Origin: Clostridiaceae bacterium HSG29
GTDB taxonomy: Bacteria; Bacillota; Clostridia; Peptostreptococcales; Acidaminobacteraceae
DNA length: 37,458 nt
Direction: 5' to 3'
Assembly (NCBI GenBank): GCA_030377915.1
Contig: JAUCFZ010000008.1
Span: 1 to 37,458 of the forward strand
Notes under the pieces: generated by a model
The model's input: the letters and a program-made list of their open reading frames with translations, nothing else
Database searches by the model: none
What the model was told of the DNA's origin: nothing
Translations under genes and position numbers: made by a program
Shown here: piece by piece, positions 1-37,458 of the stretch
How the letters are laid out: each line of letters starts with the position of its first letter
Numbering within the stretch: position 1 is the stretch's first letter

Positions 1-155
1 AATAAAATTGAAGATTCTGTTTTTTTAGTTATAATAAAATACATTATAATAATTATGTTAAATAAAAAAGCTTTTAGAAAATAATCTTTATTTTTGTAAT
101 CAATAATCAAAGAAGCAATAAAAATTGCACTATAACCTGCAAGTATAATATTCAT
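1..155 (-). CDS. Small membrane protein, partial (3' end outside the window)
   Basis: An open frame of 51 codons starts at an ATG (complement of 153-155) and runs off the window edge without a stop. AAAGGA lies six bases upstream of the ATG, a good ribosome binding site. The visible product begins MNIILAGYSAIFIASLIIDY, then a short charged loop (KNKDYF) and a second hydrophobic stretch (FNIIIIMYFII), so two membrane segments are seen. It is transcribed away from the chemoreceptor gene, and about 100 bases of shared upstream DNA lie between them. I do not recognise the family; the rest of the gene is needed. Confidence 0.6.
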   Translation of the reverse strand, partial: MNIILAGYSAIFIASLIIDYKNKDYFLKAFLFNIIIIMYFIITKKTESSIL

Positions 156-259
156 AATAGTCCTTTCTTGTGTAATAAAAAGATTATATAATAATTACTG
201 AGTATATTCAAGTGTAATGAGCAGCTGAGTGCTGATTTTAACAAACATTATAATTTACA

Positions 260-289
260 TTGACATTACAACAAGAATTATGTTTTAAT
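260..289 (+). promoter_or_regulatory. Candidate promoter of the riboswitch/chemoreceptor transcript
   Basis: TTGACA at 260-265 and TTTAAT at 284-289 are 18 bases apart, a sigma-A-like pair. It would start transcription near 296, immediately before the c-di-GMP aptamer. A TATAAT at 291-296 is an alternative -10 box, but its -35 match is poorer. Start-site position is inference. Confidence 0.45.
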
Positions 290-295
290 ATATAA

Positions 296-380
296 TGAAA
301 ATGGCAAACTTGTTGAAAGATAAGGGCGCAAAATTACAGACCTAAAGCATTAGCTATGGTGGCTGAGTTACCGATATATC
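296..380 (+). promoter_or_regulatory. Cyclic di-GMP-I (GEMM) riboswitch aptamer
   Basis: The stretch carries the ordered conserved blocks of the c-di-GMP-I aptamer: GGCAAAC at 303-309, a GAAA tetraloop closing the first hairpin (TTGTTGAAAGATAA), GGCGCAAA at 325-332, GACCTAAAGCATTAGC near 339-354 for the second hairpin, GGTGGCTGAGTTACCG at 358-373, and the closing ATATATC. The family binds c-di-GMP and controls motility, chemotaxis and surface genes. The aptamer is followed by an intrinsic terminator and then a chemoreceptor gene, a common target. Whether ligand switches expression on or off cannot be settled by eye. Confidence 0.85.
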
Positions 381-389
381 TTTTTGGTG

Positions 390-419
390 ACTTAGTGTGT
401 AAAAATACTAAGTTTTTTT
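390..419 (+). terminator. Riboswitch expression-platform terminator
   Basis: ACTTAGT (390-396) pairs perfectly with ACTAAGT (407-413), followed by a run of Ts to 419. It sits between the c-di-GMP aptamer and the chemoreceptor start, so it is the likely attenuator controlled by the aptamer. Confidence 0.75.
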
Positions 420-472
420 ATTGGAAAAAAATAAGAATTTATTATTAATCTAATTATATAATAGGAGGATTT

Positions 473-2551
473 ATGTTCAAAACAATTAAAGGAAAATTAA
501 TGATGTCTTTTGTATTACTTGTAGTTATATCGTTGATTGCTGTAAATGGTATTCAATTTATGATTATTAATAGTACATATGAGAAAAAAGTAGAACAAAA
601 TACTTTAACAAATGCAGAATTAGTTTCGCAAAATATTTCTGAATTTATTTCAAAAGCATACAAAATAACAGAGGAGTTAGCATTTAACAAAGCCATTGAA
701 ACAATGGAAACTATTAAACAAGAACCAATATTGAAGAGCACAATATCACGTAATGATTATTTTGATTTATTTTTTATTCAAGGAATGGATGGAATGCAAA
801 CGGGAAGGTCGTCAGGAAATCTTGGAGATCGTTCTAGTAGATGGTGGTTTAAACAAATAATTAGTGATTCATCACCATTTGTATCTAGTTCATATTATTC
901 GGTTACAGGAAATATTGCTGTAACTTCAGTATTTTTACCTATAACAGACAATAATAAAATGGTTGGAATTATGGGTGCTGATATTAAATTAGATTATTTA
1001 CAACAAATTGTAGAAAAATATACATCAGATGAAAATGGAATATATTCTATTATAATAGATGGTGCCGGGAGTGTTATAGCGCATCCGGATAAAGAAAAAG
1101 TATCAGAACTGTATAATTATCAAACTTTAAATAAAATTGTAAAAGTTTTAGATGCTAATGGTAATCCTATACTTGATGAAAAAGGAAATCATGTTACTAA
1201 AGAAGAGCATATTGATATACCTGAGGGTTATTTAACTGCAATCGAAAATAGTAAAAAAGGTGAAAAAGGTACAATTAAATTTAAAGATGGTGATGAAGAA
1301 GTAATACTTGCATATTCACCAATTAGTTTGCCAGGCGTTTCCGATGATTGGCATGTTTTAACGGTACAAAGTGAGAAAACAGCGAAAAATTTTGTATATA
1401 ATGTATTAAGATTTGGTTTGTTTGCAACTTTATTAATAATAATTTTAACTATAATTATTTCATTAGTATTAGCAAATAGAATTTCAAAACCTATTAAGAA
1501 TATCTCGGAATTAATGAATAAAGCTTCAAGTGGAAATTTAACAGAGAAATCTGATCATGAATCAAAAGATGAAATTGGAATATTATCAGCAAGTTATAAT
1601 ATGATGATTGATAATATTGGCGGATTAGTTAAAGAAACTGCGAGTATTACAGAAGTTTTAGGAAAAACTTCTAAAGATTTAAATACTATGTCTAATAATA
1701 CTATCACAATTTCCAAAGATGTGGCTGTGGCTGTTGAAGAAATAGCAAAAGGTGCAAATGAGCAAGCTGAAACCTTAGAAATTAGTACTCAATTATCTGA
1801 TAATTTAGGAGCTGATGTTGAGGAATTATTAATATCAAGTAGTGAAATTTTAAAAGATTCAAATAAAATAAAAGAAGTAAATAGTGATGGTATAACTAAA
1901 ATGACAGATTTAGATAAAATTTCAACTTTAAATATTGAAAAGACAAATGAAATTGAGGAATCTATTATTAAATTAAATGAGAAATCAAAAGAAATTGGAA
2001 CTATTTTAGAATCAATTACTGCTATATCAGAACAAACAAATTTATTAGCTTTAAATGCTTCTATTGAAGCGGCAAGAGCAGGGGAACATGGTAGAGGTTT
2101 CGCAGTAGTAGCTGATGAAATTAGAAAATTGGCTGAGGAATCAAATGGAGCTGCAAATAATATTAATAAAATAATTGGAGAAATTAATAAAGATATTTCT
2201 GAAACTGTAGTAATTATGGGTGAAATAAAAGGAATGTCTAATTCACAATATTTAGCTGTATCACAGGTGTCAGAGGTTTTTAAATTGATAAATGCTTCAA
2301 TAGAAAATATTGGGAAAAGTATTGAAGAAAATAATAATCTTGGAATTAGATTAAATGAAAATAATAAAAAATCTATTGAATCAATTTCAGATATATCATC
2401 AATTTCAGAAGAAACTGCTGCAACATCAGAAGAGGTTAGTGCTTCAGTGTATCAGCAACTTGAAGATATTGAGAATCTTACTGAAGAGGCAAATAATTTG
2501 CACGAAGTAACAGAAAAGTTAATTGTTGAAGTTGGTAAATTTACTATTTAG
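473..2551 (+). CDS. Methyl-accepting chemotaxis protein with dCache sensor
   Basis: The 692-residue product has classic chemoreceptor layout. A transmembrane helix (about residues 7-29) leads to an extracellular ligand-binding region of about 270 residues resembling double Cache, with RSSRWWF and [14 protein letters not shown] as typical strand segments. A second membrane helix follows (about 311-336), then HAMP ([19 protein letters not shown]), then a long helical signalling domain. The hairpin tip that contacts CheA/CheW is at about residues 520-557 ([20 protein letters not shown], then [15 protein letters not shown]). It relays external small-molecule cues to the flagellar motor in this family; the ligand is not predictable here. 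AGGAGG precedes the ATG. A c-di-GMP riboswitch lies in its leader. No clear terminator follows before the asnS promoter. Confidence 0.95.
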
Positions 2552-2560
2552 TAGGTTAGC

Positions 2561-2589
2561 TTGACAATGATAGATAAATATATTATAAT
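2561..2589 (+). promoter_or_regulatory. Promoter of the asnS T-box transcript
   Basis: Perfect consensus TTGACA (2561-2566) and TATAAT (2584-2589) separated by exactly 17 bases. It would start transcription near 2596 at the beginning of the T-box leader. It begins only ten bases after the chemoreceptor stop codon. Confidence 0.85.
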
Positions 2590-2595
2590 TTCTTT

Positions 2596-2809
2596 AAATT
2601 ACGTTGAAGAGACAGAAATATGCAATTTTATTCAAAGAGAGTCAATGATGGTGAAATATTGGCAATAAAAGCATATGGATAACAACTCTGAGTATTTAAT
2701 CTGAATTAGTAGGATTAGACGGATGACAAACCGTTATTTGTGAGATATCTTTTTAAGATAATTAGGGTGGTACCACGACATTTCGTCCCTTGACGAAGTG
2801 TCGTTTTTT
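2596..2809 (+). promoter_or_regulatory. T-box leader, asparagine specific (AAC specifier)
   Basis: The leader has the T-box signature AGGGTGGTACCACG at 2764-2777, followed by the terminator. At the 5' end, AGAGT (2638-2642) pairs with ACTCT (2685-2689) to close stem I, which leaves AAC at 2681-2683, followed by a purine, as the specifier codon. AAC encodes asparagine, matching the downstream asparaginyl-tRNA synthetase. Known mechanism: uncharged tRNA pairs with specifier and T-box bulge, favouring the antiterminator and letting transcription continue. Confidence 0.92.
2775..2809 (+). terminator. T-box regulated terminator
   Basis: ACGACATTTCGTC (2775-2787) pairs with GACGAAGTGTCGT (2792-2804) across a four-base loop, with one T-G pair, followed by six Ts. 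The 5' arm overlaps the T-box sequence, as expected for mutually exclusive terminator and antiterminator. Confidence 0.9.
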
Positions 2810-2831
2810 GTATATTGAGATGAGGTGGAGA

Positions 2832-4217
2832 ATGATTGATGTAAAAGATTTATTTGAAAAAAGAGAAGATTTTATAGGAAAAAGTGTTAAAATTGGTGGA
2901 TGGATTAGAAAAGCAAGAGGTTCTAAAAATGTTGCTTTTATTGAACTAAATGATGGAACATATTTTGAAAATTTACAAATAATTGCTTCTAGTGATTTAG
3001 AAAATTTTGAATCTATTAAAAAATATTCTATTTCAGCTGCAATTGAAGTTGAAGGTGAGTTAATTGCGACTCCGAATATGAAACAACCTTTTGAATTACA
3101 AGCTACTAAAGTAACATTATTAGCTGATTCTGAAAGTGATTATCCATTACAAAATAAAAGACATACTTTTGAGTATTTAAGAGAGATTGCTCATTTAAGA
3201 CCAAGAAGTAATACATTTTCAGCTGTGTTTAGAGTAAGATCATTAGCTGCACATGCAGTACATGAATTTTTCCAAGACAGAGGATATGTATATGCAAATA
3301 CACCTATTATTACTGGTAGTGATGCTGAAGGCGCTGGAGATATGTTTAGAGTAACTACTTTGAATTTAGATGATGTTCCAAAGACAGAAGAAGGAAAAAT
3401 TGATGTTTCAAAAGATTTCTTCTCAAAAGAGACTAATCTTACTGTAAGTGGACAACTTGAAGCTGAAGTTTTTGCACTTGCATTTAAAAAAGTTTATACT
3501 TTTGGACCAACTTTTAGATCAGAGAACTCAAATACTGCAAGACATGCATCTGAATTCTGGATGATTGAACCTGAAGTTGCTTTTGCAGATATTAATGACA
3601 ATATGGATATTGTAGAAGATATGGTTAAATACATTATTAATTATGTAATGAAAACTGCAAAACCAGAATTAGAGTTTTTTAACAGTTTTATTGATAAAAC
3701 TTTATTAGAAAGACTTAATAATGTTGTAAACAATGAATTTGCTAAGGTTACTTATACTGAAGCAATTGAATTGTTAAAGAAATCTGATAAGAAATTTGAA
3801 TATCCTGTAGAGTGGGGAGTAGATTTACAAACTGAACACGAAAGATATATTACTGAAGAAATTTTTAAAAAGCCAGTATTTGTAATAGATTATCCTAGAG
3901 ATATTAAAGCATTTTATATGAGAGACAATGAAGATAACAAGACTGTTGCAGCTATGGATTTATTAGTTCCAGGAGTTGGTGAAATTGTTGGAGGTTCTCA
4001 AAGAGAAGAAAGACATGATGTTTTAGTCGCTAAAATGGATGAATTAGGATTAGATAAAGAGCAATATTGGTGGTATTTAGAATTAAGAAAATACGGTGGA
4101 GTTAAACATTCTGGATTTGGTTTAGGATTTGAAAGAATGATTATGTACTTAACTGGTATGAAAAATATTAGAGATGTTGTTGCTTTCCCAAGAACACCTG
4201 GTAATGCTGAATTTTAA
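2832..4217 (+). CDS. asnS: Asparaginyl-tRNA synthetase
   Basis: A 461-residue class IIb aminoacyl-tRNA synthetase that charges tRNA-Asn. The N-terminal OB-fold anticodon-binding domain covers about residues 15-110 ([20 protein letters not shown]). The catalytic domain shows motif 2 ([20 protein letters not shown]) and motif 3 ([15 protein letters not shown]) near the C-terminus. The frame is open upstream from 2790, but that lies inside the T-box terminator. The ATG at 2832, preceded by GAGGTGGAG, gives the normal AsnS N-terminus (MIDVKDLF), so I chose it. Expression is governed by the asparagine T-box in front. A strong terminator follows, so it is monocistronic. An AspS identity is unlikely given the AAC specifier and the length. 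Confidence 0.96.
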
Positions 4218-4223
4218 AGTAAA

Positions 4224-4254
4224 AGTAAGATGTGTTATGCATCTTACTTTTTTT
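4224..4254 (+). terminator. Intrinsic terminator after asnS
   Basis: AGTAAGATG (4224-4232) pairs perfectly with CATCTTACT (4240-4248), loop TGTTATG, followed by a T run to 4254. Confidence 0.9.
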
Positions 4255-4278
4255 CTGTTTACAAAAAAATTTTAAAAC

Positions 4279-4307
4279 TTGTTATTTATTTTGAAATGCT
4301 ATAAAAT
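4279..4307 (+). promoter_or_regulatory. Candidate promoter of the hut operon
   Basis: TTGTTA (4279-4284) and TAAAAT (4302-4307) are 17 bases apart, upstream of hutU. TATAAA at 4300-4305 is an overlapping alternative -10. No riboswitch or clear operator palindrome is visible in the gap before hutU. Confidence 0.45.
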
Positions 4308-4346
4308 GTTGTTGAAGAGATTCAAGTTTAAATAGGGGGGAAAATA

Positions 4347-6371
4347 ATGATTGATAATAGTAATGTAATGGAGTCAATGAGTATTAAATTAGATGGTGAA
4401 TTACCTGAGTATCCTGAATTTGATAAAAAGTATAGGAGAGCTCCTAAAAGAGAATTTAATTTATCTCAGAATGAAACGGAAATTGCGCTTAAGAATGCTT
4501 TAAGATATGTACCTGAAGAGTGGCATGAAATATTAGCTCCTGAATTTTTAGAGGAGTTAGAAACAAGAGGAAGAATTTATGGTTATAGATTTAGACCTCA
4601 AGGAAAATTAAACGGAAAACCATATAGTGAATATAAAGGAAACTGTGTTCAAGGTAAAGGTATTCAAGTAATGATAGACAACAATCTTGATTTTGAAATT
4701 GCACTTTATCCTTATGAGCTTGTTACTTATGGTGAAACAGGACAGGTATGTCAGAACTGGATGCAATATAGATTGATTATGAAATATCTTGAACAAATTA
4801 ATGAAAATCAAACTTTAGCTGTATTGTCTGGACATCCACTTGGACTTTTTAGATCTAAACCTGATGCTCCAAGAGTAATATTAAGTAATTCATTAATGAT
4901 TGGAATGTATGACAATCATGAAACTTGGCATAAAGCTAGTGCAATGGGTGTTGCAAATTATGGTCAAATGACTGCTGGTGGATGGATGTATATTGGACCA
5001 CAAGGAATCGTTCACGGTACATTTAATACTGTATTAAATGCAGGTAGATTAAAATTTGGTATTAAAGATGATGAAGATTTAAAAGGATTCTTATTTGTAA
5101 CTAGTGGACTTGGTGGTATGAGTGGTGCTCAAGGTAAAGCTATTAACATTGCTAACGGCGTAGGAATAATTGCTGAAGTTGATGAATCAAGAATCATAAC
5201 AAGACATGAACAAAATTGGATTGATTCATATTTTGATGATCCTGCAAAATGTGTTGAAGAAGCAAATGAATATATGGAAAAAGGTGAAGGAAGAGCAATT
5301 GGATTCCTAGGTAATATTGTTGATCTTCTAGAATACTTAGATAATAATGATGTTAAAGTTCATTTACTTTCTGATCAAACTTCATGTCATGCTGTTTATG
5401 AAGGTGGATATTGTCCTCAAGGAATTTCATTTGAAGAAAGAACTGAACTATTAGAAAATGATAAAGAGAAATTTATTGAATTAGTAGATAAATCGTTATT
5501 AAAACAATTTGAAATTATAAAAAGCCTTGATAAAAAAGGTGCATATTTCTTTGATTATGGAAACAGTTTTATGAAAGCAGTTTTAGATGCTGGAGCTGTT
5601 GAAATAGGAGCAAATGGAAAAGACGAAACTGAAGGCTTTATTTTCCCATCATATGTTGAAGATATTATGGGACCTATGTTATTTGATTATGGTTATGGTC
5701 CTTTCAGATGGGTTTGCTTAAGTGGAAAAGAAGAGGATTTAGTAAAAACAGATCATGCTGCAATGAGTTGTATTGATCCTAATAGAAGACCTCAAGATAG
5801 AGATAATTATGTTTGGGTTAGGGATGCTATGAAGAATAAATTAGTAGTTGGAACACAAGCAAGAATTCTTTATCAAGATGCTATGGGAAGAAGAGATATA
5901 GCACTTAAATTTAATAAAATGGTTAGAGATGGTGAAGTTGCACCAATTATGCTTGGTAGAGATCACCATGATACAGGTGGAACTGATTCGCCGTTTAGAG
6001 AAACTGCAAACATTTATGATGGTTCAAGAGTTATGGCAGATATGGCAACACATTGTTTTGCTGGAAATGCTGCTCGTGGAATGACTATGGTTGCACTTCA
6101 TAATGGTGGTGGAGTTGGAATAGGAAAAGTTATAAATGGTGGATTTGGATTAGTTTTAGATGGCTCTGAAAGAGTTGATGAAATTATAAATTCTGCAATT
6201 CCATGGGATGTTATGGTTGGTGTTTCTAGAAGATCATGGGCAAGAAATGAGCATTCTATAGAGACAGCAATTAAATATAATAAAGATAATAAAGATACAG
6301 ATCATATTACTATACCTTATGTAGCAGACGACAAATTGGTTGCCGATCTGGTTGGAAAAATTTTCAAATAA
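4347..6371 (+). CDS. hutU: Urocanate hydratase (urocanase), long form
   Basis: The 674-residue product catalyses the second step of histidine breakdown, urocanate plus water to 4-imidazolone-5-propionate, using tightly bound NAD+. The hallmark NAD-binding segment FVTSGLGGMSGAQGKA is present, as are QMTAGGWMYIGPQGIVHGT and the C-terminal stretch around GNAARGMTMVALHNGGGVGI. The length is close to the roughly 675-residue animal enzyme, not the roughly 555-residue proteobacterial and Bacillus HutU, so it belongs to the long-form clade. The N-terminal LKNALRYVPEEWHEILAPEF also resembles that clade. RBS AGGGGGG precedes the ATG. It is the first gene of the hutU-ftcD-hutI-fchA operon, with 18 bases to ftcD. 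Confidence 0.96.
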   Translation: MIDNSNVMESMSIKLDGELPEYPEFDKKYRRAPKREFNLSQNETEIALKNALRYVPEEWHEILAPEFLEELETRGRIYGYRFRPQGKLNGKPYSEYKGNCVQGKGIQVMIDNNLDFEIALYPYELVTYGETGQVCQNWMQYRLIMKYLEQINENQTLAVLSGHPLGLFRSKPDAPRVILSNSLMIGMYDNHETWHKASAMGVANYGQMTAGGWMYIGPQGIVHGTFNTVLNAGRLKFGIKDDEDLKGFLFVTSGLGGMSGAQGKAINIANGVGIIAEVDESRIITRHEQNWIDSYFDDPAKCVEEANEYMEKGEGRAIGFLGNIVDLLEYLDNNDVKVHLLSDQTSCHAVYEGGYCPQGISFEERTELLENDKEKFIELVDKSLLKQFEIIKSLDKKGAYFFDYGNSFMKAVLDAGAVEIGANGKDETEGFIFPSYVEDIMGPMLFDYGYGPFRWVCLSGKEEDLVKTDHAAMSCIDPNRRPQDRDNYVWVRDAMKNKLVVGTQARILYQDAMGRRDIALKFNKMVRDGEVAPIMLGRDHHDTGGTDSPFRETANIYDGSRVMADMATHCFAGNAARGMTMVALHNGGGVGIGKVINGGFGLVLDGSERVDEIINSAIPWDVMVGVSRRSWARNEHSIETAIKYNKDNKDTDHITIPYVADDKLVADLVGKIFK

Positions 6372-6389
6372 TAAAGGAGAAATAATAAA

Positions 6390-7286
6390 ATGTCTAATCA
6401 AATAGTGGAGTGTGTTCCTAATTTTTCAGAGGGTAGAGATTTAAAAAAAATTGAGAAAATATTGGATTGTTTTAGAGCTAAAGAAGGCGTAAAATTGTTA
6501 GATTATAGTTCTGATAAAGATCATAACAGATCTGTTGTTACTCTAGTAGGTCAACCTGAGGAAATTAAAAATGCAGTTGTCGAAGCGATGGGAGTTGCTA
6601 AGGACTTGATTGATTTAACAAAACATGATGGACAGCATCCAAGAATGGGTGCAACAGATGTAGTTCCATTTGTTCCTATTGACAATATTACTGTTGCTGA
6701 ATGTGTAGAACTTGCAAAAGAAACTGCATTACTTGCATTTGAAAAACATGGTATTCCAGTGTTTTTATATGAGTCTGCTGCAACAGCACCACATAGAGCT
6801 AATTTATCTAAAATAAGAAAAGGCCAATTTGAAGGAATGGCTGAAAAAATGACAGATCTAGATTGGAAACCTGATTTTGGTGAAACTATTCATCCAACAG
6901 CAGGTGTTACTGCAATTGGAGCGAGACCTTTCCTTGTTGCATATAATGTTATTTTAAATACTGATAATTTAGAGATTGCTACAAAGATTGGAAAAGCTGT
7001 TAGACATTTATCTGGAGGTTTAAGATATTGTAAAGCTATGGGTGTAACTATGGAAGACAGAGGACTTGTTCAAGTTTCAATGAACTTGACTAATTTTGAA
7101 AAAACACCTATTTATAGAGCATTTGAATTAATAAGAATCGAAGCAAAAAGATATGGAGTTACAGTTGTTGGAAGTGAAGTTATCGGAATGGTTCCTATGA
7201 AAGCATTAATTGATACTGCAGAGTATTATTTAGGAATTGAAGATTTTTCAATGGAACAAGTTTTAGAAAAAAGAATGATGGAATAA
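6390..7286 (+). CDS. ftcD: Glutamate formimidoyltransferase
   Basis: The 298-residue protein moves the formimino group of N-formimino-L-glutamate to tetrahydrofolate, releasing glutamate. Diagnostic stretches include the N-terminal QIVECVPNFSEGRDLKKIEK, DHNRSVVTLVGQP, HDGQHPRMGATDVVPFVP and TAIGARPFLVAYNVIL. The length matches the transferase half alone; in animals it is fused to the cyclodeaminase, which here is encoded separately three genes along. AAGGAG precedes the ATG, and the stop codon is two bases before hutI, so the two are probably translationally coupled. The pathway therefore takes the folate-dependent route from formiminoglutamate, not the hutG hydrolase route. Confidence 0.96.
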   Translation: MSNQIVECVPNFSEGRDLKKIEKILDCFRAKEGVKLLDYSSDKDHNRSVVTLVGQPEEIKNAVVEAMGVAKDLIDLTKHDGQHPRMGATDVVPFVPIDNITVAECVELAKETALLAFEKHGIPVFLYESAATAPHRANLSKIRKGQFEGMAEKMTDLDWKPDFGETIHPTAGVTAIGARPFLVAYNVILNTDNLEIATKIGKAVRHLSGGLRYCKAMGVTMEDRGLVQVSMNLTNFEKTPIYRAFELIRIEAKRYGVTVVGSEVIGMVPMKALIDTAEYYLGIEDFSMEQVLEKRMME

Positions 7287-7288
7287 AA

Positions 7289-8548
7289 ATGGAAAAATTA
7301 TTAATTAAAAATGCCAATCAAATAATTACTTGTAAATCGGAAGGTGCAAAAAAAGGTAATGAAATGAATGATTTATCAATTATTGAAAATGGTTCTATTT
7401 ATATTGAAGATGGAATAATTAAAAAAATTGGTAATTTTGATGAATTGAAATCGTTTGAAGAAAATGCAATTGTAATTGATGCAAAAAATAAAGTTGTTTT
7501 ACCAGGTTTTATTGATTCTCATACTCATTTTGTTTTTGGTGGTTATAGAGATGATGAATATTCATGGAGACTAGCTGGAATGGATTATATGGAAATTATG
7601 AACCGTGGCGGAGGAATAGCAAAATCAGTTAATCAAACAAAAGAAGCTTCAAAAGAGAAATTATTTAATGATGGAATTCAAAGATTAAATTCATTTGCTA
7701 ATTTTGGAGTAACAACTGTTGAAGGAAAAAGCGGTTATGGACTTGATTTTGATACTGAGATTAAACAACTTGAAGTTATGAAAGAATTAAATGAAGTTCA
7801 CTCATTAGATGTTGTAAGCACTTTTTTAGGTGCACATTCAGTACCAACTGAATATAAAAGACATTCAAGAGAATATATTGATTATATTATTAAAGAAGTT
7901 TTACCAGCTGTAAAAGAAAAAGATTTAGCAGAGTTTTGCGATATATTTACTGAGAAGAATGTATTTTCAGTAGAAGATTCAAAAAAATTATTAAATAGTG
8001 CAAAAGAAATGGGTTTTAAACTTAAAATGCATGCTGATGAAATTGTTAGAATTGGTGGGACTGAATTAGCTGGTGAATTGGGAGCTACTTCTGCAGATCA
8101 TTTACTAAAGGCTTCTGATGAAGGTTTAAAAATGTTAAGAGATAACGATGTTGTAGCAACTCTTTTACCCGCAACTGCATTTTCATTACAAGAAGATTAT
8201 GCAAGAGCAAGGTATATTATTGATAATGGAGGAGCAGTTGCAGTTGCAAGTGATTTTAATCCTGGTAGTTGTCATACTGAATCAATACCATTATTAATAG
8301 CTCTTTCTACAATAAAAATGAAAATGACAATTGAAGAAACAATAAATGCACTTACTATTAACGCAGCTAAAGCAATTGGAAGAGAAAAAACAATCGGTAG
8401 TATTGAGATAGGCAAAAAAGCAGATATTGTTATTCATAATTGTCCATCTTATAAATTTTTAGCATATCATATTGCTGTGAATTTAGTTGAAAAAGTAATA
8501 AAAAATGGTAAAATTATACTTGATAAAGAAATTAAAGGGGCTTTATAA
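7289..8548 (+). CDS. hutI: Imidazolonepropionase
   Basis: A 419-residue amidohydrolase that opens the imidazolone ring of 4-imidazolone-5-propionate to give N-formimino-L-glutamate. The metal-binding HxH is in VLPGFIDSHTHFVFGGYRDD (about residues 71-90). Further ligand segments are FLGAHSVPTEY, KLKMHADEI and ASDFNPGSCHTES. The C-terminal beta-sandwich portion has KADIVIH. It follows ftcD by two bases with no strong ribosome binding site of its own, consistent with coupling. An in-frame stretch of about 15 extra residues (ITCKSEGAKKGNEMNDLSII) lies in the N-terminal strand region. Confidence 0.95.
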   Translation: MEKLLIKNANQIITCKSEGAKKGNEMNDLSIIENGSIYIEDGIIKKIGNFDELKSFEENAIVIDAKNKVVLPGFIDSHTHFVFGGYRDDEYSWRLAGMDYMEIMNRGGGIAKSVNQTKEASKEKLFNDGIQRLNSFANFGVTTVEGKSGYGLDFDTEIKQLEVMKELNEVHSLDVVSTFLGAHSVPTEYKRHSREYIDYIIKEVLPAVKEKDLAEFCDIFTEKNVFSVEDSKKLLNSAKEMGFKLKMHADEIVRIGGTELAGELGATSADHLLKASDEGLKMLRDNDVVATLLPATAFSLQEDYARARYIIDNGGAVAVASDFNPGSCHTESIPLLIALSTIKMKMTIEETINALTINAAKAIGREKTIGSIEIGKKADIVIHNCPSYKFLAYHIAVNLVEKVIKNGKIILDKEIKGAL

Positions 8549-8558
8549 GGAGGAAATA

Positions 8559-9176
8559 ATGTTAGGTGATATGTATTTAAAGGAATTTCTTGAAAAGACT
8601 GCTTCAAAAGATCCGGTACCAGGTGGAGGATCAGTAGCTGCTTTATCAAGTGCTTTGTCAGCTTCTTTGGCGGCAATGGTTGCAAATTTAACAATAGGTA
8701 AGAAAAATTATGAAGAAATAAGTGATAAAATGGTAGAAATTGCTGAGGCACTAGATTTACGAAGAAGAGAGTTTGTTCAATTAATAGATAAAGATGCAAA
8801 TTCATTTGATTCAGTATTAAAAGCTTTTAAGATGCCTAAAGAAACAGATGAAGAAAAAAAATTAAGAACAGAAGCAATTCAAGATGGAATGAAATATGCG
8901 GCAAAAGTTCCATTAGGTGTTGCTATTGATGCATCAAAATTATTTGAGTATATAGAAATAGTTGTTAAAGAAGGAAATAAAAACGCTGTTACTGATGGTC
9001 TTGTTGCAGCTATGATGGCTAGAACTGCTATTAAAAGTGCTCTTTATAATGTAAAAATCAACCTTTCTTCAATAAAAGATGAAAATTTTGTTAACGAAAT
9101 GAAAGTACAAGTTGAAGAACTTGAGAATTTTGCTGATAAAAGAGAAAAAGAAATACTTGGATTATCAGAGCTTTAA
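8559..9176 (+). CDS. fchA: Formiminotetrahydrofolate cyclodeaminase
   Basis: A 205-residue, mostly helical protein of the FTCD_C family that converts 5-formimino-THF to 5,10-methenyl-THF plus ammonia, completing the folate branch of histidine degradation. The glycine-rich N-terminal motif DPVPGGGSVAALSSALSASL is characteristic, followed by DANSFDSVLKAFKMPKETDE and GNKNAVTDGLVAAMMA. The frame extends upstream to 8505 inside hutI, but AGGAGG nine bases before the ATG at 8559 fixes the start (MLGDMYLKEFL). It is the last gene of the operon and is followed by a terminator. Confidence 0.95.
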   Translation: MLGDMYLKEFLEKTASKDPVPGGGSVAALSSALSASLAAMVANLTIGKKNYEEISDKMVEIAEALDLRRREFVQLIDKDANSFDSVLKAFKMPKETDEEKKLRTEAIQDGMKYAAKVPLGVAIDASKLFEYIEIVVKEGNKNAVTDGLVAAMMARTAIKSALYNVKINLSSIKDENFVNEMKVQVEELENFADKREKEILGLSEL

Positions 9177-9180
9177 TATT

Positions 9181-9204
9181 AAAAGAGCGTAATGCTCTTT
9201 TTTT
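9181..9204 (+). terminator. Intrinsic terminator of the hut operon
   Basis: AAAAGAGC (9181-9188) pairs with GCTCTTTT (9194-9201) across loop GTAAT, followed by further Ts. It lies four bases after the fchA stop codon. Confidence 0.85.
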
Positions 9205-9213
9205 AAAACAATA

Positions 9214-9231
9214 AGCGCAAGCGCTTGCGCT
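9214..9231. promoter_or_regulatory. 18-bp perfect GC-rich palindrome abutting a ribosome binding site
   Basis: AGCGCAAGCGCTTGCGCT is a perfect palindrome with twelve G/C bases in a region that is otherwise strongly AT-rich. It contains CAAGCGCTTG, a symmetric core with a central CG of the type bound by LacI/GalR regulators. It ends two bases before the AAGGAGG of the aldo/keto reductase gene. It could be an operator or, as RNA, a hairpin beside the ribosome binding site. No T run follows, so it is not a terminator. Confidence 0.6.
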
Positions 9232-9241
9232 AAGGAGGAAA

Positions 9242-10201
9242 ATGAATAAAAAAATAAAAATTGGAGATAAGTATCCTACCGATTTAGGATTTGGTTGTTG
9301 GCAGTTATCTGGAAAAGATTCATGGTCAAATTTTAATGAAAAGGAAATGATTGAAACAGTAGAAATAGCAATAGCTAAAGGTATAAATTTTTTTGATGTT
9401 GCTCCTGTATATGGTCTAGGAAAAGCTGAAAGTTTATTAGGAAAAATTGTTAAAAAGAAAAGAAAAGATATTATTATAGCAAGTAAATGTGGTTTAGTAT
9501 GGGATGAAAAAAATAATGTAACAAATAATTTAACAAGAAAAAGTCTAAATCAGGAAATTGATGAATCGTTAAAAAGACTTAATACTGACTATATTGATTT
9601 ATATCAAATTCATTGGCCTGATCCTAATACAAATATTAAAGAAACGATTTTGGCTTTAGAGGATATTAAAAGGGAAGGAAAGATTCTTGAAATCGGTGTT
9701 TCTAATTTTTCATTAGATTTATTAAAAGAAGCTATGAAGTATGGAAATATAAAAACATTTCAAGGACTTTATAATATGATTGAAAGAAATGCAAGTTCAT
9801 ATCATAATATTAAACTTGGATATGAAGTAGAAAATGAGATTTTTACTTTTTTAAAGGAAAATAATATGGAATTTCTTCCTTATAGCCCATTAATGCAGGG
9901 TTTACTTTCCGGAAAATATAATAAGAAAAATAATTTCGATGAAATAGATGTAAGAAGTTCGAATCCTGAGTTAAACAATGAAAAATTACTTGTAAATTTA
10001 GAAAAAGTTGAAAAATTAAAATTAATTACGAAAGATATAAATATGCCGTTAAGTGCAATTGCAATTAAGTACATCTTAGAAAAAGGACCTATAATGTCCG
10101 TAATTGCTGGAGCTTCAAATATTAATCAATTAGATGAACATTTACAATATAAAAACTTTAAATTACCTAAAGAAATTATTAATGAAATAGATAAATTATA
10201 A
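9242..10201 (+). CDS. Aldo/keto reductase
   Basis: The 319-residue NAD(P)H-dependent oxidoreductase has an (alpha/beta)8 barrel fold. The catalytic tetrad is visible: Asp and Tyr in DVAPVYGLGKAESLLG (about residues 45-60), Lys in IIASKCGLVWD (about 80) and His in YQIHWPDPN (about 122). The cofactor region IGVSNFS and the late SVIAGASNINQL are also present. It resembles the YajO/Tas-type family members that reduce sugars or quinones; the true substrate is unknown. AAGGAGG lies four bases before the ATG. It is separated from the hut operon by a terminator and an unusual palindrome, so it may be controlled independently; no separate promoter is obvious in the 37-base gap. Confidence 0.9.
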   Translation: MNKKIKIGDKYPTDLGFGCWQLSGKDSWSNFNEKEMIETVEIAIAKGINFFDVAPVYGLGKAESLLGKIVKKKRKDIIIASKCGLVWDEKNNVTNNLTRKSLNQEIDESLKRLNTDYIDLYQIHWPDPNTNIKETILALEDIKREGKILEIGVSNFSLDLLKEAMKYGNIKTFQGLYNMIERNASSYHNIKLGYEVENEIFTFLKENNMEFLPYSPLMQGLLSGKYNKKNNFDEIDVRSSNPELNNEKLLVNLEKVEKLKLITKDINMPLSAIAIKYILEKGPIMSVIAGASNINQLDEHLQYKNFKLPKEIINEIDKL

Positions 10202-10285
10202 TTTCATACTTTTTTCATATTTATTACATCTTTCTAATTTATTTTGGTTGTATTATTAAATCATAGAAGAAAAGGAAGTGATAAT

Positions 10286-10918
10286 ATGAAAAAATTTATA
10301 AGCTTAATCGGATTAAGTATGATGTTGTTATTAGTAATGGTACCTATGAGTTTTGCAGATGAGAAAGCTCCAAATTTAGACAAGGAAGCAAGAACTTTAA
10401 AAGCGCATGAAAGAAATACTAAGCTTTACACAAACTACGATTCAGAAGATTTAGATGAATATCTTGATTTATTTGATGAACATGAAACTGTACATGAAAG
10501 TATTAATGAAATAAGAGATGAATTAAAAGATTTAAGAGAAGGAAATAATGGTTTTACTAGAGAAGAAGCGCAAGCTTATAGAAAAGAGCTTGGCGAAAAA
10601 GTAAAAAGTGAAGAAATAACAAGAGAAGAAGCTAAGGTAATGTTTGAAGAATTTACTGGTATTACAAAAGATGAATTGGATGCTAATAGAGAAGGAAATT
10701 CTACATTTAAAGAAGAATTAGAAGCTCTTAAGATTAAATTAGAATCAAATATGGAGGAAAGAAAATTTGTTAAAGAAAATATATTTGATCAAATGTTTGA
10801 GAATAATGACGAGGAAGTAGGAAATTTATTGAATGAACTTCTAAGTTTACAGAATGAACATCTTGAGTATGATTACGAGAAATTAGATATTTTAACTAGA
10901 ATGCTTGATAGTATTTAA
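10286..10918 (+). CDS. Secreted, highly charged helical protein of unknown function
   Basis: The 210-residue product starts with a clear signal peptide (MKKFISLIGLSMMLLLVMVP, then MSFA and probable cleavage before DEKAPN). The mature part is almost entirely predicted helix, rich in Glu, Lys and Asp with repeated Leu spacing, compatible with coiled coil; there is no cysteine and no second membrane segment. Repeated themes such as TREEAQAYRKELGEK and TREEAKVMFEEFTG suggest an internal duplication of a helix-turn unit. AAGGAAGTG precedes the ATG at 10286; the upstream in-frame start at 10244 lacks a ribosome binding site and would bury the signal peptide. A terminator follows. I do not recognise the family. 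Confidence 0.75.
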   Translation: MKKFISLIGLSMMLLLVMVPMSFADEKAPNLDKEARTLKAHERNTKLYTNYDSEDLDEYLDLFDEHETVHESINEIRDELKDLREGNNGFTREEAQAYRKELGEKVKSEEITREEAKVMFEEFTGITKDELDANREGNSTFKEELEALKIKLESNMEERKFVKENIFDQMFENNDEEVGNLLNELLSLQNEHLEYDYEKLDILTRMLDSI

Positions 10919-10940
10919 ATTAGCAAAATAATATTTTATT

Positions 10941-10964
10941 AAACCACTTTCAAAGTGGTTTTTT
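10941..10964 (+). terminator. Intrinsic terminator
   Basis: AAACCACTTT (10941-10950) pairs with AAAGTGGTTT (10952-10961), then a short T run. It closes the secreted-protein transcript. Confidence 0.85.
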
Positions 10965-10965
10965 G

Positions 10966-10994
10966 TTTACATATAAATTGAAATATTATACAAT
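10966..10994 (+). promoter_or_regulatory. Promoter of the mtnN-degV genes
   Basis: TTTACA (10966-10971) and TACAAT (10989-10994) are 17 bases apart, directly after the preceding terminator and 25 bases before the nucleosidase start. Confidence 0.65.
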
Positions 10995-11018
10995 GGATTA
11001 GTATAAAAGGAGTTGATT

Positions 11019-11651
11019 ATGTTCGGATTAGTAGTAGCAATGCAAGAAGAAATGGAACTCTTATTAATGAACCTTCATCAAGATATATTTGAAAAAAATG
11101 AAGATGTTTATTGTAAGTATAAATTCAATTTAAATGGTAAAAATATAGTTGGAATAATCTCAGGTGTTGGGAAAATTAAAGCTAGTGCAGCAACGGAACA
11201 TTTGCTTTCTAACTATGAGATTTCAAAAGTTTTAAATTTTGGAATGTCTGGAGGTATTGATAAAAATACTGAAATTGGAGAAATAGTAAATATTATTAAA
11301 AGTTATGATAATGATGAAGATTTATCAGCATTTGGACATGAAAAAGTAGTAAGAGAATTAGTAGAAATTGAGAATTTTGATTATAAAAAAGGTATATGTG
11401 TAACTGGCGATAAATTTGTTAATGATTATAATGAATCAAAATATATTAATGAAAAATATGATGCGATTTGTTATGAAATGGAGTTGTCAGCAATATCAAT
11501 GGTTTGCAATATGCATAAAATTCCGATAATATCACTTAAATATATTTCAGATAAAGCAGATGAAAATGCAGAATTTGATTTTGAGGAATCATTAAAACAA
11601 GCAACATTAAGTTTTAGTAAGTTCTTAATTGATACTATAAACGAGCTATAA
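11019..11651 (+). CDS. mtnN: 5'-methylthioadenosine/S-adenosylhomocysteine nucleosidase-like protein
   Basis: A 210-residue member of the PNP/UDP phosphorylase fold. MtnN hydrolyses methylthioadenosine and S-adenosylhomocysteine to adenine plus the thio-ribose. Visible hallmarks are the N-terminal GLVVAMQEEMELLL, the glycine-rich SGVGKIKASAATEHLL, NFGMSGGI, GICVTGDKFVND, the purine/ribose-binding YEMELSAIS with its Met-Glu pair (ME), and the catalytic Asp in ISDKADENA. It is about 20 residues shorter than E. coli MtnN (232), mainly in the middle loop. The ATG at 11019 has AAGGAG seven bases upstream; a TTG at 11013 is too close to that site. It lies in a run with two degV genes. Confidence 0.85.
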   Translation: MFGLVVAMQEEMELLLMNLHQDIFEKNEDVYCKYKFNLNGKNIVGIISGVGKIKASAATEHLLSNYEISKVLNFGMSGGIDKNTEIGEIVNIIKSYDNDEDLSAFGHEKVVRELVEIENFDYKKGICVTGDKFVNDYNESKYINEKYDAICYEMELSAISMVCNMHKIPIISLKYISDKADENAEFDFEESLKQATLSFSKFLIDTINEL

Positions 11652-11665
11652 GGAGCAAAATTATT

Positions 11666-12499
11666 ATGAAACATAAGATAATAGGAGATAGTAGCACAGA
11701 TTTGAATGAAAATTTAAGAGAAAATTTTAAAATTGATATAGTTCCTTTAGTTCTAAATTTAGGTAATAAAGAATTTGTTGATATTAAAGGATTTGATACG
11801 AATCATTTCATTAATGAAATGATTAATTATGAAGGTATTCCTAAAACTGCTTGTCCATCGCCACAAGATTTTATAGAAAAATTTAAAGGTGATGAAGATG
11901 TTTTTGTTGTAACATTATCTAAAAAACTTAGTGGAACGTATAATTCAGCAGAATTAGCTAAACAAATATATTTAGAGGAAGAGACTGAAAAATTTATTCA
12001 TGTATTTAATTCAAAGTCAGCTTCAGTTGGCCAAACATTGATTGCTTTAAAAATAGATGAACTAATAAGAAATGATAAAGCAAGTGATGAAATAGTTGAA
12101 ATAACAGATAAATATATTGAGGAGATGCAGACATTTTTTGTTGCTGAATCATTAGATAATTTTATTAAAAATGGAAGAATTTCTAAATTATCTGGAGCTA
12201 TTGCAAGCACATTAAATATTATCCCTATTATGGGTTCTTTGCCAAGTGGTGATATTGAATTAAAAACTAAAAGCATTGGAAAAAAAGTTTATAAAAAATT
12301 AGTTGAAATAATAATAGAAAAATCTTTTGAACAGGAAAATAGAATTTTAGGTATTGCTCATGTAAATAATTTTAAAAGAGCTAATAAAATAAAAATAGAA
12401 TTAGAAAAAAAATGTAGTTTTAAAGATATTATAATTGTTGAAACAGGAGGATTATCAAGTATATATTGTGATAACCAGGGTATTATTATTGCTTTCTAG
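11666..12499 (+). CDS. DegV family fatty-acid-binding protein (first of tandem pair)
   Basis: The 277-residue DegV/FakB-type protein. In this family the protein cradles a fatty acid, and FakA kinase phosphorylates the bound acyl chain for phospholipid synthesis. The N-terminal domain has GDSSTDLNENL and the head-group segment PKTACPSPQDF (about residues 58-68), then SKKLSGTYNSAELAKQ and FNSKSASVGQ; the C-terminal domain has FIKNGRISKLSGAIASTLNI and ends GGLSSIYCDNQGI. AAGGAG overlaps the preceding stop codon, so it is in the same operon as the nucleosidase. No fakA is in this window. The ligand is not predictable. Confidence 0.9.
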   Translation: MKHKIIGDSSTDLNENLRENFKIDIVPLVLNLGNKEFVDIKGFDTNHFINEMINYEGIPKTACPSPQDFIEKFKGDEDVFVVTLSKKLSGTYNSAELAKQIYLEEETEKFIHVFNSKSASVGQTLIALKIDELIRNDKASDEIVEITDKYIEEMQTFFVAESLDNFIKNGRISKLSGAIASTLNIIPIMGSLPSGDIELKTKSIGKKVYKKLVEIIIEKSFEQENRILGIAHVNNFKRANKIKIELEKKCSFKDIIIVETGGLSSIYCDNQGIIIAF

Positions 12500-12508
12500 G
12501 AGGATGAA

Positions 12509-13339
12509 ATGGGAAATATTATTGCTGATAGTAGTTTAGATATTAATGATGATTTAAAGGAATTAGGTATTAAATTTATACCGTTTAAATTATATTTAGG
12601 AGATAAGGAATATATCGATGATGAAAAACTGAATCCGATCGACTTTATTTCAGATATGGTTAAATTTGATGGTTTGCCAAAAACAGCTTGCCCATCGCCG
12701 CATGATTTTATGGAAGCATTTGAGGAAAAAAAGAATAATTTTGTAGTAACAATTTCTGAAAAATTAAGTGGAACTTATAATTCTGCAATACTTGCAAAAA
12801 AATTATTTGAGGAAAAAAACACTGAGGGATTTGTACATGTATTTAATTCGAAATCTGCATCTGTTGGTGAAACATTAACTGCAATAAAAATTAATGAATT
12901 ACTTGAAAATAATTATAATACTGAAGTTATTGTTAAGACAGTAGAAAAATATATTGAAAATATGCGTACTTTCTTTGTTTCGGAAAATTTAAACAATTTA
13001 ATGAAAAACGGACGTATTTCAAAATTCCAGGGAACAATGGCAAATATATTTAGTATTAAGCCTGTTATGGGAACAAATGACGAAGGTGAAATAATTTTAT
13101 ATGAAAAATGTAGAGGCATAAAAAAAGCCTATACTACATTGAAAAATATTGTTAAGGAAAATGGTGGAAATATGAATGAAAAAATTCTTGCAATTTCACA
13201 TGTTAACAATATTGAGAGAGCTAATTATCTAAAAGAATTAATAGAAGAAGAATGTAATTTCAAGGAAATAATTATTATGCAAACTGGTGGATTATCAAGT
13301 TTATATTGCGATAATAAAGGAATAATATTGTCATTTTAA
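12509..13339 (+). CDS. DegV family fatty-acid-binding protein (second of tandem pair)
   Basis: The 276-residue product aligns with the previous gene along its whole length: IADSSLDINDDLKELG, PKTACPSPHDFMEAFEEK, SEKLSGTYNSAILAKK, HVFNSKSASVGET, LMKNGRISKFQGTMANIFSI and GGLSSLYCDNKGI. This points to tandem duplication followed by divergence. Both copies keep the head-group-binding Ser/Thr regions, so both should be functional lipid binders, perhaps with different acyl preferences as reported for paralogous FakB proteins. AGGAGG overlaps the stop of the first copy. A weak hairpin follows. Confidence 0.9.
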   Translation: MGNIIADSSLDINDDLKELGIKFIPFKLYLGDKEYIDDEKLNPIDFISDMVKFDGLPKTACPSPHDFMEAFEEKKNNFVVTISEKLSGTYNSAILAKKLFEEKNTEGFVHVFNSKSASVGETLTAIKINELLENNYNTEVIVKTVEKYIENMRTFFVSENLNNLMKNGRISKFQGTMANIFSIKPVMGTNDEGEIILYEKCRGIKKAYTTLKNIVKENGGNMNEKILAISHVNNIERANYLKELIEEECNFKEIIIMQTGGLSSLYCDNKGIILSF

Positions 13340-13355
13340 CTCTAGAATTAGAGTT
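13338..13355 (+). terminator. Weak hairpin, possible terminator after degV
   Basis: AACTCTA (13338-13344) pairs with TAGAGTT (13349-13355) across GAAT and overlaps the degV stop codon. The downstream T run is poor (TTAATTAT), so termination would be partial. Confidence 0.4.
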
Positions 13356-13406
13356 TAATTATAAAATGAAAAGTTTATGTTACATTGTATTAATGAGGGG
13401 GAGAAA

Positions 13407-14480
13407 ATGAGAAAAAAATTGTTTATACCAGGTCCAGTTGATGTGGCAGAAGATGTTTTAGCTAAAATGGCTACACCTATGATTAGTCATAGAAGTAAAG
13501 AAGCATCAGAACTTCAAAAAAGAATAAGTGATAATTTAAGAAAATTAATGTTCACTGAAAATGAAATTTTATTGTCGACTTCATCAGGTAGCGGATTAAT
13601 GGAAGCTGCAATGAGAAGTTGTACTGTTAAAAAAGCTGCAGTTTTTTCAATGGGTGCTTTTGGTGAAAGATGGTATAAAATGGCAACTAGTAATGGTGTC
13701 GATGCTGATGTTTTTAATGTTGAATGGGGTAATGCAATTACACCAAAAATGGTTGATGATGCATTAAAAACTGGTGAATATGATTTAATTACTGTTACTC
13801 ATAATGAAACATCATCTGGTGTTATGAATCCTTTAGATGAAATTTCTGAAGTTGTTAAAAAATATCCAGAAGTTGTATTTTGCCTTGATACAGTAAGTTC
13901 TTTAGGTGGAGCAAAAATTGAAGTAGATAAATGGGGTGTAGATATATGTATTTCATCTACTCAAAAATGTTTAGGATTGCCTCCAGGATTGTCTTTATGC
14001 AGTGTTTCTGATAAAGCGATAGAAGCTGCAAAAAAAGTAGATTATAAAGGATTTTATTTTGACTTGGTAAATATTAAAAAATATGTTGATTCAAAACCAT
14101 ATCAATATCCTTCTACTCCATCATTATCACATATGTTTGCACTTGATTATCAATTAGACAAAATATTAAATGTTGAAGGACTTGAAAATAGATTTAATAG
14201 ACATGCTGAAAACGCAAAATTTGTTAGAGATTGGGCAAAAAAGAATTTTGATTTATATTCTGATGAATTATATTTGTCAAATACAGTTACAAATATTAAA
14301 AATACTAAAGGAATCTCAGTAAAAGATTTAAATAATGCTTTAGGTGAAAGAGGATATGTAATTTCTAATGGTTATGGTGAATTAAAAGAAAAAGCGTTTA
14401 GAATTGCACATATGGCTGAAGCAACTAAAGAAAATTTAGAAGATTTATTTAAAGAAATTGAAGATATTTTAGGTTTATAA
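13407..14480 (+). CDS. Class V aminotransferase acting as phosphoserine aminotransferase (probable)
   Basis: A 357-residue PLP enzyme of the alanine-glyoxylate / serine-pyruvate aminotransferase group. N-terminal LFIPGPVDVAEDVLAKMATP is typical. The PLP lysine is K187 in ISSTQKCLGLPPGLS, and D161 in FCLDTVSSLGG should contact the pyridine nitrogen. The gene sits directly upstream of serA, an arrangement known in Thermotoga and Clostridia where this class V protein replaces the standard SerC. That supports the reaction 3-phosphohydroxypyruvate plus glutamate to phosphoserine; this role is inference from context, and alanine-glyoxylate activity is the alternative. GAGGGGGAG marks the start at 13407; the frame is open to 13377 without a ribosome binding site. 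Confidence 0.87.
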   Translation: MRKKLFIPGPVDVAEDVLAKMATPMISHRSKEASELQKRISDNLRKLMFTENEILLSTSSGSGLMEAAMRSCTVKKAAVFSMGAFGERWYKMATSNGVDADVFNVEWGNAITPKMVDDALKTGEYDLITVTHNETSSGVMNPLDEISEVVKKYPEVVFCLDTVSSLGGAKIEVDKWGVDICISSTQKCLGLPPGLSLCSVSDKAIEAAKKVDYKGFYFDLVNIKKYVDSKPYQYPSTPSLSHMFALDYQLDKILNVEGLENRFNRHAENAKFVRDWAKKNFDLYSDELYLSNTVTNIKNTKGISVKDLNNALGERGYVISNGYGELKEKAFRIAHMAEATKENLEDLFKEIEDILGL

Positions 14481-14501
14481 TTTGTTGGGGGGAGTAGTTT
14501 T

Positions 14502-15413
14502 ATGATAAGAGTACTTGCAAATGATACAATTGCTGAATCTGCTGTTAAAGAATTAGAAAATTCTGGTTTTGAAGTGGTACATCATCATTATGATAATGAT
14601 GAGCTTCTTAATGAAATAAAGAATTTTGATTGTATTATAGTTAGATCAGGAACAAAAGTAAGAAATGATGTAATTGATGCTTCTAAAGAAACTGGAAGAT
14701 TAAAATTAATTGTTAGAGGTGGAGTTGGTGTTGACAATATCAATGTTAAACACGCTGAGGAAAACGATATAACAGTTAAAAATACTCCAAATGCTTCTAG
14801 TAATTCTGTAGCTGAACTTGCAATTGGCCATATGTTTACATTGTTAAGACATGTTCATATGTCTAACATTAGCATGAGAAATGGTGAATGGAATAAGAAA
14901 AAATATAAAGGCTATGAATTAATGGGCAAGACTCTTGGACTTTATGGATTTGGAAGAATTGGTCAATCAGTTGCAAAAAAAGCAAGTGCGTTGGGAATGA
15001 AAATAATTTATAATACTCGTTCAGGAGAGAAACCAGGATTTGATGATTTTAAATTTGTTAAACTTGATGAGCTTTATAAAAATGCAGATATTATATCGTT
15101 GCATGTACCTTATATAAAAGATAAAGGACCTGCAATTACTAGTAACGAATTTTCAACAATGAAAAAAGGTGTTTTTATCATTAATCTTGCAAGAGGTGGA
15201 GTAATTGATGAAAACGATTTAATGAATGCTATAGATGAGGGGATTGTTGCAGGGGCTTCACTTGATGTATTCGAGAATGAACCAAAAATAAATGAAAAAT
15301 TATTAAATTGTGATAGAATTTCTTTATCACCTCATATCGGTGCATCTACTTATGAAGCACAAACAAGAATTGGCGAAGAGATATGTAGCGTTATTGTAGA
15401 TTTTTTTAAATAA
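14502..15413 (+). CDS. serA: D-3-phosphoglycerate dehydrogenase, short form
   Basis: The 303-residue D-2-hydroxyacid dehydrogenase oxidises 3-phosphoglycerate to 3-phosphohydroxypyruvate, the first step of serine synthesis. The Rossmann nucleotide fold shows LGLYGFGRIGQSVAKKA (about residues 145-161). Substrate and catalytic regions are VRGGVGVDNINVKHAE, INLARGGVIDENDL, SLDVFENEP and the catalytic His in LSPHIGASTYEAQ. It ends after the catalytic domain without the C-terminal ACT domain of longer SerA enzymes, so feedback inhibition by serine through ACT is not expected. GGGGGGAG precedes the ATG. It is flanked by the partner aminotransferase and DUF1015, which strengthens the serine assignment. 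Confidence 0.92.
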   Translation: MIRVLANDTIAESAVKELENSGFEVVHHHYDNDELLNEIKNFDCIIVRSGTKVRNDVIDASKETGRLKLIVRGGVGVDNINVKHAEENDITVKNTPNASSNSVAELAIGHMFTLLRHVHMSNISMRNGEWNKKKYKGYELMGKTLGLYGFGRIGQSVAKKASALGMKIIYNTRSGEKPGFDDFKFVKLDELYKNADIISLHVPYIKDKGPAITSNEFSTMKKGVFIINLARGGVIDENDLMNAIDEGIVAGASLDVFENEPKINEKLLNCDRISLSPHIGASTYEAQTRIGEEICSVIVDFFK

Positions 15414-15427
15414 TAGGGAGGAAATTA

Positions 15428-16681
15428 ATGTCAGTAGTTAGACCTTTTAAGGCAATTAAACCAAGAAAAAATTTAGTTGAAAAAGTTGCTTCACTTCCAT
15501 ATGATGTAATGAATCGTGTAGAAGCAAAAGAAATGGCAAAAGGTAATGAATTTTCATTTTTACATGTTGTAAGATCTGAAATGGATGTAGATGATACTGT
15601 AGACGCATATGATGAAATTGTATATAAAACTGCTAGGAAAAATTTGGATAAAATGATCGATGATGAAATTTTAGTCCAAGATGAAAAACCAATGTTTTAT
15701 ATTTACAGACAAATTATGAATGGAAGAGTTCAAACTGGATTAGTAGGCGTTACTTCAATTGATGATTATATGAATAATATAATTAAAAAACATGAATTTA
15801 CAAGAGCAAAAAAAGAGGTAGATAGAATAAATAATTTTGATCATTGTGATGCAAATACTGCACCAATATTCTTAACTTATAGAAAAAATGATGAAATTTC
15901 GACTATTGTTAACGATTGGATTAAATTTCATATGCCAGTATATAATTTTAAATCAGAAGATGAAATTACACATATTGTTTGGGAATTGACTGAAGATGGA
16001 TTAAATAAAAGAATTGAAGAAATATTTGAAAATGAGATTGATTCATTATATATTGCAGATGGACATCATAGATCAGCTTCAAGTGTAAAAGTAGGAATGA
16101 AAAGACGTGAAGCAAATCCTAATTTTACTGGAGATGAAGAATATAATTACTTTATGTCTGTAATGTTCCCAGATGAAGATTTATTTATAATGGATTATAA
16201 CAGAGTTATTTATAATTTAAATGGTTTGACTAATGATGAGTTTATGGAAAAAGTAAAAGAAAAATTTAAAGTTGAAAAATCAGACGAAGCAGAGCCATAT
16301 AGACCAATGAAAAAACATACTTACGGTATGTATCTTGAAAATAGTTGGTATGTTATAGAAGCAAAAGAAGGTATATATGATGCTAATGATCCTGTAGATA
16401 GATTAGATGTATCAATTCTACAAGAAAATATATTGAGACCATTATTAGGAATAGAAGATCCAAGAACAAGTGAAGGAATTGATTTTGTTGGTGGAATAAG
16501 AGGGCTTAAGGAATTAGAAGAAAGAGTAAACGAAGGTAAAAAAGTTGCTTTTTCAATGTATCCTACAACTATGGAAGATTTATTAGCAATTGCTGATGCT
16601 GGAAAAGTAATGCCTCCTAAATCAACTTGGTTCGAACCAAAACTTAGAAGTGGATTATTTGTTCACCGATTATTTGATTAA
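15428..16681 (+). CDS. DUF1015 family protein
   Basis: The 417-residue product carries DUF1015 signatures: N-terminal VVRPFKAIKPRKNLVEKVAS followed by LPYDV, FLHVVRSEMDVD, GLVGVTSIDDY and the strongly conserved IADGHHRSASS, then EDPRTSEGIDFVGG and MPPKSTWFEPKLRSGLFVHR at the C-terminus. The His-rich DGHHR resembles a catalytic or metal site. The family has no firmly established activity, though it is repeatedly found next to serA and the class V aminotransferase, so a role in serine or phosphoserine metabolism is suspected. GGGAGG precedes the ATG, 14 bases after serA. A strong terminator follows. Confidence 0.9.
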   Translation: MSVVRPFKAIKPRKNLVEKVASLPYDVMNRVEAKEMAKGNEFSFLHVVRSEMDVDDTVDAYDEIVYKTARKNLDKMIDDEILVQDEKPMFYIYRQIMNGRVQTGLVGVTSIDDYMNNIIKKHEFTRAKKEVDRINNFDHCDANTAPIFLTYRKNDEISTIVNDWIKFHMPVYNFKSEDEITHIVWELTEDGLNKRIEEIFENEIDSLYIADGHHRSASSVKVGMKRREANPNFTGDEEYNYFMSVMFPDEDLFIMDYNRVIYNLNGLTNDEFMEKVKEKFKVEKSDEAEPYRPMKKHTYGMYLENSWYVIEAKEGIYDANDPVDRLDVSILQENILRPLLGIEDPRTSEGIDFVGGIRGLKELEERVNEGKKVAFSMYPTTMEDLLAIADAGKVMPPKSTWFEPKLRSGLFVHRLFD

Positions 16682-16710
16682 TCATAAAATTAAAAATAAA
16701 AATATAAAAA

Positions 16711-16750
16711 AACAAATCCTAATATTTAGAAAAAGGATTTGTTTTTTTTT
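16711..16750. terminator. Bidirectional terminator
   Basis: AACAAATCCT (16711-16720) pairs with AGGATTTGTT (16734-16743). Going right it is followed by a long T run to 16750, and going left by a run of Ts on the minus strand (complement of 16704-16710). It ends both the serine operon and the 60-residue minus-strand gene, whose stop codon lies in the hairpin. Confidence 0.85.
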
Positions 16751-16901
16751 CGAAATCTTCAATTTTGTAGAATGATGTTTTATCAACATATTCTTCAATA
16801 AACACATTTTGATAGGTATTATTGCTAATGATATCAGCATTATAACAATTTTGAGCATCATCATTATATAATTTGATTACATGATTATTATAAGAAATCA
16901 T
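16719..16901 (-). CDS. 60-residue conserved-looking small protein, unknown function
   Basis: A soluble product of 60 residues, beginning MISYNNHVIKLYNDDAQNCY and ending TNPFSKY, rich in Asn, Tyr, Asp and Glu. There is no signal peptide or membrane segment. GGGAGGAT stands six bases before the ATG, an excellent ribosome binding site, and a good promoter (TAGACT, 17 bases, TGGTATAAT) lies just upstream. The last codons run through the bidirectional terminator. These signals together argue for a real, independently transcribed gene. It lies downstream of the PilZ gene on the same strand. I do not recognise the family. Confidence 0.65.
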   Translation of the reverse strand: MISYNNHVIKLYNDDAQNCYNADIISNNTYQNVFIEEYVDKTSFYKIEDFEKKTNPFSKY

Positions 16902-16928
16902 TCTATCCTCCCATCATATTATGCTAAC

Positions 16929-16957
16929 ATTATACCATAGAAATGACAATTAGTCTA
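16929..16957 (-). promoter_or_regulatory. Promoter of the 60-residue protein gene
   Basis: On the minus strand TAGACT (complement of 16952-16957) and TATAAT (complement of 16929-16934) are 17 bases apart. TGG just before TATAAT gives an extended -10 box. Confidence 0.65.
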
Positions 16958-16960
16958 TTT

Positions 16961-18016
16961 TCATGATATTTGCATGAATAGTATAGTGATGATTATTAGT
17001 ATTGATATAATGAAATTTATAATTAAACTAATACTGTATTTATCAGTTTTTCTTTTAACTCTTTTTGAATTTAAATATAGTCCAATACTTGTAATAGCAA
17101 ACTGAATAATGGAAATAGTAAATGTTAAATTTAGAATTGCTGAGTCCCATTGTACTCTATATGCATGTCTAAAAAATCGTCCTATTCCATATGAAGTTTC
17201 AGGCATTGCTTTAATAAAAAATACGATAATTAAAAATAATAATGCCATAGCTCCATATTTAATGCCATGAATAATATCTAACATGGTATCTGGGCCATTT
17301 CTTTTTTCTTTATGGTCACCATAAATCATATGATAAATATTATCTGCAGCATCTGAATTCGTGGTTTTTTTAAGCATTTGAATTTGTTTAGAAAAAATAT
17401 AATTCATTAATTTATCTTTTTCTGAGTTTTTTAATCCTGCAAATTCAATTTTTGTATCATATTTCATAGCACTATCTTTTTGTAAATAAGATTCTATTAC
17501 ATTTCCTTCTGTTATGATTTGAATTTCATCTTCAAAATTTATTTTAACATCAAGTTTACTACCAGCCTTAAGTTTTTTATTTATTATAAATCTTAAACCA
17601 CTTGCGGAAATATCTTTTGAAAGAACTTCATATTCATTATCATCAACAGTTACAATAACATTTTTAGTTATTGGTAATCTAAAAGCGTTTCTTCTTTGGA
17701 TTTGCTCAACTTCAGAAATTTTTTGTATTACAATTTCTATGAAATTATCTTCTTTTATTCTATGAAGGACTTTTGCTCTAAAAGAAAATACCTTTTTAAT
17801 ATTCTTTATCATTGAGACAAAGTAAATAGTAACTAAATCACTATTATGAAAATTATAATTTCTCCCTTGATAAATTGGTGCAATAACAGAAAAAGAATTA
17901 TTTACATACTGAAATCCGATATCAATTAAAGTGTGAAAATTTAATTCACCTAAAGTATTATCGTAAACAGAAATCTCTATGGATTTACTAGATTTTAAAA
18001 TTTCTTCTAAATTCAT
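16961..18016 (-). CDS. PilZ-domain c-di-GMP receptor with C-terminal membrane segments
   Basis: The 351-residue product has a YcgR-like N-terminal beta-rich region (about residues 1-105), then a PilZ domain. The c-di-GMP-binding RxxxR is in IQRRNAFRLP (about 107-116) and the second motif is DISASGLRF (about 138-146). After a linker come three hydrophobic helices: YGAMALLFLIIVFFIKA, LNLTFTISIIQFAITSIGLY and SLIINFIISILIIITILFM. Cytosolic YcgR homologues act on the flagellar motor when c-di-GMP is bound; a membrane-anchored version suggests a different or fixed location. The ATG overlaps the stop codon of the upstream HAD gene (TAATG), so the two are translationally coupled. AAGGTGGAAG is the ribosome binding site. 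Confidence 0.87.
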   Translation of the reverse strand: MNLEEILKSSKSIEISVYDNTLGELNFHTLIDIGFQYVNNSFSVIAPIYQGRNYNFHNSDLVTIYFVSMIKNIKKVFSFRAKVLHRIKEDNFIEIVIQKISEVEQIQRRNAFRLPITKNVIVTVDDNEYEVLSKDISASGLRFIINKKLKAGSKLDVKINFEDEIQIITEGNVIESYLQKDSAMKYDTKIEFAGLKNSEKDKLMNYIFSKQIQMLKKTTNSDAADNIYHMIYGDHKEKRNGPDTMLDIIHGIKYGAMALLFLIIVFFIKAMPETSYGIGRFFRHAYRVQWDSAILNLTFTISIIQFAITSIGLYLNSKRVKRKTDKYSISLIINFIISILIIITILFMQIS

Positions 18017-18750
18017 TATCTTCCACCTTTCGTAAAATTAAGAGATGAATTTAATTCATAAATAACATTTTTTCTTTCAATGATAACTGTTGCATCTCTA
18101 TTCAGAATATCGTCATTTTTAATTGCTTTTATTAATTCAAATGAAGGATTAATTGCAATTGGGTGTTTTACTTGTTTTAGCATTATTAAATCACCGTGTG
18201 TATCACCATATGCATATGATTTTTCAAAATCAATATCATATTTGCTTTTGAAATCCATCATAGCTTCAATTTTATGTTTGCCATCCCACATTGGGATTAC
18301 TTCTCCAGTAAAGTTATTATTTTCATCTGTTATATAAGTGCTTGCTCTAAAATCATCAGCTTTGTATTTAGTAGCCATTTTACCTACAAGATAATCAGGA
18401 CTTCCTGAAATAAACAAAACTAAATGACCTTTTTTTCTATGGTAATCAATTCTTTGACGAGTATAGGAATATACTTTATCACCACATAAGTTTATTACTT
18501 GTTTTGCAATAAATTCATATTCGATTTTATTTAAATTTTTAAGGCTCTGTACATATACTTCAGCTAATTCTTCCATATAAGTATCGTAATCACCTTCACG
18601 TTTTTCCCATTCCATAAACACTTTTTTTACGTCCGAATGCCATATTATTGGGTCAAAAACTTCATATTTAAGTAATTTCTTAAAATGTTCAATCATTAAT
18701 GAATCGCGGTAAAGTGTTCCATCAATATCAAAAAATGCTGCTATAGTCAT
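18016..18750 (-). CDS. HAD-superfamily IB hydrolase (SerB-like phosphatase)
   Basis: The 244-residue phosphatase-fold protein has the HAD motifs in order: FFDIDGTLYRDS with nucleophile D8 and D10 (motif I), LFISGSPDYLVGKMA (motif II Ser) and YAYGDTHGDLIMLKQVKHPI (motif III/IV acids). The cap region lies between motifs I and II, as in subfamily IB, which includes phosphoserine phosphatase. A serB role would complement the serine genes about 2 kb away, but the family is broad and the substrate is not proven. AAAGGA precedes the ATG at 18750; the frame is open upstream, but the added residues have no ribosome binding site and displace the normal N-terminal DxD. It is coupled to the PilZ gene. 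Confidence 0.85.
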   Translation of the reverse strand: MTIAAFFDIDGTLYRDSLMIEHFKKLLKYEVFDPIIWHSDVKKVFMEWEKREGDYDTYMEELAEVYVQSLKNLNKIEYEFIAKQVINLCGDKVYSYTRQRIDYHRKKGHLVLFISGSPDYLVGKMATKYKADDFRASTYITDENNNFTGEVIPMWDGKHKIEAMMDFKSKYDIDFEKSYAYGDTHGDLIMLKQVKHPIAINPSFELIKAIKNDDILNRDATVIIERKNVIYELNSSLNFTKGGR

Positions 18751-18924
18751 ATTATCAATCCTTTCATAAAAAAAAGTAAAAAAATGTTTAAGATAAAATA
18801 TTGCGGGTATAAATTTATTAACAATCAATAAGCCTTCAATGAAGGTTTATATAAATTGTAGTGGCCGGGATGTAAATATAGATTAGAAATCTATAATTAT
18901 TTTTAAAAAGATAATTGTAATAAA

Positions 18925-18980
18925 TAACAAGTAACAAGTAACAAGTAACAAGTAACAAGTAACAAGTAACAAATAACAAG
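18925..18980. repeat. Tandem repeat of TAACAAG, eight units
   Basis: Eight consecutive 7-bp units run from 18925 to 18980. Seven read TAACAAG and one (18967-18973) reads TAACAAA. The array sits in a gap without recognisable genes. As 7-mers they would shift the reading frame if copy number changed, though no gene clearly overlaps. Such minisatellites are prone to slippage, so copy number may vary between strains. Confidence 0.95.
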
Positions 18981-19124
18981 TAAAATGAGTAATGACACAT
19001 TTTGCAACAACAGTGTTTTTTCAAGTAGTTCGAAAGTAAGAAATGCAAGGAGGAATGCCGATTATAAAAACAAAGATTAGTAAAACTGAATATAAGTGTT
19101 CTGAACGTGCCTGCCGCTACTAAT
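18981..19124 (+). other. Gene-poor stretch, unidentified, less AT-rich than surroundings
   Basis: About 140 bases between the heptamer array and the Nudix gene. It is visibly richer in G+C than its neighbours (about 35% by my count over 18988-19118) and contains an AAGGAGG at 19049-19055. Two tiny plus-strand frames exist, 31 codons from 18984 and 22 codons from 19057, but the first lacks a ribosome binding site and the second starts one base after AAGGAGG, which is too close. The part before the array (18751-18924) holds an imperfect hairpin near 18828-18850 and ATAGATT/AATCTAT near 18879-18896. I see no known RNA or gene. Confidence 0.4.
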
Positions 19125-19156
19125 AAGAGTTATTCAGTTATTTATGAATAACTCTT
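19125..19156. terminator. Hairpin at the 3' end of the Nudix gene
   Basis: AAGAGTTATTC (19125-19135) pairs perfectly with GAATAACTCTT (19146-19156). The Nudix stop codon lies inside it. On the plus strand Ts follow (TTTATATTG); on the minus strand the tail is weaker (ATTAG). It probably ends the Nudix message and may stop plus-strand transcription from the left. Confidence 0.6.
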
Positions 19157-19757
19157 TTATATTGTTTAAAAAAATATTTAAGATATTTGCTGTAATCCCC
19201 CAAATAACGATATCTTTATACTCATAAAAATTAACATTATAAAATCCTGTTTTAAAAGAATAGTTTTTTCCATGTTCAATTTTTTCAAATGGAAAATCAA
19301 CTGGAACTTTCAATTCTATATCTAATTTATAATTCTGGGATTTTTGTTCTAATAAATATTTTAAAGGTACTGTAAATATTGAATCAACTTCATCTTTGCT
19401 AAAAACAATTGAATCAATATCTATGTTTTTTAAATACCCTAAGAAAATATTAATTTTATAATTAAAAGGTGTAAAAAAATACCCAAGATTATTCAATATT
19501 TCAATTTGATCTTGTTTAATATTTAGCTCTTCCATTGTTTCTCTTATAGAAGAGTAACTTGGAGTTTCACCATCTTCTTTCTTTCCACCAGGAAAACAAA
19601 TTTCACCAGGTTGAGAAACAAGTGATAAAGCGCGTTTTTCAAATAGCAAATGTAATTCACCTTCAATTTCAACAAGTGGAATTAATACTGAGAATTCACT
19701 ATATGTTTTATATTTTTTGTTATTGTTAATAAATTCTTTAATAAGTTTTATAGTCAT
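19134..19757 (-). CDS. Nudix hydrolase, CoA pyrophosphatase type
   Basis: The 207-residue product contains a Nudix box at about residues 58-80: GKKEDGETPSYSSIRETMEE, then LNI. The usual final Gly is Asn. The preceding LLFEKRALSLVSQPGEICFP resembles the UPF0035 motif that marks CoA diphosphatases (YeaB/NudL type), enzymes that split CoA into phosphopantetheine and 3',5'-ADP. Metal-binding Glu residues in REtmEE are intact. AAAGGAG lies before the ATG, and a TTTACT / TATTAT promoter is 20-50 bases upstream. It stands alone on the minus strand, divergent from the two-component genes. Substrate assignment rests on family similarity only. Confidence 0.88.
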   Translation of the reverse strand: MTIKLIKEFINNNKKYKTYSEFSVLIPLVEIEGELHLLFEKRALSLVSQPGEICFPGGKKEDGETPSYSSIRETMEELNIKQDQIEILNNLGYFFTPFNYKINIFLGYLKNIDIDSIVFSKDEVDSIFTVPLKYLLEQKSQNYKLDIELKVPVDFPFEKIEHGKNYSFKTGFYNVNFYEYKDIVIWGITANILNIFLNNIKELFINN

Positions 19758-19776
19758 AATATATCTCCTTTATATA

Positions 19777-19805
19777 ATAATACAGAAAAAAGTTATTAAA
19801 GTAAA
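19777..19805 (-). promoter_or_regulatory. Candidate promoter of the Nudix gene
   Basis: On the minus strand TTTACT (complement of 19800-19805) and TATTAT (complement of 19777-19782) are separated by 17 bases, with the ATG about 20 bases downstream of the -10 box. Confidence 0.5.
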
Positions 19806-19858
19806 TAAATCATATGGATTTTTCACATTTACTTGATATAATTAAGGTGGGTGATAAA

Positions 19859-20536
19859 ATGAAAAAAATATTTGTTGTTGATGATGATAAAAATATTAGA
19901 GAATTAATAAAGAAATATCTTCAAAATGAAGGATATGAAACATTTTTATTCTCTAGCGGTGAAAATGTAGTTAATGATATTAGAAGAGTCAATCCTGATC
20001 TTATAGTATTAGATATAATGATGGAAGGAATTAATGGTCTTGATGTATGTAAGAACATAAGAAAAGAGTATGATATTCCAATTATATTTGTTTCTGCAAG
20101 AGGAGATGAGATTGATAGGATTGTTGGACTTGAAATTGGAGCAGATGATTATTTATCAAAACCATTTAGTCCAAGAGAATTGGTAATTAGGATTAACAAT
20201 ATATTTAAAAGAATGAATATAAAAAAAGATAAAAATGAAATTATTGAAATTGGCAATATTATTATTAATTTAAGCGAAAGAACTGTTTCATTGGATAATG
20301 AGAATATAAAATTTACAAATAAAGAGTTCGAATTATTTTCATTTTTAGCACAAAATATTGGTGTGCCTTTTAAAAGGGAAAAATTAATAAATGAAATTTG
20401 GGGATATGATTATTTTGGTGATTTAAGAATTATTGATGATTTAATTAAAAGGCTTAGAAAATTAATTGGTGTAGAAAAATCAAATGTTAAAATATCAACG
20501 GTTTGGGGGTATGGATATAAAATTGAAAAAGATTAA
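19859..20536 (+). CDS. OmpR/PhoB-family response regulator
   Basis: A 225-residue DNA-binding response regulator. The receiver domain (about 1-115) has the acidic pocket VVDDDKNIRELIKKYL, phospho-acceptor D52 in DLIVLDIMMEG, a Ser in FVSARGDEID and K in DDYLSKPFSPRELV. The C-terminal winged-helix domain includes FTNKEFELFSFLAQNIG and IDDLIKRLRKLI, ending WGYGYKIEKD. AAGGTGG precedes the ATG at 19859; an in-frame ATG at 19814 lacks a ribosome binding site and is less likely. The gene overlaps the downstream sensor kinase, so the pair is one operon. The regulon is unknown; the neighbouring apbE and nudix genes are not obvious targets. Confidence 0.93.
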   Translation: MKKIFVVDDDKNIRELIKKYLQNEGYETFLFSSGENVVNDIRRVNPDLIVLDIMMEGINGLDVCKNIRKEYDIPIIFVSARGDEIDRIVGLEIGADDYLSKPFSPRELVIRINNIFKRMNIKKDKNEIIEIGNIIINLSERTVSLDNENIKFTNKEFELFSFLAQNIGVPFKREKLINEIWGYDYFGDLRIIDDLIKRLRKLIGVEKSNVKISTVWGYGYKIEKD

Positions 20537-21851
20537 TCATAAAATTTTGTTATCATATTTAATTGTGCTTTTAATTACATTTGTTATTGTATTTGTTAGT
20601 TTTAGTCAAATAATGAAAGTATATATTGAAAAGGAAATAAGAGAGGATTTAAATCTTACGGCTACAAAGATATTAAATGATATTAAATTAAGTGGAATTG
20701 AAGATTTCAATTCAACTAGAGTTAACAAGATAAGACTTGTTAAAGAAATAAGATTGATAGGGAAATATTTTGATTCTAATATAGTTTTATTAAATAATAG
20801 AAGAAGAATTATTTATAAGGATGATGAATTAATTGAAAAAATATCTGATTTAATAAATATTTATGAAGATAAAAATATAATATTTATTAGAAGAGAAATA
20901 ATGTCTGATGGAAAAGAAATTGGATCTTTTGTAGTTTATTCATATTTGAATGATATAAAAATTGTTAAAAAAGCAATAAATAAAAATTTAATGGTTTCCT
21001 TTTTATTTAGTTCATTAATTGCAATAGTTTTCTCAAATCTATTTAAGAAAAAAATATCTAAACCATTAATTGATTTGAGAGATAATATAAAAAAATATGA
21101 TTTTAATAACAAAAATGAAAAAATAGAAATTAAATCAAATGATGAAATTGGAGATTTAGCTGAATCATTTAATGAAATGATTAATAAACTATACGCTTAT
21201 TCTAATAAAAATAAGAAATTCTTTCAAAATGCATCTCATGAATTAAAATCGCCTTTAATGTCAATACAAGGTTATGCTGAAGCAATTAAAGAGGGGATAG
21301 TAAAAGAAGATGAAGTTGAAAAAAGTTTAGATATAATCATTGATGAAAGTAAGAATTTAAAAGAATTAGTAAATAGCATGATTATGCTTACAAAATTTGA
21401 TGATTCAAAAGAGGAATTTGAATTTGAAGAAAGATTGATTTTTAGCGTAATAGAGGATGTTTTAAATAGATATAAATTATTAATTAGTGAAAAAAATATA
21501 AAAATTGAAACAAAAATTGATAAAGAAATATTTCTTAAATATGATTATAAGAAATTATATACTGCAATTAGCAATATTATTTCTAATAGTTTAAGATATA
21601 CAAAAAATTTGATTTCTGTTGAAATATATAAAACTGAATCAAATGTAATTATTGAAATCACTGATAATGGTGATGGAATAGATAAAGAAATAATAGATCA
21701 TATATTTGATAGGTTTGTAAAAGGTAAAAACGGAAAATCTGGAATTGGATTATCACTTACAAAAACAATTGTTGAAGCACATAATGGTAGCTTAAATGTT
21801 GAAAACACAGAAAATATGGGAGCAAAATTTACTATTAAATTACCTATTTAA
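20511..21851 (+). CDS. Membrane sensor histidine kinase
   Basis: The product of about 446 residues is the cognate kinase of the preceding regulator. It has an N-terminal membrane helix (ILLSYLIVLLITFVIVFVSF), an external sensor region of about 120 residues without a recognisable domain, a second helix (LMVSFLFSSLIAIVFSNLF), HAMP (KISKPLIDLRDNI onward), HisKA with H243 in FQNASHELKSPLMSIQGY, and HATPase motifs NIISNSLRYT (N box), DNGDGIDKEI (G1) and GKSGIGLSLTKTIV (G2). The start is uncertain: ATG at 20511 is very close to its GGGGGT, and a TTG at 20523 giving MKKINHKILL is a fair alternative. It overlaps the regulator gene and its 3' end overlaps apbE by 8 bases. Confidence 0.92.
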   Translation: MDIKLKKINHKILLSYLIVLLITFVIVFVSFSQIMKVYIEKEIREDLNLTATKILNDIKLSGIEDFNSTRVNKIRLVKEIRLIGKYFDSNIVLLNNRRRIIYKDDELIEKISDLINIYEDKNIIFIRREIMSDGKEIGSFVVYSYLNDIKIVKKAINKNLMVSFLFSSLIAIVFSNLFKKKISKPLIDLRDNIKKYDFNNKNEKIEIKSNDEIGDLAESFNEMINKLYAYSNKNKKFFQNASHELKSPLMSIQGYAEAIKEGIVKEDEVEKSLDIIIDESKNLKELVNSMIMLTKFDDSKEEFEFEERLIFSVIEDVLNRYKLLISEKNIKIETKIDKEIFLKYDYKKLYTAISNIISNSLRYTKNLISVEIYKTESNVIIEITDNGDGIDKEIIDHIFDRFVKGKNGKSGIGLSLTKTIVEAHNGSLNVENTENMGAKFTIKLPI

Positions 21852-21861
21852 TAGTAAATTT
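21825..21861. terminator. 16-bp perfect inverted repeat at a convergent gene end
   Basis: AAATTTACTATTAAAT (21825-21840) and ATTTAATAGTAAATTT (21846-21861) are perfect inverted copies around TACCT. The repeat covers the last codons and stop of the histidine kinase on one strand and of apbE on the other. It is probably a two-way transcription end signal, though it lacks G/C in the stem and would be modest in strength. Confidence 0.6.
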
Positions 21862-22848
21862 ATCGTTTGTAATTACAAAAGAATTTAAATTTTTAGTTAT
21901 AAAAACTTCTTTATCTTTAGATATAAAAATTGCATCTACATTTTCAAGAGAATTAATGAAGTCTAAACCTTTTTTAATTCCATATGAAAAGGCAATGGTT
22001 GAAAGTGCATCACCATCTATTGAGTTATCAGAAATTATTGTTACTCCGAAGATATCATTTTCATATGGATATCCAGTAAATGGATTAAGTATATGATGAT
22101 ATCTTTTATTGTCTTCAATAAAATATCTTTCATAAATTCCAGATGTTACAACAGATTTATTAATTACATTTACATATCCGATAATTTCTGATTCATTTGA
22201 AAAAGGATTTTTAATTCCAACTTTCCATGGCTCATCTGATTCATTTGAACCTAATGCATAAATATTACCGCCTAAACTAATTAATGCTTTATTAATGCTA
22301 TTTTCAATTAAAAGCTCTGCAACTTTATCAGCTGCATATCCTTTAGCAATTCCACCTAAATCAATAGACATATTCTCATCTGAAAAATAAAAAATATTTT
22401 CATTAATATTTATTTTTTTATAATCAATATGTTTAACAGTATTTTCAATATCATTATTTGATGGAATTTTTTCGTTTTCAGTTCCAATTGCCCATAAATT
22501 TACTAACGGTTCTATTGAAATATCAAAATTTCCATTTGAAAGATTTGAATAGTATAATCCTTTTTTAATAACTTCAGAAGTACTGTTTGATAAATTAATT
22601 TGCTGATTATTTGATAAATTATTTATTCTATTTACTTCGCTGTTATCAATATTCGTACTCATTTTATTTTCAATATCATCTAAAAGATCATAAATATCAC
22701 TAAATATTGAATTATCATTATAATTAAAGATTTTTATATTTATAATGGTCCCAAATTTTAAATTATTATTTTCAATAAAATCATTTTGTTTTTGACAACC
22801 TGTTAATAAAACAGTTATTATTAGTATGTGAATTAATATTTTTTTCAT
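21844..22848 (-). CDS. apbE: ApbE-family FAD:protein FMN transferase, lipoprotein
   Basis: The 334-residue product has a lipoprotein signal (MKKILIHILIITVLLTGC, lipobox LTGC with Cys18), so it should be anchored outside the membrane. The ApbE domain attaches FMN covalently to Thr or Ser of target proteins such as Rnf and Nqr subunits. Visible motifs are FGTIINIKIF, NGNFDISIEPLVNLW, SIDLGGIAKGYAADKVAELL, SLGGNIYALGS, VVTSGIYERYF, HHILNPFTGYP and the metal site DGDALSTIAFSYG. AAGGAGG lies before the ATG. The start codon is only 38 bases from that of a divergent NusG-II-domain gene, a pairing seen in other anaerobes. Its 3' end overlaps the kinase gene by 8 bases. Confidence 0.93.
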   Translation of the reverse strand: MKKILIHILIITVLLTGCQKQNDFIENNNLKFGTIINIKIFNYNDNSIFSDIYDLLDDIENKMSTNIDNSEVNRINNLSNNQQINLSNSTSEVIKKGLYYSNLSNGNFDISIEPLVNLWAIGTENEKIPSNNDIENTVKHIDYKKININENIFYFSDENMSIDLGGIAKGYAADKVAELLIENSINKALISLGGNIYALGSNESDEPWKVGIKNPFSNESEIIGYVNVINKSVVTSGIYERYFIEDNKRYHHILNPFTGYPYENDIFGVTIISDNSIDGDALSTIAFSYGIKKGLDFINSLENVDAIFISKDKEVFITKNLNSFVITNDKFTIK

Positions 22849-22886
22849 TATTGCCTCCTTGTGTAATAATGAGTTTGGAGTTGAGT

Positions 22887-23258
22887 ATGAAGAAAGCCGA
22901 TATATTTTTAATAATATTTTTTATTGTTAGTAGCATAGCTTTAAGTTTTTATGTTACTTATAATAATATTGATTATAACAATAAATATTTAATTGTTAAA
23001 GTAGATAATGAAATATTTGTTAAAAGAGATTTACCTGTTGAGAAAAAAGAAACAATACCAATTAAAACAAAATATGGTTATAATTTAATTGAAATAGATA
23101 AAGATGTAGTTAGAATAATCGAAGCAGATTGTCATAATCAGATTTGTGTGAAAGATGGTTCTATTAAAAATGTTGGAGAAGTTCTAGTATGTTTACCGCA
23201 TAAATTAATAGTTGAAATAAAAGGAAAATCAGATAGTGAAGTTGATATTACTAATTAG
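22887..23258 (+). CDS. NusG domain II-containing membrane-anchored protein
   Basis: The 123-residue product starts MKKADIFLIIFFIVSSIALS, a single membrane segment or uncleaved signal, and then has an extracellular domain of the NusG_II type: TKYGYNLIEIDKDVVRIIEA, DCHNQICVKDG with two Cys, and EVLVCLPHKLIVEIKG with a third Cys. The family is often encoded beside apbE, suggesting a shared role in extracellular flavoprotein or electron-transport assembly, but its function is not established. GGAG six bases before the ATG at 22887 decides the start; the frame is open to 22851. It is transcribed divergently from apbE. The dinB gene follows 13 bases downstream. Confidence 0.82.
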   Translation: MKKADIFLIIFFIVSSIALSFYVTYNNIDYNNKYLIVKVDNEIFVKRDLPVEKKETIPIKTKYGYNLIEIDKDVVRIIEADCHNQICVKDGSIKNVGEVLVCLPHKLIVEIKGKSDSEVDITN

Positions 23259-23271
23259 ATAAGAGGATATT

Positions 23272-24324
23272 ATGAGAAAAATCTTGCATGTTGACTTGGA
23301 CGCTTTTTTTGCGGCAGTTGAAGAAATGGATAATAATGAGTTGATTGGTAAACCTGTTATAGTAGGTGGTACTGGCGATAGAGGGGTAGTTTCTACTTGT
23401 AACTACAAAGCGCGAGAATTTGGTGTTCATTCGGCTATGGCTGGTTTTATAGCTAAAAAGCAATGTCCTGATGGCATTTTCATTAAACCAAGGATGAGTA
23501 GATATTTGGAAGTTTCTAGACAGGTTTTTGATATTATTTATTCTATAACGGATCAAATCCAACAAGTTTCAATTGATGAAGCTTATATTGAAGTTACAGA
23601 TTTATATCAAAATCCGATGTATATTGCAAAATTAATAAAAAAAAGGGTATTAAAAGAAGTTGGAATAACAATATCAGTTGGAATTTCATATAATAAATTT
23701 TTAGCAAAACTTGCTAGTGATTGGAATAAACCTGATGGAATAAAAGTTATTACTGAAGATATGATTCCTGATATATTGCGACCATTAAATGTTGGAAAAA
23801 TCCATGGTATTGGCAAGAAATCAGTTCAGAAATTAAATAGCTTAGGTATTTTTTATGTTGATGATTTACTTAATTATTCTAAAAGTAATTTAAAATCGTT
23901 TTTAGGAAATATGGGTGTTGATATATATGATAGAATACGAGGAATTGATAATCGTTCTTTGAAAGAAGAGGTTAAAAATAAATCATATGGAACTGAAAGT
24001 ACTTTAAAAAAAGATACAAGAAATAAAGAAAAACTATATGAGATATTAAAAAATATGATGGAAAGTATATTTGATGGTTTAGATAAAAAGAATAGGGTTG
24101 CAAAAACAATATCAATTAAAATAAAATTTAATGATTTTTCTGTAATCACTAGGAGTAAGACGCTTGATCACTATTTATTTAATTTAAATGATTATCAAAT
24201 TCTTGTTGAAAGAATTTTTAATGAAATTGATATTAAAAAGAATGTAAGATTAATTGGAATTTCAGTTTCAAATATTGACGAAAAAGAAAATGAACAATTA
24301 AATATATTTAACGAAATGAATTAA
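23272..24324 (+). CDS. dinB: DNA polymerase IV (Y family)
   Basis: A 350-residue translesion polymerase that lacks proofreading and copies damaged DNA. The catalytic acids are D8 in ILHVDLDAFFAAVEEMD and D102/E103 in VSIDEAYIEVT. The fingers/palm region has PVIVGGTGDRGVVSTCNYKA and SVGISYNKFLAKLASDWNKP; helix-hairpin-helix segments are IHGIGKKSVQKLNSLGI; and the little-finger domain follows (SYGTESTLKKDT). It is about the usual DinB length, but it ends NIFNEMN and I do not see a clear C-terminal beta-clamp-binding peptide. AAGAGGAT precedes the ATG, 13 bases after the NusG-II gene. Its last 17 bases overlap the convergent TIM-barrel gene. Confidence 0.95.
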   Translation: MRKILHVDLDAFFAAVEEMDNNELIGKPVIVGGTGDRGVVSTCNYKAREFGVHSAMAGFIAKKQCPDGIFIKPRMSRYLEVSRQVFDIIYSITDQIQQVSIDEAYIEVTDLYQNPMYIAKLIKKRVLKEVGITISVGISYNKFLAKLASDWNKPDGIKVITEDMIPDILRPLNVGKIHGIGKKSVQKLNSLGIFYVDDLLNYSKSNLKSFLGNMGVDIYDRIRGIDNRSLKEEVKNKSYGTESTLKKDTRNKEKLYEILKNMMESIFDGLDKKNRVAKTISIKIKFNDFSVITRSKTLDHYLFNLNDYQILVERIFNEIDIKKNVRLIGISVSNIDEKENEQLNIFNEMN

Positions 24325-25102
24325 TAAGATCAATATCTTTTTGAAGTTCATTTAAATAATTATCACATAATAACATTTCAATGTTAATAGGATAATTATT
24401 TTTTTTAAGTAATTTTATCATATCAAATAAAATTTCATTTTTATAAACAGGTAAATGATTGTTATCTTTATTGAATCCATGAATATGAGAGTGATTCACT
24501 AATGATAAAAACTCCTTTGAAGGAAAAGTAATTTCTTCTAAATTTAAATAATCATGTGTAATATCAAAACATATTCCAATTTTATTATTAAAAGATTTAA
24601 CAATATTAATTAAATCCTCTCTATTATCACCGATTACTTTGTGATGATGTGTATTTAATGTTTCTATTGATAAATTAACTAAATAATTATTTTCATTAAA
24701 GAATTGAAGACTGAATTTTATAAAAGCATTTGTTTTTGATAAAGCCTCATCTTTTGATATTGTTTCATATTTTGCTCCATGAAAAACTAAAATGATATTA
24801 TTTTTACTTAAGTCAATTAGATCATTTAATGAATTATAAAATTCAATTAATTTTAGTTTGTTTTTATTTGAAAAATTACTAATATCTAAATTTTCATCTA
24901 TAAAATGTGGTAAATGAATTTTAATTTTAATGTTAGAATTTATAATTCCATTAAAAATATTTTTGTAAAATTCATATGAATATTTACTAAAATTAGGAGC
25001 AAACTCTAAAAAAGAAAGTCTATTTTTTTTAATAAAATTCATATATTCAGTTTGATCAATTTCGATAAGTATTTTTTCTTCAAATGTAATTCCTAAATTC
25101 AT
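24308..25102 (-). CDS. Xylose isomerase-like TIM barrel protein
   Basis: The 264-residue product has the segments of the sugar phosphate isomerase/epimerase and AP-endonuclease-2 superfamily: IKIHLPHFID, IILVFHGAKYE, LVNLSIETLNTHHH, KIGICFDITHDYL, HSHIHGFNKDNNHLPV and INIEMLLCDN. The His, Glu, Asp, His, Glu order fits the divalent-metal site of these barrels. A role as sugar-phosphate isomerase or as an endonuclease IV-like repair enzyme cannot be decided from motifs; the adjacency with dinB is only suggestive since the genes converge. AAGGTGG precedes the ATG. The 3' end overlaps dinB by 17 bases, with a short hairpin (AAGAT/ATCTT at 24326-24339) near the shared end. Confidence 0.82.
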   Translation of the reverse strand: MNLGITFEEKILIEIDQTEYMNFIKKNRLSFLEFAPNFSKYSYEFYKNIFNGIINSNIKIKIHLPHFIDENLDISNFSNKNKLKLIEFYNSLNDLIDLSKNNIILVFHGAKYETISKDEALSKTNAFIKFSLQFFNENNYLVNLSIETLNTHHHKVIGDNREDLINIVKSFNNKIGICFDITHDYLNLEEITFPSKEFLSLVNHSHIHGFNKDNNHLPVYKNEILFDMIKLLKKNNYPINIEMLLCDNYLNELQKDIDLINSFR

Positions 25103-25248
25103 AATCCACCTTCTTTAATATAATATGATATAGTATTAGTGTTAGATTAACAAGAAAAATGAAAAATACATTATTTGTTTTGTTATCTTGAAATATATTA
25201 GAAATGCTTGTAAAATGGATTTAGTGTTATATAAAGGAGTGGATTAAA

Positions 25249-25830
25249 ATGATATTAATGATTGATAATTATGATTCATTTACATACAATCTTGTAGAGT
25301 ATTTAAAAATGTTAAATGAGGAAGTAAAAGTAGTGCGAAATGATAAAATTTCAATAAAGGAAATTGTTGAAATGAAACCAAATATGATTGTTATTTCTCC
25401 AGGGCCATGTACTCCAAGTGAAGCTGGCATATCTGAAAAAATAATAGATGAACTTAAAGGCGTTTTTCCAATTTTAGGAATATGTCTTGGACATCAAGCA
25501 ATAGGTGAAGTATTTGGTGCGAATATTGTTAAAGCAATGGTGCCAGTTCATGGAAAAGTTTCTAAAATAAATCATATTAATAAAGGTGTTTTTAAAGAGT
25601 TGAATAATCCACTATATGTAACAAGATATCATTCTTTAGTAATTGAAAGAGATAGTTTGCCTGATGAACTTGAAATTACTGCAGAGACTATAGAAGGTGA
25701 AATTATGGGTATAAGACATAGGAAATATAATATTGAGGGTGTTCAATTTCATCCTGAGGCAATTTTAACTGAGCAAGGACTTGAATTACTTAAGAATTTT
25801 TTAGAAAATGGTGATAGAAATGATAATTAA
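25249..25830 (+). CDS. pabA: Aminodeoxychorismate synthase, glutaminase subunit
   Basis: A 193-residue class I glutamine amidotransferase supplying ammonia to PabB for 4-amino-4-deoxychorismate synthesis. Motifs: N-terminal ILMIDNYDSFTYNLVEYL, oxyanion region ISPGPCTPSEAG, nucleophile C79 in ILGICLGHQAIG, and the His-Glu pair in GVQFHPEAILTEQG. Such subunits can serve both PabB and TrpE; the pab/fol operon here, and no trp genes, point to folate. AAGGAG lies before the ATG. It overlaps pabB by 11 bases, so the two subunits are translationally coupled. The 146-base gap upstream has no recognisable riboswitch. Confidence 0.93.
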   Translation: MILMIDNYDSFTYNLVEYLKMLNEEVKVVRNDKISIKEIVEMKPNMIVISPGPCTPSEAGISEKIIDELKGVFPILGICLGHQAIGEVFGANIVKAMVPVHGKVSKINHINKGVFKELNNPLYVTRYHSLVIERDSLPDELEITAETIEGEIMGIRHRKYNIEGVQFHPEAILTEQGLELLKNFLENGDRNDN

Positions 25831-27184
25831 GGAAATTGATATTTCACTAAAACCATTTGAAATTTTCAATATATTTAAAAATGAAAATTTGCCAGTATTT
25901 CTTGATAGTTCAGATAAATACGAAAAACTAGGCAAATACTCTATTATTGCATTTAATCCATTTATAACAATTAAATCAAAAAATGGGAAAGTAAATATTA
26001 AAGAGGATGATGGAGAAATAAATTTAAATAGAAATCCTTTTGTGGTAATAAAAGAGTATTTGGATAAATTTAATAAAACATATAATACTGATCTTCCATT
26101 TATTGGCGGAGCAATTGGTCATTTTTCATATGATTTATTGTATCATTTAGAAACTATCGATAGAACAGCAGTTGATGATGTAAATATTGAAGATTTAAAT
26201 TTAGGGTTTTATAATGGCGCAATAATTTATGAACATAGCACTAAAAAAGTTTTTATAACTGATTCAGATGTAAATATAGGTGGAGATAAAAGAGTAAATA
26301 TAATATTAAAAAAATTAAGTTATGATAAAACGGAAAAATTAAATCTTAGACATCATAATAAAAAAGCTGAAATCAAGTCCAATATGACTAAAGAGGAATA
26401 TCTTAAATCAATAGAGAAAATTAAAAATTATATTATTGAAGGAGATATTTATCAAGTTAATATGACTCAAAGGTTTAAAACTGATTTAAGAGATAAACCA
26501 ATCGAATTATATAATAAATTAAGAAATATTAATCCTGCTCCATTTGCTGCTTTTATGGATTATGGAGAATATCAAATCTTATCTTCTTCACCAGAAAGAT
26601 TTATTGAATTAAGAGATAATAAACTTCAAACAAGACCTATTAAAGGAACAAGACCTCGAGGGAATAATGATGAAGAAGATAAAAAATTAAAAAACGAATT
26701 AAAAGAAAGTTTAAAGGATAAAGCAGAATTACTAATGATTGTTGATCTAGAAAGAAATGATTTTTCAAAAGTAGCAAAAACAAGTACTGTCAAAGTTCCT
26801 GAATTATTTGTAGTAGAGAAGTATCCTACTGTTTTTCATTTAGTTTCTACTGTAACTTGTTTAAAAGATGATAAATTTGATACCATTGATTGTATTACAA
26901 ATACTTTTCCAGGTGGTTCAATAACAGGTGCTCCTAAAATAAGAGCTATGGAAATAATTGATGAACTTGAACCTACTCAAAGAAATATATATACAGGATC
27001 AATTGGGTATATTGATTTTAATGGCGATATGGATTTAAATATTGTTATTAGGACAATGGTTATTAAAAATGATAAAGTTTATTTTCAAGTTGGTGGAGGA
27101 ATTGTTTATGATTCTAATGCGTTAGATGAATATCAAGAATCTCTTGATAAAGCGAAAGCTTTAATAGAAGCATTAAATTATTAG
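25820..27184 (+). CDS. pabB: Aminodeoxychorismate synthase component I
   Basis: The 454-residue chorismate-binding enzyme has an N-terminal domain of about 170 residues and a catalytic domain with YIIEGDIYQVNMTQRF, ILSSSPERFIEL, TRPIKGTRPRG, LMIVDLERNDFSKVA, PTVFHLVSTV and FPGGSITGAPKIRAMEIIDE. The Lys in PIKGT is the residue that separates PabB from anthranilate synthase, which has Ala there (PIAGT), so this is ADC synthase and not TrpE. The ATG at 25820 has GGTGA upstream; the frame is open from 25808 without a ribosome binding site. The product 4-amino-4-deoxychorismate passes to PabC, encoded next. Confidence 0.94.
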   Translation: MIIKEIDISLKPFEIFNIFKNENLPVFLDSSDKYEKLGKYSIIAFNPFITIKSKNGKVNIKEDDGEINLNRNPFVVIKEYLDKFNKTYNTDLPFIGGAIGHFSYDLLYHLETIDRTAVDDVNIEDLNLGFYNGAIIYEHSTKKVFITDSDVNIGGDKRVNIILKKLSYDKTEKLNLRHHNKKAEIKSNMTKEEYLKSIEKIKNYIIEGDIYQVNMTQRFKTDLRDKPIELYNKLRNINPAPFAAFMDYGEYQILSSSPERFIELRDNKLQTRPIKGTRPRGNNDEEDKKLKNELKESLKDKAELLMIVDLERNDFSKVAKTSTVKVPELFVVEKYPTVFHLVSTVTCLKDDKFDTIDCITNTFPGGSITGAPKIRAMEIIDELEPTQRNIYTGSIGYIDFNGDMDLNIVIRTMVIKNDKVYFQVGGGIVYDSNALDEYQESLDKAKALIEALNY

Positions 27185-27192
27185 GTGATAAA

Positions 27193-27990
27193 ATGAAATA
27201 TTTTTATAATGGAAAATTCTTAAATGAAAATGAAATGACTAAAACTTCTCCATTGAGTGATGGTGTAATGTATGGATATGGATTATTTGAAACTGTAAAA
27301 ATAAAGAATTCAAAACCTGTATTTCTTGATGAGCATCTTAAAAGGCTTAGAGATGGTTTAACTAAATTAAATATTACTTTTATTTATTCGGATAAGAAAA
27401 TTATTGAAATTATAGATAAGTTGATTAAAATAAATAGATTTGATGGAGCTTTAAAAATTACAGTTATTAAAAATAAAAATATGTGTGATTTAATTTTAAT
27501 GATGCGGAAAAGTAATTATTTGTATAAGGATTATCAAAAAGGTTTTAATTTAAAAATTAGTGATGTGAAAAGGAATTCTACATCAAAAATTGTTGGCTTA
27601 AAAACAATTAATTATTTAGAAAATATTTTAGAATTTAAAAATGCTAAGAATGAAGGTTTCGATGAAATATTGTTTTTCAATGAAAAAAATAAACTTTGCG
27701 AAGGTGCAATTTCAAATATTTTCATTGTAAAAAATAAAAAATTATATACGCCAAGTCTTGAAAATGGACTATTAAGTGGTATAATGAGAATGAAAGTCAT
27801 TAAAGAGTCAGATTTAGAAGTAATTGAAACAGATATTGATAAAGAGTTTTTAGAAAGTTCTGATGAAATATTTTTAACTAACTCATTAATGGAAGTCATG
27901 CCTGTTAAAACGATTAAAGGTATTGACTATAATTGCAGAAAATTTGAGATTTCAAATTATATTAGAAGTATTGTAAATGGAGATGATTAA
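27193..27990 (+). CDS. pabC: Aminodeoxychorismate lyase
   Basis: A 265-residue fold-type IV PLP enzyme that removes pyruvate from 4-amino-4-deoxychorismate to release p-aminobenzoate. N-terminal [18 protein letters not shown] is typical of the family, as are the PLP lysine region [16 protein letters not shown] and [20 protein letters not shown] with LLSGIMR. Related members are branched-chain and D-amino-acid aminotransferases, but the position after pabB settles the assignment. GGTGAT precedes the ATG, eight bases after the pabB stop. The 3' end directly abuts folE (one base between the two). Confidence 0.92.
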
Positions 27991-27991
27991 A

Positions 27992-28555
27992 ATGGATATG
28001 GAGAGAATTGAGAAAGCTTTTAGAGAAATAATTATTGCAATAGGAGAAGATCCTGATAGAGAAGGGTTAAAAGAGACTCCAAATAGAGTTGCCAGAATGT
28101 ATGCAGAGATTTTTGCTGGAATTGATAAGGATCCTAGTGAACATATGAAAGTTACTTTTAAAGATGAAGAACATGAAGAATTAGTTCTTGTAAAAGATAT
28201 ACCTTTTTATTCAATGTGTGAACATCATTTTATTCCTTTTATTGGAAAAGCTCATGTTGGATATATTCCTAGAGATGGTAGTGTAGTAGGACTTTCAAAA
28301 TTAGCAAGATTAGTTGATGATATTGCAAAAAGACCACAATTACAAGAAAGAATTACTTCAGAAGTTGCTAATACTATTAATAAGGAAATTAATCCTCTTG
28401 GTGTAATAGTTGTAATTGAAGCTGAACATTTATGTATGAGTATGAGAGGTGTTAAAAAACCTGGAAGCAGAACTGTTACATCTGCGGTAAGAGGTATATT
28501 TAAAAAAGAATCAAAAACTCGTGCTGAAGCTATGAGTTTAATTAATTGTAAATAA
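27992..28555 (+). CDS. folE: GTP cyclohydrolase I
   Basis: A 187-residue enzyme that converts GTP to dihydroneopterin triphosphate, the first pterin step of folate synthesis. The zinc and catalytic region is [20 protein letters not shown], followed by [20 protein letters not shown] and [17 protein letters not shown] with the second zinc Cys. The N-terminal [20 protein letters not shown] is typical. The ATG at 27992 has GGAGAT upstream inside the end of pabC; in-frame starts at 27977 and 27998 are possible alternatives. The product is decamer-forming in known homologues. folP follows after 12 bases. Confidence 0.95.
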
Positions 28556-28567
28556 TTGGAGGACATT

Positions 28568-29383
28568 GTGATTTTAAATTGTAATGGCAAGGAAATGGAA
28601 ATTGGTAAAAAAACTTTGATTATGGGAATATTAAACGTAACACCAGATTCTTTTTCAGATGGTGGCAAGTTTAATAATATTGATAACGCATTAAGCCATG
28701 CAAAAAAAATGCAAGATGAGGGTGCTGATATAATTGATATTGGTGGAGAATCAACTAGACCGGGTTCGGATAAAGTTGATGAAGATGAAGAGATAAGTAG
28801 AGTAATACCAATTTTAAAAAAATTAAAAAAAGAAATAGACGTTATTATTTCAGTAGACACTTCAAAAGCAAATGTTGCAAAAGTAGCTCTTGAAAATGGT
28901 GCAAATATTATTAATGATGTATGGGGACTTCAAAAAGAACCGGAAATTGCTAATTACATTGCTGAATATGATGTGCCAGTTGTTATTATGCATAATAAAA
29001 TAAATAATATTTATGAAAATGATATTATTGAATCAATGAAAGAATTTTTTTCAGTTTCATTAGAAATTGCTAAAAAAGCGGGGATAAAAAAAGAAAATAT
29101 TTTTCTTGATCCTGGTATTGGCTTTGGAAAAGATCCTGAGCAAAATATTGAAGTTATGGCAAGGCTTGATGAATTAAATGAAATTGGATATAAAATGCTT
29201 TTAGGAACTTCAAGAAAATCTATGATTGGTTATATTTTAGATTTACCTAGTGATCAAAGACTTGAAGGAACAATTGCAACAAATGTAATTGGTGTTATCA
29301 ATGGTTATGATATTGTTAGAGTTCATGATGTTAAAGAACATGTAAATGCTTTAAAAGTTACTGATAGAATTTACAGGAGGTAG
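28568..29383 (+). CDS. folP: Dihydropteroate synthase
   Basis: A 271-residue TIM-barrel enzyme that condenses 6-hydroxymethyl-dihydropterin pyrophosphate with p-aminobenzoate and is the sulfonamide target. Motifs: LIMGILNVTPDSFSDGGKF, ADIIDIGGESTRPGS, VIISVDTSKANVAKVA, IINDVWG, PVVIMHN, IFLDPGIGFGKDPEQN, LLGTSRKSMIG and the C-terminal RVHDVKEH. The start is GTG at 28568 with GGAGG five bases upstream; the open frame at 28556 would begin inside that ribosome binding site. It follows folE by 12 bases and precedes mscS by three. Confidence 0.95.
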   Translation: MILNCNGKEMEIGKKTLIMGILNVTPDSFSDGGKFNNIDNALSHAKKMQDEGADIIDIGGESTRPGSDKVDEDEEISRVIPILKKLKKEIDVIISVDTSKANVAKVALENGANIINDVWGLQKEPEIANYIAEYDVPVVIMHNKINNIYENDIIESMKEFFSVSLEIAKKAGIKKENIFLDPGIGFGKDPEQNIEVMARLDELNEIGYKMLLGTSRKSMIGYILDLPSDQRLEGTIATNVIGVINGYDIVRVHDVKEHVNALKVTDRIYRR

Positions 29384-29386
29384 AAA

Positions 29387-30208
29387 ATGAATGCAATTAA
29401 TATAAGTAGAGAAGTTATTGTAAATTTTCTTATTACTAAAGGAGTAGCATTTATAGTTGCGCTACTGATAGTATTTGTTGGTTTTAAAGTTTCAAATTAT
29501 ATTGTGAAAATGTTAGAAAAATTATTAAAAAAATCAAAATGTGATGAAACAATAGCAAATTTTTTGATTCCATTTAGTAAAATGTCATTAAAAGTTCTAG
29601 TTTTAATATCAGTTATTTCATATCTTGGTGTTGTAACGACATCTTTTGTTGCTATAATTGGTGGTGCTAGTTTTGCAATAGGTTTAGCTTTTCAAGGAAG
29701 TTTATCTAATTTTGCAGGTGGAGTACTTTTATTAATATTAAAACCTTTTAAAGTTGGTGATTATATTAATGTAAATGGTATAAGTGGAACTGTTAAATCA
29801 ATAAGTATTTTTTATACTCATTTAACTACGCCTGATAATAAGATTGAAATAATTCCTAATAGTATGGTATCAAATAGTAATTTAACAAATTTTTCTGCGA
29901 ATAATACAAGAAGAGTTGATTTAATAATAGGTGTTGATTATGACACTGATATAAAATTACTAAAGAATACTGTTAAGGAAATAATTAAAAGTAATGAAAA
30001 AATTCTTTCTGAGCCTTCATATTTTGTTGGGCTTAGTGAATTTGGTGATAGTTCACTTAATTTTAGTATTAAGTTCTGGGTAAAAACAAGTGATTATTGG
30101 GATGTTTATTTTAAAACTAATGAAAATATTAATGAAAAATTTAATGAAGTTGGAATTAGTTTTCCATATCCTCATATGGATGTAAATATTATAGGAAATA
30201 ATCAATAG
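29387..30208 (+). CDS. mscS: Small-conductance mechanosensitive channel
   Basis: A 273-residue MscS family channel that opens on membrane tension to release solutes during hypo-osmotic shock. Two N-terminal membrane helices (IVNFLITKGVAFIVALLIVF and FSKMSLKVLVLISVISYLGV) lead to the pore helix with the Gly/Ala-rich IGGASFAIGLAFQGSLSNFA. The conserved beta domain GDYINVNGISGTVKSISIFY and IIPNSMVSNSNLTNFS follow. The length is near E. coli MscS (286). AGGAGG precedes the ATG three bases after folP. It sits inside the folate operon between folP and folB, with no obvious metabolic link. Confidence 0.94.
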   Translation: MNAINISREVIVNFLITKGVAFIVALLIVFVGFKVSNYIVKMLEKLLKKSKCDETIANFLIPFSKMSLKVLVLISVISYLGVVTTSFVAIIGGASFAIGLAFQGSLSNFAGGVLLLILKPFKVGDYINVNGISGTVKSISIFYTHLTTPDNKIEIIPNSMVSNSNLTNFSANNTRRVDLIIGVDYDTDIKLLKNTVKEIIKSNEKILSEPSYFVGLSEFGDSSLNFSIKFWVKTSDYWDVYFKTNENINEKFNEVGISFPYPHMDVNIIGNNQ

Positions 30209-30216
30209 GAGATAAA

Positions 30217-30582
30217 ATGGATATTATAAAATTAAAAAACCTTAGATTCTATGGTTACCATGGAGTTTTAGAAGAGGAAAAGAAAATAGGGCAGAAATTT
30301 ATTGTTGATTTAAAATTATATGCTGATTTAAAAGAAGCTTGTTTAAATGACAATGTAACAGATACTGTGCATTATGGCTTAGTGTACGAATTAGTAAAAG
30401 AAATTGTTGAAAACAATAAATTTGATTTAATTGAGAAACTTGCACAAGTTATTGCAACTTCAATTTTTGATGAGTTTAAAAAGGTTAAAAAAATTGAAGT
30501 TGAAATTAAAAAACCTGAAGCTCCTGTTAATGGGATATATGACTATTTTTCTGTTTTGATTGAAAGAAGTAGAAATGAATAG
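30217..30582 (+). CDS. folB: Dihydroneopterin aldolase
   Basis: A 121-residue enzyme that cleaves dihydroneopterin to 6-hydroxymethyl-dihydropterin plus glycolaldehyde. Motifs: KNLRFYGYHGVLEEEKKIGQ, KFIVDLKLYADL, VHYGLVYELVKEIVE, FDLIEKLAQVIATSIFDEF and VEIKKPEAPVNGIYDYFSV with the conserved catalytic Lys. The typical length is about 120. AGGAGA precedes the ATG. It overlaps folK by 8 bases, giving coupled translation of consecutive pathway enzymes. Confidence 0.95.
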   Translation: MDIIKLKNLRFYGYHGVLEEEKKIGQKFIVDLKLYADLKEACLNDNVTDTVHYGLVYELVKEIVENNKFDLIEKLAQVIATSIFDEFKKVKKIEVEIKKPEAPVNGIYDYFSVLIERSRNE

Positions 30583-31057
30583 GGCATATTTATCATTAGG
30601 TAGCAATATAGGCAATAGCAAAGAGAATATTTTAAAAGCATATGAAATACTAGAAAATAATTCTGTTAAAATTTCAAAAAAATCATCTTTTTATGAAACT
30701 GATCCTTATGGTTATGAGGATCAAGATGTGTTCGTAAATTCAGTAATAGAAATTGAAACTAATTTTAGCCCTTATGAACTTCTTGACATTTGTCATTTAG
30801 TAGAAAAAGAATTAAAAAGAAGAAGGATTATTCATTGGGGACCTAGAACTATTGATGTTGACATTTTACTTTTTAATGATATTATTATGGATGAAGAATT
30901 TTTAATAATTCCTCATAAAGAAATGACTAAACGAGCTTTTGTTTTAGTACCTCTTTTAGAGATTAATAGTGAAATTGAAATAAATGGTAAAAAGGCTGTA
31001 GATATTGTTAAAAATATCGATACAGATAGTGTGAGGTTGATTGATGACAAATTGTAG
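30575..31057 (+). CDS. folK: 2-amino-4-hydroxy-6-hydroxymethyldihydropteridine pyrophosphokinase
   Basis: A 160-residue HPPK that transfers pyrophosphate from ATP to 6-hydroxymethyl-dihydropterin, making the substrate of FolP. Motifs: [60 protein letters not shown] with the metal-binding DxD, and [19 protein letters not shown]. The ATG at 30575 overlaps the end of folB and gives the usual N-terminus; an upstream in-frame start at 30560 is less likely. It overlaps the DAHP synthase gene by 14 bases. Confidence 0.95.
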
Positions 31058-31847
31058 AAAAATTCTAACAGGAAAAAAAATTGAAGTTAAAATTAATGGT
31101 ATTATTGTAGATGAAAAAAATCCTTTGATTATTGCAGGACCTTGTTCAGTGGAGTCTAGAGAACAAATAATTGCTATTGCAAAAGAAGTTAAAAAGCTTG
31201 GTGCAACTGCACTTCGTGGTGGAGCTTTTAAACCTAGAACTAGTCCATATGCATTTCAAGGACTTGAAGAAGAGGGATTAAAATATTTAAAGGAAGCAAG
31301 TGAGATTACAGGACTTCCTGTAGTTACAGAAATAACTGATCAGAAATTTATAGAAATGTTTGAAAAATATGTAGATGTTTTTCAAGTTGGTTCAAGGAAT
31401 ATGAATAATTATACTTTGTTAAAAGCTCTTGGAAAAGTAAATAAACCAATTTTACTTAAAAGAGGAATGAGTTCAACAATATATGAATGGATACTTGCAG
31501 CAGAGTATTTAGCTGAATTTGGTAATAAAAATATTATTTTATGCGAAAGAGGAATTAGAACTTTTGATACTTATACTAGAAACACTTTAGATTTAGCGGC
31601 TATTCCAATTATGAAAAAAGAAACAGGTTTACCTGTTATAGTTGATCCAAGTCATGGAACTGGTAGAAGAGAATTAATTGAACCTATGACAATGGCTGGA
31701 TTTGCAGCTGGTGCTGATGGCGTTATTATTGAAGTGCATAATGATCCTGATAATGCTCTTAGTGATGGAATTCAGTCAATTTATCCATCGCAATTTAAGA
31801 AAATTGTAGAAAGAATAAATGATTTTAAAAGGAGTAGTGTTAAGTAG
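31044..31847 (+). CDS. aroF: 3-deoxy-7-phosphoheptulonate synthase (type I beta, KDOPS-like)
   Basis: A 267-residue enzyme that joins phosphoenolpyruvate and erythrose 4-phosphate, the entry step of the shikimate pathway that yields chorismate for PABA. Motifs: [87 protein letters not shown] and [13 protein letters not shown], plus the late [18 protein letters not shown]. It lacks the N-terminal ferredoxin-like regulatory domain of the Thermotoga enzyme and resembles the core-only type, so the usual aromatic feedback site may be missing. The ATG at 31044 has GAGG upstream. It links chorismate supply to pabAB in this operon. Confidence 0.92.
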
Positions 31848-31849
31848 AT

Positions 31850-32845
31850 ATGAATATATTAGTTACAGGTGGAACTGGATATATTGGTTCACATACATGT
31901 GTTGAGTTATTAAATAGTAATCATTCAGTAGTAATTGTAGATAATTTAATTAATAGCAAAATTGAAACAATTGACAAAATTCAAGAAATCACAGGTAAAG
32001 ATGTAGTTTTTTATGAAAAAGATGTAACTAATAAAGAATCTGTTGATGAAATATTTAGTAATCATAAATTTGATGGAATAATTCATTTTGCTGGTTTAAA
32101 AGCAGTTGGAGAGTCCGTTTCAAAACCTCTTGATTATTATTTTAATAATCTTGTAAGTACAATGGTATTATCAAAAGCTTGTATAAAATATGGTGTTAAT
32201 AAATTTGTGTTTTCATCATCAGCAACAGTATATGGAGATAATAAAGTTCCTTTTATTGAAACAATGGAATTATTAAAAACAACTAATCCATATGGTGAAA
32301 CAAAAGCTATGAGCGAAAGAATTTTAACTGACACTTCATTAGCAAATAGTGAATTTTCAGTTGCTCTTTTAAGATATTTTAATCCTGTTGGAGCGCATGA
32401 AAGCGGATTGATAGGTGAATCTCCTAATGGAATTCCAAATAATTTAATGCCTTTTGTTTCTAAAGTTGCTAAAGGTGAACTTAAAAAATTAAGTATATTT
32501 GGAGATGATTATAATACAGTTGATGGCACAGGTGTTAGGGACTATATTCATGTAGTAGATCTTGCAATAGGGCATGTTAGTGCAATTGAAAAACTGAATA
32601 GTGGTGTTAATGTATATAATTTGGGTACTGGAAAAGGGACTTCGGTATTAGAAATAGTAAATGCTTTTAAAGAAGTAAATAAGATAGATATTCCTTATGA
32701 AATTGTAGAGCGTAGACCAGGAGATATTGCATCTTGTTATGCTGATGCTAATAAAGCGAAGAAAGAACTTAATTGGGAAGCCAAAAAAGATATTAATGAA
32801 ATGGTAAGAGATTCATGGCGTTTTGAAAAAAATTATAATATATAA
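31850..32845 (+). CDS. galE: UDP-glucose 4-epimerase
   Basis: A 331-residue short-chain dehydrogenase-fold enzyme that interconverts UDP-glucose and UDP-galactose with bound NAD+. Motifs: ILVTGGTGYIGSHTCVELL, IIHFAGLKAVGESVSKPLDY, FSSSATVYGDN with catalytic Ser, NPYGETKAMSERIL with YxxxK, LLRYFNPVGAHESGLIGE, GTGVRDYIHVVDLAIGHV, NLGTGKGTSVLEI and ERRPGDIASCYADA. It starts two bases after the DAHP synthase stop with no strong ribosome binding site, so it probably depends on coupling. It ends the long operon; a terminator follows. Confidence 0.95.
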   Translation: MNILVTGGTGYIGSHTCVELLNSNHSVVIVDNLINSKIETIDKIQEITGKDVVFYEKDVTNKESVDEIFSNHKFDGIIHFAGLKAVGESVSKPLDYYFNNLVSTMVLSKACIKYGVNKFVFSSSATVYGDNKVPFIETMELLKTTNPYGETKAMSERILTDTSLANSEFSVALLRYFNPVGAHESGLIGESPNGIPNNLMPFVSKVAKGELKKLSIFGDDYNTVDGTGVRDYIHVVDLAIGHVSAIEKLNSGVNVYNLGTGKGTSVLEIVNAFKEVNKIDIPYEIVERRPGDIASCYADANKAKKELNWEAKKDINEMVRDSWRFEKNYNI

Positions 32846-32854
32846 ATAGATAAT

Positions 32855-32893
32855 AAAAAATCCGAAATTCTATAATGAATTTCGGATTTTTTT
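32855..32893. terminator. Bidirectional terminator between galE and hflC
   Basis: AAAATCCGAAATTC (32857-32870) pairs with GAATTTCGGATTTT (32877-32890), with T runs on both strands outside the stem. It serves the plus-strand folate/galE operon and the minus-strand hflKC operon. Confidence 0.9.
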
Positions 32894-32901
32894 GTAAAGT
32901 A

Positions 32902-33933
32902 TTAATTTCCATTATTAAAATATTTTAAATATGGATTATTTTTATCTAAATAAATTGTTGTTTTTTCATCAAATGAAGTTTTATATGATTCTAAAGATTT
33001 ATAGAATTCATAAAATTCAGGATCTGCAGAATATGCATTTGCGTATATTTCCAAAGATTCTGCATCAGCTGAACCTCTAATCATTTCAGCTTCCTCAATT
33101 GCAGCAGATTCAATTTCTTTTACTTCACGATCTGTTTTAGCAACAGTAGTTCTATATAATTCTTTACCTTCAGATCTTGTTTTCTGAGCAACTGCTTGTC
33201 TTTCAGCAACCATTTTTTGATGAGTTGATTCAATATTTGAATCAGGAAGTATAGTTCTATAAATTTCAATATCTCTTAGAACAATACCTTTTTCAGCTAA
33301 TTCTGAATTTAACTGTAATTTTGATTTTTCAAGTTCTTCAATAACTTTATTTTTATCAGTTAAGAAAGTATCACTTGAAAGGGTGTTAATTTTTTCAATA
33401 ATTACAGCATAAACAACTTCATCAATTACTGCATTAGCTTTGTTTATAGTGCCTAAAGAAGTTTTAAATAAACCAGGATGGGAAATTTCCCATTGAGCAT
33501 ATAATGCAACTTTATATTTTATTTTATCACGAGTTACAATATTTGCAGAATTTGATTTATAAGTAATTAATTTAGAACTGTTTTTATTTACAGTAGTAAT
33601 AAAAGGTACTTTAAAAAATAATCCTTTTTTATTAACTACTTCTACGTTTGAAAATCTAGAATCGATATCGTTTTGTCCAATTGCAAGTTCATTATCTTTA
33701 TCTACTATTACTTTTTTAATATCGCCAAGTACCGATACAACAGCAACTTCATCTTCAGCTACTACGTAAATAAAACTTTTTACACTTAATAATAAAATAA
33801 TTATTACAAGTAAGAAAGCTAAATTTTTAGCACTTTTTACAGCTTTGTTTTTAATTTCACCAGCTTTTTTTCCGATATCTTGAAAATTTTCTCTATCTGG
33901 TCCATTATTACCATTAAAATTATTAAAATCCAT
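32902..33933 (-). CDS. hflC: HflC-like SPFH/band 7 membrane protein
   Basis: The 343-residue product has an N-terminal membrane anchor (SAKNLAFLLVIIILLLSVKS, about residues 36-55), then an SPFH domain (AEDEVAVVSVLGDIKKVIVD, GLFFKVPFI, YKVALYAQWEISHPGLF) and a long helical tail with VAERQAVAQKTRSEG and ADAESLEIYANAYSADPEFY, typical of HflC. With HflK it forms a large ring complex that encloses and modulates the FtsH protease in bacteria. It is longer at the N-terminus than usual, with a Gly/Asn-rich leader (MDFNNFNGNNGPDRENFQDI). Its ATG overlaps the hflK stop (TAATG), so the two are coupled. Confidence 0.9.
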   Translation of the reverse strand: MDFNNFNGNNGPDRENFQDIGKKAGEIKNKAVKSAKNLAFLLVIIILLLSVKSFIYVVAEDEVAVVSVLGDIKKVIVDKDNELAIGQNDIDSRFSNVEVVNKKGLFFKVPFITTVNKNSSKLITYKSNSANIVTRDKIKYKVALYAQWEISHPGLFKTSLGTINKANAVIDEVVYAVIIEKINTLSSDTFLTDKNKVIEELEKSKLQLNSELAEKGIVLRDIEIYRTILPDSNIESTHQKMVAERQAVAQKTRSEGKELYRTTVAKTDREVKEIESAAIEEAEMIRGSADAESLEIYANAYSADPEFYEFYKSLESYKTSFDEKTTIYLDKNNPYLKYFNNGN

Positions 33934-34901
33934 TATTGATTACCCCCTTTATTAAGTGATTCAGGATTAAGTGGCAAATACTTAATAGTATTGCTACTGT
34001 CACTTAAATCTATTATATACTTATTAGGAGTTTTTGCTAAAATCTCGTTCATAGTTTCAATATACATTCTTGTTCTTGTAATATTTTTTGATAATTCATA
34101 TTTTTCTAATACTTGAGTAAATTTTGCAACATCACCTTTTGCTTGAGCAATAGTTTCAACTCTATAAGCTTTTGCAGATTCAATTGTCTCATATGCTTTA
34201 GCTCTTGCCTGCGGAATTTTATCATTTTCATATTCTAAAGCTTGAGAGCTATACTCAGTTTTTTCGTTTTTAGCATTATTTACATCATCATATGCAAATT
34301 GAACTTCTGCTGGTAATAAAACATCTGTAAATTTTACATCTGTTATAGTAATACCAAAGTTATATTCATTAATTTTTTTTGCTAAATCCGGAATTATTTG
34401 AGTAGAAATTGTATCTTTGTTTACAAGTGCATCATTCAATTCCATATTTTGTAGATTTCTTCTAAGTACACTTTCAAATGCTAATTTAATTGTTCCATTA
34501 GGATCTTGTACATTGTAAATATAATCAGCAGCATTAGTAATCTTATATTGAATTACTGCACCGACATTTACAAGATAAGATCCTTTTGTAAGTGCGATTG
34601 ATTCCTCCAGAACCTCATTATATGTAGCCTCCTGTGATGTTGCAGCTTCAGTTTTTACCACATAACCATATTGAATCCTGTTTATCTCATTTGTGTTAAC
34701 TTTATAAACTTTTTCAATGAATGGAACTTTAAAGTTAAGTCCAGGTTCATTTACTATGTTTACAACTTCTCCAAATCTTTCAATTACAGCCTGTTCAGCA
34801 TTTTCTAATGTATAATAACTATTAAAACCAGCAAAAATTGCTAGTACTACAATTATCAAAAGAAAAAACGACAAACTACCTTTTGCTTTATTATTTTTCA
34901 T
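33933..34901 (-). CDS. hflK: HflK-like SPFH/band 7 membrane protein
   Basis: The product of about 322 residues has an N-terminal membrane helix (LSFFLLIIVVLAIFAGFNSY) and the SPFH domain (YYTLENAEQAVIERFGEVVN, then EPGLNFKVPFIEKVY and KGSYLVNVGAVIQYKI). The helical tail follows E. coli HflK: LPAEVQFAYDDVNNAKNEK, QARAKAYETIESAKAYRVET, AQAKGDVAKF and TRTRMYIETMNEIL. It partners HflC in regulating FtsH. AGGAGG lies nine bases before the second ATG (34901); the first ATG at 34910 touches that site, so I prefer the second. The operon order hflK-hflC is the standard one. A TTGTAT / TATAAT promoter stands upstream. Confidence 0.9.
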   Translation of the reverse strand: MKNNKAKGSLSFFLLIIVVLAIFAGFNSYYTLENAEQAVIERFGEVVNIVNEPGLNFKVPFIEKVYKVNTNEINRIQYGYVVKTEAATSQEATYNEVLEESIALTKGSYLVNVGAVIQYKITNAADYIYNVQDPNGTIKLAFESVLRRNLQNMELNDALVNKDTISTQIIPDLAKKINEYNFGITITDVKFTDVLLPAEVQFAYDDVNNAKNEKTEYSSQALEYENDKIPQARAKAYETIESAKAYRVETIAQAKGDVAKFTQVLEKYELSKNITRTRMYIETMNEILAKTPNKYIIDLSDSSNTIKYLPLNPESLNKGGNQ

Positions 34902-34922
34902 ATTTTTCATCCTCCTATAAAT

Positions 34923-34950
34923 ATTATAAACTTTTTATAATTAAATACAA
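34923..34950 (-). promoter_or_regulatory. Candidate promoter of hflKC
   Basis: On the minus strand TTGTAT (complement of 34945-34950) and TATAAT (complement of 34923-34928) are 16 bases apart, just upstream of the hflK ribosome binding site. Confidence 0.55.
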
Positions 34951-35006
34951 ATTATATTGAAAAAATTAATACTTTCTTAATGTTTTAGTTATTTATTGCA
35001 TAAATT

Positions 35007-35015
35007 TGGTATAAT
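35007..35015 (+). promoter_or_regulatory. Extended -10 promoter of the YihY-family gene
   Basis: TGGTATAAT at 35007-35015 is a perfect -10 box with the TGn extension. No good -35 box is seen at the right distance, which is common for extended -10 promoters. The ATG is 18 bases downstream. Confidence 0.55.
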
Positions 35016-35032
35016 ATAAAAAGGTGATAAAG

Positions 35033-35869
35033 ATGAATAATGACATTTCAGTTATTTCAAATATATTTTATATAATAAAAAAATTAATGAAAAGATATAG
35101 GGAACATTCTATTAGTGCTTATAGTGCGCAAATGGCATTTTTTTTAATGCTGTCAATTTTTCCTTTTTTGATATTTTTATTTACCATTTTAGGAAGATTA
35201 TCAATGAATACTGATTTATTGATGCAAGTTTTGCAAGTGTTTTTCCCTGAAAGTGTTCATAAACTTGCATTTGATTTTATTAATAATTATATTTTAGTAA
35301 AAGATAATAGTGTTATTTCAGTATCGATAATTGCCACTTTATGGTCAGCTTCAAAAGGGATAAGAGGACTTATGGTATCGTTAAATAAAGCATATGAAAT
35401 AAAAGAAACTAGAGGTTTTTTTGTAATTAAAATTATTGATATTCTTTATACAGTTTTAATTGTTTTTGTAATTGTAATTCTACTTGCACTCCCAAATATT
35501 GGAGTAGATTTATATAATTTTGTTAATAGGTATATTGAAATTAAGTGGGAAATTTTCACTCTTTATAATAGAATAAAAATAATCATGTTACCTTTAACTT
35601 TAGTTTTAATTATGAGTTTAATATATATGTATATTCCAAATATAAAGCAAAAACCAAATGATGTGATTTGGGGAACTTTATTTTCAATATTTGGATGGGC
35701 AACGCTGTCTTATTTCTTTACAATATTTTTAAATAATTTTTCGAATTATAAATTAGTCTATGGTAGTCTTGCGACAGTAATTATTTTAATGTTCTGGTTA
35801 TATTTTGGAAGTATGATTTTGATAATAGGTGGTGAAATAAACTCTATTTTAAAGAAGATAGAAGGGTAA
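35033..35869 (+). CDS. YihY/BrkB family inner membrane protein
   Basis: The 278-residue product is a polytopic membrane protein with about six hydrophobic segments, such as AYSAQMAFFLMLSIFPFLIF, SVISVSIIATLWSASKGIRG, VLIVFVIVILLALPNI, IMLPLTLVLIMSLIYMYI and ATVIILMFWLYFGSMILIIG. The conserved family stretches are the N-terminal YSAQMAFFLMLSIFPF, WSASKGIRGLMVSLNKAYEI, YIPNIKQKP and GGEINSIL near the end. Despite the old name ribonuclease BN, the family is not a nuclease and its function is unsettled. AAGGTG precedes the ATG at 35033; a GTG at 35024 lies in that site. It is divergent from hflK and followed by a bidirectional terminator. Confidence 0.88.
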   Translation: MNNDISVISNIFYIIKKLMKRYREHSISAYSAQMAFFLMLSIFPFLIFLFTILGRLSMNTDLLMQVLQVFFPESVHKLAFDFINNYILVKDNSVISVSIIATLWSASKGIRGLMVSLNKAYEIKETRGFFVIKIIDILYTVLIVFVIVILLALPNIGVDLYNFVNRYIEIKWEIFTLYNRIKIIMLPLTLVLIMSLIYMYIPNIKQKPNDVIWGTLFSIFGWATLSYFFTIFLNNFSNYKLVYGSLATVIILMFWLYFGSMILIIGGEINSILKKIEG

Positions 35870-35870
35870 A

Positions 35871-35898
35871 AAAAAACATCCTATAATTGGATGTTTTT
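35871..35898. terminator. Bidirectional terminator between the YihY-family and HesB-like genes
   Basis: AAAAACATCC (35872-35881) pairs with GGATGTTTTT (35889-35898) across TATAATT. A/T runs form part of the stem on both sides, so it can end transcripts from either direction. Confidence 0.8.
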
Positions 35899-35907
35899 AA
35901 TAATCTA

Positions 35908-36216
35908 TTAGCAACCTGAGCATGAACCACAATCAGACGGCTCTTGATTTGTAGGAATTACACTGAATCCATTCATTTTGTATTCAACAGTAATTTCTCC
36001 CATTTGATCATATATATCTTTTGCCATAATGAACTTAGTTCCAAAGGCTTCTTCCATAACATCTTCTGGTTTCTTTTCGTCTAGACCTAGACCTAATGAT
36101 GGACCACCTCAACCAATACCTGCTATAAATATTCTTACACTTTTAGGTTTGTCTTGTTGTGCTTCTAATATTTTCTGAATTTCATTACATGTTTCTTCAT
36201 TTGTTTTTATATACAT
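35908..36216 (-). CDS. HesB/IscA-like selenoprotein with in-frame TGA (Sec36)
   Basis: Read through a TGA at codon 36 (complement of 36109-36111), this is a 102-residue protein. The ATG is at 36216 with GGAGGTG nine bases upstream. The N-terminus is MYIKTNEETCNEIQKILEAQ; around the TGA it reads IFIAGIG-Sec-GGPSLGLGLDE; and the C-terminus is DCGSCSGC. Known HesB-like proteins have Cys or selenocysteine in the same GxG(C/U)GGP setting and a Cys-rich tail, and act in iron-sulfur or related metal handling. The reading frame, motif conservation and codon pattern continue across the TGA. TGA is used as a normal stop elsewhere here (acyP, ACT gene, nudix), so this is not a changed genetic code. A SECIS-like hairpin follows the TGA. 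Ordinary gene calling would report only fragments. Confidence 0.88.
36079..36092 (-). promoter_or_regulatory. Candidate bacterial SECIS hairpin
   Basis: Starting 17 bases after the TGA on the minus strand, GTCTA pairs with TAGAC around the loop GGTC (palindromic sequence at 36079-36092). The apical loop begins 22 bases after the TGA and with G in its first two positions. Both fit the published bacterial SECIS rules, which ask for a loop 16-37 bases downstream with an early G. SelB would bind here to insert selenocysteine. The hairpin is only 5 bp. Confidence 0.65.
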
Positions 36217-36237
36217 AATAAAACACCTCCATTTAAT

Positions 36238-36265
36238 AATTTAACATGAAAACAAAAAATGTCAA
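36238..36265 (-). promoter_or_regulatory. Promoter of the HesB-like selenoprotein gene
   Basis: On the minus strand a perfect TTGACA (complement of 36260-36265) is followed after 16 bases by TAAATT (complement of 36238-36243), about 20 bases before the start codon. The -35 is strong and the -10 partial. Confidence 0.55.
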
Positions 36266-36377
36266 TCTTTTTTTGTAATTATTACTAAAATGGTAGGAAT
36301 TAAAAAAGAACTGTTTTAAAAATGTGTAAATTGTTGTATACTTAAGGTGAAAAAGAATTAGTAGATAGGATGATTTT

Positions 36378-36641
36378 ATGAAAATAATTTATTCTGGAAG
36401 AGTTCAGGGAGTTGGTTTTAGGTATTTTGTATATTCAAACGCTCTAAAATACCAGATATCTGGATATGTAAAAAATCTTTTTAATGGAAATGTTGAATTG
36501 GTAATTAATGATGATTCAAGAAATATTAAAGTTTTTCTTTTAGAAATTAGAAATGGTAATGGATACTCTAGAATATTAAATGAGGAAAGTAGTAATTATT
36601 TATGCAATGATAGTATATTTAGAATTAAATATGGAGGATGA
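36378..36641 (+). CDS. acyP: Acylphosphatase
   Basis: An 87-residue enzyme that hydrolyses acyl phosphates such as acetyl phosphate and carbamoyl phosphate. The signature YSGRVQGVGFRYFVYSNAL holds the phosphate-binding loop and catalytic R15; the second conserved stretch GYVKNLFNGNVEL has N33. The usual length is about 90. AGGATG precedes the ATG. The stop overlaps the ribosome binding region of the next gene (ACT protein), so the two are co-transcribed. A TTTTAA / TATACT pair (36314-36342) with a 17-base spacer is a possible promoter. Confidence 0.93.
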   Translation: MKIIYSGRVQGVGFRYFVYSNALKYQISGYVKNLFNGNVELVINDDSRNIKVFLLEIRNGNGYSRILNEESSNYLCNDSIFRIKYGG

Positions 36642-36649
36642 TTTATTTT

Positions 36650-36904
36650 ATGTTATATATGCTAAAAATAACCGGTAACGATCATGTTGGTATAGTAGCT
36701 AGAATTTCGACTGCAATATCTAAGAAAAATGCAAATATCTATTCTGCAGAGCAATCGGTTAAAGAAGGAATTTTTAGAATGAAAATATTCTTTTCAATAG
36801 ATAATAAAGATAGCTTAAATGAGCTTCTTGAAGAAATGAATATAATTGAAGGTGAATATAATTTAGTTATAGATATTTCTTCTGAGGAAGAAATTACAGA
36901 TTGA
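36650..36904 (+). CDS. ACT domain-containing protein (UPF0237-like)
   Basis: An 84-residue stand-alone ACT domain: MLKITGNDHVGIVARISTAI, then SKKNANIYSAEQSVKEGIFR and MKIFFSIDNKDSLNEL. ACT domains bind small ligands, often amino acids; the UPF0237 group, small proteins with this N-terminus, is of unknown role. GGAGG at 36633-36637 is 12 bases before the ATG at 36650, longer than usual; ATG 36638 touches that site and ATG 36659 is farther. The start is therefore uncertain by a few residues. It follows acyP by 8 bases. Confidence 0.82.
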   Translation: MLYMLKITGNDHVGIVARISTAISKKNANIYSAEQSVKEGIFRMKIFFSIDNKDSLNELLEEMNIIEGEYNLVIDISSEEEITD

Positions 36905-36922
36905 AAATAAACGGGTGAATTT

Positions 36923-37458
36923 ATGAAAAGTGATTTAAAATTAAAAAAATATATGAGATTTCTGAGACTTTTTATTAAAGGTGTTGTTAATAACATTGAT
37001 AGAGAATTAAATCCAGAAGTTTTTGTAGTTAAATTTAATAAGATTGCAAAAGGTTATGAATTTCAACTTTTGCCAGAATATCATGAAACAAATATTGATT
37101 ATAAATTCAATTCAAATTTAAGTCATAATAGTTTTTTGTTAGAGGATGAACACTTAAAACATTGTAATACAATTTTTTCGAATTATGATTTTGAAAAAGA
37201 GAAAATTTCATTTTACTCGAAGCCTTCAATTTTAGGTAATGGTTTATTTCTTATTAGGATTTCAATTGATAAAAAAACTTTCAATAGACATGCGATATTA
37301 AAAAAATCAAAGTATTCCTCGTTTTTAGAAATAAATATGATTGAAATGATTAAGGAAATAAATATTGTTAATGAGACTTTGTCTGATGAAAAAAATTTCG
37401 CAGCTCTTGATTATAAGGAAATTATAAGAAAAGCAGCAAAAATGTTTATTAGTGAATG
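36923..37458 (+). CDS. Unidentified protein, partial (3' end outside the window)
   Basis: An open frame of 178 codons runs from an ATG at 36923 to the window edge. GGGTGA is five bases upstream. The product begins MKSDLKLKKYMRFLRLFIKG and includes IDRELNPEVFVVKFNKIAKG, ILGNGLFLIRISIDKKTFNR and LDYKEIIRKAAKMFIS. It looks soluble and mixed alpha/beta, with no signal peptide. It is 18 bases downstream of the ACT gene and probably in its operon. I do not recognise the family from this part. Confidence 0.7.
   Translation, partial: MKSDLKLKKYMRFLRLFIKGVVNNIDRELNPEVFVVKFNKIAKGYEFQLLPEYHETNIDYKFNSNLSHNSFLLEDEHLKHCNTIFSNYDFEKEKISFYSKPSILGNGLFLIRISIDKKTFNRHAILKKSKYSSFLEINMIEMIKEINIVNETLSDEKNFAALDYKEIIRKAAKMFISE

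Follow-up and report, generated by a model that had tools for sequence, protein, structure and literature searches.

Evidence for a HesB-like selenoprotein gene with a CxxCxxC tail in Clostridiaceae bacterium HSG29

The window, by which is meant the whole 37,458-nucleotide stretch of contig JAUCFZ010000008.1 of Clostridiaceae bacterium HSG29 that was analysed, contains a short minus-strand gene whose frame runs from an ATG at 36216 to a TAA at 35908 and is interrupted by one TGA, at codon 36 (Table 1). When this codon is read as selenocysteine (Sec, U), translation yields a product of 102 amino acids, MYIKTNEETCNEIQKILEAQQDKPKSVRIFIAGIGUGGPSLGLGLDEKKPEDVMEEAFGTKFIMAKDIYDQMGEITVEYKMNGFSVIPTNQEPSDCGSCSGC. 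An earlier note on this DNA had described the context of the codon as GIG-TGA-GGPSLGLGLDE and the end of the protein as DCGSCSGC, and translation confirmed both, with codon 36 as the sole TGA in the frame. It had also held that ordinary gene finding would break the gene, which under the ordinary code does fall into a piece of 35 amino acids and a piece of at most 49.

Table 1. Features at and around the HesB-like gene (window coordinates)
Feature	Position	Strand	Basis
Predicted HesB-like selenoprotein gene	35908..36216	(-)	102 codons plus TAA; translation with TGA as U, 93 homologous frames, sister orthologue 91-92% identical
In-frame TGA, codon 36, predicted Sec of UxGP motif	36109..36111	(-)	Column TGA 64/93, Cys 29/93
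C-terminal motif CGSCSGC (Cys96, Cys99, Cys102)	35911..35931	(-)	Cys96 and Cys99 identical in all 28 sequences of the alignment
Candidate bacterial SECIS hairpin GUCUA-GGUC-UAGAC; UGA-to-loop distance 21 nt	36079..36092	(-)	Comparison of Sec and Cys rows
Ribosome binding site GGAGGTG	36224..36230	(-)	Direct sequence reading
Promoter-like site TTGACA-N16-TAAATT, alternatively 18-nt spacing to AATTAT	36236..36265	(-)	Consensus scan; hexamers kept in sister
Terminator-like hairpin AAAAACATCC-loop-GGATGTTTTT, then TTTT	35868..35898	(-)	10 pairs on folding
BrkB family (PF03631), convergent downstream neighbour	35024..35869	(+)	Pfam 191.7 bits; context
Acylphosphatase (PF00708), divergent upstream neighbour	36378..36641	(+)	Pfam 67.9 bits; context

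The chance of meeting no TAA or TAG across 101 codons is 0.0004 at the local base composition, and the window contains eight frames that span 95 codons or more and include a single TGA, the HesB-like frame among them, so the open frame is by itself weak evidence; it is homology and conservation that make the identity of the gene certain. Among the expression signals credited to the gene in the earlier note, the ribosome binding site can be read directly, its GGAGG lying 9 nt 5' of the ATG, while the others stand in part. Both promoter-like hexamers are present and conserved in the closest relative (the sister genome described below), but the three promoter-like consensus sites found compare with 3.6 expected from shuffled sequence, so the consensus on its own proves nothing. 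The terminator-like hairpin folds, and the sister gene likewise ends in a hairpin with a T-tract, but the terminator scan listed no site at the 3' end of the HesB-like gene.

The gene is isolated between a convergent gene of the BrkB family and a divergent pair that encodes an acylphosphatase and an ACT-domain protein. Scans of 10 neighbouring proteins, three from the window and seven chosen from 85 neighbour ORFs at 27 loci, returned no Fe-S, nif or isc protein and gave no functional link from gene neighbourhood. LysR regulators account for four of the seven neighbours scanned in relatives and for none of the three in the window. In Methanococcus maripaludis, Cys isogenes are repressed under adequate selenium by HrsM, a regulator of the LysR type (PMC11097638); nothing here shows a tie between the neighbouring LysR regulators and a control of that kind.

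The assignment of the product to the HesB-like family in the earlier note is upheld by its two best NCBIfam matches, though both fall below the curated cut-offs for formal membership: NF038090 IscA_HesB_Se, the best family match (residues 6-100), scores 62.6 bits against a cut-off of 85, and TIGR01911 HesB_rel_seleno scores 36.3 against 66.35. The same pattern extends to its homologues, as all 28 sequences of the alignment (28 of the 30 loci L017-L046, with L023 and L034 omitted and the window gene representing L017) match both models at E<=0.001, and none of 10 chosen homologues reaches either NCBIfam cut-off; for this scoring four of the 93 rows, each with additional TGA codons, were skipped and one of the 10 proteins was end-trimmed. 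Pfam gave no match for the window protein, PF01521 included, and one of the 28 aligned sequences weakly matches Fe-S_biosyn; the TIGR00049 score is 32.2, below the cut-off of 58.8.

More distant comparisons point to the A-type carriers. A profile search against solved structures reached HI1723 (4e-11), AQ_1857 (9e-10) and E. coli IscA/YfhF (0.003). An AlphaFold2 model built with Cys at position 36 (mean pLDDT 84.9, with residues 91-102 low) gave 10 Foldseek matches in the PDB at E<=0.001, including HI1723, IscA, SufA, DsrR and AQ_1857; the values for HI1723, IscA, SufA and AQ_1857, from 5e-6 to 9e-4, assign the predicted structure to the A-type carrier fold. The residues invariant in the 28 aligned sequences are R28, G33, U/C36, G38, P39, G42, L43, D46, D52, F62, G73, G83, V86, P88, C96 and C99, and the UxGP motif is present as U36-G37-G38-P39. 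In IscA the tail Cys are spaced as CxC. The window protein thus resembles IscA, SufA and ErpA in its predicted fold, in the site of the first ligand Cys and in having Cys near the C-terminus, but it differs from them in carrying Sec for Cys at that site, in 16-25% identity, in scores below the curated cut-offs and in its tail, where C96-x2-C99-x2-C102 stands with Sec36 in place of the Cys...CxC ligand set of A-type carriers. With the HesB-like selenoproteins of TIGR01911 it shares Sec in UxGP at the family's Cys/Sec site and a length of about 100 amino acids, and it departs from them in its score and in its CxxCxxC tail.

A scan of named genomes returned one relative, a MAG of the same genus (Peptostreptococcaceae bacterium isolate 4559-240_metabat2_scaf2bin.058, JAMOQG010000125.1), which is the closest relative and is referred to here as the sister. 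Its orthologue has TGA at the identical codon, and 23 other base differences separate the two genes: 14 changes fall 5' of the TGA (dN 0.111, dS 0.327) and nine fall 3' of it, six of them at third positions (dN 0.019, dS 0.164), all four rates being drawn from few changes. Protein matches were obtained in 52 of 61 genomes, a set made up of 60 relatives and the genome of the window itself. The profile search gave 96 frames, and removal of three duplicates of the window or sister genes (L049, L056, L108) left 93 homologous frames. When these were aligned, the Cys and Sec homologues together, the codon-36 column proved to hold TGA in 64 frames, Cys in 29 (16 TGT, 13 TGC) and no other residue in any, which places the TGA at the Cys/Sec position of the family, as the earlier note had asserted. 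Wider sampling across the phylum (299 genomes, counting the window's own) gave matches in 50 genomes, and a TGA lies somewhere within 44 of the 55 matches listed.

Co-occurrence with the Sec pathway was counted with selA and not with tRNA-Sec, because the tRNA-Sec model matches all 14 control genomes (five over cut-off); the selA model matches four of the 14 controls and exceeds its cut-off in one. There is a selA match in 55 of the 61 genomes, over cut-off in 54, the exception being G009, whose selA is a fragment under the cut-off. TGA copies of the HesB-like gene occur in 42 genomes, every one of which has a selA match, and the six selA-less genomes include two with a Cys copy (G010, G049), four with no copy and none with a TGA copy.

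These observations bear on two explanations that dispense with Sec. A Cys codon (TGT or TGC) could have mutated to TGA in a pseudogene or been misread as TGA, and a short gene on a fragmented assembly, in a family where 29 of 93 homologues do carry Cys, might seem a fitting case; however, the TGA is shared with the sister MAG, whose gene differs at 23 other bases and shows few amino-acid replacements beyond that codon, the column holds nothing but TGA or Cys in 93 frames, and TGA copies are missing from the selA-less genomes, so that error or decay is very unlikely and was rejected. Still more improbable is a host that decodes UGA as tryptophan or reads through it generally, for which nothing speaks except the open frame: TGA is an ordinary stop elsewhere, ending four of the 38 main ORFs of the window, these ORFs contain 56 TGG codons, the residue that alternates with TGA in the 93 homologous frames is Cys and never Trp, and Sec machinery is present, so this explanation was rejected as well. 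On sequence evidence, the identity of the gene as a selenoprotein gene appears close to certain, and its UGA is very probably decoded as Sec in the cell.

A working Sec pathway had been predicted for this genome, and its protein components were found. The assembly that contains the window (266 contigs, 86.3% complete) carries selD, selA and selB consecutively on contig C187, with scores of 380.9, 589.9 and 349.2 bits, all above the curated cut-offs; only such scores count for selB and selD, since at E<=0.001 both models match 14 of 14 control genomes, with the cut-off passed by two of the 14 in each case. The selB gene is seen in part, as it runs off the end of the contig. The selD gene on the same contig (L047, about 1.9-2.9 kb) encodes a Sec form itself, its own in-frame TGA lying within SGUGAKI.

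The tRNA component of the prediction did not emerge from this incomplete assembly. A search for tRNA-Sec gave nothing at the cut-off of 47; of its six sub-threshold matches, the best (34.2 bits) is a tRNA-Leu according to ARAGORN, and the other five belong to a cluster of tRNA genes on contig C167. The sister has a tRNA-Sec with anticodon TCA (ARAGORN; Rfam 64.2 bits) about 3 kb beyond selB, separated from it by three frames of which two, by eye, resemble a two-component pair. When 8 kb of this sister region was searched in the window's assembly, the close match (90%) stopped at the end of C187, inside selB, and the remaining 14 matches, on other contigs, were short or paralogue-like (65-86% identical); the absence of tRNA-Sec is therefore best read as an assembly gap. 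Some matches in the relatives that barely pass the cut-off of the tRNA-Sec model, at 47-50 bits, probably represent other tRNAs.

Other TGA-bearing genes are present in the same assembly. GrdA with a TGA occurs at two places, one scoring 243.6 bits and the other, a partial match, 151.1 bits. On contig C142, grdA is flanked by two matches to the PrdB model that also contain TGA; both stay under the model's cut-off and are likely to be GrdB-type proteins. Judged from its grd genes, the host is probably an anaerobe that ferments glycine.

When folding downstream of codon 36 was compared with synonymous recodings, the Sec rows of the alignment had a mean z of -1.39 (n=64) and the Cys rows one of -0.02 (n=29), a difference with a rank-test P of 2e-7 among rows that are related to each other. 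Two registers account for most Sec rows: a 25-nt distance from UGA to loop is found in 44 of them (43 distinct), with changes on both sides of the stem at pairs 1, 3, 4, 5 and 7, and a 21-nt distance with loop GGUC or GGUU in 14 (13 distinct), the window included, which leaves six of the 64 fitting neither. Among the Cys rows, 23 of 29 fit neither register, four form five pairs at the 21-nt distance and two form six at the 25-nt distance.

The clade of the window on the protein tree provides the sharpest comparison, since it consists of 24 rows of which 13 are Sec and 11 are Cys. In the 21-nt register, all 13 Sec rows form a stem of five pairs or more, whereas the 11 Cys rows, which encode almost the same peptide (GLGLD), have zero or one pair, so that codon choice here is tied to the UGA. 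The fourteenth row in the 21-nt register, the downstream tandem copy of G014, lies elsewhere on the tree on a long branch. Taken singly, the window hairpin does no better than synonymous shuffles (z +0.37; 54% match its score) or dinucleotide shuffles at three window sizes (z -0.21, +0.25 and +1.04), and an Rfam search around the gene at a relaxed E-value gave 10 matches, none at gathering score; the hairpin is thus a candidate SECIS on comparative grounds, the single sequence being non-significant. Its GGUC loop presumably resembles that of the SECIS of E. coli fdhF.

The distribution of Sec, Cys and tail thiols across the family suggests a history of exchange. On a tree of the 93 rows the Sec/Cys label requires nine changes, eight of which are forced by well-supported branches, so each residue has repeatedly given way to the other; a published table covering 11 HesB-like selenoproteins records two Sec-to-Cys and no Cys-to-Sec events (PMC1794560). 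Tandem pairs occur in 11 genomes (G008, G014, G016, G018, G019, G021, G026, G028, G030, G032 and G035), in which the upstream copy carries Cys and three tail Cys and the downstream copy carries Sec and zero or one tail Cys. The tandem HesB-like loci are L019, L020, L021, L022, L023, L024, L025, L026, L027, L029 and L032. A separate pair in G002 and G022 has Sec first and Cys second, with the tail in both.

If tail Cys are taken as those after the column of residue 88, none of the 29 Cys rows has fewer than two, and the Sec rows divide into 19 of 64 with at least two, the window included, and 45 with zero or one; as a few of the 93 frames, recognised by additional TGA codons, extend beyond where the gene probably ends, these counts are rough, above all for G057. 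Since the tail is kept in 19 Sec rows, Sec does not require its loss, and the association between the two rests on related rows and perhaps reflects two independent tail losses. The sister has a second HesB-like selenoprotein gene, L097, whose TGA falls in the codon-36 column and whose tail holds one Cys; no counterpart turned up in the assembly that contains the window.

The window and sister genes form a lineage beside the tandem-pair clade, with support of 98/96 on the 93-row tree and 97/93 on a 41-row tree of chosen rows from which the downstream Sec copies of G014 and G019, both on long branches, were omitted. A lineage that predates the tandem duplication is therefore favoured by the trees; AU tests rejected neither a grouping with the Sec copies (p-AU 0.329) nor one with the Cys copies (p-AU 0.316). 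It is conceivable, though we would not count on it, that the window gene represents the undivided ancestral form, with Sec36 and CxxCxxC in one protein, and that its chemistry was split in the tandem pairs of the 11 relatives: the upstream copy would have exchanged Sec for Cys and retained the three-Cys tail, and the downstream copy would have lost the tail but retained Sec together with its SECIS. If the association is causal, Sec might make up for the lost tail thiols, and a Sec/Cys pair could act as a selenium-status switch or supply two carriers for different cargo.

The proposal that best accommodates these results is that the gene, as a single-gene transcription unit, would produce a Sec-containing A-type-carrier-like protein of the HesB/IscA superfamily. 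SelB with Sec-tRNA would decode the codon-36 UGA, aided by the SECIS hairpin within the next 30 nt, and translation would proceed past it to the CxxCxxC tail. This explanation as a whole is highly likely, given the conserved recoding site, the conservation downstream of it, the selA, selB and selD genes, and the homology to IscA and SufA with a predicted fold to match. Fe-S ligands of A-type proteins comprise one Cys nearer the N-terminus and two in the C-terminal tail (PMC7144353), and Sec36 may stand in for the first of these, so that, together with the tail Cys, it would bind or transfer iron, an Fe-S cluster or related cargo.

Whether the protein serves as a metal or Fe-S carrier is, in our estimate, an even call. 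The main rival is a real selenoprotein that works in thiol/selenol redox chemistry, reducing peroxides or disulfides for instance, a role to which we assign a smaller but substantial share. The majority of uncharacterised selenoproteins are considered likely to have redox functions (PMC13188914), the Sec site is accompanied by a Cys-rich tail, and an Fe-S gene is absent from the 10 neighbours scanned; on the other hand, fold and site match the IscA and SufA carriers in both the predicted model and the profile, and none of the 10 Foldseek matches at E<=0.001 is to a thioredoxin fold. An A-type carrier with Sec as its first ligand is accordingly the best-supported role that we can infer.

HesB-like or HesB selenoproteins have been described before (PMC1242214, PMC1794560, PMC9312934, PMC13188914), in the first two cases in papers of 2005 and 2006, and their published motif is UxGP (PMC13188914). 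The gene therefore joins a known family, to which it is a well-supported addition. A homologue from M. maripaludis is reported to have been identified through mutagenesis and 75Se labelling; its function is termed not clear, and an unpublished observation cited in the same source has nitrogen fixation unimpaired in a disruption mutant (PMC11097638). That protein is archaeal and shares its family name with the window protein. No title or abstract opening among the matches listed mentions tandem Sec/Cys HesB pairs or a tail rule, in a search outside which most subscription journals lie, and the newness is modest: the combination of Sec with a CxxCxxC tail, on a lineage that probably branches before the duplication that gave the tandem Cys/Sec pairs.

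The gene offers a clean and checkable case in which ordinary gene calling breaks at the UGA and the product scores below the curated family cut-offs. Sec and Cys copies of near-identical peptide within the same genomes also provide a natural control for SECIS constraint on codon choice, and for a trade between Sec/Cys and neighbouring thiols in a family whose role is still not clear.

The remainder of the window includes several further features. A c-di-GMP-I riboswitch (293-375) precedes a chemotaxis-receptor-like gene and a T-box leader (2595-2793) precedes an asparaginyl-tRNA-synthetase-like gene, both genes being named by eye. Positions 4347-9176 hold a histidine degradation cluster of hutU, ftcD and hutI with a cyclohydrolase-like gene that scores below its model's cut-off, two adjacent DegV-family genes lie at 11666-13339, and an intergenic 7-bp tandem repeat, GTAACAA, extends over 9.6 copies with 91% matches at 18917-18983.
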